In this document: positions 1-64,000 of the stretch, one piece after another
How positions within the stretch are numbered: position 1 is the first letter of the stretch
Layout: every line of letters starts with the position of its first letter
The notes under the pieces: generated by a model
The model's input: only the letters and a program-made list of their open reading frames with translations
Database searches by the model: none
What the model was told of the DNA's origin: nothing
Program-made: the position numbers and the translations under genes
NCBI GenBank assembly: GCA_021827205.1
Contig: JAKAWV010000005.1
Coordinates: forward strand, 1-64,000
Length of the DNA: 64,000 nt
Source of the DNA: Pseudomonadota bacterium
GTDB taxonomy: Bacteria > Pseudomonadota > Gammaproteobacteria > Xanthomonadales > Rhodanobacteraceae
Reading direction: 5' to 3'

Positions 1-1
1 C

Positions 2-91
2 TATATCGAGAACTTCTACAATCGGATGCGTCGACATCAGCATCTGGCTGGCGTCAGTCCCGAGCAGTTCGAGGCGGCGACACAGCTATAG
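2..91 (+). mobile_element. IS3-family transposase, C-terminal end (partial)
   Basis: The first bases read as the last 29 codons of a DDE transposase OrfB, ending in TAG. The residues YIENFYNRMRRH followed by the SPEQFE stretch match the C-terminal rve-domain ending of IS3-family OrfB proteins, where a Y-I-E-x-F-Y-N-R-x-R-x-H pattern is characteristic. The body of the element lies outside the window. The stretch beginning TGTCCACAGAATCC at about 101 could be its right terminal inverted repeat, but the partner end is not visible. The adjacent hpnL-hpnK pair is read on the opposite strand, so this is a mobile-element border rather than part of that operon. Confidence 0.7.
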
Positions 92-249
92 AGATTTGGG
101 TGTCCACAGAATCCTGGGAACTCCACCGGTGACCTTGCGCAGGAAGACCTGCCAACAGTCCATTTCTCCTCGAAGGCGGGGAGGCCAGCGTGGCCCCCGC
201 CTGTCGCAGGGGATGCGAGTTGCTGACATAGGGCGCTAATCAGGTCGCA

Positions 250-1284
250 TCATACGTTGCGGGTATTGGACAGATCGGGTGAAGTACTGCTGCGCCATTC
301 CGTGCGCAGTTTACGCGTTTCCGCCCACTGCCAGGAAATCAAGGCGGGAACACCGAACGTGATCTCACGCATGCGTTTGACCAGGGACAGCGCGATGCTG
401 GCATCCGGCGGTAGGCCGATCATGTTGCCGAACAGAACCAGACCGACTTCCTGCGTGCCCAGCCCGGCCGGAGTAACAAAGTTGAGCTGGCGCAAGGCCT
501 GGGTCACGGCCTCGATGGCGATGGCATCCCATACGCTGACCGGATAGCCCAGCAGTCGCAGCGCCAGCCAGCTTTCGAAGCTGCCCACCAGCAATCCGAG
601 GAACTGCCAGGTGCAGGCGACGAGCAGGCGCCCTGGCCGGCCATAGAGTATCCGTATCTCCATGTCGAGATGCGAGCCGTCGATCAGTTTGCTCAGTCGG
701 GAACGGCCACCTAGCAGTTTCTCCGCAAAGATCTCCAGCCGCGAGAACACCTTTCCGTGGCGCAACAGCACGATCAATACGACAGGTACCAGCAAGCTGG
801 CAATCAGCGTAAGCAGAATCGATCTCGGGATGCTGATACTGTGTGTCAGCTCGATCAGCAGCACCATGCCCAGTACCGCGAACAGGTACAGATTGACCAA
901 GGACAGTAGTACTTCCACGATCACGCTCGCGGCGGCGACCGCGCTATCGATGCCACGCCATCTGATCAGGCGTATGCCGATGATCTCGCCGCCAACGTTG
1001 GCCACCGGCAGCAGCCGGTTGCATGCTTCACGTATCGCCGCGATCCAGAACAATACGGGGATCGTGGCTTGCCGGTGCGGATCGCGTCGCGCCAGCAGCA
1101 CGCGCCAACCGATCACATCCAGTAGTAGTGGCAGCACATGGAAAGGCAGCAGCCACAGCAAGCGCCAACCCGCATGGCCGATGGCGCTGAAGATCGTGGA
1201 CCAGCCTTGGTGTATCACCAGCGCGATGACAGTGGCGAGGCCCAGGAGGCCGGCAACATAGCCCAGTCGCCTCATGTTCTTCAT
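250..1284 (-). CDS. hpnL: HpnL-like integral membrane protein (lysylphosphatidylglycerol synthase TM-region family)
   Basis: A polytopic membrane protein of 344 residues, rich in long hydrophobic segments from its N-terminus (GYVAGLLGLATVIALVI) to about residue 310. It fits the UPF0104/lysylphosphatidylglycerol-flippase fold used by the hopanoid-associated protein HpnL. Family knowledge: HpnL is encoded next to HpnK in hopanoid clusters, and its exact role is not settled. I chose the ATG at 1284 because it overlaps the hpnK stop as ATGA, which implies translational coupling; an ATG 36 bases upstream is also open. No hopanoid cyclase gene is in the window. The assignment rests on the fold and on the HpnK neighbour. 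Confidence 0.75.
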   Translation of the reverse strand: MKNMRRLGYVAGLLGLATVIALVIHQGWSTIFSAIGHAGWRLLWLLPFHVLPLLLDVIGWRVLLARRDPHRQATIPVLFWIAAIREACNRLLPVANVGGEIIGIRLIRWRGIDSAVAAASVIVEVLLSLVNLYLFAVLGMVLLIELTHSISIPRSILLTLIASLLVPVVLIVLLRHGKVFSRLEIFAEKLLGGRSRLSKLIDGSHLDMEIRILYGRPGRLLVACTWQFLGLLVGSFESWLALRLLGYPVSVWDAIAIEAVTQALRQLNFVTPAGLGTQEVGLVLFGNMIGLPPDASIALSLVKRMREITFGVPALISWQWAETRKLRTEWRSSTSPDLSNTRNV

Positions 1285-2129
1285 GCGGGCGTCGCCGCAG
1301 GATCTGAAAATCCGTGGCACAACAGACAGCGTTCGTTGATCAGCTCGCGCACGCGCGGCGAGAGTAGCGCGGCCAGTTCATCGACGTGCCGGTAATCGGC
1401 CATGCCGGCGACCAGACCTTCGTGCACCGCCGGATGCAAATACAGTTCCGAAAGACCGTCAGGCAGATCTCGCAGAATGTCGAGGAGCGCGGTTTCATCC
1501 ATGCCGCCGCTATGCCGGATACCGAAGACGTGGTTATTGTAGGTGATGCCGGCCTTGTCCATGCGGCGACGCATCAGTGCCAGCCATGGTTGCAACCACG
1601 GCCCCATGCCGGGCTCGGACGGCAGTCGAATGGCGCGCAGGCCGAACTCCCTGCCGATTGAAAGCATCAATGACAGGATGGTTGGATGCAGATGGAAGTG
1701 CTTGTGCGCGTTGACGTGATCGAGGTGCAATCCGGTTGCGGCGAACGCTTCGAATTGGGCGCGTATCTCGGCGGCCAGTTGGAGGCGTACGCGAGGCAGG
1801 AAAAAGTAGCGGAAGCCGTTCTGCACCATGGCGTGGCTGAACTGGCCGTGCGCATCGACCAGATCAGGAATGCGCGCCGGAGGCAGTATTGCGCGGCCAT
1901 CGGCCAGGACCAGATGCAGTCCCACGGTCAAATCCGGAAGTCGTCGGGCACGTGCGACGGCATCGGCTGTTGCGGGCGCCGCAACCATCAGGCTGGCCGT
2001 TCGCAGCACGCCCTCGCGATGGCCTCGTTCGACGGCTTCGTTGACGGCTTTGTGCAGTCCGTAGTCATCTGCAGTGACAATCAGGCGCGGCCGGATTGTC
2101 ATGGCGTGACGTGAGGACTGCATGCTCAT
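1281..2129 (-). CDS. hpnK: HpnK, ChbG/YdjC-family deacetylase associated with hopanoid biosynthesis
   Basis: About 282 residues. The N-terminal LIVTADDYG motif carries the Asp pair of ChbG/YdjC metal-dependent carbohydrate deacetylases, and VNAHKHFHLHP supplies the metal-binding histidines. The blocks GLHLVLADGR and EIRAQFEAF are typical of the HpnK branch, which is thought to act on hopanoid side-chain sugars. The stop overlaps the hpnL start by 4 bases, so the two are co-translated. The start is ambiguous: ATGs at 2129 and 2102 are both open and neither has a good ribosome binding site. The upstream side is bounded by a broken IS630 fragment, so the pair may be cut off from the rest of its cluster. 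Confidence 0.85.
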   Translation of the reverse strand: MSMQSSRHAMTIRPRLIVTADDYGLHKAVNEAVERGHREGVLRTASLMVAAPATADAVARARRLPDLTVGLHLVLADGRAILPPARIPDLVDAHGQFSHAMVQNGFRYFFLPRVRLQLAAEIRAQFEAFAATGLHLDHVNAHKHFHLHPTILSLMLSIGREFGLRAIRLPSEPGMGPWLQPWLALMRRRMDKAGITYNNHVFGIRHSGGMDETALLDILRDLPDGLSELYLHPAVHEGLVAGMADYRHVDELAALLSPRVRELINERCLLCHGFSDPAATPA

Positions 2130-2154
2130 CTAGTGTGGCGTCTCATAAATAACT

Positions 2155-2300
2155 TCAAATTAGTTTAGTGGCGCCACGTGCCACGGAAGCAAGCATGGCA
2201 TCGGAGGTCTTACGCCAGACTGCGCCAGACAAAGGGTTTGGGGTCGGCGTTGTGCGTGTCGATGTCATTGCGGATGGATTGTTCGAGATCAGCGACGTGG
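2155..2300 (-). pseudogene. IS630-family transposase C-terminal fragment, frameshifted
   Basis: On the minus strand one frame encodes HNADPKPFVW, the characteristic tail motif of IS630-family transposases, and then hits a stop. The next frame continues directly with WRKTSDAMLASVARG, the expected family sequence, to a stop at 2155. The match is therefore split by a single frameshift just after the Phe-Val-Trp. Only the last 45 or so codons survive, so this is a dead remnant. It lies immediately upstream of hpnK, and together with the IS3 end at 2-91 it brackets the hpnK-hpnL pair with mobile-element debris. Confidence 0.65.
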
Positions 2301-2304
2301 TGTG

Positions 2305-2481
2305 CGCATTGCGCTTGATCTGCTGTCGAACCGGCGCCTGCAAGAGGCACGTGGTGTCTTGTATGGCGCGGCGCTGCAGCGGCCGTGGCCGCGCTGCCGG
2401 ACGGTGATCGTGGTGGACGGCTGCGTGCTGAAGGCGGACGAGTCGCTGCACCTGCTGCGCGCGGCGCTCGCAATTACCTAA
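2305..2481 (+). other. Possible unidentified gene remnant
   Basis: A 58-codon open stretch without a start reads with protein-like composition (…LLSNRRLQEARGVLYGAAL… and …VIVVDGCVLKADESLHLL…) and ends in TAA at 2479. It begins where the IS630 fragment stops matching, so it may be the 3' end of a gene cut by that insertion. I do not recognise the family. It could equally be chance coding in GC-rich DNA. Confidence 0.2.
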
Positions 2482-2559
2482 CGCGTTCACATCGCAGGCT
2501 TCCGCGTAGCGTGGGATAAAATGGCGGTTCTCGGGGCGCTGGCGTTCCGGTGGCAGGCA

Positions 2560-2880
2560 TTACGCGGCGGCCGTGACTGGCCGGGCACGCTCGATCCGCT
2601 CCCGCTCCTTAGGGCTGTGCATCGCTTGCCAAAGATCGCTGCGCCGCTGCACGTTTAGCCAGAAGTCCGGGCTGTTGCCGAACACGCGGGCCAGGATGAG
2701 GGCCGTCGCCGCCGTCACGTTCCGGCGGTCGTTGCACAGCTCGTTGACATGCTTGCGCTGAACGCTCATCGCCTCGGCTAGCGCGGCCTGCGTCAGGCCC
2801 ATGGGTCGCATGAACTCCTCGACCAGAATCTCACCAACCGTGGTCGGCTTGCGCTTCGTCGTCAGCATCGTTCGCCTCAT
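2560..2880 (-). CDS. higA: HigA-type antitoxin, XRE helix-turn-helix protein
   Basis: A 106-residue DNA-binding antitoxin. After a short basic N-terminus it carries GEILVEEFMRPMGLTQAALA, the start of the XRE helix-turn-helix of the HigA addiction-module family. It continues with the HVNELCNDRRNVTAATA recognition region and the family's FGNSPDFWLNVQ ending. The ATG at 2880 overlaps the higB stop as ATGA; an internal ATG at 2868 would give 102 residues. In this family the antitoxin binds its own promoter and neutralises the HigB ribonuclease. Gene order is toxin first, as is usual for higBA. Confidence 0.88.
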   Translation of the reverse strand: MRRTMLTTKRKPTTVGEILVEEFMRPMGLTQAALAEAMSVQRKHVNELCNDRRNVTAATALILARVFGNSPDFWLNVQRRSDLWQAMHSPKERERIERARPVTAAA

Positions 2881-3173
2881 CTGTAGCTGTGGTCGTCGCG
2901 ATAGATGCCTTCCGCCTCGCCCCGGTTGCTGCCCCAGCGGAAGACCAACCGCCATTGGCTGTTGACGCGGATCGAGCGGAACCCCGCCAGGTTGCCGCGC
3001 AGCTTCTCGAAGTGATTGCTGGGCGGCACGCGCAAGTCCTGATCGGCCGTCGCGTCATCGATCATCTGGAGCTTGCGAAAGAGGCGGCTTTCGAAATCGG
3101 GCGGGATATTCCGAGAGTGGATATCCTCGACGAAAAAGACGCGCAGCCATTCGTCCCGAAAGCCCGCGATCAT
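2877..3173 (-). CDS. higB: HigB-type toxin (RelE/ParE superfamily mRNA interferase)
   Basis: A 98-residue protein matching the HigB/GraT toxin family. It has the block FRKLQMIDDATADQDLRVPP, then HFEKLRGNLAGFRSIRVNSQWRL with the conserved K-L-x-G-N and N-x-x-W-R-L/I motifs, and an Asp-His near the C-terminus. Family members cleave mRNA at the ribosome. It precedes higA with a 4-base overlap, and a palindrome that can serve as operator lies about 20-45 bases upstream of its start. No strong Shine-Dalgarno sequence is seen. Confidence 0.87.
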   Translation of the reverse strand: MIAGFRDEWLRVFFVEDIHSRNIPPDFESRLFRKLQMIDDATADQDLRVPPSNHFEKLRGNLAGFRSIRVNSQWRLVFRWGSNRGEAEGIYRDDHSYR

Positions 3174-3194
3174 ACGGCAGCTCTATGGCAAGTG

Positions 3195-3217
3195 CATGTA
3201 CCACTCTATGGTACATG
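3195..3217 (-). promoter_or_regulatory. Inverted-repeat operator of higBA
   Basis: CATGTACC and GGTACATG form perfect 8-base arms around a 7-base spacer, 22 bases upstream of the higB ATG on the minus strand. A minus-strand TTGCAT followed 17 bases later by TACATG could be the -35/-10 pair, with the palindrome covering it. That arrangement fits autoregulation by HigA. The pairing is seen directly; the operator role is inferred. Confidence 0.6.
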
Positions 3218-3448
3218 ATGCAAGACTCCTGGTCTTGATGGGAGCGCCCCTTCTCCGCCAAGTTTGGCGTGCGTAAGCGGCTTGTTCTGCGGTGCGGTTG
3301 GATCGCAGCAATCAAGGGAGGGGGCGAGAACCCGCGCGGTTCGACGCAGGCGTCTGGAGCCTCGATGTAGATTTAACAGTCAAATACATCTATAACACAC
3401 TGAAATTTAATAATCTAATCAATAACTTGTCTTGGAGAAAACAGCCCC

Positions 3449-3955
3449 ATGAACCCCCTGATGTATGACGCCTCGGTCAAGGTTTTTGATCGCAGTCTGA
3501 GCGCGCTTGCCGCGATTCTCGACAAGGCCGTGGCGCACGCCGAGGCCAAGGGCTTCGATCCCGCGATCCTGCTCAACGACCGGCTCGCGCCGGACATGTT
3601 CACCTTGACACGTCAGGTGCAGATTGCCTGCGATACCGCCAAGGGCGCCGCCGCGCGCCTCGCCGGCATCGAGGTGCCCAGACACGAGGATATCGAGGCC
3701 ACGTTTCCCGAGTTGAAGGCGCGCATCGCCAGGACGCTGGCGTTTGTCGACGGTATTCCGGTCGCGGCGTTTTCCGGCAGCGAGGATCGCAGCGTGGTGT
3801 TGCAGATCCGCAAGCAGGACGTGACGTTCGCGGGGCGCACGTATCTGTTCGAACACGCGTTGCCCAACCTGTTTTTTCATATCACTACGGCGTACGCCAT
3901 CCTGCGCCACAACGGCGTCGCGATTGGCAAGGGCGATTACCTCGGCGCGCGCTGA
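3449..3955 (+). CDS. DUF1993 domain protein
   Basis: A 168-residue cytoplasmic protein covering the whole DUF1993 family. It starts MYDASVKVFDRSLSALAAIL, has RLAPDMFTLTRQVQIACDTAKGA in the middle, and ends FFHITTAYAILRHNGVAIGKGDYLG, which is the family's closing motif. The fold is a DinB-like four-helix bundle of unknown function. A GGAG lies 14-17 bases before the ATG. An AT-rich stretch (about 3371-3425) just upstream of it is the likely promoter area. It stands alone, convergent with the next gene across a strong hairpin. Confidence 0.85.
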   Translation: MNPLMYDASVKVFDRSLSALAAILDKAVAHAEAKGFDPAILLNDRLAPDMFTLTRQVQIACDTAKGAAARLAGIEVPRHEDIEATFPELKARIARTLAFVDGIPVAAFSGSEDRSVVLQIRKQDVTFAGRTYLFEHALPNLFFHITTAYAILRHNGVAIGKGDYLGAR

Positions 3956-4023
3956 GCCGCGCTCCGGCTATCGGGATTGGCCCTGGGCTGGCGCCGCGGA
4001 CCGCGGGCGCGCAACCCGCAAAG

Positions 4024-4059
4024 CATGCACACCCGCGCGATCTCGCGCGGGTGTGCATG
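4024..4059. terminator. Strong hairpin between convergent genes
   Basis: A perfect inverted repeat of 17 bases per arm (4024-4040 and 4043-4059) separated by only 2 bases lies between the DUF1993 stop and the stop of the convergent secreted-protein gene. There is no long T run on either side. A bidirectional terminator is the simplest reading, but a bound-protein site or cruciform is possible. Confidence 0.5.
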
Positions 4060-4063
4060 TCAC

Positions 4064-5059
4064 TCAGGAGTGCTGGGTGGCCGTTGCAGCGGCGGTTCCT
4101 CGCGCCGCTTCCTTCAGGGCCTTCTCGATGGCACCCGGCGCGCACATGATGCTCATAAAGCTGTTCGAGCCCATCATGCTGAGATCGGGGAAGTTGATGG
4201 CAATGCGGAATTTCACCGCCAGCGCATAAACCCTGTCGCCGGACACGAGGATGTCGTAGGGCAGGTGCCCGGTCGACTTGGGCGCCTTGAAGTCGATGCG
4301 GCTCATGATGTACTGGTCGCCGCTGCACTTGTTGCCGGCGGGGCCGGACAGCGCCACGCCGAACACGGTTTGCTGCTTGCCCGGGATGGCGACCTCATAG
4401 ACCTCGCTGGTGCCGCCGTTGTGCGCGGCGAGGCCGGCCTTCACCGCGCTCACGGCTTGCTCATGGCTGTCGTACTTGGCGAGGTGGTGGGGATCATCGA
4501 AGTAGGGCATCAGGAATTTGTAGTGGTAATCGCGCAGGTCCGATGCCGTCAGACCCTTCCTGGAACCATAGGCCTGCTGCGTGCCCAGCGCCTTGCCGAG
4601 ATCAGCGGCCACGTCGGTCAGATTGCTCTTGAGACGATAGGCGTTGGCCATGTAGGTCGGATTGGTATAGGCCACCTGGATTTGCGTGGCGCCCTTGCTG
4701 GTCACTTGGGTGACCGTGACCCGCTGCACCGCGGCGTAGCCGCCAAACCTGGTTTCCGCGGCCGCCGCCAACAGCGCGGGGTTGGTGACGCCAATCACTT
4801 CGGCCGATACCGTTTCGCCTTCCGGGAACGCGGCATTGGTGTACGGGGCATAGCTGCCGACGATCTTGAAACCGTGGTCCGTGAGTCGTTTCTCGACCTG
4901 GGTGACGACCTGTGCCATGTCGCCGCTGGTGGTGTAGGCCAGTTCGAACGGTTTGAGCCGCTCTGCGGCGCTGGCTTGATTCAGGCCCAGCAACGGCAGC
5001 AGCAGCGCAACAACAGCCATGATCGAAACAGACCGCAAACGCATGATGGATGTGACCAT
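4064..5059 (-). CDS. Secreted protein of unknown function (DUF302-like N-terminal half)
   Basis: 331 residues starting at the ATG at 5059, which has GAGGAG 6 bases upstream; longer upstream codons are non-coding. The N-terminus is a clear signal peptide (MAVVALLLPLLGLNQASA, cleavage near ASA-AE), so it acts in the periplasm or outside. The segment after it (FELAYTTSGDMAQVVTQVEKRL…GFKIVGSYAP) resembles the DUF302 pattern. The C-terminal half contains one Cys pair (NKCSGDQ and SIMCAPG) that could form a disulfide. No catalytic motif is recognised. It appears to be a single-gene unit. Confidence 0.6.
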   Translation of the reverse strand: MVTSIMRLRSVSIMAVVALLLPLLGLNQASAAERLKPFELAYTTSGDMAQVVTQVEKRLTDHGFKIVGSYAPYTNAAFPEGETVSAEVIGVTNPALLAAAAETRFGGYAAVQRVTVTQVTSKGATQIQVAYTNPTYMANAYRLKSNLTDVAADLGKALGTQQAYGSRKGLTASDLRDYHYKFLMPYFDDPHHLAKYDSHEQAVSAVKAGLAAHNGGTSEVYEVAIPGKQQTVFGVALSGPAGNKCSGDQYIMSRIDFKAPKSTGHLPYDILVSGDRVYALAVKFRIAINFPDLSMMGSNSFMSIMCAPGAIEKALKEAARGTAAATATQHS

Positions 5060-5169
5060 GATGGGCTCCTCGCGCCGATGTAGCGCATCCGCGAATCGCA
5101 TATCAGTAATGTGCGTGGCGGCAGTGGATGCATTCCGCGCGTCCACGTCAAGGTTCGCTGCACTATTTT

Positions 5170-6615
5170 TCAAGGCGAACGCGTGCGCTCGCCAGCGCGT
5201 CGCCGCGCTTCGCGCTGGCGCAGGATGCGCTTCCACAGCAGGCTGGCGCCCAGCCATGCGGCGAACAGAGCCAGCGGCCAAGCCAGCACGCGCGGCCACC
5301 ACGCGCCCAGCGCGGCCAGCAGCAGCAGGGCGATGCCGGCCAGCGACAGCACGCCGCGCTCGGAATCGGCCAGCACGCGGCGATTGGCGATGGCCGCGCC
5401 GACGGTGTTGGCCAGACGCAAGGCGGTGGCCGCAGCGCGCGATGAACTGCCGCCACGCGCGCGGCGACGGCGCTCGCCCTGCGGGCGCGGGCGGCGTCCG
5501 GCCAGCATCAGTTCGGTGGCATTGTCGAGATCACGCAGGTAGTGCTCCTGCATTTGCTCGGCGACGCCGACGTCTTCGATCGCGGCGTCGAGTTCGCAAT
5601 TGGCCAGCCAACTCGACAGGTTGAGATTGGACGAACCCACCCGCGCCCAGCGGCCGTCGGCCACCGCGGTCTTGGCGTGCATCATGCTGCCGTTCCACTC
5701 GAACACGCGGATGCCGGCTTCCAGCAGTGGCCGAAAGCCGGCGCGCGACAGCGCGGCGACGGCGGGCAGGTTGTTGTTGCCCGGCACCAGCAGGCGCACG
5801 TCGACGCCATCGGCCGCGGCCGCGGCCAGCCCGCGCACGTAGGTGGGCACGCCGACGAAATAGGCATCGGAGATCCACAGCGTGCGCGTGGCCATGGCCG
5901 CGATCAGTTGCTCAAGCTGATACATGGCGCCCTGCGCCGGCACCGTGGCGATCACGCGCAGCGCGACCTCGCCCTGCGGCTCGGGTACCGCTGCGGCGGT
6001 GAACTGCAGCGCCGTGCCCAGCCCATGCCAACTCTCGCGGAACGCAACTTCCAGATCGGCCACGGCCGGGCCTTCGATCAGCAGCCCGGTATCACGCCAC
6101 GGTGGCACGCCATGCGCCGCATCACCCAGCCACTTGGCGGCCACGCACACGCCGGACAGCGAGCCGATGCACCCGTCGACCACCAGCAGCTTGCGATGAT
6201 CGCGGCCGATCCACCCCAGCGGGCTGTCCATGCGCGGCGGGTTGAACGCGCGCACCTCGGCGCCGGCCTCGCGCAGCGGTTCGAAGAACGCGCGCCTGGC
6301 ATTGCCGAAAGTGCCGAACCAGTCGTGTATCAGCGCCACCCGCACCCCGGCGCGCGCGCGCGCGATCAGCAGCTCGCGGAAGCGTCGCCCCACCGCGTCG
6401 TCGGCGACGATGTAATTCTCCAGCAGCACGTAGCCGCGCGCCGATTCGATCATCGCCGCCCAGGCCTCGAAATGCTGTGCGCCATCGATCAGCAGCTTGA
6501 CCTTGTTGCCGGCGATCAGCGGCGCGCCGGCGGCACGGCTCAGCGCCTGTCCGGCGATCAGGCGCAGGGTCGGGGTCGAAGCATGCGGTGACGGGGAAGC
6601 GTTCGCTTGACTCAT
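5170..6615 (-). CDS. Phospholipase D-like / cardiolipin synthase family protein
   Basis: 481 residues from the ATG at 6615 (an upstream ATG at 6678 is open but adds unlikely sequence). It carries two complete HKD motifs: HRKLLVVD in GRDHRKLLVVDG and HAKTAVAD in MMHAKTAVADGRW followed by GSSNLN. Two HKD domains are the signature of bacterial cardiolipin synthases and related phosphatidyltransferases. Unlike ClsA it has no N-terminal membrane helices. It ends instead with an Arg-rich linker and two hydrophobic segments (about residues 417-455), so it resembles the ClsB/YbhO class with a C-terminal membrane anchor. The substrate is inferred from the family. Confidence 0.8.
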   Translation of the reverse strand: MSQANASPSPHASTPTLRLIAGQALSRAAGAPLIAGNKVKLLIDGAQHFEAWAAMIESARGYVLLENYIVADDAVGRRFRELLIARARAGVRVALIHDWFGTFGNARRAFFEPLREAGAEVRAFNPPRMDSPLGWIGRDHRKLLVVDGCIGSLSGVCVAAKWLGDAAHGVPPWRDTGLLIEGPAVADLEVAFRESWHGLGTALQFTAAAVPEPQGEVALRVIATVPAQGAMYQLEQLIAAMATRTLWISDAYFVGVPTYVRGLAAAAADGVDVRLLVPGNNNLPAVAALSRAGFRPLLEAGIRVFEWNGSMMHAKTAVADGRWARVGSSNLNLSSWLANCELDAAIEDVGVAEQMQEHYLRDLDNATELMLAGRRPRPQGERRRRARGGSSSRAAATALRLANTVGAAIANRRVLADSERGVLSLAGIALLLLAALGAWWPRVLAWPLALFAAWLGASLLWKRILRQREARRRAGERTRSP

Positions 6616-6788
6616 GCTGCGCAGTGTAGGGCGCCTCGAAAAACCTTTTCGGGGTGCCCCGGATGGCAGTGATGCCATGGCGCACCGATAGTGCCAACGA
6701 TTGATGGCGCGCTGGGGCTAAAATGGCGCCGGCCCTGCACGAGCGAGGATCATCACGGCATGCACGCATACCGTCACGGGGGGAACAC

Positions 6789-8468
6789 ATGAGCGAGGCC
6801 TACACGCGCCTGATCGCGGGCATGCCGGCGCGCGTACCGGCCACGGGCGCGACGCCCGCCAGTGCCCGGCACATGCAGCGGAACATCGCGCAGTTGCCGA
6901 TGGCCAATCCTGCGGTGGCCGCGCGCGAGCTCACGCATCTGCTCGAACGCATGCTGACCACCGTGTGGCCGGGCGGCGAGCGGCTTGAGGCACTGAATGC
7001 GCTCGGCATCACCGTCGCGCAATTGTCCGATGGCTTCGAGCGCCAGCTCGCCAGCGAAAGTTTTCCGTTGCCGCCGGCCAAGCTGGCGCTGGCGGAAACC
7101 GTCAGCGGTTTTCAGCGCGCGCTGGCCGAAGGTTACGCGCTAGCCGTGTACGAGCTGTGCGCGCCGGCCGGCAAGGTCGGCTGGATGCGCAGCAAGGCGA
7201 TCGCGCAGGGGCTGGCGCGCGCACTGTGGCATGGGGGCCTGAGCCTGTTGTGGCATTACCGCCTGTACCGCAATCCGCCCGCTGGCGCCTGGCTACACAT
7301 GCACGCGGCCCATGCGTTCGCGCTGGAAAGCGGCATCGCCGACAAGCCCGTGGCGCTGGATGAGGCGCAGCGTCTGTCGCCGAGCACGATCTACAAGCAT
7401 GCACTGTTGCTGGCGCTGTCCAACCCGTATCGCTTCTCGGCGCGCGAGCTGTCCGATGCCTACGAGGTCACCGGCGTGATGGCGGCGCGCTGCCAACTGC
7501 ACGCCGGCGGCAGCGGCGCCATCGCGCTCGATCTGGCCGCCGACGCCGGACCCGGCTATCTGCCCGAGGAGCGCCGCGCCGCCGCGCCCGGCCTGCAGGA
7601 TTTCGACGCCGAACCGGCGCGCGCGGCGCTGGCCGCCGATCGCCAGATGCAGCCCGGCGGCATCTCGCGCAGCAGTTATCGTCTGCATGGTGGCAAGATC
7701 CTGGAGATCAGCCACGCCTTCCTCGAACGCCTGCAGTCGACGTGGAGCGGCAACGCCGAGCGCGGCCATGCGCGTTTGCGGGCCGGGCACCCGCTCGAAG
7801 CCGTCATCGGCCTGCATGCGCTGCACATGCTGCTGGCCGGCGGGCAGCAATTCCAGACTTTTCTCAGCGGATTGCGTGGCGCCGGTATCAGCATCGGCGC
7901 GCAGACGCAAAGCCCGGCCTGGGCCGCGCCCGCCGACGCCGGCGTCGTCGCCGTGCAGCGCGTGCAGGTGCTCGATCAAAGCCTCGGTGGCTATCGCCTG
8001 CTGTGGCATGCCGAGGCGGGCATGCGCATCCGCGTCGGCGAGATCGTGGGTCTGGCCCCGCCCGCCGAGCGCGGTGACACGCAGGAGTGGATGGTCGGCA
8101 TCGTGCGCTGGCTGCGCATCGAGGAATCCGGACAACTGGATACCGGCGTCGAACTGCTGGCGCGACAAGCGCTGCCGGCGGCCGTGCGTGTCCCCGATGC
8201 GCGCGGCCAGTTGCGCAACGCGGTACGCGCGCTGCTGCTGCGCGGCGACGATCACGAACAATTGCTGCTGACGACCTTGAATGAAACCATTCCCGCCGCG
8301 CTCGAAGTGAGCCTGCCCGAAGATCCGCGTGACTGGCAACCGCTGCCCTCGGTGCGGCTGGCGCAGATCGAATCCAGCGAAGCCCTCGGTCCGGGTTATC
8401 AAAGCCTGCGCGTCAGCGCTGCGCCGCGTCCTGTGGCAGCGGCTGCTGTCGCGGAAACCGGCGCATGA
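6789..8468 (+). CDS. PilZ-like protein of unknown function, coupled to ispG
   Basis: 559 residues. The ATG at 6789 has GGGGGG about 5 bases before it. A TAAAAT at 6719-6724 is a good -10 candidate. The first 300 residues are helical and not recognised. The C-terminal part ([15 protein letters not shown]…[25 protein letters not shown]) resembles the beta-barrel pattern of atypical PilZ domains, in which a V-G-x-I-R-W block is followed by a G-x-E-L-L block. The RxxxR/DxSxxG pair needed for c-di-GMP binding is not evident. Its stop overlaps the ispG start (ATGA), so the two are co-translated. Confidence 0.5.
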
Positions 8469-9712
8469 GCGCGGCCGCGCACAGCGGCGCCACGGCGCCA
8501 CGGCGCAACACTTGCGCGGTGCGGGTCGGGCGCGTGCGCGTCGGCGGCGATGCGCCGATCGTGGTGCAGTCGATGACCAACACCGACACCGCTGACGTCA
8601 AGACCACGACGCAGCAGGTGGCCGAGCTGGCGCGCGCCGGTTCCGAACTGGTGCGCGTCACCGTCAATACGCCCGAGGCCGCCGCCGCCGTGCCGCGCAT
8701 CCGCGAACGTCTGGACATGATTGGCGCCGAGGTGCCGCTGATCGGCGATTTCCACTACAACGGCCACCAGTTGCTGACCGCCGAGCCGGCCTGCGCAGAG
8801 GCGCTGGCCAAGTACCGCATCAATCCAGGCAATGTCGGCTTCGGCAGGAAAAAGGATACGCAGTTCGCGGCCATCATCGAGATCGCCCTGCGCCATGACA
8901 AGCCGGTGCGCATCGGCGCCAACTGGGGCTCGCTCGATCAGTCCCTGCTGGCGCGGTTGATGGACGAAAACCACGCCCGCGCGCAGCCCTGGGATGCCGC
9001 CGCCGTGGGCCGCGAGGCCTTGATCCGCTCGGCGCTGGATTCCGCCGCGCGCGCCGAGGAATTGGGATTAAGCCACGATCGTATCCTGTTGTCGTGCAAG
9101 GTTTCCGGCGTGCAGGAGTTGATCGCCGTATACCGTGATCTGGCCGCACGCAGCGATTACGCGTTGCACCTCGGGCTGACCGAGGCGGGCATGGGTTCCA
9201 AGGGCATCGTCGCCTCCGCCGCGGCGCTGGCGGTGCTGCTGCAGGAGGGCATCGGCGACACCATTCGCATCTCGCTGACGCCGGCGCCCGGCGAGGCGCG
9301 CACGCGCGAGGTGATCGTCGCGCAGGAACTGCTGCAGACCATGGGCCTGCGCGCATTCACGCCGCTGGTCACCGCGTGTCCGGGCTGCGGGCGCACCACC
9401 AGCAGTTTCTTCCAGGAACTCGCGCAGCGCGTGCAGGAACATGTGCGCGCGCGCATGCCCGAGTGGCGGTTGCAGTACGACGGCGTGGAAAACCTCACGC
9501 TGGCGGTGATGGGTTGCGTGGTCAACGGCCCCGGCGAGTCGCGTCACGCCAACCTCGGCATCTCGCTGCCTGGCACCGGCGAGACGCCCGCCGCGCCGGT
9601 ATTCGTCGATGGCGAGAAAACCGTCACCTTGCGCGGCGAGAATATCGCCGATGAGTTCATCGGCATCCTCGAAAACTACGTCACCACGCGCTACACCCTG
9701 CGTGGCGGATGA
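8465..9712 (+). CDS. ispG: 4-hydroxy-3-methylbut-2-en-1-yl diphosphate synthase (IspG/GcpE)
   Basis: 415 residues, the normal length for proteobacterial IspG. This 4Fe-4S enzyme catalyses the penultimate step of the MEP isoprenoid pathway. Visible signatures are [19 protein letters not shown] at the N-terminus, RINPGNVGF, and the cluster-binding [10 protein letters not shown] together with GCVVNGPGE. The start overlaps the previous stop as ATGA. Isoprenoid precursors made here would feed the cis-prenyltransferase at 14.4 kb and hopanoids, but no shared control is visible. Confidence 0.97.
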
Positions 9713-9746
9713 GCCGGCGCATACGGCTCCGTCAGCACACGGCCAT

Positions 9747-9765
9747 ATATCACGTAAATATCACG
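9747..9765. promoter_or_regulatory. Direct repeat ATATCACG upstream of the BNR-repeat gene
   Basis: Two copies of ATATCACG start 11 bases apart, one helical turn, in an AT-rich gap of about 160 bases in otherwise GC-rich DNA. The spacing is what an activator binding as a tandem dimer would use. No regulator is identified. Confidence 0.25.
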
Positions 9766-9876
9766 GAAAAATCATCAAAAAGTATTCATGCGAAGCATCG
9801 AATTGCTTTGCGGCAGCCATCCAATCTGATTAGGTTTCCGTAAGCCGGCCACGGTTCCGACATGCGGAGACTGCTC

Positions 9877-12800
9877 ATGTACCCAGGTGTGTGTCGCTCG
9901 ATTCTCGCGTTCACCGGCTTTTGCACACTGACGCTGTGCATGGCGCTGGCCGCAGGCAACGTACTCGCCGGCAGCGCGCCGGCCGTGGCGCCCATGACGG
10001 CACTGAAGTGGCGCAGTATCGGCCCGTACATCGGCGGGCGCGTGGTCGCGGTGGCCGGCGTGCCGAGCGAGCGCGACCTGTTCTACATGGGCGCGGTCGA
10101 CGGCGGCGTGTGGCGCAGCACCGACTACGGCGTCAAGTGGATCAATCTCACCGACGGCACCCTGCCGGGCTCCAGCAACAGTATCGGCGCGCTCGCGGTG
10201 GCGCCGTCGAACCCGAAGGTGATCTACGCCGGCACCGGCGAGAGCGACATCCGCGGCGACATGATCACCGGCGACGGCGTGTTCCGCTCCGACGACGCCG
10301 GCAAGACCTGGCACGCGGCGGGCCTCGCCGACACCCACACCATCAGCGCGATCGTGGTCGATCCGAAGAATCCCGAGGTGGTCTATGCCGCGTCGATGGG
10401 CCACGTGTTCAAGTCCAACGCCGAGCGCGGCGTGTTCAAGTCGGTCGACGGTGGTAAGACCTGGACCAAGATCCTCTACGTCGATGCCAAGACCGGCGCC
10501 ATCGACCTGGTGATGGACCCGAAGAACCCCGACGTGCTCTACGCCGCGATGTGGCAGGCGTACCGCCGGCCGTGGACGCTGCAGGACGGCGGTCCCGGCA
10601 GCGGCTTGTACAAGAGCAGCGACGGCGGCGCGCACTGGACCGAGATTTCGCGCCACGCCGGTTTTCCGCAAGGCGTGCTGGGACGCATCGGCGTCAGCGT
10701 CGCCGCCAGCGATCCGAGCGTGGTCTACGCGATCGTGCAGGCCAAGGGCGGCGGCGTGTTCCGCTCCAATGATGCCGGCGCGACGTGGACGCGCATCAAC
10801 GCCAACTGGAGCCTGCGCCAGCGCGCGTTCTATTACATGAGCATTTTCGCCGACCCGACCGACGCCAACACGGTGTATGTGCCCGAGGTCGATGCGCTGT
10901 GGGTCTCGCGCGACGGCGGCAAGACGTTCGCCAAGCTGCACACGCCGCACGGTGACAATCACATCGTCTGGATCAACCCCCACGATCCCAAGCTGCTGCT
11001 GGAGGGCAACGACGGCGGCGCCACCGTGTCCACCGACGGCGGCGTGACCTGGAGCGGTGACCACAACCAGCCCACCGGGCAGTTCTATCACGTGGCGCTG
11101 GACGACCAGTTCCCGTTCCACATCTACGGCGCGCAGCAGGACGAGGGTTCGTTTGAAGGCCCCAGCGCGACGCCTGCCGGGATGATTCCTCTGGGTGACT
11201 GGCGACCGGTGGCCTACAACGAGGCCACCTTCATTGCACCGCAGCCCGGCCGCCCATCGATCACCTACGGCGCCGGCTACTTCAGCATCCTGAGGCGTTA
11301 CGACCAGCGCACCGGCCAGTTCCGCGAGATCAGCCCCTGGCCCGAGTACCAGGAAGGCGCGGCGTCCAACCAGCTCAAGTACCGCTTCGGCTGGACCCAT
11401 CCGATCCTGTTCGCGGCGGCCAATCCCAAGGAACTGCTGCTCGCTTCGCAGTACGTGCTGAAGAGCACCGACGGCGTCGAGACCTGGACGCGCATCAGCC
11501 CGGATCTGACGCGCAACGATCCCGTCACCGAGATGCCCAGCGGCGGGCCGGTCGATCTCGACCAGTCGGGCGCGGAGATCTTCCCCGACATCTCGGCGCT
11601 GGCGCCCTCGCCGCTGGACGCCGACATCATCTGGGCCGGTTCGGCCGACGGCCTGGTCCACGTCACCACGGATGGCGGCAAGCGCTGGAAACTGGTCACG
11701 CCCGAAGGCATCCCCGGCTGGGCGCAGATCAGCTCGATCGAGCCCTCGCACGTGGCCAAGGGTAGCGCGTACCTGACCGCCTCGCGCTACATGTGGGACG
11801 ACTTCCATCCCTATGTGTTCGAGACCAGCGACTACGGCGCGCACTGGACACCGATCACCACCGGCCTGCCCGCTGACCAGTACGCCTTCGTCGTGCGCCA
11901 GGATCCGAACGACGCGCGGCTGCTGTTCCTCGGCACCAAGAACAGCGTTTATGCCAGCTTCGACGGCGGCCGGTACTGGCACCCGCTGGCGCTGAACCTG
12001 CCCAAGGTGCAGGTGCGCGATCTGGCCATCAATGTGCGCCAGGGCGATCTGGTCGCCGCCACGCACGGGCGCTCGTTCTGGATCCTCGACAATCTGGCCC
12101 TGCTCGAGCAGATGACCCGGCAGCCGACGGTCGCCGCCAACGCCGCGCAGGTGTTCGCGCCCGAAACCGCCTGGTTGACCCACGCCTATGGCGTCAGCGA
12201 GTACGCCAGGTTCGTGCTCGACGCCGGTGCCAATCCGCCGTTCGGCGCGACGGTGTTCTTCCACATCCCCGCCGGCTACGACGGCAAGACGCCGGTCACG
12301 CTCAGCTTCGTCGATGCGCAAGGGCAGGTGGTGCGCCGTTTCGCGCTGCACCTCAAGATGACGACGCCCAAACCGGCCGCGACCGTGCGCGACAACTGGA
12401 CGCCGATCCAGGCCAAGGACGCAGCGGACACCAAGCTCACCGCGATCGCGCCCGGCATGAACCGCCTGCAGTGGAACCTGCGCTATCCCGACGCCACCGA
12501 AGTCACCGGTTTCCAGGCGCCGATCGCGGCCGGCGGGCTCGATGACACCGTGGAAGGCCCGACGGTCATGCCCGGCCGCTACACCGCCGTGCTCGACTAC
12601 GGCGGCAAGAAGTCCGCGCAGCCGTTCATCGTGGCGCTCGATCCGCGCCTGCATCCGGCACCCGACGCGCTGGCCGCGCGCCTCGCGTTGGGATTGAAGA
12701 TCCATGCCGCGCTGGACACGCTGGACCGCACTCTCAATCAAGCTATCGCTCTACGCGACCGGCTCGACGGCGCTGTCGCCGCGGGGATGACCGGGGCGAA

Positions 12801-13056
12801 GGCGCAGCCGGCGCTGAGCGCGCTCGACGCCGACATCGCCAGCCTGGTCGCGCTGCAGATCCAGTCCAGTGAAGGCAGCCTGATGCACGAGACGAAGCTG
12901 CGCAGCCATCTGGCTTATCTCGCCGCCGATATCGACCTCAGCTACGACCGACCGACGCAGGCGGAGTACGCCGTATTCGATCACCTCAGCCAGCAGGCGC
13001 TGGCGGGCGAGCAGAAACTGCATGCCGACATTGCGCAGGGTCAACGCGTGCTCTAG
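9877..13056 (+). CDS. Large secreted BNR/sortilin-type beta-propeller protein
   Basis: 1059 residues from the ATG at 9877, preceded by GGAG at 7 bases; an ATG at 9862 is open but has no binding site. A signal peptide (about residues 1-32, ending near NVLAGSA) sends it across the inner membrane. Repeated Asp-box/BNR blocks follow: GVWRSTDYGVKW, GVFRSDDAGKTW, GVFKSVDGGKTW, GLYKSSDGGAHW, GVFRSNDAGATW and VSRDGGKTF. They are typical of the VPS10/sortilin-like propellers called 'glycosyl hydrolase' in many annotations. The last 300 residues form a separate region with a helical end. No catalytic residues for glycoside hydrolysis are evident, so an enzymatic role is unproven. Confidence 0.8.
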   Translation: MYPGVCRSILAFTGFCTLTLCMALAAGNVLAGSAPAVAPMTALKWRSIGPYIGGRVVAVAGVPSERDLFYMGAVDGGVWRSTDYGVKWINLTDGTLPGSSNSIGALAVAPSNPKVIYAGTGESDIRGDMITGDGVFRSDDAGKTWHAAGLADTHTISAIVVDPKNPEVVYAASMGHVFKSNAERGVFKSVDGGKTWTKILYVDAKTGAIDLVMDPKNPDVLYAAMWQAYRRPWTLQDGGPGSGLYKSSDGGAHWTEISRHAGFPQGVLGRIGVSVAASDPSVVYAIVQAKGGGVFRSNDAGATWTRINANWSLRQRAFYYMSIFADPTDANTVYVPEVDALWVSRDGGKTFAKLHTPHGDNHIVWINPHDPKLLLEGNDGGATVSTDGGVTWSGDHNQPTGQFYHVALDDQFPFHIYGAQQDEGSFEGPSATPAGMIPLGDWRPVAYNEATFIAPQPGRPSITYGAGYFSILRRYDQRTGQFREISPWPEYQEGAASNQLKYRFGWTHPILFAAANPKELLLASQYVLKSTDGVETWTRISPDLTRNDPVTEMPSGGPVDLDQSGAEIFPDISALAPSPLDADIIWAGSADGLVHVTTDGGKRWKLVTPEGIPGWAQISSIEPSHVAKGSAYLTASRYMWDDFHPYVFETSDYGAHWTPITTGLPADQYAFVVRQDPNDARLLFLGTKNSVYASFDGGRYWHPLALNLPKVQVRDLAINVRQGDLVAATHGRSFWILDNLALLEQMTRQPTVAANAAQVFAPETAWLTHAYGVSEYARFVLDAGANPPFGATVFFHIPAGYDGKTPVTLSFVDAQGQVVRRFALHLKMTTPKPAATVRDNWTPIQAKDAADTKLTAIAPGMNRLQWNLRYPDATEVTGFQAPIAAGGLDDTVEGPTVMPGRYTAVLDYGGKKSAQPFIVALDPRLHPAPDALAARLALGLKIHAALDTLDRTLNQAIALRDRLDGAVAAGMTGAKAQPALSALDADIASLVALQIQSSEGSLMHETKLRSHLAYLAADIDLSYDRPTQAEYAVFDHLSQQALAGEQKLHADIAQGQRVL

Positions 13057-13061
13057 CGTTG

Positions 13062-13100
13062 CGCGACGGAGCGGCGGATGATTGCCGCCTCTCCGTCGCG
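13062..13100 (+). terminator. Hairpin downstream of the BNR-repeat gene
   Basis: GCGACGGAG (13063-13071) pairs with CTCCGTCGC (13091-13099), and after one mismatch GGCGG pairs with CCGCC, leaving a short loop. It begins 6 bases after the stop codon. There is no T tract, so it is either a Rho-assisted terminator or an mRNA 3'-end stabiliser. Confidence 0.45.
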
Positions 13101-13135
13101 ATGATGCAATCCATGCCCATCAGGAGGATTCACGC

Positions 13136-13699
13136 ATGACGCGCGCACCGAACGTCGCCGTGATCGTCGGCAGCCTGCGCAAGGAGTCCTTCAACCGGCG
13201 CATGGCGCTGGCGCTGCAGGCCATGGCGCGGGGCACGCTGGATCTGCAACTCATCGAGATCGGCGCGCTGCCGCTGTACAACCAGGATCTCGATGCCGCG
13301 CCACCCGCGTCGTGGACCGCGTTCCGCGATGCCATCCGCGCCAGCGATGCGTTGCTGTTTGTCACCCCCGAATACAACCGCTCGGTGCCCGGCGTGCTCA
13401 AGAACGCGCTGGATGTGGGCTCGCGTCCCTATGGCCACAGCGTGTGGGGCGGCAAGCCCGGCGCGGTGATCAGCGTGTCGCCCGGCGCGATCGGCGGCTT
13501 CGGCGCCAACCACCACTTGCGCCAGTCTCTGGTATTTCTCGACGTGCCGACCCTGGCGCAGCCCGAGGCCTACGTCGGCGGCGCCGGCACCTTGTTCGAC
13601 GAGCAGGGCCATATCGCCAACGAAGCCACGCGCGGCTTCATGCAGAAGTTTCTCGATGCCTTCGCGGCGTGGGTTGCCGTGCAGCGCAAGCCGGCGTGA
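13136..13699 (+). CDS. NAD(P)H-dependent FMN reductase family protein
   Basis: 187 residues. The ATG at 13136 has an AGGAGG 9 bases upstream. This is a flavodoxin-fold quinone/chromate/azo reductase-like protein. The N-terminal VIVGSLRKESFNRRMA is the FMN phosphate-binding loop. LYNQDLD, TPEYNRSVPGVLKNALD and SPGAIGGFGANHHLR are the conserved core motifs of this family. Its electron acceptor cannot be told from sequence. It stands as a single gene between the BNR protein and a cytochrome c. Confidence 0.9.
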   Translation: MTRAPNVAVIVGSLRKESFNRRMALALQAMARGTLDLQLIEIGALPLYNQDLDAAPPASWTAFRDAIRASDALLFVTPEYNRSVPGVLKNALDVGSRPYGHSVWGGKPGAVISVSPGAIGGFGANHHLRQSLVFLDVPTLAQPEAYVGGAGTLFDEQGHIANEATRGFMQKFLDAFAAWVAVQRKPA

Positions 13700-13776
13700 G
13701 GGCTATGCATTCCACGACAGGCTGTTTCCAGACAGTCCATCCAATACGCTTAGCCATTGATCAGAGGACACTCGAC

Positions 13777-14223
13777 ATGAACGTAAAGAAGCCAATCGCC
13801 TCCTGTACCCGCCTGCTCGCAGGAGTCCTGGTGCTTGGGTTGTGCGCGCCCAATGTCTGGGCCAAGGGGCCGGACTCGCTGCACGCAGCGATCGAAAGCG
13901 GTAGTCACCTCTTCACGACCGATACCTTCGGCGGCAGGGGCATGACTTGCCAGAGCTGCCACTCGGGAGGCGGCAAAATATCGGGCCAACTCGCCAACGG
14001 CGGCAAGATTCCGAGCCTGAGCAACGCCGCCGCGATTTTCCCGCGCTACAGTCCGCGCGCTGGCAAGGTCATCACCCTCGAAGACCAGATCCGCGGGTGC
14101 ATTGCCGGCGGCCTCGGTGGCAAGCCGCCAGCCTACGGCAGCCAGAAACTGAACGATTTAGTGAGTTATCTGACCTTCCTGTCCAACGGCAAGCCGATCG
14201 ACATGGGTGGCAAACCGAAATAG
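13777..14223 (+). CDS. Periplasmic monohaem c-type cytochrome
   Basis: 148 residues with a signal peptide (LLAGVLVLGLCAPNVWA-K). One haem-binding motif, CQSCH, follows RGMTCQSCHSGGGK. Two Met residues close to the C-terminus (MTC before the haem and DMGG at the end) leave the axial ligand uncertain. The GLGGKPPAYGSQKLNDLVSYLTFLS helix is typical of class I cytochrome domains of the SoxX/TsdA type. AGAGGA precedes the ATG at 13777. The redox partner is unknown; a hairpin follows the gene. Confidence 0.85.
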   Translation: MNVKKPIASCTRLLAGVLVLGLCAPNVWAKGPDSLHAAIESGSHLFTTDTFGGRGMTCQSCHSGGGKISGQLANGGKIPSLSNAAAIFPRYSPRAGKVITLEDQIRGCIAGGLGGKPPAYGSQKLNDLVSYLTFLSNGKPIDMGGKPK

Positions 14224-14280
14224 ACGAGTGGTGCAGTGCGACCCAGAGCGGGTCCACATTGCCGGACGTAGCGAGGGCGG

Positions 14281-14303
14281 ACGTTGCATTGCTGATGCAA
14301 CGT
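14281..14303 (+). terminator. Hairpin after the cytochrome c gene
   Basis: ACGTTGCAT and ATGCAACGT form a perfect 9-base stem with a 5-base loop, 57 bases after the cytochrome stop and 72 bases before the next start. No strong T run follows. It probably marks the transcript end. Confidence 0.4.
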
Positions 14304-14375
14304 TGTGCTTGCCACGGCGGACGCCACGGTTCCGCCGGCACGAGCTGGCGCAGGCATCCGGAGGAGAATGTCGCG

Positions 14376-15191
14376 ATGACCAGGAACGCGCGGTTCGCCG
14401 ATCGCCTGCGCGCCTGGGCTTGGTGGCCGATCTACCGGATCTATGAGCGCCGCCTGGCCAGGCAGGTCGCCACCGGGCCGATGCCCCGGCATGTCGGGAT
14501 CATCCTCGATGGCAATCGCCGGCATGGGCGTGCCGCGGGATTGCACGAGCCCGAGACGATCTATCGGCTGGGCGCGGCGAAGCTCGACGACATTCTGGCC
14601 TGGAGTGCCGATCTGGGCATTTCGATGGTGACGCTGTGGGTGTTCTCGCCGGACAATCTGGGCCGCCCGGAAGCCGAGGTCGACGGCATTCTCGGCGCAG
14701 TCGAGGCGAAGATCCGCGCCTTGGTCGACGATCCGCATATCCGACACCGGGGGGTGCGGGTGGCAGCGATCGGCCGGCGCGAGATCCTGCCGCCGGCCCT
14801 GCTCGAAGCGATCGACGCGGCGCAGGTGGCGACCGGCGGCAATGACCGCATGACCGTGATTCTGGCCGTCGGCTATGGCGGCCGCGAGGAAATCACCGAC
14901 GCGGTGCGCGCCCTGATCGCCAACCGTGCCGCGCGCGGCGACTCGATCGCCGAGATCCTCTCGGAAATCAGCCCCGCGGCGATCCACCGGCATCTCTATC
15001 TTCCCGAACTGCCCGATCCCGATCTGATCATCCGCACCAGCGGCGAGGTCCGGCTGTCCGGATTCCTGCTCTGGCAGAGTGCGCACAGCGAGTTGCATTT
15101 CTGCGACGCGAACTGGCCGGCATTCCGGCGGATCGACTATCTGCGGGCGATCCGCTCGTTCCAGCGCCGCGACCGCCGCTACGGTCGGTGA
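14376..15191 (+). CDS. Short-chain cis-prenyl diphosphate synthase (UppS family, Rv1086-like)
   Basis: 271 residues. The ATG at 14376 has GGAGGAG 9 bases upstream. Core motifs of cis-prenyltransferases are present: the catalytic Asp in IILDGNRRHGRA, then FSPDNLGRP, VGYGGREEITDAV and IIRTSGEVRLSGFLLWQS. Two parts differ from ordinary UppS and resemble the mycobacterial Z,E-farnesyl diphosphate synthase Rv1086. One is the N-terminal WWPIYRIYERRLARQV helix; the other is the ending PAFRRIDYLRAIRSFQRRDRRYGR, read as PAFRR…YLRAIR…RRYGR. It therefore probably makes a short Z-prenyl diphosphate rather than undecaprenyl diphosphate. The housekeeping uppS is expected elsewhere in the genome. Confidence 0.8.
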   Translation: MTRNARFADRLRAWAWWPIYRIYERRLARQVATGPMPRHVGIILDGNRRHGRAAGLHEPETIYRLGAAKLDDILAWSADLGISMVTLWVFSPDNLGRPEAEVDGILGAVEAKIRALVDDPHIRHRGVRVAAIGRREILPPALLEAIDAAQVATGGNDRMTVILAVGYGGREEITDAVRALIANRAARGDSIAEILSEISPAAIHRHLYLPELPDPDLIIRTSGEVRLSGFLLWQSAHSELHFCDANWPAFRRIDYLRAIRSFQRRDRRYGR

Positions 15192-15295
15192 CCCGCGTAC
15201 TGGTGTGACGCGCGTGGTCCGACGATGAAGGGCAAGTGATTTTGGCGCGTGATGGGTGAGAAGGGCAGTGATGGTGATGGCGCCGGCGATGCAGC

Positions 15296-15490
15296 GCGCC
15301 CAGGCAGCCAACTGCCGGGCGGACAGGCTTTCCTACACGGGTAAGCATTTCCACCAGCGTGTCGATGGTGAACTTGGACGTCTTGAGGCTCACGACGTCC
15401 GAAACACGCGGGCGAGAGACCATCAAGATCCGGGCGGCCCGCGCCTGCTTCAGGTGATGCTCCTGAATCCTGGCGATTCGCCTCTACGAC
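15296..15490 (-). pseudogene. Degraded XRE/HTH antitoxin fragment
   Basis: One minus-strand frame reads EHHLKQARAARILMVSRPRV and then SDVVSLKTSKFTIDTLVEML. This is the helix-turn-helix core of the HTH_37-type antitoxins (pattern Q-A-x-A-A-R-I-L-x-V-S-x-P-R-V-S-D). There is no proper start: the N-terminal third of the family is missing and unrelated sequence runs through from above. The frame then reads through without a sensible C-terminus. No toxin gene accompanies it. I read this as a decayed toxin-antitoxin relic. Confidence 0.5.
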
Positions 15491-15690
15491 GTCGGCCAGC
15501 GCGACGACTCGGTGTTCTGGTTCCACGCGGCCAAGGATCGCTATTTGACTGCGGCCGGGGTGGTGCTGGACATGCATTCGCCGGAGTTGGCGGATGCAGC
15601 AGATGCGGTTGCCGGTTTTGCGACGCTGGCCGGCCCGGTCATCGACGGTCATGCGTTCTGTGACATCCAGGCGCAGCAGTTATTCCTGAG
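15470..15690 (+). other. Unidentified protein-like fragment
   Basis: A plus-strand frame without a start codon gives RLYDVGQRDDSVFWFHAAK, then continues through VVLDMHSPELADAAD to QAQQLFLS, where it runs into the end of an antisense gene. The composition is protein-like, but I do not recognise it. It meets the HTH relic head-on at about 15480, so the junction may be a rearrangement point. Confidence 0.25.
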
Positions 15691-15901
15691 CATGAGCGAC
15701 ATGCCATTTGCGCAATGCCACCAAGCTCCAGATCAATTCCACGACACCAAATGGCCAGGTTCCGGCAAGAAACCCGTAGGCCGCCGAGCCCAGGCAGGAA
15801 ATGGAAAAGGCCAATGTAAACCAGGATGAGCGCGACTCCAAAGCATAGAACAACACCATCAAGGTCACGATCGAAGCGCCGTATAGAGTCAGCATGGGCA
15901 T
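15680..15901 (-). CDS. Small integral membrane protein of unknown function
   Basis: 73 residues from the ATG at 15901 (MPMLTLYG; the ATG at 15895 is the alternative). It contains three hydrophobic segments: LYGASIVTLMVLFYAL, SSWFTLAFSISCLGSAAYGFL and PFGVVELIWSLVAL, followed by RKWHVAHAQE. Spacing and the FxxGxWPFGVVExIW pattern look like a conserved small inner-membrane protein. I know of no assigned function. It lies among decayed fragments but is itself intact. Confidence 0.6.
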   Translation of the reverse strand: MPMLTLYGASIVTLMVLFYALESRSSWFTLAFSISCLGSAAYGFLAGTWPFGVVELIWSLVALRKWHVAHAQE

Positions 15902-16201
15902 CTCTTGCTCTGGATGTTGCACCTGTAGTTCGAGGCCGCCAGCAAACAATCACCGCGACATCGCTGCGATGAGCATACGTCAACGACGGGAGCCGGGGGC
16001 ACGGGCGCTCTGGAACAAGGGCCGGCTCGTGGGGCTCGGAAGACGCCCCCGAAGCTCCGCGATGGGGCATCCGCATTCGCCCGCGGCTCACGCAGTGCAT
16101 GCGGGAACTCGCCCTCCGGGCGCCGCAGTGGATGACGCGCTGGAGATGACTGAGCTGACGGTGGCCTGCCACCTGATTGGCATCGAGGTTCGGCTGGCTT
16201 T
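15902..16201. other. Stretch without a recognisable gene
   Basis: No frame here shows protein-like composition or a plausible start and binding site. It carries a few short inverted repeats and leads into a terminator-like hairpin at 16202. It appears to be decayed DNA between the small membrane protein and the aroG leader. Confidence 0.5.
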
Positions 16202-16227
16202 CCCTCTCCCACGGGAGAGGGGTTTTT
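16202..16227 (+). terminator. Terminator-like or REP-like hairpin with T run
   Basis: CCCTCTCCC and GGGAGAGGG form perfect 9-base arms around a 2-base spacer, followed by GTTTTT. It fits an intrinsic terminator for rightward transcription. It would insulate the aroG leader promoter from anything upstream. The same kind of palindrome is a frequent dispersed repeat in xanthomonads, so a REP-like origin is possible. Confidence 0.5.
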
Positions 16228-16293
16228 GGCTGCTGAACTTCAGCGCGAATCAGGTGCTGCCAAGGCTCGTGGAGCGCGGTTGTGCAGCCGGGC

Positions 16294-16321
16294 TTTGCAT
16301 TGGCGGCATCTGCTGTGTTAT
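16294..16321 (+). promoter_or_regulatory. Candidate promoter of the aroG leader
   Basis: TTTGCA (16294-16299) and TGTTAT (16316-16321) are spaced 16 bases apart, just upstream of the leader peptide ATG at 16332. Both hexamers are imperfect and the predicted 5' end would leave only a few bases before the ATG, so the leader could be nearly leaderless. This is a guess by position and consensus. Confidence 0.3.
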
Positions 16322-16331
16322 CAGTGTCCGC

Positions 16332-16415
16332 ATGAGCCCCGCCGTCCGTCGCCAATATTTTTGGTTTTACGTCTATCCGCAGTCACAGGCGGAGGCACGG
16401 GCGCGATTGACTTAA
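16332..16415 (+). CDS. Aromatic-rich leader peptide controlling aroG
   Basis: A 27-residue peptide, MSPAVRR followed by QYFWFYVY, then a hydrophilic tail and TAA. Codons 9-15 specify Tyr, Phe, Trp, Phe, Tyr, Val, Tyr: six aromatic residues in seven, covering all three aromatic amino acids. Such clustering is what ribosome-mediated attenuation leaders show (trpL, pheL). It sits 94 bases before the start of the DAHP synthase gene, the entry step of the aromatic pathway. Mutually exclusive RNA structures lie directly after the aromatic codons. There is no clear Shine-Dalgarno sequence. The peptide itself probably has no other function. Confidence 0.8.
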   Translation: MSPAVRRQYFWFYVYPQSQAEARARLT

Positions 16416-16471
16416 ACCAGCGATCGAACAGGATTCCCGACAAGCCGCCAACGACCACTGGCGGCTTTTTT
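16376..16471 (+). promoter_or_regulatory. Transcription attenuator of aroG (1:2, 2:3 and 3:4 hairpins)
   Basis: Four pairing segments are visible. Segment 1 TCCGC (16376-16380) directly follows the last aromatic codon and pairs with segment 2 GCGGA (16389-16393). Segment 2 can instead pair with segment 3: GGCGG (16388-16392) with CCGCC (16445-16449), extended by CGGG (16398-16401) with CCCG (16436-16439). Segments 3 and 4 form the terminator AAGCCGCCA (16442-16450) with TGGCGGCTT (16459-16467), which runs into T's to 16471. A ribosome stalled on the aromatic codons would mask segment 1, free segment 2 and prevent termination. The pairing is read directly; the mechanism follows the trp/phe attenuator model. 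Confidence 0.78.
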
Positions 16472-16509
16472 CATGGTCGCCCCTGGTCACCCCTCCAGGA
16501 ACCGCAACC

Positions 16510-17664
16510 ATGCCCAAACCCACCGACGACCTGCGCATCCGCGCCATCGCCACGCTCGGCACACCGGCCGAGGTGATGCGCGATTGCGCCATCAGCGAAC
16601 AAGCCGCCACGACCGTCCGCACCTCGCGCGACGCATTGCACCGGATACTCGCCGGCGAAGACGACCGTCTCGCGGTGGTGATCGGACCGTGCTCGATCCA
16701 CGACTCCCGTTCTGCGCTCGAGTATGCCGAACGACTGGCGGCGCAGCGCGCACGCCTGGGCGATGCACTGGAGATCGTGATGCGCGTCTACTTCGAAAAA
16801 CCGCGCACCACGGTGGGCTGGAAAGGACTGATCAATGATCCGGATCTCGATGACAGCTTCCGCATCGACAAGGGGCTGCGCATCGCGCGCAGCCTGCTGC
16901 GCGACATCAATGAACTCGACCTGCCGGCCGGCTGCGAGTTTCTCGACATGATCACGCCGCAGTACATCGCCGATTTGGTCGCGTGGGGTGCGATCGGTGC
17001 GCGCACCACCGAGAGCCAGGCGCATCGCGAGTTGGCATCGGGCTTGTCCTGCCCGGTCGGTTTCAAGAACGGCACCGAGGGCAATATCAAGATCGCTGTG
17101 GACGCGGTGCAGGCGGCCGCGCAACCGCATCATTTCATGGCGGTGACCAAGGACGGCCGGGTGGCGATCGCAGCGACCACCGGCAACATGGAATGCCACG
17201 TCATCCTGCGCGGCGGCAAGGCGCCGAACCACGACGCCGTCAGCGTGGAGTCGGCCTGCGCCATGCTCGCCAAGGCCGGGCTTCCGGCGCGGGTGATGAT
17301 CGACGCCAGCCACGCCAACAGCGGCAAGCGGCCGGAAAACCAACCCTGCGTGATCGAGGATATTGCCGGGCAGATCGAGGCCGGCGAGGGGCGCATCATC
17401 GGCGTGATGGTGGAAAGCCATCTGCTCGCCGGGCGGCAGGATCTGCGGGCCGGCCGCGCGCTGGTCTATGGTCAGAGCATCACCGATGGCTGCATCGGAT
17501 GGGACAGTTCGGTGCAAGTTCTGGAGCGGCTGGCGCAGGCGGTACGTCGTCGCCGCTCGTTGGCGATGATTAGCGTCGACGCCCAGGCGCGGCCGCGGTT
17601 CCGCCCGCCAGTGCGCGCCAGGGATGCTGACCGCATCGGGGCGATTATGCGCGACGAGGGCTGA
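16510..17664 (+). CDS. aroG: 3-deoxy-7-phosphoheptulonate (DAHP) synthase, class I
   Basis: 384 residues, slightly longer than the E. coli AroF/G/H enzymes. It condenses PEP and erythrose-4-phosphate to start the shikimate pathway. Key motifs are VVIGPCSIHD (metal Cys), MRVYFEKPRTTVGWKG (PEP/E4P binding), GARTTESQAHRELASG, VGFKNGT and DASHANSGK. The Ser in GLSCPVGFKNGT lies at the position tied to feedback inhibition in the family, but which amino acid inhibits it cannot be read off. A C-terminal tail of about 25 residues after AVRRRRS is extra. AGGA precedes the ATG. Transcription is predicted to be attenuated by aromatic amino acid supply. Confidence 0.95.
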   Translation: MPKPTDDLRIRAIATLGTPAEVMRDCAISEQAATTVRTSRDALHRILAGEDDRLAVVIGPCSIHDSRSALEYAERLAAQRARLGDALEIVMRVYFEKPRTTVGWKGLINDPDLDDSFRIDKGLRIARSLLRDINELDLPAGCEFLDMITPQYIADLVAWGAIGARTTESQAHRELASGLSCPVGFKNGTEGNIKIAVDAVQAAAQPHHFMAVTKDGRVAIAATTGNMECHVILRGGKAPNHDAVSVESACAMLAKAGLPARVMIDASHANSGKRPENQPCVIEDIAGQIEAGEGRIIGVMVESHLLAGRQDLRAGRALVYGQSITDGCIGWDSSVQVLERLAQAVRRRRSLAMISVDAQARPRFRPPVRARDADRIGAIMRDEG

Positions 17665-17742
17665 TCAGGTCGCGCACCCGCTGACCCCATTCCGGCCTGC
17701 GTGGCGCAAAAGGGCTTCGTCCGTTCGCGACGCGGGCTCCCA

Positions 17743-18921
17743 TCACCCGAGACCACGCGCGAGGTCGGTCATGATGTCCTCGACCGATTCCAGACCCACG
17801 GAAACACGCAGCAGACCGTCGCGGATACCGGCCTCGGCACGCTGCCGCGCAGTGATGCGACCATGCGTGGTCGTCGCCGGGTGCGTGATGGTCGTCTTGG
17901 CGTCGCCCAGATTGGCGGTGATGGAAATCAGGCGCGTGGCGTCCACCACGCGCCACGCCGCTTCCTGCCCGCCGCACACCTCGAAGGACACGATTCCGCC
18001 ATAGCCGTCTTGCTGTTGGCGCGCCAGCGCATGCTGCGGATGCGTGCTGAGCCCGGGGTAATGGACCCGCTCGACCTGCGGATGCGCTTGCAGCCACTCG
18101 GCCACGCGCTGGGCACTCTCGCAGTGCGCGCGCATGCGCAGGCGCAGCGTCTCCAGTCCCTTGAGAAACACCCAGGCATTGAACGGGCTCATGCTGGGCC
18201 CCGCCGTACGCAGAAATCCGAACACATCCTTGCCCACGCGCTCGGCATCGCCGACCACGGCGCCGCCGAGGCACCGCCCCTGGCCATCGAGATATTTGGT
18301 CGCGGAATGGATCACCAGATCCGCGCCCAGCGCCAGCGGGCGCTGCAGCGCCGGGGTACAGAAGCAGTTGTCGACCGCCAGCAGGGCACCATGGGCGTGC
18401 GCCAGTTCGGCCAACGCGGGAATGTCAGCCAGCTCGGTCAGCGGGTTCGACGGCGTTTCCGCAAACAGCAGCCGCGTATTGGGCCTGATCGCGGCGGACC
18501 AGACCGACGGATCAACCTGTGAAACGAAATCAACCGCCACGCCAAATCGCTTCAGATAACGATCGAACAGGTTGACCGTCGAGCCGAACACGCTGCGCGA
18601 ACACACCACATGATCGCCTTGCTGCAGCAGCGCCATGCAGGTCGAAAGGATGGCGGCCATGCCGGAGGCGGTGGCCACGCATGCCTCGCCTCCCTCCAGC
18701 GCGGCCAGCCGATCCTGGAACGTGCGCACGGTCGGATTGGTGAAGCGGGAATAGACGTTGCCGGGCGCTGCTCCCGAAAACCGCGCGGCGGCTTCCGCCG
18801 CGCTGCTGAACGCGAAACTCGATGTCGGGTAAATCGCTTCGGCGTGCTCGCCCTCGTGGCCACGCACCTGGCCGGCGCGCACCGCGAGCGTGTCGAAATC
18901 AGTCGGGATATCACTGCCCAT
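17743..18921 (-). CDS. metZ: O-succinylhomoserine sulfhydrylase (MetZ)
   Basis: 392 residues, a complete Cys/Met-metabolism PLP enzyme. The MetZ pattern is seen in AIYPTSSFAFSSAAEAAARF, SRFTNPTVRTFQDRLAALEG, ATASGMAAILS and FAETPSNPL. The PLP lysine is in VIHSATKYLDGQGR. The enzyme makes homocysteine from O-succinylhomoserine and sulfide, the direct-sulfhydrylation route to methionine. O-acetylhomoserine sulfhydrylase or cystathionine gamma-synthase are the alternatives, but the GQGRCLGG block favours MetZ. A short upstream ORF stops 3 bases before its ATG. Confidence 0.9.
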   Translation of the reverse strand: MGSDIPTDFDTLAVRAGQVRGHEGEHAEAIYPTSSFAFSSAAEAAARFSGAAPGNVYSRFTNPTVRTFQDRLAALEGGEACVATASGMAAILSTCMALLQQGDHVVCSRSVFGSTVNLFDRYLKRFGVAVDFVSQVDPSVWSAAIRPNTRLLFAETPSNPLTELADIPALAELAHAHGALLAVDNCFCTPALQRPLALGADLVIHSATKYLDGQGRCLGGAVVGDAERVGKDVFGFLRTAGPSMSPFNAWVFLKGLETLRLRMRAHCESAQRVAEWLQAHPQVERVHYPGLSTHPQHALARQQQDGYGGIVSFEVCGGQEAAWRVVDATRLISITANLGDAKTTITHPATTTHGRITARQRAEAGIRDGLLRVSVGLESVEDIMTDLARGLG

Positions 18922-18924
18922 GTC

Positions 18925-19044
18925 CTACCCTGTCCAATCGAGTTTGAAAGTTGGTGCGCACGCGTCGGTCATGGTCGCCAACGGTTCGATGATGGTACCC
19001 CCGATGCCCGATGCGGGCGGATCAAGGCGGATGCGTTCCGGCAT
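18925..19044 (-). CDS. Possible upstream ORF in the metZ leader
   Basis: A 39-codon ORF (MPERIRLDPPASGIGG…FKLDWTG) ends TAG, and metZ begins 3 bases further on. It has no visible ribosome binding site. Close spacing suggests possible translational coupling, yet the sequence matches nothing I know and may be chance. No riboswitch-like structure was recognised in this leader. Confidence 0.2.
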   Translation of the reverse strand: MPERIRLDPPASGIGGTIIEPLATMTDACAPTFKLDWTG

Positions 19045-19109
19045 GATCGGCGTGGGCCAAAGAGGATCATGGGTACACGCACCGGGGATCGATTCACACC
19101 CAAAACAAC

Positions 19110-19134
19110 AAAAAGCCCGGCTCGGAGCCGGGCT
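19110..19134 (-). terminator. Rho-independent terminator of the glnK-amtB operon
   Basis: On the minus strand AGCCCGGCT and AGCCGGGCT form a GC-rich stem with a tight loop followed by five T's and a T-rich tail. It begins about 70 bases after the amtB stop. It separates the nitrogen operon from metZ, which is read in the same direction. Confidence 0.85.
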
Positions 19135-19203
19135 GAAGATTCCGGTGCAGTTGCGGCGGGGACTCCCGGGATTCAAGCCAGCCAGCAACGATCAAATCAT
19201 GAC

Positions 19204-20574
19204 TCAGAGTACCTGCTCGCCATGCAAGCTGATATCCAGACCTTCGCGTTCTTGCTCTTCGGTGACGCGCAGACCGATCGTCATGTCAAGCAGCTTGAGG
19301 ATGATAAACGACACAACCGCGTCGTACACCACGGTGACTGTCACGCCCTTGGCTTGAATCAGCACTTGACCGATATTGCCTTCGAGCACACCGGCGGTGC
19401 CGCCGATGGCCTTGACCGCGAACACTCCGGTGAGAATGGCACCGAGCGCGCCGCCGATGGCATGCACGCCGAAGGCGTCGAGCGAGTCGTCATAGCCGAT
19501 CATTTCCTTCATGTACACCGCCGTCCAGAAGCACACCATGCCAGCGGCGATGCCGATGGCCAGCGCGCCGCCAGGACCGACGAAACCGGAAGCCGGGGTG
19601 ATGGCCACGAGACCCGCCACCGCACCCGAGCAGATGCCCAGGATGGTGGGTTTGCCCTTGGTCTTCCACTCGGTGAACATCCAGCCCAGCGCGGCGGCGG
19701 CGGTGGCGATTTGCGTCGCGGCCATCGCCATGCCGGCGCGGTCGTTGGCGGCACCTGCCGAACCGGCGTTGAAGCCGAACCAGCCCACCCACAACAGCGA
19801 AGCGCCGATCAGCGTCAGCACCAGGTTGTGCGGTGGCATGGTTTCTTTCTTGTAGCCCACACGCTTGCCCATCACCAGGGCGGCCACCAAGCCGGCTACA
19901 CCGGCGTTGATGTGCACCACGGTACCGCCAGCGTAGTCGAGCACGCCATCACTACCAAGCCAGCCGCCGGGGCCCCACACCATGTGGGCGATGGGTGCAT
20001 ACACGGCCAGCAACCAGATGCCCATGAACCACAGCATGGCGGAGAACTTCATGCGCTCGGCAAAAGCGCCGACGATGAGTGCCGGGGTAATGATGGCGAA
20101 GGTCATCTGGAAGGTCATGTAGGTCGACTCAGGGATGGTGGGCGCCAGCGGGTTCACGGCGTCCAGTCCCATGCCATCCAGGAAAAACCGACTCACCCCT
20201 CCGATGAATCCATTGCCCGTGGTGAACGCCAGGCTGTAGCCGATGATCATCCACAGCACCGTGACCAGCGCGGTGATGGCGAAGCTCTGCATCAGCGTCG
20301 CCAGCACGTTCTTCTTGCGCACCATGCCGCCGTAGAACAGAGCCAGGCCCGGAATGGTCATCATCAGCACCAGGGCGGTGGAGGTGAGCATCCAGGCGTT
20401 GTCGCCGGAATTGATGAAAGCCGCCGGATTGGGCGCGGCTGCGGGTGCCGCGACCGGAGCCGTTGTGGCGGCCGGAGCCGTGCTGACGGAAGCGTTAGCA
20501 ACCTGCGCCCAGGCTGGGACTGCGCTAATCAGTACGAACAGACTCAGCGCAAGCATCGGGAGAAATTTTTTCAT
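19204..20574 (-). CDS. amtB: Ammonium transporter AmtB
   Basis: 456 residues. A cleavable signal peptide (LALSLFVLISAVPAWA) and an Ala/Pro-rich linker precede the core. The core starts at DNAWMLTSTALVLMMTIPGLALFYGGMVRKKN, read as NAWMLTSTALVLMMTIPG, with about 11 membrane helices. The pore histidines lie in GGTVVHINAGVAGLVAAL and in DAFGVHAIGGALGAILTG. The protein conducts ammonia/ammonium and is blocked by GlnK. It follows glnK by 27 bases on the same strand and ends before a strong terminator. AAAGG precedes the ATG. Confidence 0.97.
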   Translation of the reverse strand: MKKFLPMLALSLFVLISAVPAWAQVANASVSTAPAATTAPVAAPAAAPNPAAFINSGDNAWMLTSTALVLMMTIPGLALFYGGMVRKKNVLATLMQSFAITALVTVLWMIIGYSLAFTTGNGFIGGVSRFFLDGMGLDAVNPLAPTIPESTYMTFQMTFAIITPALIVGAFAERMKFSAMLWFMGIWLLAVYAPIAHMVWGPGGWLGSDGVLDYAGGTVVHINAGVAGLVAALVMGKRVGYKKETMPPHNLVLTLIGASLLWVGWFGFNAGSAGAANDRAGMAMAATQIATAAAALGWMFTEWKTKGKPTILGICSGAVAGLVAITPASGFVGPGGALAIGIAAGMVCFWTAVYMKEMIGYDDSLDAFGVHAIGGALGAILTGVFAVKAIGGTAGVLEGNIGQVLIQAKGVTVTVVYDAVVSFIILKLLDMTIGLRVTEEQEREGLDISLHGEQVL

Positions 20575-20601
20575 GTGCGTGACCTTTCTGGATGGGTGAT
20601 G

Positions 20602-22174
<1,573 letters not shown>

Positions 22175-22343
22175 GATTCTCCCGTATGGCTTTGGCGAAC
22201 ATGGGTGGGGGAACGGCGGCGCATTGCTTGACCAGACCTCACATGTGAGTTTCTGGCAATCGATCGCGTTGACTTGTGCGGCGAAGTACTCTGCGAAATG
22301 GCTGGAACGGGCGGATGTGACCTGATTGCAAGCAACACTTGCC

Positions 22344-22359
22344 AGCAGCTTTCATGCCA
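22344..22359 (-). promoter_or_regulatory. Sigma-54 promoter of porin-glnK-amtB
   Basis: Minus-strand TGGCATGAAAGCTGCT has GG and GC exactly 10 bases apart and fits the -24/-12 consensus TGGCAYR-N4-TTGCW at all but one position. The start of transcription would lie near 22333, giving a leader of about 160 bases to the porin ATG. Two NtrC-like sites sit upstream at the distances normal for this class of promoter. Confidence 0.75.
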
Positions 22360-22411
22360 TGCATGCAAATGCAGTTAAATACAGTCTTGGCCCGGTCATT
22401 CTCATGCGAAA

Positions 22412-22428
22412 TGCCTCATTAAGGTGCT
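22412..22428 (-). promoter_or_regulatory. Promoter-proximal NtrC-like site (weaker)
   Basis: TGCCTC-N5-GGTGCT on the plus strand keeps one perfect half-site of the NtrC palindrome. Its centre is about 87 bases upstream of the predicted sigma-54 start and 33 bases, three helical turns, from the stronger site. Confidence 0.55.
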
Positions 22429-22444
22429 TTAAGCTCCGCTTAAT

Positions 22445-22461
22445 TGCGCCATTATGGTGCA
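22445..22461 (-). promoter_or_regulatory. NtrC binding site (strong)
   Basis: TGCGCCATTATGGTGCA matches the NtrC palindrome TGCACC-N5-GGTGCA with one mismatch. Its centre is about 120 bases upstream of the predicted transcription start, like the enhancer sites of E. coli glnA. Confidence 0.75.
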
Positions 22462-23162
22462 AATTTCACCGATTCCAGAGACGCGGCGAGGCGAAGGAAG
22501 TCCACTAGCCACATGGGGTATGCCAAGCGTCAGCGGCCTCGCGCTGGCGGCAAGCCCGCGGCACCACCGCCAGAGCTGGCCGGGACGGCTTTCGATGATC
22601 GTTTTCGAGCGGTCGGCTCAGGCCGAAAACAGCCGCGGATCGTGCGTGCCAGCCCCCTGATTCTTCCGCATCTCATTGCGATGACGGCATGCAGCCCCGG
22701 AGCCCAGTCATTCTCCGGGGTCTTCCGGCTGGTCTTGGGCGGCCGCGCATTGGTGGCGCTCGATGCCGGCCACTTGTCGGCGTCGTTGGGGCATGCGTCG
22801 GCGGCATCCTGATGCTGGCCGGCGTCATCGCCACGACCGCCGGGTCTGTTGACGGGCGCAACTTTCGCGCGGTGGCCGTGGCGCGGGCGCCGCAAGTCTG
22901 GGTGGATGCCAGCGGCATGAAGTTGCTCAAGCGCGCGCGCTTGCGCAGCGGCGATATTTCCGTCGGCTTGCCACCTCGTTGCTCCAGCGCAACAGGCACC
23001 AGGCCTCACAGGGCCTGGGCGCGCTCTTCGGCGGGGGCACTGGGCTCGATCTGATTTCGGCTGTTCATCGTTGCGCTGACGGGCCGTGTGTCGGTCGAGG
23101 ACACGGCCGTGCGCAAGGAAGGCGCCGCGTCGTCTTCGAAATGATTGCGCTGGGCGGCTTGC
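22462..23162. other. Intergenic stretch with no convincing gene
   Basis: No frame has a clear start with binding site or a known motif. The best candidate is a plus-strand ORF from 22689 with a hydrophobic patch (GGILMLAGVIATTAG), but its ending is low-complexity and Arg-rich. A perfect 8-base hairpin CCCCGGAG/CTCCGGGG lies at 22695-22720. The region may hold remnants. Confidence 0.45.
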
Positions 23163-25022
<1,860 letters not shown>

Positions 25023-25111
25023 CGGCAGGCGTGGCTCCAGGTGGGATGAACGCGCGCACGATGCAGCGGTGATGCGTTACCGTAGGTACCGAGATATTGC
25101 GGAGCATATCC

Positions 25112-25495
25112 ATGCAAAAACCCAAAGCCACACCGGACAACGCCCGCCTCGATCGTATCGTCGCCGCGGCGCGGCGCGATGCCGAACAGCGCAACAACGG
25201 CTACCGCGAGCGGGCGCTGAAGATGTACCCGTGGGTGTGTGGTCGCTGCGCGCGCGAGTTCACCCGCGCCAATGTGCAGGAACTCACCGTGCACCATCGC
25301 AACCACAACCACGACGACAACCCGGCCGACGGCAGCAACTGGGAGTTGCTGTGCGTGTACTGCCACGACAACGAGCATGCGCGTTATGTCGATCACGCCG
25401 CGGGCAGCATGGGCGCGGCCGCCGCGCCCGCCGCCGCGACGGCGCAGCCGTTTGCCGGTTTGCAGGCGCTGCTGGAAAAACGCGGCAAGGGCTAA
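25112..25495 (+). CDS. yajD: YajD-like HNH nuclease family protein
   Basis: 127 residues, starting at the ATG at 25112 with GGAG about 8 bases upstream. It has the HNH pattern of YajD: zinc Cys pairs CGRC and CVYC, the catalytic LTVHHRNHNHDDNPADGSNW block and a CHDNEH ending. YajD proteins are small putative HNH endonucleases of unknown role. An Ala/Pro-rich tail follows the domain. It is a single gene divergent from recQ. Confidence 0.88.
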   Translation: MQKPKATPDNARLDRIVAAARRDAEQRNNGYRERALKMYPWVCGRCAREFTRANVQELTVHHRNHNHDDNPADGSNWELLCVYCHDNEHARYVDHAAGSMGAAAAPAAATAQPFAGLQALLEKRGKG

Positions 25496-25518
25496 GCGTC
25501 GGGGTTGCGCGCAGTCGC

Positions 25519-26466
25519 TCATTCCTTCGCGGCGCCGGGCGCCATCACCGGCGCCACCGTGGCGCTGCGCAAGCGTTTCTGCCAGTGCCGTGTCTCGGTG
25601 ATCAGCGTCGTCAGGCCCACGCCCAGCACGACGCCCACGGCCAGCATGAATGGCACGCCCAGGTGATCGAGATTGTGCACGTGCAGGCCGGTCACGATGC
25701 CGAACTCGCGCAGGCGCGGCAGCAGCAGCCCGAGCGCACCGGCGCCGGCGTAGGCGAGGCCACCCCAGATCAGGGTGCGCGTGGCGGTAGTCAGCGCGAC
25801 CGCGCGGATGGCCTCGGGCGGCAGGCTGCGCCGCGCTGCGAAGCGGCCGAACAGCGCGCCTGCCAACACCTGCACCAGTGCCGTGCCCAGCCCGAACAGC
25901 GCGCCCGGCACCCAGCCCCACCACGCCGAAGGCATCGCCGGTGCCAGCGTGGTGTAGAGGATCAGCGCGAAGGCGCCAAACCCCCAGCCGGCGACGAAAC
26001 CGTGCACCGCAGGCATCCACCCGGCCAGCTTGCGCGCGCGCGTGTCGCGGGCGCCTTGGCCGCGCAGCGACGCATCGGCGGCCTGCATCAACGCCGGTTC
26101 ATCGCAGTGGCCGAACAGATGCAGGTGCACTGCATGCCGCTGTCGCGCCATGAGCATGCCGCCGAACAACATCAGCAGGCCCACCGGTATATACAGCGCG
26201 TAATCCAGACCCTTCTGGCCCATCCAGTGCGCCAGCCCGAGCCAGGCCAGCTCGCTACCCAGTGCGCGTTGCACGATGAAGCTGAAGGAAAACAGTGCCC
26301 CTGCACGCAGGCCGGCGCGGGTGGAATAGCCGCCCACGGCGTAGCTGAAGGTGATCGGCCAGGTGTGTTCGTCCGGAGTGATGCCATGCACCACACCCAG
26401 CAGCAATGCGGTGATCAGCGCTGCACCCAGATCAAGGTGGGCGGGATCCCAGAGGTTGATGCCCAT
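25519..26466 (-). CDS. Predicted metal (Ni/Co-type) membrane transporter
   Basis: 315 residues with about 7 membrane helices. The N-terminal HGITPDEHTWP motif resembles the metal-binding His/Asp motif of the NicO/HoxN superfamily (H-x4-D-H), and a second histidine group lies in HAVHLHLFGHCDEP. GGAG sits 7 bases before the ATG. A perfect palindrome resembling a Zur box lies 27-47 bases upstream, so zinc-dependent control is plausible. The transported ion is not settled by sequence: nickel, cobalt or zinc remain open. Confidence 0.65.
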   Translation of the reverse strand: MGINLWDPAHLDLGAALITALLLGVVHGITPDEHTWPITFSYAVGGYSTRAGLRAGALFSFSFIVQRALGSELAWLGLAHWMGQKGLDYALYIPVGLLMLFGGMLMARQRHAVHLHLFGHCDEPALMQAADASLRGQGARDTRARKLAGWMPAVHGFVAGWGFGAFALILYTTLAPAMPSAWWGWVPGALFGLGTALVQVLAGALFGRFAARRSLPPEAIRAVALTTATRTLIWGGLAYAGAGALGLLLPRLREFGIVTGLHVHNLDHLGVPFMLAVGVVLGVGLTTLITETRHWQKRLRSATVAPVMAPGAAKE

Positions 26467-26492
26467 GCCTCAACTCCACGACAAGCCCATGA

Positions 26493-26513
26493 TAGCGTTA
26501 CATCATAACGCTA
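26493..26513 (-). promoter_or_regulatory. Zur-like operator of the metal transporter gene
   Basis: TAGCGTTA and TAACGCTA form perfect 8-base arms around a 5-base spacer. The core GTTA-N5-TAAC is one change from the gammaproteobacterial Zur box GTTAT-N3-ATAAC. On the minus strand TATCAT, a good -10, overlaps its edge. The palindrome is certain; the regulator is inferred. Confidence 0.55.
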
Positions 26514-26550
26514 CGGCATGTTCCGGATAAGCCTTGATCGACGCCGGAAA

Positions 26551-27393
26551 TCAATGCAACTGCGTGCGCGCCCATGCGGCATCAAGCGCCTCGGCGGCAT
26601 CATGCGGGGTGAGTTTCGCGGCGCGCTCGAATGCTTCGGTCACCGCCGCGCTGCGGCGCATGCCGGCAAGCGTCAACAGCGCGTTGCCTGTCTCCAGCCA
26701 CGCCAACGGGTTGGCGGGCATCAGCCGGCGTGCGGTTTCCAGATGATGCTCCGCGGCCGTGGCGTTGGCGCCGCATCTCATCTTGGCGGCGATCGCGCCC
26801 ATGCGCCCGGTCAGTGTGGCGTGGAAAATGCCCAGCGCGAGCTGCGCTTCGGCGTGGCGTGGAGCGATCTGCAAGGCGCTCTGCAGCGCCATGTGCTGCA
26901 CTTGCAACTGCGCGTTGTCGAGGCGGGCATTCGGGGCCATGTTCTGCAAGTGCAGGCTCAGCACGTAAGCCAGCCGGTAATGGCTGTTGGCCTCGCCGGG
27001 CAATGTCTTGCGCAGCGCTTCGGCGATCGGGATCAGGGTCTTCACATACAGCCGCCGCGCGACGGCATCGCCCAGCATGTGTCGCGCATGTGTGCCGCCA
27101 GCCTTGATCGTCACGGAGGCGCCGGCCACGCCCAAGGCCATGCCCTGTGCATGGGCGCTCTCGAATTCACCTTCGTGATAGGCACGCCAGGCCGCTTGCA
27201 ACGCGGCGGCCAGCGCGGCGGCGCCCGCGTGGGGCTGACCGGGCAGCGCCAGCAGCCTTTTCGCGCGTTGCGCATCGGGCCATGGCTCGAGGTCGCCAAG
27301 ATGCAGTTGCTTCCATGCGCCCTGCAGCGCTTCGCCAGCAAAATTGAACGCATGCCTGGCGGCGGGCGAGGGCATCCGGGCCGGTTTGCTCAT
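26551..27393 (-). CDS. Uncharacterised TPR-like helical protein
   Basis: 280 residues from the ATG at 27393; earlier ATGs are open but the sequence before it looks non-coding. It is almost all helical, with repeat-like segments (AALAAALQAAWRAYHEGEFE, then ALQSALQIAPRHAEAQLALGIF and HLETARRLMPANPLAWLETGN) that look like tetratricopeptide repeats. No signal peptide is evident. It ends against the metal transporter's promoter. I do not recognise a specific family. Confidence 0.6.
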   Translation of the reverse strand: MSKPARMPSPAARHAFNFAGEALQGAWKQLHLGDLEPWPDAQRAKRLLALPGQPHAGAAALAAALQAAWRAYHEGEFESAHAQGMALGVAGASVTIKAGGTHARHMLGDAVARRLYVKTLIPIAEALRKTLPGEANSHYRLAYVLSLHLQNMAPNARLDNAQLQVQHMALQSALQIAPRHAEAQLALGIFHATLTGRMGAIAAKMRCGANATAAEHHLETARRLMPANPLAWLETGNALLTLAGMRRSAAVTEAFERAAKLTPHDAAEALDAAWARTQLH

Positions 27394-27416
27394 CAGTTCG
27401 ATACTCTCGATGGTGA

Positions 27417-29930
<2,514 letters not shown>

Positions 29931-29996
29931 TGCGCGGATCAGCGCGCATGGCCGGCCGGCCGCGCTAAGCTCACGTTTTGACTGTGCCTCCAAGCC

Positions 29997-30794
29997 ATGG
30001 CCGAACCTGTCCGCATCGCAATCCACGGCGCCGCCGGGCGCATGGGGCGCAGCCTGATCGAGCTGGCGCGTCAGGATGCGCGCCTGAAGTTGGTGGCCGC
30101 GCTGGTGGCGCCGGGATCCGATCTTGAAGGCACGCCGCTGCGCAGCCCGCCCGTACCCGGAGCGCTTGTCTATGGCACGCAACTGGGTGCTGTCGGTGCC
30201 CATGTGCTGGTGGACTTCAGCAGTCCCGCCGGCTTCGATCGGGCCTTGGCGCTTTGCCGTGAGCGCGGGATCGCACTGGTCAGCGGCAGCACGGGTCTCA
30301 GCGCAGCGCAATTCGTTGCGCTGGACGCCGCGGCGCGCGACATTCCCGTGCTGCACGCGGCCAACTTCAGCTTGGGCGTCAGCCTGCTGATGCGCTTATT
30401 GCGCGAGGCCGCGGCTGCTTTGCCCGAATGGGATGTGGAGATCGTCGAGGTGCATCATGCGCGCAAAATCGACGCGCCCTCGGGTACCGCGTTGGCGCTG
30501 GGCGAGGTTGCCGCCGCCGCCCGCGGACATCGCCTCGATGAGGTGATGCAGACCGCGCCCCACGGTCAAACCGGCGCACGCGTGCCAGGCACTATCGGCT
30601 TCGCCGTGGTGCGCGGCGGCGATGTGGTCGGCGAGCATAGCGTGTGGCTGCTGGGCACCGGCGAGCGCATCGAGCTGAGCCACCGCGCCGGCAACCGCGC
30701 CATCTTCGCGCGCGGCGCCCTGGCCGCCACGCTGTGGCTGGCGCGCAAGCTGCCGGGTCGCTATGAGCTGGAGCAGGTGCTGGGCACGGGCTGA
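29997..30794 (+). CDS. dapB: 4-hydroxy-tetrahydrodipicolinate reductase (DapB)
   Basis: 265 residues, normal length. The NAD(P)H-binding GAAGRMGRSL is at the N-terminus, and the substrate and catalytic motif VEVHHARKIDAPSGTALALG is in the middle. The enzyme makes tetrahydrodipicolinate for lysine and peptidoglycan. It starts the dapB-carA-carB-greA order known from xanthomonads, but a 2OG oxygenase gene and repeats lie between dapB and carA. Confidence 0.97.
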   Translation: MAEPVRIAIHGAAGRMGRSLIELARQDARLKLVAALVAPGSDLEGTPLRSPPVPGALVYGTQLGAVGAHVLVDFSSPAGFDRALALCRERGIALVSGSTGLSAAQFVALDAAARDIPVLHAANFSLGVSLLMRLLREAAAALPEWDVEIVEVHHARKIDAPSGTALALGEVAAAARGHRLDEVMQTAPHGQTGARVPGTIGFAVVRGGDVVGEHSVWLLGTGERIELSHRAGNRAIFARGALAATLWLARKLPGRYELEQVLGTG

Positions 30795-30835
30795 TACGAA
30801 ATTGCGATCCAATATCGAGAATGATCAGGCGGTCA

Positions 30836-30975
30836 TTCCCGCGCAAAGCCTGCCCCCAGCGAAGGCAGGGGCGGGAAGCGCTTCTTGACAGCGAAGCAGG
30901 TCATCCAGCGCATTCTGAAGTCACTGGATCCCCGCCTGCGCGGGGATGACGAACCGACTTGCGCGGGGATGACGA
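30836..30975. repeat. REP-like cluster of palindromes
   Basis: Three related units lie together. TTCCCGC (30836-30842) pairs with GCGGGAA (30871-30877) around an inner CCTGCC/GGCAGG stem. A second hairpin is ATCCCCGC-N4-GCGGGGAT (30928-30947). The 16-base run TGCGCGGGGATGACGA occurs at 30937 and again at 30960. The rest of the 382-base gap after dapB (to 31176) shows no gene. Such palindromes are common dispersed repeats in this order and may act as 3' mRNA stabilisers. Confidence 0.6.
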
Positions 30976-31176
30976 GCCAAAACGACCTGGGCGTTCGCTC
31001 GAAGATCCTTGTCTTGTTGAATGAATGCACATTGATATGAGTCGTTTGGACCCCCTGCTCTGCGCCGACTGCGCCCGTGTCTGTGCCAAGTCAAAGCAGG
31101 TGTCGCGTGGCGTCGATGCCGTGATTCGCCGGGGCAGTGATGCCAAGATGTCGGGATTTAGCGCAGCGCGCGTGCA

Positions 31177-31896
31177 TCAGTCCAGATGCCCGGCGTTGCG
31201 GTCGCGACCGGCGCCGAGCTTGCGATCCCAGCGCCCGAACAGCCTCTTGATGACACGCGAAAAACGTCCGTATCGGATCTTGCGTGCCTTGGCTTCCTCG
31301 TTCACCACCCAAGCGATTTGCAGCACCTTGCGCTCGCCCTCGCAGGGCAGGTGGCCATGAAATGAATTGTCGGCGCGCTTGAACATCGCCAGCGTGCCGA
31401 ATAGCGGCCTGATCTCGGGCACCAGCACGGCGTCGATGTCGTGCGCGTTGGCCAGAAAGCGCAGGCAGCCCTCGCTGATGTCGGGCCAACTGGTGTTGAG
31501 GTACAGCAGTGCCGTGGCCACCTTGGAGCGGCTGTCGGTGTGGATGGTGCCGTGGCGCTTGTTCATGCGCCCGCACAGCGTGACCAGGGTGGGGTATTGG
31601 CTGAGGCGTTCGATGTTGACCTGCGCGCCCAGCGCATCGGCGAATGCCGGCGTGGTCAGCGCGGCGACCAGCACGTTGAAGCGGGGTCCGCATTGCCGCG
31701 GGGAGTAGGGAAAGAATCCGGCCTCGTTGATCTGCGGGTAGTCGCTCAGCAGCGCGGACGCGGATGCGGCGGGCAGCAGGTCCGGCACGACGATGAAATC
31801 GAAGGGCTGGTGACACAGCGTCCGCGCCGGGCTGAGCAGGCGCGTGGCGCTGGGCAGCCAATCGACTTCGAAATCGGACAGGGCAGCGGCATTCAT
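31177..31896 (-). CDS. 2-oxoglutarate/Fe(II)-dependent oxygenase family protein
   Basis: 239 residues from the ATG at 31896; upstream codons are open but look non-coding. The iron facial triad is visible as HTD in GTIHTDSRSKVATAL and the distal His in NSFHGHLPCEGERKVLQ, followed by an Arg suitable for binding 2-oxoglutarate. Spacing fits the prolyl-hydroxylase-like 2OG-FeII_Oxy_3 family. Substrate unknown. It is convergent with dapB across the palindrome cluster and divergent from carA. Confidence 0.75.
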   Translation of the reverse strand: MNAAALSDFEVDWLPSATRLLSPARTLCHQPFDFIVVPDLLPAASASALLSDYPQINEAGFFPYSPRQCGPRFNVLVAALTTPAFADALGAQVNIERLSQYPTLVTLCGRMNKRHGTIHTDSRSKVATALLYLNTSWPDISEGCLRFLANAHDIDAVLVPEIRPLFGTLAMFKRADNSFHGHLPCEGERKVLQIAWVVNEEAKARKIRYGRFSRVIKRLFGRWDRKLGAGRDRNAGHLD

Positions 31897-32028
31897 CCGG
31901 TGCGATCCGGGGTTGGACCAGGGCATTCTAGCGATTGCAGGCAGCGCGGCGCGTGACTTCACGTCGCGCCGGACACCGTGAGCGCCCGCCCCGGAAAATC
32001 GCCGGACCGCATTTCGCCGGCATCCTGC

Positions 32029-32034
32029 TAGAAT
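32029..32034 (+). promoter_or_regulatory. Candidate -10 of the car operon
   Basis: TAGAAT lies 84 bases upstream of the carA ATG in a T/C-rich leader. It is the best -10-like hexamer in the gap; no good -35 element is seen 16-18 bases before it. No ArgR or pyrimidine-responsive site was recognised. Confidence 0.35.
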
Positions 32035-32117
32035 CCTCGCTCGCCTGTTGTCCCTTCCCCTCGGTCCCGCCCCGCGCCGGATCGCGGGTCTTGTCGCATC
32101 CGGAAGGCGTATCCCCC

Positions 32118-33287
32118 ATGCATGTTCCCGCCCTGCTCGCCCTCGAAGACGGCACCATTTTCGCGGGCACGAGCGTTGGCGCCCCCGGCCACACCGTGGG
32201 CGAGGTGGTGTTCAACACCGCCATGACCGGCTATCAGGAAATCCTCGGCGATCCTTCCTACGCCCGGCAACTGGTCACGCTCACGTATCCGCACATCGGC
32301 AATACCGGTTGCAACGCGGGCGATGACGAGTCCACGCACGTGCACGCCGCCGGCTTGATCGTGCGCGACGTGCCGCGCCTGCCCAGCAACTGGCGCAGTC
32401 GGGAAAGCCTGCCGGATTACCTCAAGCGCCACGGTGTGGTCGCCATCGCCGGGCTGGATACGCGCAAGCTCACGCGCTTGCTGCGCGCTCAGGGCGCGCA
32501 GGCGGGCTGCATCCTCGCCGGTCCCGATGCGGCGCACGCCGATGCCACCGCGATCGCCGTGGCCGCCGCGCGCGGGTTTCCTGGTCTGGCCGGCATGGAT
32601 CTGGCGCGCGTGGTCAGTACCTCTGCGGCGTATCGCTGGGAGGATGGTAGTCTCGATCTCGATCACGGCGGCTGCGCGCGCCCCGCGCCGCGCTTGCACG
32701 TGGTCGCCTACGACTTCGGTGTCAAGCGCAACATCCTGCGCCTGTTGGTCGACCGCGGCTGCGCGCTCACCGTGGTGCCGGCGCAGACGTCCGCCAGCGA
32801 GGTGCTGGCGCGCAAGCCCGACGGCGTGTTTCTGTCCAACGGCCCCGGCGATCCGGAACCCTGCGATTACGCCATCGCCGCCATCCGCGAATTCCTGGCG
32901 CGCAAGCTGCCGTTGTTTGGCATCTGCCTCGGCCACCAATTGCTCGGCCTCGCCGTCGGCGGCAAGACGCTGAAAATGAAATTCGGCCATCACGGCGCCA
33001 ACCACCCGGTGCAGGAACTGGCCAGCGGCCGCGTGCTGATCACCAGCCAGAATCACGGTTTCGCAGTGGATGAGACCAGCCTGCCGGCCACCGCGCGCGT
33101 CACCCATCGCTCTCTGTTCGACGGTTCCAATCAGGGCATCGCGCTGAGCGACGCGCCGGCGTTTTCGTTCCAGGGCCATCCCGAGGCCTCGCCGGGACCG
33201 CACGATGTTTCGGGCTTGTTCGATCGGTTCATCGACATGATGCGGGACTCGGGACTCGGGACTCGGGACTCGGGAGGAGCGCGATGA
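32118..33287 (+). CDS. carA: Carbamoyl-phosphate synthase small (glutaminase) subunit
   Basis: 389 residues. The ATG at 32118 begins the conserved [17 protein letters not shown]. The glutaminase nucleophile is in [13 protein letters not shown], and the triad His and Glu are in [11 protein letters not shown]. It supplies ammonia to CarB for carbamoyl phosphate in pyrimidine and arginine synthesis. After the usual FDRFIDMM end the protein has an extra tail, [14 protein letters not shown], encoded by a tandem GGGACTC array. Its stop overlaps the start of the next gene as ATGA, a four-helix-bundle gene inserted before carB. Confidence 0.96.
33244..33275 (+). repeat. Left heptamer array, (GGGACTC)x4 plus GGGA
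   Basis: Four perfect tandem copies of the 7-base unit GGGACTC begin inside the last codons of carA and end 8 bases before the ATG of the four-helix-bundle gene. The GGGAGGAG at its end supplies that gene's ribosome binding site. The reverse-complement array lies at the far side of the same gene. Confidence 0.9.
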
Positions 33288-33688
33288 CCGCATCGCATTT
33301 CCGCGAGCTCGAGGTCTGGCAGTTGGCGATGCAGCTGGCCTGCGCGGTCTATGAGCCGACCGCCGCTTTCCCGCGCGAAGAACGCTACGGCCTCACGGCG
33401 CAGTTGCGGCGCGCGGCGGTTTCCATACCCTCCGATATTGCGGAGGGCAATGCCCGCAGTTCGCTGAAAGACTACGCGCGCTTCGTCTCGATGGCGCTGG
33501 GCTCCACCGCTGAAGTGCAGACTCAGTTGTTCTTGTCGCGGGATCTGGGTTTGGCTGCCGAAGCCGATGGTGCTGCCGCATTGGAGCTTTGCGATCGTGT
33601 CGGGCAGATGCTTGCACGCCTGCATCAAGCCCTGTGCCGCAAGCTCGAATCCGAGTCCCGAGTCGCGAGTCCCGAGTCCCGGAGCTGA
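33284..33688 (+). CDS. Four-helix-bundle protein (23S rRNA intervening-sequence/S23 family)
   Basis: 134 residues of the IVP/S23 family: [20 protein letters not shown], then [20 protein letters not shown] and [19 protein letters not shown], the family's conserved blocks. The fold is an Avd-like four-helix bundle whose function in this setting is unknown. The start overlaps the carA stop (ATGA). The last residues ([11 protein letters not shown]) come from a GAGTCCC array. It sits inside the car operon between the two synthase subunits without breaking the operon. The inverted heptamer arrays at both edges mark it as an inserted unit. Confidence 0.85.
33646..33680 (+). repeat. Right heptamer array, GAGTCCC repeats
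   Basis: Four units (GAGTCCC three times, GAGTCGC once), preceded by a related CGAATCC, form the 3' end of the four-helix-bundle gene. They are the reverse complement of the left array. The array stops 10 bases before the carB ATG, just ahead of carB's GGAG. Confidence 0.88.
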
Positions 33689-33690
33689 CC

Positions 33691-36914
<3,224 letters not shown>

Positions 36915-36918
<4 letters not shown>

Positions 36919-37391
36919 AGCGCGCCCCCATGACCCGAAAAGGCTCCGAGCGTCTGCGCGGCGAACTGGAGCGATTGAAAAGCGTCGCGCGACCGCGCGT
37001 GATCCACGCTATCGCCGAGGCGCGCGCGCACGGCGATCTGAAGGAGAACGCCGAGTACCACGCCGCGCGCGAACAGCAGGGCTTCATCGAAGGCCGCATC
37101 AACGAGCTGGAGGCCGCGTTGTCGTTCGCCGAGATCATCGACGTGACGCGCCTCAACGCGGCGCCGCGCATCGTGTTCGGCGCCACCGTGCAACTGGAGG
37201 ACGCCGACAGTGGCGAGACCATCACCTACCAGATCGTCGGTGATCTCGAGGCCGACATCAAGGCGGGGTTGATCTCGGTCAGCAGCCCGTTCGCGCGCAG
37301 CCTGATCGGCAAAAGCGCCGGCGACACGGTCGATTTCAACGCACCGGCCGGTCTGCGCTGTTTCGATATTGTCGGCGTGCGCTACGAGTGA
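36915..37391 (+). CDS. greA: Transcription elongation factor GreA
   Basis: 158 residues. N-terminal coiled coil with [37 protein letters not shown], read as the GreA block from [19 protein letters not shown]; the tip acidic residues (D and E) that stimulate RNA cleavage are present. The C-terminal FKBP-like domain ends in a [15 protein letters not shown] block. It rescues backtracked RNA polymerase. It overlaps carB by 4 bases and the ABC-F gene by 4 bases, so it is translated as part of the car operon. Confidence 0.96.
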
Positions 37392-39274
37392 TTTCCTTTC
37401 GTGGTGTCGCGTTGCGTCGTGGCGGCAGGCTGCTGCTGTCCGGCCTCGATCTGAACGTGCATGCCGGCTGGCGCGTTGGCGTGGTCGGCCGCAACGGCAG
37501 CGGCAAATCGAGCCTGTTCGCCGCGCTCAAGGGTGAGCTTGAGCCGGATGCCGGCAGCCTCGACATGCCCTCCGATTTGCGCATGGCCGCGGTCGACCAG
37601 GAAACCCCGCCGCTGCCCGAATCGGCGCTGGATTTCGTGCTCGGCGGTGATGCCGAACTGCACTCCGCGCATCTTGCCGCCACGCAGGCCACGGCGGCCG
37701 AGGACCACGAAGCCGCGGCGCACGCGCACTTGCGCATCGAGGCCTTGCACGGCTACGACGCCGAGGCGCGCGGCGCGCGCCTGCTGTACGGCCTCGGCTT
37801 CGCGCCGGAAACGCACCGGCACGCGGTGGCGAGTTTTTCCGGCGGCTGGCGCGCGCGTCTGAACCTGGCGCGCGCGCTGATGACGCCCTCGGACCTGCTG
37901 CTGCTGGATGAGCCCACCAACCATCTCGATCTGGATGCGGTGCTGTGGCTGGAAATTTGGCTGCAGCGCTATCCGGGCACGCTGCTGCTGGTCTCGCACG
38001 ACCGCGAGTTTCTGGATGCGGTGTGCACGCAGATCCTGCATATCGAGGCCGGCGCCGCGCGCGCCTATGCCGGCAACTACAGCGCCTTCGAGCGCCAGCG
38101 CAGCGAGCAGCTCAAGCAGCAGCAGGCGACGCGCGCGCGCGAGCAGGCCGAGCGCGCGCATTTGCAGTCCTTCATCGATCGCTTCAAGGCGCAGGCGACC
38201 AAGGCCAAGCAGGCGCAGTCGCGCATGAAACGCCTGGAAAAACTGGGCGATACCGCGGTACTGCGTTCGGCGGAAGCGTTCCGTTTCAGCTTTCCGGAAC
38301 CCGAGCATCAGCCGGAGTCGCTGCTGGCGCTGGACGATGCCGCGATCGGTTATCCCGGCCGCGAGATTCTGGAAAACGTGCGCTGCAGCGTGCAGGCCGG
38401 TGATCGCATCGGCCTGCTGGGACGCAACGGCGCCGGCAAGTCCACCCTGGTCAAGGCGCTGGTCGGCGACCTGCCGCTGCAGGGCGGCACGCGCCAGGCG
38501 CACAAGGACATGGTCATCGGCTACTTCGCCCAGCACACGGTGGAAAGTCTGCGCGCCGGGCACAGCGCCTATGCGCACTTGTCCGATCTGGCGCCGCGCG
38601 CCGCGCCGCAGGTGCTGCGCGACTGGCTGGGCCAGTGGCAGTTCGCCGGCGCGCGCGCGTTCGAGTCGGTGGAAGCATTCTCCGGTGGCGAGCGAGCGCG
38701 TCTGGCGCTGGCGCTGATCGCCTGGAGCAAGCCCAACCTGCTGGTGCTGGACGAGCCCACCAATCACCTCGATCTGGACATGCGCGAGGCGCTGGCCGAG
38801 GCGCTCAATGACTACCCCGGCGCGTTGCTGCTGGTGGCGCACGACCGGCATCTGCTGGGCCTGGTGTGCGAGCGCTTCTGGCGCGTTCACGACGGCGGCG
38901 TGCAGCCGTTCGATGGCGATCTCGACGATTACGCCGCGCTGCAATCCACCTCGACGCGTGCCGCGCGCACCAGCGATACGCAAGCGGCCAGGCCCGAGAT
39001 CAACGCACGCGAACGTCGGCGTCAGGCGGCGCAGCAGCGCGAGCGCGAGAAACCGCTGCGCCAGCGGTTGCAGAAAACCGAGCAGCGCATGCAGACGCTG
39101 GCGGATGCGCTGGCGGCGCTGGAGCAGCAGTTGGCTGATCCGAAGCTGTACGCCGGCGCGGATGCCGAACTGATGCGCCTGCTGCAGCAACAGGCCGGCT
39201 TGCGCAGCGAACACGCGCGCCTCGAAGCCGAGTGGCTGGATCTGTACGCGCAGCTCGAACCCGCCGCGACGTGA
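37388..39274 (+). CDS. ABC-F family ATPase (YheS-like)
   Basis: 628 residues with two ABC cassettes and no membrane part. Walker [11 protein letters not shown] and [10 protein letters not shown]; signature motifs [10 protein letters not shown] and FSGGERARL; Walker B with [10 protein letters not shown] in both halves. A charged linker of about 80 residues (the ABC-F tRNA-interacting motif region) joins them, and an Arg/Gln-rich coiled coil closes the protein. This layout matches the YheS/Uup class that acts on ribosomes. The start is GTG, overlapping the greA stop (GTGA). Confidence 0.85.
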
Positions 39275-39324
39275 TGCCGGCGCTGCCGATACGCAATTCC
39301 GCGCAGCGGGATTAGGCTGTGTCC

Positions 39325-40230
39325 ATGTCCACGCAGACCTTGTTGCTGCCGCCCTTGTCGCGACTCTCTGGAGTGTTCGCGCTGCCGCGTCTGCTCGGTC
39401 GCGGTGATCGCGAACCGGCGCGGATGCCGGGTTTGCTCGCGGCTCTGGCCGAAGTATTTGCCGTGCCCGGTTCCGGTCTGCCAGTGGCGGCGCTGTTGCG
39501 CGAGGCGCAGGCGCACGACGCGGGTGAGAACGTATGGCTGTGCGCCGATCCGGCGTGGGTGCGGGCCGAACTCGCCGGTGCGCGGCTGCTGGCCTGTGGC
39601 GCGCTTGGCCTCGCGCGTGACGAAGCCGAAGAACTCGCGCGCCCGCTGCGCCCGCTGCTGGGTGATGCCGGCATGCTGCTGGAAATCAGCACGCCCGATC
39701 GCTGGCAATTGCGCCTGCCCGTGGGCAGTCCGTTGCCCAGCTTCGCCGCGCCCGAGACGGTGCTCGGCCAGCACCTGCTGGCGCATCTGCCGCAAGGCGC
39801 CGAAGGCCGACGCTGGCGCGCACTGTTCACCGAGCTGCAGGTGCTGTTGCACCAGCATCCGCGCAATCGCGCGCGCGCGCAGCAAGGGCTGCCTCCGGTC
39901 AATGCGCTGTGGCTGTGGGGCGGTGGCGCGTTGCCGTCGCGGCCGCGCACCACGCTCACCCGGTTGCTGTCCGCTGACCCGCTGGCGCGCGCGCTGGCGC
40001 AACATGCGCGGGTAACGATCTGCAGCGACACGGCGCAACTGCGTGGGCTGGGCGACACGTGGGTCGATCTTGCTGAGCGTGCGCCACAGGATGTGCAGCC
40101 ATTCCTCGATGCTGCCGTGTGCCGATTGCGCCGTGGCGCTGTGCTGCGCCTGGCGTTTCTCGACGGTGCGCGCTGGCGCATCACGTCTGCGCAGCGCTGG
40201 CGTTTCTGGCGGCGCGCATGGCGACCGTAA
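39325..40230 (+). CDS. rpfE: RpfE-like regulatory protein
   Basis: 301 residues from the ATG at 39325 (a GTG at 39319 is also open). The sequence STQTLLLPPLSRL, the QGLPPVNALWLWGGGALPS block and the Arg/Trp-rich ending match the xanthomonad protein RpfE. That family is often labelled phosphoglycerate mutase-like without proof. In Xanthomonas rpfE lies between greA and recJ, exactly as here. Family knowledge: RpfE affects exoenzyme and polysaccharide output; its biochemistry is unknown. It overlaps recJ by 13 bases. Confidence 0.75.
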   Translation: MSTQTLLLPPLSRLSGVFALPRLLGRGDREPARMPGLLAALAEVFAVPGSGLPVAALLREAQAHDAGENVWLCADPAWVRAELAGARLLACGALGLARDEAEELARPLRPLLGDAGMLLEISTPDRWQLRLPVGSPLPSFAAPETVLGQHLLAHLPQGAEGRRWRALFTELQVLLHQHPRNRARAQQGLPPVNALWLWGGGALPSRPRTTLTRLLSADPLARALAQHARVTICSDTAQLRGLGDTWVDLAERAPQDVQPFLDAAVCRLRRGAVLRLAFLDGARWRITSAQRWRFWRRAWRP

Positions 40231-41927
40231 GCCGCTTGCAGCAGCGCGCGGTGAACGCCGCCGCGCTGTTGCCGCATGAACTGCATCCGGTGCTGACGCG
40301 CGTGTATGCCGCGCGCGGTGCGCTGGATGCCGCGAGCATCGCGCCGCGTCTTGCTGCGCTGCATCCGCCGCACAGTTTCTCCGGCATGGCCGCCGCGGTT
40401 GCGCTGCTCGGCGACGTGCTGGCGCGCGATGGCCGCATCCTGATCGTTGGCGATTACGACTGCGATGGCGCCACCGGCATCGCAGTCGGCGTGCGCGGCC
40501 TGCGTCTGCTCGGCGCGCGTCACATCGATTATGCGGTGCCCAATCGCTTCGTGCACGGCTATGGATTGAGCCCGGCGCTGGTCGCAACCCTGGCGCAGGC
40601 GCCCGATCTGCTGATCACCGTGGACAACGGCATCGCCGCGCTGGAGGGCGTGGCCGCGGCACGCGCGCACGGCTGTCGCGTGTTGGTCACCGATCATCAT
40701 CTGCCCGGCGCCGTGCTGCCCGCGGCCGATGCCATCCTCAACCCGAACCTGCCTGGCGAAACCTTCGCCAGCAACGCGCTGGCCGGTGTCGGCGTGATGT
40801 TTTATCTGCTGCTGGGTCTGCGCGCCGCGCTGCGCGCGCAAGGCCACTATCGCGACAGCCGCGAGCCGGATCTGACGCCGCTGCTGGATCTGGTCGCACT
40901 CGGCACGGTGGCCGATCTGGTGCCGCTGGATGCCAACAATCGCGCTCTCGCGCGCGCCGGGCTGGCGCGCATGCGCGGCGGACGCAGCACGTCGGGTATC
41001 GCGGCCTTGTTCGCGGTCAGCGGCCGCGATGCGCGCAGCGCCACCGCCGGCGATCTGGGTTTCGCGCTGGCGCCGCGCATCAATGCCGCGGGCAGGCTGG
41101 ACGACATGCGCATCGGCATCGAATGCCTGCTCACCGATGACACCGCGCGCGCCGCGTTGCTGGCCGCGCAATTGCATGCCATCAATGCCGAGCGCCGCGA
41201 CGTGCAGGCCGGCATGCTCGATGAGGCACTGGCGCTGGCCGACGCCGATCGCGCCGCCGATACCTGGGGCGTGTGCCTGTATCAACCAGGCTGGCACGAG
41301 GGCGTGGTCGGGCTGGTGGCCGCGCGCCTGAAAGAGCAATTGCATCGCCCGGTGGTGGCGTTCGCGCCCGCGGCCGGTGCGCCCGGCGAATTGCGCGGTT
41401 CGGCGCGCTCGATTCCTGGTTTGCATATCCGCGATGTGCTGGTTGATGTCGCCGCCGCGTATCCCGGCCTGCTGCCGCGCTTCGGCGGTCACGCCATGGC
41501 CGCGGGCCTGAGCCTGCGCAGCACCGACTATGCGCGCTTCGTGCGCGCCTTTGATGCCGCCGTGCGCGCGCGGCTCGATCCCGCAGCGCTGACCCCGGTG
41601 CTGTGGACCGATGGCGAATTGCAGCCCGGCGAGTTCAGCCTTGATCTGGCGCGCGCGTTGCGCGACGGCGGCCCGTGGGGGCAGGGTTTTCCCGAGCCAC
41701 TGTTCGAGGGCCACTTCGTCTGTTTGCATTGGCGCCCACTCAGCGGCGGCCACTGGCGCCTGCGTCTGCAAGCACTGCCGCACGGCCCCGAGCTCGACGC
41801 CGTGCATTTTCAGCCGCCCGGCGAGCGGCCGCCCACGTCCATGCGTGCGGCCTATCGCTTGCAACTCGACACCTGGCAAGGCCGCGAGCGTCTGCAATTG
41901 CTGCTGCAGCACATCGAATCGGAGTGA
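40218..41927 (+). CDS. recJ: Single-stranded-DNA exonuclease RecJ
   Basis: 569 residues, normal length. DHH-family motifs: VGDYDCDGATG (motif I), TVDNGIAA, VTDHHLPG (motif III, DHH) and GTVADLVPLD. The DHHA1 domain carries GWHEGVVGLVAARL, and RFGGHAMAAGL follows. It degrades 5' ends in recombination and mismatch repair. The start at 40218 lies inside the end of rpfE (13-base overlap), and prfB follows 121 bases later on the same strand. Confidence 0.96.
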   Translation: MATVSRLQQRAVNAAALLPHELHPVLTRVYAARGALDAASIAPRLAALHPPHSFSGMAAAVALLGDVLARDGRILIVGDYDCDGATGIAVGVRGLRLLGARHIDYAVPNRFVHGYGLSPALVATLAQAPDLLITVDNGIAALEGVAAARAHGCRVLVTDHHLPGAVLPAADAILNPNLPGETFASNALAGVGVMFYLLLGLRAALRAQGHYRDSREPDLTPLLDLVALGTVADLVPLDANNRALARAGLARMRGGRSTSGIAALFAVSGRDARSATAGDLGFALAPRINAAGRLDDMRIGIECLLTDDTARAALLAAQLHAINAERRDVQAGMLDEALALADADRAADTWGVCLYQPGWHEGVVGLVAARLKEQLHRPVVAFAPAAGAPGELRGSARSIPGLHIRDVLVDVAAAYPGLLPRFGGHAMAAGLSLRSTDYARFVRAFDAAVRARLDPAALTPVLWTDGELQPGEFSLDLARALRDGGPWGQGFPEPLFEGHFVCLHWRPLSGGHWRLRLQALPHGPELDAVHFQPPGERPPTSMRAAYRLQLDTWQGRERLQLLLQHIESE

Positions 41928-42048
41928 GGGGTGGGGTTGCCAATGAATGCGTGCGTGCGTTGCTCCGTACCTGATTCGAGCAGGGTGAAGGCTCCAGGTA
42001 TTGCGTGGTGCTCTGCTATCCTCAAGCGCTTTATACGGCGTGTCTTCC

Positions 42049-43174
42049 ATGATCGAGACCAACCCCATCCAGAATCTGATCGCAGACCTGCGCGAGCGCG
42101 TCGCCGCGCTCAGGGGGTATCTTTGACTACGCGGGCAAACGCGAGCGTCTGGAAGAGGTCAACCGCGAGCTGGAATTGCCCACGATCTGGGACGATCCGG
42201 CACGCGCGCAGGAACTGGGTCGCGAGCGTGCGCGACTGGCGCAGATCGTCGAGGGTCTGGATGCGATCGGCGCGGGTCTGAACGACGCCGCCGAGCTGCT
42301 GGATCTGGCGGTAGCCGATGGCGACGAAGCTTCGATCAAGGCCGTCGCCACCGATGTCGATGCGCTGGCCGGTCGCGTCGGCACGCTGGAGTTTCGGCGC
42401 ATGTTCGCCGGCAAGATGGACAGCAGCAACGCGTTTGTCGATATCCAGGCCGGCGCCGGCGGCACCGAGGCGCAGGACTGGGCCGAAATGCTGCTGCGCA
42501 TGTATCTGCGCTGGGCCGAATCGCGCGGCTGGAAGACCGAACTGCTGGAAGCCAGCGCGGGCGATGTGGCCGGTATCAAGAGCGCGACCTTCCGCGTCGA
42601 GGGCGATTACGCCTACGGCTGGCTGAAGACCGAAACCGGCGTGCACCGCCTGGTGCGCAAGAGTCCGTTCGACTCGGACAATCGCCGCCACACCAGCTTC
42701 GGCAGCGTGTTCGTCGCGCCCGAGGTGGACGACGACATCGACATCGCGATCAACCCGGCCGACTTGAAGACCGACGTGTATCGGTCCTCCGGCGCGGGCG
42801 GCCAGCACGTCAACAAGACCGAATCCGCGGTGCGCATCACCCACGTGCCGACCAACACCGTGGTGGCCTGCCAGACCGAGCGCAGCCAGCATGCCAACCG
42901 CGACCGCGCGATGAAGATGCTCAAGGCCAAGCTGTACGAGCTGGAGCTGCACAAGCGCAACGTCGAGAAGGCCGCGGTCGAGGCCACCAAGTCCGACATC
43001 GGCTGGGGCAGCCAGATCCGCAATTACGTGCTCGACCAGTCGCGCATCAAGGACCTGCGCACCGGCATCGAACGCACGGACACGCAAAAAGTGCTCGATG
43101 GTGATCTCGATGAGTTCGTAGAGGGCAGCCTGAAGGCCGGTCTGGAAGTCGGCTCCAAGCGCGCGGATGCTTGA
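42049..43174 (+). CDS. prfB: Peptide chain release factor 2, with programmed +1 frameshift
   Basis: 374 residues if read as 42049-42123 joined to 42125-43174. The first 25 codons end AGG GGG TAT CTT and meet an in-frame TGA; the AGGGGG acts as an internal Shine-Dalgarno and the ribosome shifts +1 at CTT-TGA-C to continue as DYAGKRERL. The site is nearly identical to that of E. coli prfB and autoregulates RF2 level. RF2 motifs are present: GGQ in [17 protein letters not shown] and SPF in [11 protein letters not shown]. It recognises UGA and UAA. It sits between recJ and a toxin-antitoxin pair. Confidence 0.97.
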
Positions 43175-43214
43175 TGGCGCACGCATTCAACAACTAGAAT
43201 ATGGGTGCCCATAT
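43171..43214 (+). promoter_or_regulatory. vapBC promoter with overlapping palindromic operator
   Basis: TTGATG (43171-43176) and TAGAAT (43195-43200) form a promoter with 18-base spacing. ATATGGG-TG-CCCATAT (43199-43214) overlaps the -10 and ends 20 bases before the vapB ATG. The position is typical of an autorepressed toxin-antitoxin operator. The -35 lies at the very end of prfB. Confidence 0.6.
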
Positions 43215-43234
43215 CATGGTGTACGGGAGTCCAC

Positions 43235-43474
43235 ATGAAGACCACCATCGAAATCAATGACGCATTGCTCAAGCGCGCCCGCAGCGTCAGTCAGCGCGAT
43301 GGCACCACGTTGCGCGCCTTGGTGGAACAGGGTCTGCAGCACGTGCTGGGCAAACCCGTGCGTAGCGCGCCGACAGCGGTCGAATCGCTGGTGTTTGACG
43401 GCAGGGTAGGCTTCACCGAGGCGTTTGCCGATGCCTCGTGGAGCAAGATCAAGGAAGAGAGCCGGCGGCGATGA
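43235..43474 (+). CDS. vapB: VapB-type antitoxin (ribbon-helix-helix)
   Basis: 79 residues. The N-terminus MKTTIEINDALLKRARSVSQ is the short ribbon-helix-helix of VapB/DUF2191-like antitoxins, followed by TLRALVEQGLQHVL. The C-terminal acidic/aromatic segment (FTEAFADASWSKIKEE) is the toxin-neutralising tail. GGGAG precedes the ATG at 43235. The stop overlaps vapC as ATGA. Confidence 0.82.
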   Translation: MKTTIEINDALLKRARSVSQRDGTTLRALVEQGLQHVLGKPVRSAPTAVESLVFDGRVGFTEAFADASWSKIKEESRRR

Positions 43475-43915
43475 TCGCGGTCGACACCAACATCCTGGTG
43501 TACGCGCATCGGCCCGATTACGCGCAGCTGCATGCTCTTGCCTTGACCGCCATGAATGCCCTGGTCAACAGCCGTCGGCCATGGGCGATTCCATGGCCAT
43601 GCGTGCATGAGTTCGTCGGCAATGTGACGAATCGGCGTATCTACAAAACACCGACTTCATTGGCCATGGCGCTGCAGGCGGTGTCGGTCTGGCTGGCCAG
43701 TGATCAGGTGCAGTTGCTGCATGAAAGCCCTGGTCACTTCCTCACGCTTTCCGAACTCTGCGTCGATGCCGATATTTGCGGTTCACAGATTCACGACGCG
43801 CGCATCGCCGCCATCTGCGTCGATCACGGGGTCAGCCAGTTGTGGACGGCGGACCGTGACTTTTCCCGCTTCCACGCGCGTCTGCCGGTGCGCAATCCAT
43901 TGAAGAGTTCATTCC

Positions 43916-43923
<8 letters not shown>
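43471..43923 (+). CDS. vapC: VapC-type toxin, PIN-domain ribonuclease
   Basis: 150 residues with a PIN fold. The first catalytic Asp is in [15 protein letters not shown], a conserved Glu is in [11 protein letters not shown], and the later acidic residues are in [28 protein letters not shown], read as HDARIAAI and WTADRDF. It should be a Mg-dependent RNase neutralised by VapB. The gene starts inside the vapB stop (ATGA) and overlaps lysS by 8 bases, so the pair has inserted precisely between prfB and lysS. Confidence 0.88.
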
Positions 43924-45457
<1,534 letters not shown>

Positions 45458-45487
45458 AAAGCGAGCCGCGCACACACTCAGCACGCG

Positions 45488-45515
45488 CATTTCCGACTTC
45501 CCACTCACGACTGCC
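45488..45515 (+). repeat. Degenerate heptamer array downstream of lysS (right arm)
   Basis: Four 7-base units fitting SAYTNMC lie 34 bases beyond the left arm. They are partly the reverse complement of its pattern, and resemble GAGTCCC. No gene lies between the arms. The array ends 7 bases before the YciI ATG. Unit match is loose, so the array call is moderate. Confidence 0.4.
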
Positions 45516-45522
45516 CAGGCCC

Positions 45523-45822
45523 ATGTGGTACGCCATCACCGCTACCGACCATCCCGACTCGCTGGCCGCGCGCAAGGCCGCACGCCCGGCGCATCTCGCG
45601 CGCTTGCAGGCACTGCATGAGCAGGGGCGCATGCTGCTGGCGGGGCCGTTTCCGGCGATCGATGCCGAAGACCCCGGCCCGGCGGGTTTCAGCGGCAGTC
45701 TGATCGTGGCGGAGTTCGTCGATCTCGCCGCCGCGCGAACCTGGGCCGAGGCCGATCCCTACCGCGCCGCGGGCGTTTACCGTAGTGTCGAGGTCAAGCC
45801 ATTTCGCAAGGTGCTGCCATGA
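45523..45822 (+). CDS. yciI: YciI-like protein
   Basis: 99 residues, the whole YciI domain: [45 protein letters not shown], read as [20 protein letters not shown], with the His-Asp dyad HLARL and later [16 protein letters not shown]. The fold is a ferredoxin-like dimer with a putative His-Asp active site; function is not established. It overlaps bolA (ATGA), a pairing common in this order. Start chosen by family length. Confidence 0.85.
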
Positions 45823-46091
45823 GCGAGGCGCGCGTGGCATTGATCCGCGAGTGCCTGCAGGCCGCGTTCGCGCCACTGGAACTCGATGTGATCGACGACA
45901 GCGCCAGGCACGCGGGTCACGCCGGCGCGCGTGATGGACGTGGGCACTTCAGCGTGCGCATCGTCAGCGCCGCATTCGTCGGCATGGCCCCACTGGCGCG
46001 GCACCGCGCCGTGTATGCGGCGCTGGGCGCGCTGATGGACAGCGATATCCACGCCCTGCAAATCGAGGCGGCACCGCCCGCCAGGCCCTGA
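45819..46091 (+). CDS. bolA: BolA family protein
   Basis: 90 residues covering the BolA domain: I-R-E-C-L-Q-A-A-F at the N-terminus, [20 protein letters not shown] with the conserved HxGH pattern, then the [20 protein letters not shown] helix. BolA proteins bind monothiol glutaredoxins and help in Fe-S and stress responses. It starts 4 bases inside yciI. The start of smc follows 196 bases later. Confidence 0.9.
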
Positions 46092-46287
46092 GCCCGGCAT
46101 CGGTTGTCGGCGCGCACGGCCATTGCGGGATGCACCTGAAACACGATTCAATGAATTTCAGCAAGTTGCACAAACTTTACAAGCTTGATTCGAGTCTTGC
46201 CGCGTTGCGCATGCATGCGCCCATTGGCTACAGTCACGGGCTTGGCCGCAGCGGGCAGCGCGGCGCTCACCGGATTCCTGTACGCGC
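46092..46287. promoter_or_regulatory. bolA-smc gap with a 14-base palindrome
   Basis: The perfect palindrome GCGCATGCATGCGC lies at 46207-46220, 68 bases before the smc ATG. An AT-rich patch upstream (near 46148-46185) may hold the smc promoter, but no convincing -35/-10 pair was found. The rest shows nothing recognisable. Confidence 0.3.
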
Positions 46288-49200
46288 ATGCGCCTGACCT
46301 CGATCAAGCTGGCCGGTTTCAAGTCCTTCGTCGACCCGACCACGCTGTCGCTGCCGACCAACATCACCTGCGTGGTAGGCCCCAACGGCAGCGGCAAATC
46401 CAACATCATCGACGCGGTGCGCTGGGTGCTGGGTGAAAGCGCGGCCAGTCGCCTGCGCAGCGAAAACATCACCGATGTGATCTTCGCCGGCTCGACCGCG
46501 CGCAATCCGGCCGGGCAGGCCAGCGTCGAACTGATGTTCGACAATGCCGATGGCAAGCTGGGTGGCGAGTGGGCCAACTTCGCCGAGATCTCGGTGCGGC
46601 GTCTGGTCAGTCACGACGGCCAGTCGAACTACTACATCAACGGCACGCGCTGTCGGCGCCGCGACATCACCGATCTGTTCCTTGGCACCGGCCTCGGCGC
46701 GCGCAGCTACGCGATCATCGAGCAGGGCGTGATCTCCGACATCGTCGAGTCCGAGCCCGAACATTTGCGCGTGCATCTGGAGGAAGCCGCCGGCATCTCC
46801 AAGTACAAGGAACGGCGCAAGGAAACCGAGAGCCGCATCAAGGCCACGCGCGAGAATCTGGATCGTATCCGCGACGTGCGTGACGAGGTCGACAAGCAGC
46901 TCGATCACCTCAATCGCCAGGCGCGCGCGGCCGAGCGTTGGCAGACGCTGAAGACCGAACAGACGCGCCGCGAGGCCGAACTGCGCGCGCTCGAATACCG
47001 TGCGCTGAGCACCGAACTGGCGCTGCAGCAGCGGGCGCTGCGCGACAGCGAGCTGGCGATCGAGCGCGAACAGGCGGCGCTGGCCGAGATTGAAAACCGC
47101 CTCGAACACGCGCGCGCGGCGCATGCCGAAGCCGGCGTGCAATTCAACGCGGCGCAGGCCGAAACCTACGAGATCGGGGCCGAGGTCGCGCGCGTCGAAC
47201 AGCAGTTGCGCCACAACCGCGAGCTCGGCGAGCGCCTGCAGCGCGAGCAGACCGAAACCGCCACGCAACTGCAGCAGATCGAGCATCAGCTTGAAGAAGA
47301 TCAAACCCGTCAGCGCGAACAACGCCGCGCCCAGGACGAGGTCGCGCCGCAGCTCGAAACCCTGCGCGCCGACGTGCTGCGCCACGAACAGGCGCTGGCG
47401 CAGGCCGAGGCGCAACTGGCCACATGGCAGCAGGATTGGGACACGCACAGCCGTGAATCCGCCGACGTGGCGCGAGCGGCCGAGGTCGAGCGCACGCACC
47501 TGAGCCATCTCGACCGCGAAGGCATGGACTTGGCGCGCCGCCGTGAAACCCTGGAACGCGAACGCGGCGGCACCGATCTCGCCGCGCTGGCCGCAGAGAT
47601 TGGCGTGCTCGAACAGCAGCACGATGCGCAGCAGCAACGGGTCGAACGCCTCAACGCCACACTGGAACAGCACAAGGCGGAATTGGCTCGGGCGCAGACG
47701 CACGAACGCGAGCAGCAGGCGGCACAGGATCGCGCGCGGCAGAACGTGCAGATGCTGCGTGGGCGACTGGCTTCACTGGAAGCCTTGCAACACGCCGCGC
47801 TGGGCGAGGACGACGCGCGTCTGCGCGGTTGGCTGCAGCGCCTCGGCCTGCAGCAGGCCACGCGCCTGGGCGCGCAGCTCAAGGTGGATGCGGGCTGGGA
47901 GCGCGCGGTGGAAACCGTGCTCGCCGGCTGGCTCGACGCGGTGCTCACCACGCAGCCGCTGGACGCTGTCGCGGCACTGGCCGCGGATGATGATTTCGAT
48001 CTGACCCTGCTCGGCCTTGCTCACGCGAGTAGCACTGCCGCGGCCGCCGACACGCTGGCCGCGCACGCCCAAGGCCCGGCTGCGGCGCTGGCCCTGCTGG
48101 CGCGCGTGCATACCGCCGCCGATCTGCTCAACGCGCGCACGCTGGCGGCGAATCTCGCGCCGGGGCAAAGTGTCATCACCCCCGGTGGCGAATGGCTGGG
48201 TCGCGATTTCTTGCGCGTGCTCCGCGGCGGTGACAAACAGGCCGGCGTGCTGGCGCGCGCGCGCGAAATCGAATCCGTGCAGACCATGCTGGCCGAGGCC
48301 GAGGCCGCCACGCAGGCGGCCAGCGCTGCCGTGGAGGCCGCCACCGTCGCGCGCGCCGAGCACGAACGTTTGCGCGAGGACACCCAGCGCGAGCTGTATC
48401 AGGCGCATCGACGTCTCTCGGAATTGGCGGGTCAGCGCCAAAGCCAATCCGGCAAGCTGGAACTGGCGCGCAATCGCCTGGCACGACTGGACGAGGAACT
48501 CGGCGGCGTGGCGCAGCGCCTGGTGGCGCTGGAAGGTGAAACGCGCGGCGCGCGCGCCAAGCTGGAAACCGCGCTGGCGCGCATGGGCGTCGATGAAACC
48601 CGGCGCCATGAGCTGGAAGCTGCGCGCCGCATCCTGCTGGAAGCGCGCGAAGAGGCGCGCATGAATCTGCGCGAGGCCAGCGAGCGACAGCGACAACTGG
48701 CGCTGGGGTTGGAATCGCGGCGCAGCGCACTGGCCGCGCTGGAACAGGCGATCGCGCGCACGCAGACGCAAAGCGCGCAGGCGCGCGCGCGCGCCGATGC
48801 GCTGGCCGCGCAACTCGCCACCGGCGCTGCGCCGCTGGCCGAACTGGAAGCCGAACGCGCGGTGTATCTCGAACAGCGCCTGCTGGCCGATCGCGCGCTG
48901 GTGACTGCGCGTGGTGCGCTGGCGTCCGTTGAAGCCAGCCTACGTGCGCTGGAAGGCGAACGCCAGCACGCCGAACAACGCCTACTGCGGCAGCGCGAGC
49001 AGGGCACCGAGTGGCGTCTCGCCGAGCAGGCGCAACGCCTGCGCGCGGCGCAGATCGCCGAGAGCATCAGCGCCAGCGGTCTGGCACTGGATGAAGTGCT
49101 GGCCGGCCTCGCCGAGGATATCGAGATCGGCGGCTTTCGCACCGCGCTGCTGGATCTGGAGCAGAAGATTCGCCGCCTGGAGCCTATCAACCTCGCCGCC

Positions 49201-49794
49201 ATCCAGGAATACGCCGAGCAGGCCGAGCGCAAGACTTACCTCGACGCGCAACTGGCCGATCTGACCGAGGCGCTGCAGACGCTGGAATCCGCGATCCGCA
49301 AGATCGACCGCGAGACCCGACAGATGTTTCGCGATACGTTCGACAAGGTCAACGCCGGCTTACAAGAGCTTTTCCCGCGCCTGTTCGGCGGTGGCACGGC
49401 CTACCTCGAACTCACCGGCGAGGATTTGCTCGATGCCGGCGTGGCGATCATGGCGCGCCCGCCAGGCAAACGCAGCAGCAATATCTCGCAGCTCTCGGGT
49501 GGCGAGAAGGCGCTGATCGCGGTGGCGCTGGTGTTCGCCATTTTCCGGCTCAACCCGGCGCCGTTCTGTATCCTCGATGAGGTCGATGCGCCGCTGGACG
49601 AAGCCAATGTCGGCCGCTTCACCGAACTGGTCAAGGAGATGAGCGATCGCGTGCAGTTCTTGTACGTGACACACAACAAAACCAGCATGGAGTCGGCCCA
49701 GCATTTGTGCGGTGTGGCTATGCGCGAGCCGGGCGTGTCGCGTCTGGTGCAGGTGGATCTCGAAGAAGCCGCTAAACTCGCCGGCGTTGCCTGA
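46288..49794 (+). CDS. smc: Chromosome segregation protein SMC
   Basis: 1168 residues, the full SMC length. ATPase head halves at both ends: Walker A VGPNGSGKSNI near residues 30-40, and the C-terminal signature LSGGEKALIAVALVFA with Walker B CILDEVDAPLDEANV. Long coiled coils run through about 170-500 and 660-1000, with a hinge domain of lower coil propensity near 520-640. It condenses and segregates chromosomes with ScpA/ScpB, which are not in the window. zipA follows 39 bases after the stop. Confidence 0.97.
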   Translation: MRLTSIKLAGFKSFVDPTTLSLPTNITCVVGPNGSGKSNIIDAVRWVLGESAASRLRSENITDVIFAGSTARNPAGQASVELMFDNADGKLGGEWANFAEISVRRLVSHDGQSNYYINGTRCRRRDITDLFLGTGLGARSYAIIEQGVISDIVESEPEHLRVHLEEAAGISKYKERRKETESRIKATRENLDRIRDVRDEVDKQLDHLNRQARAAERWQTLKTEQTRREAELRALEYRALSTELALQQRALRDSELAIEREQAALAEIENRLEHARAAHAEAGVQFNAAQAETYEIGAEVARVEQQLRHNRELGERLQREQTETATQLQQIEHQLEEDQTRQREQRRAQDEVAPQLETLRADVLRHEQALAQAEAQLATWQQDWDTHSRESADVARAAEVERTHLSHLDREGMDLARRRETLERERGGTDLAALAAEIGVLEQQHDAQQQRVERLNATLEQHKAELARAQTHEREQQAAQDRARQNVQMLRGRLASLEALQHAALGEDDARLRGWLQRLGLQQATRLGAQLKVDAGWERAVETVLAGWLDAVLTTQPLDAVAALAADDDFDLTLLGLAHASSTAAAADTLAAHAQGPAAALALLARVHTAADLLNARTLAANLAPGQSVITPGGEWLGRDFLRVLRGGDKQAGVLARAREIESVQTMLAEAEAATQAASAAVEAATVARAEHERLREDTQRELYQAHRRLSELAGQRQSQSGKLELARNRLARLDEELGGVAQRLVALEGETRGARAKLETALARMGVDETRRHELEAARRILLEAREEARMNLREASERQRQLALGLESRRSALAALEQAIARTQTQSAQARARADALAAQLATGAAPLAELEAERAVYLEQRLLADRALVTARGALASVEASLRALEGERQHAEQRLLRQREQGTEWRLAEQAQRLRAAQIAESISASGLALDEVLAGLAEDIEIGGFRTALLDLEQKIRRLEPINLAAIQEYAEQAERKTYLDAQLADLTEALQTLESAIRKIDRETRQMFRDTFDKVNAGLQELFPRLFGGGTAYLELTGEDLLDAGVAIMARPPGKRSSNISQLSGGEKALIAVALVFAIFRLNPAPFCILDEVDAPLDEANVGRFTELVKEMSDRVQFLYVTHNKTSMESAQHLCGVAMREPGVSRLVQVDLEEAAKLAGVA

Positions 49795-49833
49795 CATTTT
49801 CCGTGCTGATCGGCACGGACCCCGGAGATCACG

Positions 49834-50616
49834 ATGCATTGGGACCCCGCGATCGGCCTGCCGCTGCTGATCCTGAGCCTTGTCGCGCTGCTGGCGATCT
49901 ACATCATCGGGCGCAAGCGCCCGCCAGCCGCCACACGCAGCGAGCCCGAGCGCGGCGAGAGCGCGCGCATCGAGCCGCGTTTCGGCGATGCGGCGCTGGA
50001 TGCGGAACCTGATGTGGAGCGCGTGATCGCTCCCGCGTTTGGCAAGCCCAGCGCCAGGCCCGCTGCCACGCAAGCGCCGCTGTTGCGCGAGGCGGTCGCG
50101 CCGACAGCACCGCCCGCGCCCGCGCCTGCCGCGCCCGCCAGGACCGCCGGCAAGCGTCAGGAGATGAACATCGAGCGCATCGTCAGCCTGTTCGTCAGCG
50201 CGCGCGAAGGCCGGGTATTTCGCGGCGTCGATCTGGTGGTCGCCGCCGAAAAAGTGGGTCTTGAATTCGGTGACATGAACATCTTCCACCGCCTCGACGA
50301 CCGCAGCGCGGCGCTGGGTCCGGTGTTCAGCGTGGCCAACATGGTCAAGCCGGGCAGTTTCGATCTGGCGCGCATCGATACCGCAAGCACGCCCGGCCTC
50401 GGCTTTTTCATGACGCTGCCCGGGCCGCTCAGCGCACTGGATGCCTGGGACGCCATGCTGCCCGCCGCGCAGCGCATGGCCGAGCTGCTCGATGGCGTGC
50501 TGCTGGATTCCGAGCGCAACGGGCTGGGCCGCCAGGGCATCCAGCACATTCGCGATGACCTGCGCGGTTGGGACCGCCGCCACGAGGGCGAGGAAATCGG
50601 ACTGCGCTCGCGCTGA
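49834..50616 (+). CDS. zipA: Cell division protein ZipA
   Basis: 260 residues. An N-terminal membrane anchor (GLPLLILSLVALLAIYIIG) is followed by a charged and Pro/Ala-rich linker to about residue 108. The C-terminal FtsZ-binding domain begins at MNIERIVSLFVSAREGRVFRG and contains FGDMNIFHRLDDRSAALGPVF and MVKPGSFDLARID. It tethers the Z-ring to the membrane. CGGAG precedes the ATG. The smc-zipA pair is kept, but ligA, its usual neighbour, is 17 kb upstream. Confidence 0.95.
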   Translation: MHWDPAIGLPLLILSLVALLAIYIIGRKRPPAATRSEPERGESARIEPRFGDAALDAEPDVERVIAPAFGKPSARPAATQAPLLREAVAPTAPPAPAPAAPARTAGKRQEMNIERIVSLFVSAREGRVFRGVDLVVAAEKVGLEFGDMNIFHRLDDRSAALGPVFSVANMVKPGSFDLARIDTASTPGLGFFMTLPGPLSALDAWDAMLPAAQRMAELLDGVLLDSERNGLGRQGIQHIRDDLRGWDRRHEGEEIGLRSR

Positions 50617-50721
50617 GTTGCGCTCAAATCCGACGCTGTCCATCCGGCGCGCGCGACACGATCGGCACCACGTACAGGCGCAGCGCGGAATTCGGTGGAT
50701 GCGGGTAGGCGCAACCTGTGC

Positions 50722-50979
50722 TCAGGCGCTCAGGCTGCGCACCAGTTCGATGTACTTGCGCTGCGCCTCGCTGCGTTCGGTACCCTTGAGCTTGGCCCAG
50801 GCCTCGTACTTGGCGGTGCCGACGAAATCGAAGAAGCCCGGTTTGGGACCATCGACATCGCCCGTGGAACCCTGCTTGTACAGCGCGTAGAGCTTGAGCA
50901 GCGTGTCGTTGTCGGGGCGCTCGCCAAGCTTTTTGACGGCCTCGGTGGCGGCGAGAAATTGCTGATCGAGATCGGCCAT
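50722..50979 (-). CDS. Acyl-CoA-binding protein (ACBP)
   Basis: 85 residues, the classic ACBP length. MADLDQQFLAATEAVKKL opens the first helix. LKLYALYKQGSTGDVDGPKP carries the acyl-CoA signature (L-Y-x-L-Y-K-Q-x-T-x-G-D). KYEAWAKLKGTERSEAQRKYIELV ends the domain, including the W and K that contact CoA. It binds long-chain acyl-CoA in the cytosol. Bacterial ACBPs are sporadic; this lies near fadD, which makes its ligand. It is convergent with zipA. Confidence 0.92.
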   Translation of the reverse strand: MADLDQQFLAATEAVKKLGERPDNDTLLKLYALYKQGSTGDVDGPKPGFFDFVGTAKYEAWAKLKGTERSEAQRKYIELVRSLSA

Positions 50980-51237
50980 GACGGGCGTCTGCGGGTGTGG
51001 GCGGCGGGGGTTGTAGCACGCACCCTGCAGGGGGTCAACGCACAATGCACACAGGCGCCACGCCATCGGTGATGCGCCGGCGCGGCCATGCACACAGCCG
51101 ACCAGTTGCGTCAGTCAGGTGACGGCGAGGGGCGGTCAGTGCCGTGTCCAGTCAGCATTTTCGCGGTCTGCGCGGCTGGCCCGGATCCTGCTTGGGTGTA
51201 TGCGCACCCGGCGCAGGGGCCGGAACCGGACAACACC

Positions 51238-51576
51238 ATGAGCGCACAGAACCTTTATCGTCACGCCCGCCTGCATGTGGTCAGCGCGGTGCTGCTCAGC
51301 CGCGGCGCCGAGAGCGCGCAGAGCGAGATGGTCGATATTTCCGCAACCGGCTTGTGTGTGCAGCGCCCGCAGCAATGGCAAGGCGGTCCCGGACAACTGT
51401 GGACGCTGGATCTGCTGCTGGAAGGCGACGCGCATGTCAATCTGGAAGCCACTTGCGTGCGCGAGACCGCGAACAAGCTGTGCTTCGAGTTCACGCGCAT
51501 TCCCGAGGATCGCCAGATCCCGTTATGGAACCTGCTTGGCGGCTACGCCGACCGCGTCGAAGCGTTCAGCGCCTGA
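51238..51576 (+). CDS. PilZ-domain protein
   Basis: 112 residues from the ATG at 51238. The PilZ core is visible in SEMVDISATGLCVQRP (the DxSxxG motif) and VNLEATCVRETANKLCFEF, with RHARLHV at the N-terminus in place of the RxxxR c-di-GMP-binding arginines. Binding is thus plausible but not certain. It is convergent with fadD, whose stop lies 28 bases away. No partner domain is attached. Confidence 0.75.
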   Translation: MSAQNLYRHARLHVVSAVLLSRGAESAQSEMVDISATGLCVQRPQQWQGGPGQLWTLDLLLEGDAHVNLEATCVRETANKLCFEFTRIPEDRQIPLWNLLGGYADRVEAFSA

Positions 51577-51604
51577 GAACGGCTCAGGCGCACGGACTCC
51601 ATGT

Positions 51605-53281
51605 TCAGGTTTTGGCGCTGTCGCGCAGTTCGCGGCGCAGGATCTTGCCGACGTTGGTCTTGGGCAGATTGTCGCGAAACTCGATGTAATGCGGGCGCTT
51701 GTAGCCGGTAAGGTTTTCCTTGGCGTAAGCGCGCACCTCGGCTTCGGTGAGCGCGGGATTCTTGCGCACCACGAAGAGCTTCACCGTCTCGCCGGATTTC
51801 TCATCGGGTACGCCGATCGCGGCCACCTCGAGCACGCCGGGGCAGGCGGCCATGACGTCCTCGACCTCATTCGGGTACACGTTGAAACCGGACACCAGGA
51901 TCATGTCCTTCTTGCGATCGACGATGTAGAAAAATCCGTTGGCGTCCATGCGCGCGATATCGCCAGTGTGCAGCCAGCCGCCGGCATCCATGACCTTGGC
52001 GGTTTCGTCGGGGCGATTCCAGTAGCCCCGCATCACCTGCGGACCCTTGACGCACAACTCACCGACCTCGCCCGCGGCCAGCAGGTTGCCGCTGTCGTCC
52101 TGCACGCAGACTTCGGTGGAAGGCACGGGCAGACCGATCGAGCCGTTGTAGGCGGCCAGATCCAGCGGGTTGATGCACACCGCCGGGCTGGTTTCGGTGA
52201 GGCCATAGGCTTCCACCAGGGTGCAGCCAGTCACCTGTTTCCAGCGCTCGGCCACGGCGCGTTGCACGGCCATGCCGCCGCCAAGCGTCATGCGCAGATG
52301 CGAGAAGTCCAGTTCACTGAAGCCGGGGGTGTTGAGCAGGCCGTTGAATAGCGTGTTGACGCCGGTGATGGCGGTGAACCGCAATTTGCCCAGCTCCTTG
52401 ACGAAACCCGGCATATCGCGCGGATTGGTGATCAGATAGGCGTAGCCGCCGGTTTTCAGAAAGGTGAAGCAATTGGCTGTCAGCGAAAAGATGTGATACA
52501 GCGGCAGGGCGGTGACGATGATTTCCTCGCCCTCGTGCAGCACCGACTGAATCCATGTCGAAGCCTGCAGCATGTTGGCAACCATGTTGCCGTGGCTGAG
52601 CATCGCCCCCTTGGCCACGCCGGTAGTGCCACCGGTGTATTGCAGGAAGGCCAGATCGTCGTGATTCAGCGTCACCTGCGGGGGTGCGTGGCCCGCGCCC
52701 AGCGCCAGCGCCTGGTGCAGGCTGACAGCCCCGGGCAATTGCCAGGCCGGCACCATTTTCTTGAGGTGACGCACCACGAGATTCATCAGCGTGCCTTTGA
52801 GCGCGCCCAGCATCTCGCCCAGGCTGGTGACCACCACGCTGCGCACGTCGGTGTTTGCGATCACGCCCTGCAGCACGCTGGCGAAATTTTCCAGCACCAC
52901 GATGGCCCTGGCGCCGGAGTCCTTGAGCTGGTGTTCCAGCTCGCGTGCGGTGTACAGCGGGTTGGTGTTGACTACCACCAGGCCGGCGCGCAGCGCGCCA
53001 AACAGAGCGATCGGATACTGCAGGATGTTGGGCAGCATGATCGCGATGCGATCGCCCTTGGCCAGCCCGAGCGTGCCGCTCAAATAGGCAGCGAACTGCG
53101 CGCTGAGGCGATCGACGTCGGCATAGCTCAGCGTGCGGCCGTAATTGCCGTAAGCCGGACGCTGTGCAAAGCGTACGCAGGCCTCGTCGATGACCGCCAC
53201 GACCGAGGCGTAGCGGGTCAGATCGATTTCGGCAGAGACGCTTTTCGGGTAGTGCGCAAGCCAGGGACGCTCAACGCCCAT
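51605..53281 (-). CDS. fadD: Long-chain acyl-CoA ligase (FadD/RpfB-like)
   Basis: 558 residues, an ANL-family adenylate-forming enzyme. The AMP-binding P-loop is YTGGTTGVAKGAMLSH, A5 is VEAYGLTETSP, and A7-A8 are GWLHTGDIARMD and DRKKDMILVSGFNVYPNEVED. The catalytic Lys is in LPKTNVGKILRREL. It activates fatty acids as CoA esters. In Xanthomonas the homologue RpfB sits in the rpf cluster and also turns over DSF signals; acnA (RpfA) lies close by here too. No rpfF is present in the window. Confidence 0.93.
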   Translation of the reverse strand: MGVERPWLAHYPKSVSAEIDLTRYASVVAVIDEACVRFAQRPAYGNYGRTLSYADVDRLSAQFAAYLSGTLGLAKGDRIAIMLPNILQYPIALFGALRAGLVVVNTNPLYTARELEHQLKDSGARAIVVLENFASVLQGVIANTDVRSVVVTSLGEMLGALKGTLMNLVVRHLKKMVPAWQLPGAVSLHQALALGAGHAPPQVTLNHDDLAFLQYTGGTTGVAKGAMLSHGNMVANMLQASTWIQSVLHEGEEIIVTALPLYHIFSLTANCFTFLKTGGYAYLITNPRDMPGFVKELGKLRFTAITGVNTLFNGLLNTPGFSELDFSHLRMTLGGGMAVQRAVAERWKQVTGCTLVEAYGLTETSPAVCINPLDLAAYNGSIGLPVPSTEVCVQDDSGNLLAAGEVGELCVKGPQVMRGYWNRPDETAKVMDAGGWLHTGDIARMDANGFFYIVDRKKDMILVSGFNVYPNEVEDVMAACPGVLEVAAIGVPDEKSGETVKLFVVRKNPALTEAEVRAYAKENLTGYKRPHYIEFRDNLPKTNVGKILRRELRDSAKT

Positions 53282-53480
53282 GTGTTGACCTCATCGACTG
53301 CAAGGATGGTGGCGCACCGCGCGCGCAGGCATGGGTCGATTGCAACATAGCCCCCCAAGGCCGGCAAGGCGCGCTGCAACGGCATGACTTATGGCAGGGG
53401 CGCGGAACCCCAGCGGGGTTGACGGCTCTAATGCACCGCATGCGCCATTCAGCGCACGTTACTGACCCCAGGAGAACACC

Positions 53481-55037
53481 TTGAAGCTGCAACGTAAAGT
53501 TCTGCCTCTGCTGCTGGCCGCGAGCCTGCTGCCCATGGGCGCCTATGCGGCGCATGCCGAGTCCGCCAAGACCGAAACCGCCGCGACCGCGGTGCCGCAG
53601 CAGCGCGAAGTGGTGACCCACGGCAGCGTGCGCATCGGCAACCAGGATCTGCGCTACACCGCCACCGCCGGTACCATCATCCTGCGCGATGACAAGAACG
53701 CACCAGTCGCCACCATGTTCTACGTGGCTTACACCAAGGACGGTGTGCGCAACGAGGCCAAGCGTCCGATCACCTTTCTGTACAACGGCGGCCCGGGTTC
53801 GTCCTCGATCTGGCTGCACATGGGCGGCCTGGGGCCGATGAAGGTCGCGCTCAACAACGCCGGCGCCACGCCACCCGCGCCCTATGCCATCGTGCCCAAC
53901 CACGACAGTCTGCTCAATGACAGCGATCTGGTGTTCATCGATGCGGTCGGCACCGGCTACAGCCACGTGGTCGGCAAGGGCAACGACAAGATGTTCTGGG
54001 GCGTGGATCAGGACGTAAAGTCCTTCAGCCAGTTCATCCAGCGTTATCTCACGCAATTCAACCGCTGGAACTCGCCCAAGTTCCTGTTGGGCGAGAGCTA
54101 TGGCACCACGCGCTCGGCGGCGCTGGTGGAGTATCTGCAGGACCAGGGCGTGAGCATGAACGGCGTGGTGCTGCAGTCGTCCATCCTCAACTACGGCTTG
54201 CTGATGCCGGGCTCGGACACGAAATACGAGCTTTATCTGCCTACCTACACCGCGTTGGCGTGGTATCACCACAAGCTACCGGGCAATCCGGGTACCGATT
54301 TGCCGGCGTTGCTGGCCAAGGTGCAGACCTTCGCCCTCGGCGAGTATGCGCACGCGCTGGCGCAGGGCGAGAACCTCTCCAGCAGCGAGCGTGACGCGGT
54401 GGCCGCCAAACTGTATGAGTACACCGGGCTGCCGCTGGAGTACATCAAGCGTGCCAATTTGCGCGTCGAGGCCAGCAACTTCCGCAAGGAGCTGATGCTT
54501 CCCGAGCGCGAGAGCATCGGCCGCTACGACGGGCGCTACGCCGGGCTGGATATCAACGCCATCGGCTCGACGCCCGACTTCGACCCGTCCGATCAGTTCG
54601 TTTCACCGGGCTTCACCACGGCGTTCAACTGGTATCTGAGCAACGTGCTCAAGTACCACTCCGAGCGCCCGTACAAGGTCATGAATGACAAGGTTATCGG
54701 CGAGTGGGATTGGCACCATGCCGTGCCGGGTTTGGGCTGGAAGCTGCCGCTGCCCTATGTCGCCGGTGATCTTGGCGCCGCGCTGCGCAAGAATCCCTAC
54801 CTGCGCGTGCTGTCGGCCAACGGCTACTTCGATCTGGCCACGCCATTCTTCGCCACCGAGTACGATCTTGACCACATGATGCTCGAGCCGCAGTTGCGCA
54901 GCCACGTCGAATTCACCTTCTACGATTCGGGTCACATGATTTATCTCAACCCGCAGGCGCTGGCTGCTTACCACACAGACCTCAACCGGTTCTACCGCAG
55001 TACGCTGGCGGTTGACGCTGCCGGCGACAAGCAGTAA
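53481..55037 (+). CDS. Secreted serine carboxypeptidase (peptidase S10)
   Basis: 518 residues with a TTG start at 53481 supported by AGGAG 6 bases upstream; no in-frame ATG fits the signal peptide better. The N-terminus KVLPLLLAASLLPMGAYAAHA is a signal peptide. Peptidase S10 landmarks are NGGPGSSSIWLHMGGLGP (oxyanion), GESYGTTRSAALVEYLQ (catalytic Ser), ANGYFDLATPF (Asp) and DSGHMIYLNP (His). It should remove C-terminal residues from peptides in the periplasm or outside. Such enzymes are frequent in xanthomonads. Confidence 0.9.
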   Translation: MKLQRKVLPLLLAASLLPMGAYAAHAESAKTETAATAVPQQREVVTHGSVRIGNQDLRYTATAGTIILRDDKNAPVATMFYVAYTKDGVRNEAKRPITFLYNGGPGSSSIWLHMGGLGPMKVALNNAGATPPAPYAIVPNHDSLLNDSDLVFIDAVGTGYSHVVGKGNDKMFWGVDQDVKSFSQFIQRYLTQFNRWNSPKFLLGESYGTTRSAALVEYLQDQGVSMNGVVLQSSILNYGLLMPGSDTKYELYLPTYTALAWYHHKLPGNPGTDLPALLAKVQTFALGEYAHALAQGENLSSSERDAVAAKLYEYTGLPLEYIKRANLRVEASNFRKELMLPERESIGRYDGRYAGLDINAIGSTPDFDPSDQFVSPGFTTAFNWYLSNVLKYHSERPYKVMNDKVIGEWDWHHAVPGLGWKLPLPYVAGDLGAALRKNPYLRVLSANGYFDLATPFFATEYDLDHMMLEPQLRSHVEFTFYDSGHMIYLNPQALAAYHTDLNRFYRSTLAVDAAGDKQ

Positions 55038-55126
55038 CACCGTTGCCCATGGACCGTGCGGGCGTGGTGCCCGTGCGGTCAACCGTGGCGAATTGGCCGC
55101 GTTATCCAGGAGGAGCCTTTCTGGAG

Positions 55127-56008
55127 ATGGCCGTGAAACGAATTTTTGTCGTTGGATGTCCGCGTTCCGGCACGACCGTGGTACAGGCGCTGATCGCGCG
55201 CCATCCGGACGTGCATACCTTGCCCGAGACCGGCTTTTTTGAAGCCCTGTACGGCGGCACGCAGGCACGCTGGGGCGACCCGTATGCGCGCGATGGACGG
55301 CGCTGGTATCACCGCCGATTGCGTCTGGCGCAATCGCGCGGGCGGCGGCGCCTGCGCGAACTTGAGCATGGCACTGGCCTGAAGCGACGGCTGCCGGTGC
55401 CGTGGCGTGATGGCGCATGCACACAGCGCTTCGTGCGCATGCTCGATCACGCTGCGGCCCGGGCTAACTGCAGCGCCTGGATCGAAAAAACCCCGCAACA
55501 TCTGCTTTATCTGGACGAGATCGCGGCGGCGGTGCCGGATGCGCGTTTCGTGCATGTGATTCGCGCCGGCCGGGATGTGCTGGCCTCGATCGCCGATGCC
55601 GATCTGCACCAGCCCTGGCCGGATTTCTCCGGCGGCGTGGTGACCTGGGCGCGGCGCTGGAACCATGCGCTGGGATTGTCGCTGGCGCGGCAGGACGACC
55701 CGCGACATTTTCTTCTGTGCCTGGAAGACCTTACCCGCGACTTCGACGGCACATGGCATGCGCTGCGCGAGTTTCTCGATCTGGCGGTCGATCGCACCTT
55801 GCTGGCGCGGCCCGGCAGTCGCGTCAGCAGCGTCGATCACGAACCATGGCGGAGGCGCGAGACCACGGGCCGGATCAATACGCCCGAGCGCAAATACGAG
55901 CGACTGTTCGGTCCGGAGACGCGTGCCTGGATCGAATCCGCACTGTGCGACTACGCGCGCGCGCGGCGCCAGATCAGCGAGAACTGCGCGCAGTCCCGCT
56001 CGGGTTGA
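55127..56008 (+). CDS. Sulfotransferase-family protein
   Basis: 293 residues. The 5'-phosphosulfate-binding loop is VGCPRSGTTVVQALIA at the N-terminus. The 3'-phosphate-binding region is VIRAGRDVLASIADA and RRWNHALGLSL, with WIEKTPQHLLYLDEI between. This is the PAPS-dependent sulfotransferase (Sulfotransfer_3) pattern; the acceptor is unknown. The ATG at 55127 lies right after a GGAG. A GTG at 55133 would sit at a better distance from it, so the true start may be GTG. Confidence 0.8.
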   Translation: MAVKRIFVVGCPRSGTTVVQALIARHPDVHTLPETGFFEALYGGTQARWGDPYARDGRRWYHRRLRLAQSRGRRRLRELEHGTGLKRRLPVPWRDGACTQRFVRMLDHAAARANCSAWIEKTPQHLLYLDEIAAAVPDARFVHVIRAGRDVLASIADADLHQPWPDFSGGVVTWARRWNHALGLSLARQDDPRHFLLCLEDLTRDFDGTWHALREFLDLAVDRTLLARPGSRVSSVDHEPWRRRETTGRINTPERKYERLFGPETRAWIESALCDYARARRQISENCAQSRSG

Positions 56009-56049
56009 TGCCATACGGCAAGGCAGCAAGCCTGCCTTGCCGCGCGAGA

Positions 56050-58797
<2,748 letters not shown>

Positions 58798-59005
58798 GGG
58801 TCTCGCTCCTGACTGGATTTGTTGCTGATAGCAAGTGCTGAATTCGCGATGCTTGCGGCCCGAGATCGGGGCTTTGGCAGGCGCTCAGCAGTTGAGACAA
58901 GTCGCTGGCGGATGCGTTCGGCAGGCGCGCGCCGCCGTCACCGGCTGCGGTTCATCCGCGCTAGCATGGGCTGAATGTCCACTCCATACAATCGCATTTC
59001 ATGAC

Positions 59006-59920
59006 ATGCAGCATTCGATGATTTCGACGATGCTGGCCGCGGTTTCGCTGCGCGACCTGGCGCTGGTGCAGGCGGTGTGGCGTCACGGCAGCTTCAACAG
59101 TGCGGCACGCGCCATGCACATCAGCCCATCCGGGTTGTCGCATCAGGTGCAAAAGGTCGAACAAGCCCTGGGCGCGCCCCTGTTCGAGCGCGGTGGGCGG
59201 CGCGTCGTGCCCACGGCTGGCGGCCAGCGCCTGCTGGCGCACATCGACACGCTGCTGCATGCCGCTGAACACTTGCAGCAAATCGCCCGCGCCGGCGCCG
59301 TGGCCTTCGGTGGCGAGTTGCGCCTGGGCGTGCCAGCCTCGCTGGGGCCTTATCTGCTGCCGCATCTGATTACGCCGTTTCCGCAGCATTTTCCGGGCGC
59401 ACGGCTGAGTCTTTCCGAGGGCAAGCCCAAGGGCTTGCTGCGGCGTTTGCAGGAAGCCGAGCTGGACGCCGTGCTGGCGCCCGTCGCGCCGGCGCTCAGC
59501 GGTATCGCCGTGCGTTCGCTGTTCTTCGAGCCGTGGGAGCTGATGCTGCGCGCCGATCACCCGCTGGCCGGGCGGCGCCGGATCGCGCTGACGCAACTCG
59601 ATCCCGCCGCGGCCACGCTGATGGCCGAGAACCACGCTGAGGGGCAGGGCCACGTGCAGGACGTGAGTCTGGAAAGTCTCGCCGCGCTCACCACGCTGCG
59701 CGGCGGCTACGCGCTGGTGCCGACGCTGGCGCATGAGCGCCTCGCCTCGATGCCGGGCATCGTGCTGGCGCAGATCAAGGGACAGGCGCCGGGCCGCGAG
59801 ATCGCGCTGTACTGGCGCGAGGCCTCGCCCTGGCAGGCGGATCTGCACAATTTCGCCGTGCTGCTGGCCAAGGTGGCGAAGCAGCGCCCGCGCTTGAAAC
59901 TGATCACCGCCGAAGCTTGA
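59006..59920 (+). CDS. LysR-family regulator, OxyR-like but cysteine-free
   Basis: 304 residues from 59006 (ATGs at 59018 and 59030 are also in frame). The helix-turn-helix is LRDLALVQAVWRHGSFNSAARAMHISPSGLSHQ, read in two parts: LRDLALVQAVWRHGSFNSA and ARAMHISPSGLSHQVQKVE. The effector domain (LGVPASLGPYLLPHLITPF, then SEGKPKGLLRRLQEAELDAVL) resembles the OxyR branch. I find no cysteine in the encoded protein, so peroxide sensing by disulfide is excluded. Divergent to acnA, it may regulate it. Confidence 0.75.
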   Translation: MQHSMISTMLAAVSLRDLALVQAVWRHGSFNSAARAMHISPSGLSHQVQKVEQALGAPLFERGGRRVVPTAGGQRLLAHIDTLLHAAEHLQQIARAGAVAFGGELRLGVPASLGPYLLPHLITPFPQHFPGARLSLSEGKPKGLLRRLQEAELDAVLAPVAPALSGIAVRSLFFEPWELMLRADHPLAGRRRIALTQLDPAAATLMAENHAEGQGHVQDVSLESLAALTTLRGGYALVPTLAHERLASMPGIVLAQIKGQAPGREIALYWREASPWQADLHNFAVLLAKVAKQRPRLKLITAEA

Positions 59921-59991
59921 TCAGCTCAAACCGGGGAATGCCGCAACAAGTCCTGGCGTGCTTGCTGCGCGGCAAGCCACCCATGACTTGC

Positions 59992-60019
59992 GCAAGGTCT
60001 GAATTTGTTCAGACCTTGC
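59992..60019. terminator. Bidirectional hairpin between LysR and hflD genes
   Basis: GCAAGGTCTGAA and TTCAGACCTTGC form a perfect 12-base stem with loop TTTG, ending directly at the hflD stop codon. The two genes converge here. There is no long T run, but the stem alone fits a transcript end for both. Confidence 0.65.
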
Positions 60020-60658
60020 TTAGCCCTGATCCAGCGTCGCGCGCGACTGCAAACCGCGCGCCAGCATCAGCGTCTGCTTGCGCTGCAGCAGCAGGCGCCA
60101 CTGCGTGCCGCCAATCTGGCGCCACAGCACCGCCGCGCGCACCGCGGCCAGCAACGCGGCGCGGATGCGCTCGACCAGCGCCGGCTGATTGAGCATTTGC
60201 GCATTGCCGGTCACCAGCACGCGCGGGCGCAGGCTGCTGACCGTTTCGGCGTACAGACCGGCCAGACGCGCGATGACGCTGGCGTGATCGGGGCTGCCGA
60301 AATGCTCGGCCTGACGCTGCGCGTCGCGCAGGCCCTGCTGCAGGTGTTCAAGACGCGGGCCATCGGCCATCAGGCGACGCTCGATGCGCAGCACGGTCAG
60401 CGCCATGCGCGTGATCATGCCATCGGCCTGCTCGCCCTCGATCTGGCGAATCAGCGTCTGCAGCCCGAGGCGCACGCCGCCGATGCCGCCGAATACCGCC
60501 AGCGTGTCGGGCGCGTCGATGCGCAGCACACTGGCAAGGCTGGCCGCGTAGGCGCTGCTGTCGGCCTGACCCTGGGTGGCCAACGCGCGCACCAGCGCCA
60601 GCGCCTGAAACAAGCCGGCCAGGGCAAGGGTGCGTTCTTCCGAGCGATCGGTGGTCAT
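60020..60658 (-). CDS. hflD: High-frequency lysogenisation protein HflD
   Basis: 212 residues, the HflD (YcfC) length, all helical. The N-terminal [20 protein letters not shown] and the middle [29 protein letters not shown], read as [20 protein letters not shown], match the family. HflD is a peripheral membrane protein known in E. coli for effects on phage lambda cII. The gene starts 4 bases inside the end of mnmA (ATGA), as in many gammaproteobacteria. Confidence 0.93.
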
Positions 60659-61797
60659 TGCTGCGAACTCATTGCGGCGGGCTCTGGGCGGAGTGGCGGC
60701 GGAGCGATCAAACCGCCAAACACGGCGTCGCTGGCCTCAATGGTAGCGCCACCGAGGCATACCTCATCCTGATAGAACACGATGGACTGCCCGGGCGCCG
60801 GCGCACGCTGCGGTCGCGCGAAGCGCACGCGGCAGCCGTCGGCATCGATTTCCACATGGCACTCCTGCGCGGGCTGGCGGTAGCGGATCTGCGCCTGGCA
60901 AGTGAACACGTCGGCCGGCGCGTGGCCCGCGATCCAGGTTGGCGCCAAGGCGCGCAGCGTGCGCGCATCCAGCCATCGCGCGACGTCGCCCTGGGCGACG
61001 ATCAGCGTATTGACCGCGACATCCTTGCCCACGACGTACCACGCACCGCCACCCGCGCCGCGCACGCCGCCCAGACCCAACCCAGCGCGCTGACCGAGGG
61101 TGAAATACAGGCTGCCGGGGTGCTCGCCGACGCGGCGCCCGGCGCTATCGAGGATAGCCCCCGGTCGCGCCGGCAAGTACTGCGCCAGAAACGTGCGGAA
61201 ATCGCGCTCGCCGATGAAGCAGATGCCGGTGGAATCCTTCTTGGCCTGTGTCGGCAGCGCGTGCTCGCGCGCCAGTGCGCGCACCGCGGGCTTGTGCATC
61301 GCGCCCAGCGGAAACAGCGTGCGCGACAACTCGTACTGGCCCAACTGATGCAAAAAATAGCTCTGGTCCTTGGCCCTGTCCGCACCGCGCAGCAACTCGA
61401 AGCCCTGTGCGGTTTCGCGCACACGCGCGTAATGCCCGGTGGCGATGCGCTCGGCGCCCAGCGCCAGCGCGGCCTGCAGAAACACCTTGAACTTGATCTC
61501 GCGGTTGCACAGCACATCCGGATTGGGCGTGCGCCCGCGCGCGTATTCGTCGAGAAAATGCCGGAACACCTCGCGCAGATACTCGGCGGAGAAATCGCGC
61601 AGATGAAAGCGCAGGCCGAGACGTCCGGCGACGGCCACGGCGTCCTTGCGATCCTGCTCGGCATGGCAGTGCGGGTCGTCGGCGTCCGCGCGCCAGTTGC
61701 GCATGAACATGCACTCCACGGTGTGTCCATCCTGTTGCAACAACAGCGCGGCGACCGAGGAATCGACCCCGCCGGACAAACCCACGGCAACGCGCAT
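60655..61797 (-). CDS. mnmA: tRNA-specific 2-thiouridylase MnmA
   Basis: 380 residues from the ATG at 61797 (the ORF is open further up into the Nudix gene). The PP-loop is [18 protein letters not shown]. The catalytic cysteines are in [12 protein letters not shown] and [13 protein letters not shown]. It thiolates U34 of tRNA-Lys, -Glu and -Gln. The start lies 1 base after the Nudix stop, and hflD overlaps its end, so the three are one operon. Confidence 0.97.
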
Positions 61798-61798
61798 C

Positions 61799-62284
61799 TC
61801 AGCCCCGGCCCGTGGCGCCCAGGCGTCCGATCGCGGCCAGCGGCAGACGCTGGCCGCCCAGCCAGGCATCGATGCTGGCCAGCACCAGGGACGTGCGCAG
61901 GCGCTGCGCGGCGGCGGCGATTTCCTCGCGCGTCAGCCACAGCACGCGCACGATGCCGGCATCCAGCGGTCGCGTGGCGTCGTGCTGCAGCGCCTCGGCG
62001 GCAAAGGCGAAGCGCAGCGTGACATCGCCATGGCGCGGATTCAGCCACGGCATCACCCCGATGAAGTGCCGCGGCGCCACGCGCCAGCCGGTTTCCTCCA
62101 GTGTCTCGCGCACCAGTGCATCGACGATCTCCTCGCCGGATTCCAGATGCCCGGCCGGCTGATTCAGGCACAGCACGCCGCGAATGTTTTCCTCAACCAT
62201 CAGGAATTGGTCGCCGCGCGCCACCACCGCCGCCACGGTCACGCGCGGTCGCCACACTGGCTCGACAGGGGTTTGCTGCGACAT
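61799..62284 (-). CDS. Nudix hydrolase (NudJ-like phosphatase)
   Basis: 161 residues from the ATG at 62284, which has GGAG 8 bases upstream. The Nudix box is complete: [23 protein letters not shown]. Written by position it is G-x5-E-x7-R-E-x2-E-E-x-[19 protein letters not shown] precedes it. NudJ in E. coli hydrolyses nucleotides and thiamin pyrophosphates. It heads the Nudix-mnmA-hflD operon and is divergent from clpS. Confidence 0.9.
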
Positions 62285-62361
62285 GTTTGCAATCTCCGGA
62301 AACGCCGCCATTGTGCCATTCACGCCTCTTGGTCGCGCGCCTCGCAGAGTATGATTTGCCC

Positions 62362-62709
62362 ATGAAATCGAGCATCAGCGCCATGGCCGAAGAACCACGC
62401 CATGAATACGAACAGGAACACGGCGTGGCGCTGGAAACCGCCAAGCCCGAACTGCAACGCCCGGCCATGTTCCAGGTCGTGCTGCTCAATGACGACTACA
62501 CGCCGATGGAGTTCGTGGTCGAGGTGTTGCGTGTGTTCTTCGGCATGCAGCAGGAACGTGCGGTGCAGGTGATGCTGCATGTGCACCACCGCGGCAAGGG
62601 CGTGTGTGGCGTATTCACGCGCGAAGTGGCGGAAACCAAGGTCAATCAGGTCAACGAATACGCGCGGGCGCACCAGCATCCCTTACTTTGCGATATGGAA
62701 AAGCTCTAA
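62362..62709 (+). CDS. clpS: ATP-dependent Clp protease adaptor ClpS
   Basis: 115 residues. The conserved adaptor core is [21 protein letters not shown], read with the D-D-Y-T-P-M-E-F motif that binds N-degron residues. It continues with [25 protein letters not shown]. An internal ATG at 62383 is an alternative start. It delivers N-end-rule substrates to ClpA, encoded 183 bases downstream on the same strand. Confidence 0.96.
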
Positions 62710-62758
62710 GCTGCCTCCATGTCGGCGGCATCCCGGAGGGCGGTCGGCATGGCCGCTC

Positions 62759-62776
62759 CGGCACATGGATGTGCCG
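62759..62776 (+). terminator. Hairpin between clpS and clpA
   Basis: CGGCACAT and ATGTGCCG are perfect 8-base arms with GG between, 50 bases after clpS. No T run follows, so it may only reduce read-through into clpA. Confidence 0.3.
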
Positions 62777-62892
62777 CCACGCACCGCACGTGAGTGCGTG
62801 CGCGGCAAAAGTGGCGCGGCTTGGCCGCGACCGTTTGCTCGCAAGCGGCGGCAGGAAGCCCGGTCTTGCAAATTGATACAGAGGTCAATCCG

Positions 62893-64000
62893 ATGTTCAG
62901 CAAGGATCTCGAACTCACCATAGGCCAGTGCTACAAGGATGCGCGCGAGCACCGTCACGAGTTCATGACGGTCGAGCACTTGCTGCTGGCGTTGCTCGGC
63001 AACGCCGCCGCGACCGGTGCGTTGCGCGCATGCGGCGCCGATCTCCCCAAGCTCGAGCACGACCTGCGCGAGATCATCACGCAGACGGTGCCGGTGCTTC
63101 CCGTCGATGACGAGCGCGATACCCAGCCGACGCTGGGCTTCCAGCGCGTGCTGCAGCGCGCCGTGTATCACGTGCAATCCTCGGGCCGCAAAGAGGTCAC
63201 CGGGGCCAACGTGCTGGTGGCGATCTTCGGCGAGAAGGATTCGCACGCGGTGTATTTCCTCAACCAGCAGGAAGTGAGCCGGCTGGACGTGGTCAACTAC
63301 ATCGCGCACGGCATCGCCAAGCTGGAGCCGGATGCCCCCAGCAACAGCAGTCCTGGCGAGCGCGAGCAGGAAGAGGGCGCGGATAGCAAATCCAATCCGC
63401 TGGGCGATTACGCGGTCAACCTCAACGATCTGGCGCGGCAAGGCAAGATCGATCCGCTGATCGGGCGCGCTGACGAGATCGAGCGCACCATCCACGTGCT
63501 GTGCCGGCGGCGCAAGAACAATCCGCTGTATGTCGGCGAGGCTGGCGTCGGCAAGACCGCGTTGGCCGAGGGTTTGGCGCGACGCATCGTCGAGGGCGGG
63601 GTGCCCGAGATCCTCAAGGACACCACGGTTTGGGCGCTGGATCTGGGCGCGCTGGTGGCCGGCACCAAGTACCGCGGCGATTTCGAGAAGCGCCTCAAGG
63701 GCGTCATCGCGCAGTTGCGCAAGGATCCCAAGGCGATCCTGTTCATCGACGAAATCCACACCATCATCGGCGCCGGATCTGCCTCGGGGGGCACCATGGA
63801 TGCCTCCAACCTGATCAAGCCTGTGCTGGCCTCGGGCGAGTTGCGTTGCATCGGCTCGACCACCTTCCAGGAATACCGCGGCATCTTCGAGAAGGACCGC
63901 GCGCTGGCGCGGCGTTTCCAGAAAATCGACGTGCCCGAGCCGTCACTGGCGGAAAGCGTGGAAATCCTCATCGGCCTCAAGAGCCGCTTCGAGGCGCACC
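62893..64000 (+). CDS. clpA: ATP-dependent Clp protease ATP-binding subunit ClpA (5' part)
   Basis: The first 369 residues; the gene continues past the window. The N-domain (MFSKDLELTIGQCYKDAREHRHEFMTVEHLLLAL, read as FMTVEHLLLALLGN) docks ClpS. The first AAA+ module begins about residue 180 with Walker A GEAGVGKTALAEG and Walker B ILFIDEIHTIIGAG. AGAGG precedes the ATG. ClpA unfolds substrates for ClpP. Confidence 0.97.
   Translation, partial: MFSKDLELTIGQCYKDAREHRHEFMTVEHLLLALLGNAAATGALRACGADLPKLEHDLREIITQTVPVLPVDDERDTQPTLGFQRVLQRAVYHVQSSGRKEVTGANVLVAIFGEKDSHAVYFLNQQEVSRLDVVNYIAHGIAKLEPDAPSNSSPGEREQEEGADSKSNPLGDYAVNLNDLARQGKIDPLIGRADEIERTIHVLCRRRKNNPLYVGEAGVGKTALAEGLARRIVEGGVPEILKDTTVWALDLGALVAGTKYRGDFEKRLKGVIAQLRKDPKAILFIDEIHTIIGAGSASGGTMDASNLIKPVLASGELRCIGSTTFQEYRGIFEKDRALARRFQKIDVPEPSLAESVEILIGLKSRFEAH

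Follow-up and report, generated by a model that had tools for sequence, protein, structure and literature searches.

What is a gene of the S23/IVP family doing between carA and carB, and why is it framed by tandem heptamer repeats that run in opposite orientations on its two sides? An earlier note on the 64-kb window (the whole stretch of DNA that was analysed) had called attention to this arrangement and had read it as a mobile or recombining unit that is neither a standard IS nor a DGR. The anatomy of the locus and the association of such genes with such repeats are strongly supported by the results described below, and it is the mechanism behind them that we infer. On balance, the evidence tips somewhat toward a minimal homing-like element, akin to the intervening sequence (IVS) of 23S rRNA genes but sited in a protein operon, that consists of a heptamer array, an S23/IVP gene and an inverted array. 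The components of the locus are the following:

32118..33287, + strand: carA, carbamoyl-phosphate synthase small subunit (TIGR01368, E 1.3e-141; sequence)
33243..33275, + strand: left arm, tandem GGGACTC array of 4.7 copies (TRF score 66, 100% matches)
33272..33279, + strand: Shine-Dalgarno-like GGGAGGAG (from the sequence; putative role)
33284..33688, + strand: IVP/S23 gene, 134 aa (profile matches to PF05635/TIGR02436)
33651..33681, - strand: right arm, reverse-complement GAGTCCC array (TRF score 55, 91% matches)
33686..33688, + strand: IVP stop codon (from junction sequences of empty versus occupied sites)
33691..36918, + strand: carB, large subunit (NF003671, TIGR01369)

The last codons and the stop of carA lie within the element. 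The left array, with its period of 7, encodes the tail of CarA in frame and forms GGGAGGAG from its end, and the right array (4.4 copies, with a mismatch in one unit) encodes the tail of the IVP protein. The earlier note had recognized the inverted arrays on both sides of the gene, the coding character of both and the ATGA in which the IVP start codon (ATG at 33284) overlaps the TGA of carA, and all of these hold; the span that it assigned, 33244-33680, stops short of the last codons and the stop of the ORF. The ATG of carB follows 2 nt after the IVP stop. Of the 7 places in the window that match a two-unit heptamer pattern with at most 2 mismatches, 6 fall inside the two arrays; shuffles yield a mean of 1.26 matches, and none of 100 reaches 7. 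When folded by computation, the transcript closes through pairing of the two arrays, with 29 pairs within them in the predicted stem, and none of 100 shuffles is equally stable (z -4.9). Positions 31900-34500 matched no Rfam family, introns included, and on this ground the presence of a known structured RNA or of an intron was ruled out.

The IVP protein is the entire coding content of the unit, in which there is no transposase and no nuclease. Its placement in the S23/IVP family, which had been proposed from the sequence, is confirmed by matches over the cut-offs to PF05635 (E 2.9e-35; 121.1 bits versus 33.8) and TIGR02436 (108.6 bits versus 24). With the AF2 model of the protein (mean pLDDT 93.6), Foldseek retrieved 2GSC of Xanthomonas campestris (E 4e-8), 2RLD (E 2e-3) and the DGR protein Avd (4DWL; E 0.02, TM 0.71). 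Avd is a pentamer. The charge composition of IVP (15 K+R versus 17 D+E) is of no help to the idea that it binds nucleic acid. The likeness to Avd is one of fold, and the difference is that the genome from which the window comes (G000) has no match to the reverse transcriptase domain PF00078 (RVT_1), a domain that 3 of 14 control genomes do contain. A DGR was ruled out on this ground, and the lack of a transposase in the unit likewise agrees with the opinion that it is not a standard IS.

Comparisons within the genus bear on how the unit reached the operon. The start of carB was found in 11 of 13 genomes, and with G147 left out (it is cut at a contig end) ten carA-carB junctions were compared. 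Five of these are empty (G108, G071, G056, G129 and G043), the carA stop and the carB start overlapping or lying one base apart; two, G000 and G025, hold the IVP element; and three, G139, G097 and G084, hold a GxxExxY gene framed by inverted ~9-mers (the carA side of G084 is beyond the contig stretch). Both empty and occupied sites are thus present among relatives, as would be looked for in a homing element. In a tree of carAB, G000 is joined with support 1.0 by G071 and G108, both of which are empty all the same, and G056, G129 and G043, outside that group, are empty as well. The IVP unit at the end of carA is an insertion, and it has left the operon readable because the left array supplies a CarA tail and stop, the genes are joined by the ATGA overlap and the IVP stop comes just before carB. 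From the way in which the end of carA reads, GCGCGCTGACATG at an empty site versus GGAGCTGACCATG at an occupied one, the IVP stop is probably the former stop of carA, CarA having been given a new one by the element. Of the mobile or recombining unit that the earlier note envisaged, insertion polymorphism is directly visible across these junctions, and active movement of the element is what the polymorphism might reflect.

The two occupied sites also resemble each other more closely than their surroundings do. Between G000 and G025 the DNA identity is 95.9% for IVP versus 84.9% for carA and 87.1% for carB, and all six 100-nt windows over 33191-33790 are 95-98% identical, compared with 67-95% for the other 24 (this is one species pair, and one window outside the tract also reaches 95%). 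The raised identity would fit a transfer of the element with short flanks, either via homing or by plain recombination.

The framing of IVP genes by heptamers is not peculiar to this locus. In a survey of the family Rhodanobacteraceae, IVP matches occurred in 52 of 147 genomes, one or two per genome, and 61 of the 64 match rows were used (two G060 fragments and one G085 row below the cut-off were omitted). Period-7 flanks (score at least 7) were detected at 48 of the 61 loci versus 1 of 61 control windows, and inverted arms (score at least 13) at 41 versus 1, with 13 loci falling below the period-7 threshold. Among the other periods from 3 to 13, period 11 alone was in some excess (9/61 versus 1/61); the control windows show periods 3, 6 and 9, like coding DNA. 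The best 80 loci of a scan of named sequences, of which 72 were used after 8 with short flanks had been dropped, gave a similar picture: 42 of the 72 have period-7 flanks (score at least 9) versus 12 of 360 control positions, 30 are below the threshold, and period 8 was seen at 8 versus none of the 360 controls. Loci that pass are from Xanthomonas, Dokdonella, Acidobacteria, Clostridiaceae, Planctomycetes, Kiritimatiellaeota, Cloacimonadota, Bacteroidetes and others, and their units vary widely (GGGACCG, AATCGTG, AGTGGTT, AGAGGCC, AGTTCTC and more). Two archaeal loci, both of Methanophagales, lend no support, L125 having been dropped for a short flank and L136 being without arrays. Both checks that the earlier note had set for its insertion reading, the junctions of relatives and the coincidence of arrays with IVP genes at other places, thus turned out to favour it. 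Many bacterial IVP genes, then, have the same architecture, each with its own heptamer, and the earlier note was probably wrong to label the gene a cargo, the IVP gene being the constant part of the element.

The heptamers were also compared in the light of the proteins. In an analysis of the 113 of 141 loci that have a unit, the similarity between units climbs with IVP protein identity, from a mean of 3.4-3.8 of 7 letters below 50% identity to 5.3-6.5 above 60%, and the rank correlation of 0.24 was reached by none of 300 shuffles. The sites are few and are common to several genera: among 30 family loci, with gene names taken from representatives, the IVP gene lies between carA and carB at 5, before accC at 11, at prfB/lysS at 4, after one unnamed gene at 5, at an ABC ATPase/permease at 2, before a gspF-like gene at 1 and elsewhere at 2. 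A search for three 23S motifs, with no positive control, found them within 4 kb of none of the best 80 named loci.

The heptamer of an IVP gene also tends to recur in the same DNA. Among the 47 of the best 80 named loci that have a clear unit, 15 have further arrays of that unit at a distance of up to about 10 kb (at L154, a borderline instance, none lies farther away than 700 bp, and L166 has a nearly palindromic unit), compared with 4 of 2152 combinations for foreign units; none of 5000 permutations reaches the own-unit value. At the loci of Dokdonella immobilis (L140) and of an Acidobacterium (L187), some of the own-unit arrays are opposed pairs about 90-140 bp apart. A search of G000, which has one IVP match, recovered 67 + 56 = 123 overlapping pattern matches, and the reversed control gave 0 + 0. 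Across the family, GGGACTC 18-mers are present in 24 of 147 genomes. The six genomes with a GGGAC(T/C)C-armed IVP contain 45-93 matches each, and at least 20 matches occur in 12 of the other 141 (Fisher 1.5e-6, the class having been assigned by eye and the threshold of 20 picked after the counts had been seen). Eight genomes with at least 20 matches have no IVP match (G024, G042, G061, G097, G118, G119, G138 and G139). GGAGATC 18-mers are confined to 1 of the 147 genomes, G131, which bears a GGAGATC-armed IVP; G086, the IVP of which has a similar, shorter arm of the same unit, has no exact GGAGATC 18-mer. Array lengths differ widely. Shuffles, the reversed-pattern control and the control windows together rule out an origin of these patterns by chance.

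The arrays of G000 were studied in 27 stretches, the first-listed pattern places, and eleven inverted pairs without a gene, 86-211 bp long, were encountered there. Their cores, when compared with one another and with the IVP gene, share no sequence at E 0.01, and BLAST of the whole pairs returned repeat noise. A MITE of a transposon was ruled out, since the copies have no related internal sequence. One of the gene-less pairs, at a junction that reads by eye as atpA-atpG, is well preserved in G000 and degraded in G071 and G108, and G025 and G056 lack it. Another frames the region before a proC-like gene; in G071 and G108 its left array is gone and its right one is worn, and relatives without the left array have intergenic DNA with which the core can be aligned, unlike what a MITE would show. 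The right array at this place (L207:1090-1147) is in frame and would encode the N-terminus of the protein. Neither G071 nor G108 has an IVP match, and their worn arrays fit decay in the absence of the IVP gene, a reading that is countered by the eight IVP-free genomes listed above. A second site (L207:4536-4621) is missing from both G071 and G108, but the corresponding region of G056 aligns too poorly for an insertion to be called there; three single-array sites on C29 and C31 present a mixture of gain, loss and decay. Genomes of the genus share arrays at orthologous positions, and several single arrays in G000 stand directly after apparent stop codons, as judged by eye. At four places (L036, L049, L056 and L057) a REP-like stretch (of the CATCCC...CCGGGGATCC type) comes after single GGGACTC arrays behind apparent stops, and at L037 a GAGTCCC array has a further long tandem 7-mer, of the GAGCCGG type, beside it, immediately ahead of position 994.

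Several known systems invite comparison. The element resembles the 23S rRNA IVS in that inverted repeats at its two ends enclose an S23/IVP ORF and pair into a long stem, here a predicted one. For the 23S IVS of Coxiella, one report describes a terminal stem of 28 bp, RNase III cutting in vitro, and two or three tandem heptamers upstream of the S23 ORF (PMC4990558), and according to another, the insertions in which IVP ORFs were detected in CPR bacteria lie in 16S as well as in 23S rRNA genes (PMC11270868). Unlike the 23S IVS, the present element lies in a protein operon and not in a 23S rRNA gene, both of its arms are protein-coding heptamer arrays, and its heptamer is dispersed in the genome. 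Dispersed heptamers were described by Rehm 2015 (PMC4692102), who reports GGGNATC repeats in Xanthomonas and Nostoc, read as G-quadruplex repeats, with 70 and 75 convergent pairs near gene ends in two Xanthomonas genomes; 83% of the repeats keep their gene context between two Xanthomonas species, and they are said to be generally unlinked to mobile elements and not tied to one functional gene class. The heptamer arrays and the convergent pairs are points of likeness to our case; the difference is that S23 is never mentioned there, the text containing 0 occurrences of S23, four helix or intervening. Short-repeat families, a survey of prokaryote satellites concludes, may spread by a mechanism of transposition (PMC6749651). 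Our searches of open-licence papers turned up none that connects dispersed heptamers with genes of the IVP family. Homing introns and endonuclease genes occupy conserved essential sites, are patchily present and have raised identity around the insert. The IVP unit is like them in the first two respects and, between the one pair of species compared, may be so in the third; it differs in having no nuclease and no Rfam intron.

Under the homing-like reading, toward which we incline, the RNA stem of the paired arrays would be processed (by RNase III, as in the 23S IVS) or tolerated, and the operon would survive. The IVP protein, with its Avd fold, might bind the arrays, perhaps with one unit per subunit, and might promote the spread or the uniformity of the element itself and, acting in trans, of the arrays that have no gene, while homologous recombination at the same junction could carry the element from strain to strain. 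The gene and its repeats would thereby look like one selfish element. The reading is weakened by the persistence of arrays in the eight IVP-free genomes, by gene-less cores that have nothing in common and by repeats that, according to Rehm 2015, are conserved in place and generally apart from mobile elements. The small number of IVP sites common to genera would also fit an old insertion followed by descent and loss, and a history of this kind, if recombination were added, could look like homing.

The arrays might instead serve the host. IVP would then be an RNA-binding regulator, with the arrays at gene ends as its sites on mRNA and the arms of its own gene as a means of autoregulation, and the arrays would be selected and not selfish. 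The recurrence of own-heptamer arrays in the same DNA would suit such a regulon, as would the single arrays right behind apparent stop codons, the array positions shared by orthologous places within the genus and also between two Xanthomonas species, and the resemblance of the IVP fold to Avd and to DGR ribonucleoprotein subunits. We nevertheless judge it rather unlikely, in view of the patchiness of IVP in the family, the different heptamers of relatives and the arrival of the element in the operon by insertion, to which may be added that the Xanthomonas and Nostoc repeats, according to PMC4692102, are not bound to one functional gene class. Alternatively, the arrays could be neutral, arising and being kept by slippage and recombination, and flanking IVP merely since operons tolerate hairpin-forming ends. 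Eight IVP-free genomes that retain arrays and the wide variation of array lengths are in keeping with this, but at IVP genes the prevailing period is 7 (along with 14, a multiple of it), whereas none of 18 GxxExxY loci has period 7, and the unit beside the gene matches arrays elsewhere far oftener than foreign units do; neutrality is in our estimation quite improbable.

In RAYT/REPIN systems, one copy of a Y1 gene, flanked by repeats, is accompanied by many short inverted elements with matching ends. The present case is similar in combining a single gene with many such elements, and dissimilar in that IVP is not a Y1 transposase, the ends are tandem heptamers and the cores are unrelated. We attach very little probability to the thought that the arrays are moved by some other enzyme, such as a Y1 transposase of the RAYT/IS200 type, and that IVP is a passenger: G000 does have three Y1_Tnp matches, and its gene-less inverted pairs resemble REPINs in outline, but no GGGACTC doublet was found in the three Y1 loci (about 3.3 kb each), for which reason RAYT-driven arrays of the REPIN type were ruled out. 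L285 (C32:28153-28479 of G000) is a longer Y1-type gene, possibly a RAYT, with no GGGACTC doublets in the flanks examined.

Returning to the homing-like element, a wider proposal can be made tentatively, as one that we consider possible and would not yet call probable: IVP/S23 across bacteria may be the trans-acting gene of widespread minimal mobile elements without a known recombinase, in which an Avd-like oligomer would read the heptamer array, the heptamer repeats of bacteria would be the footprint, and GxxExxY genes with 9-10-nt arrays would make up a second class. Such a proposal joins two loose ends, namely the role of the S23/IVP ('four helix bundle') protein and what it is that spreads bacterial heptamer repeats. 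If confirmed, it would establish a class of elements, each of them very small, at the junctions of essential operons, overlooked for want of a transposase.

To this picture the genus adds an array-framed GxxExxY element at the very same operon junction, where the G097 copy matches TIGR04256 with 147 bits. GxxExxY genes are present in 17 of 147 family genomes, and their 18 loci, as read by eye, lie between carA and carB (5), before pntB (6; the identity of pntB was checked once, with a 100-aa piece that scored 52 bits, under the whole-protein cut-off), before a carboxylase-like gene (6) and elsewhere (1). Their inverted arms, with units of 9-10 nt, score 9-37 versus 7-11 in 18 controls, and their periodicity is weak (period 9 at 5/18 versus 2/18, period 10 at 3/18 versus 0/18). 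GxxExxY genes with inverted arms of this kind are perhaps a parallel class of elements. In G097 (L096), the GxxExxY element has two copies of its left array, separated by a short stretch.
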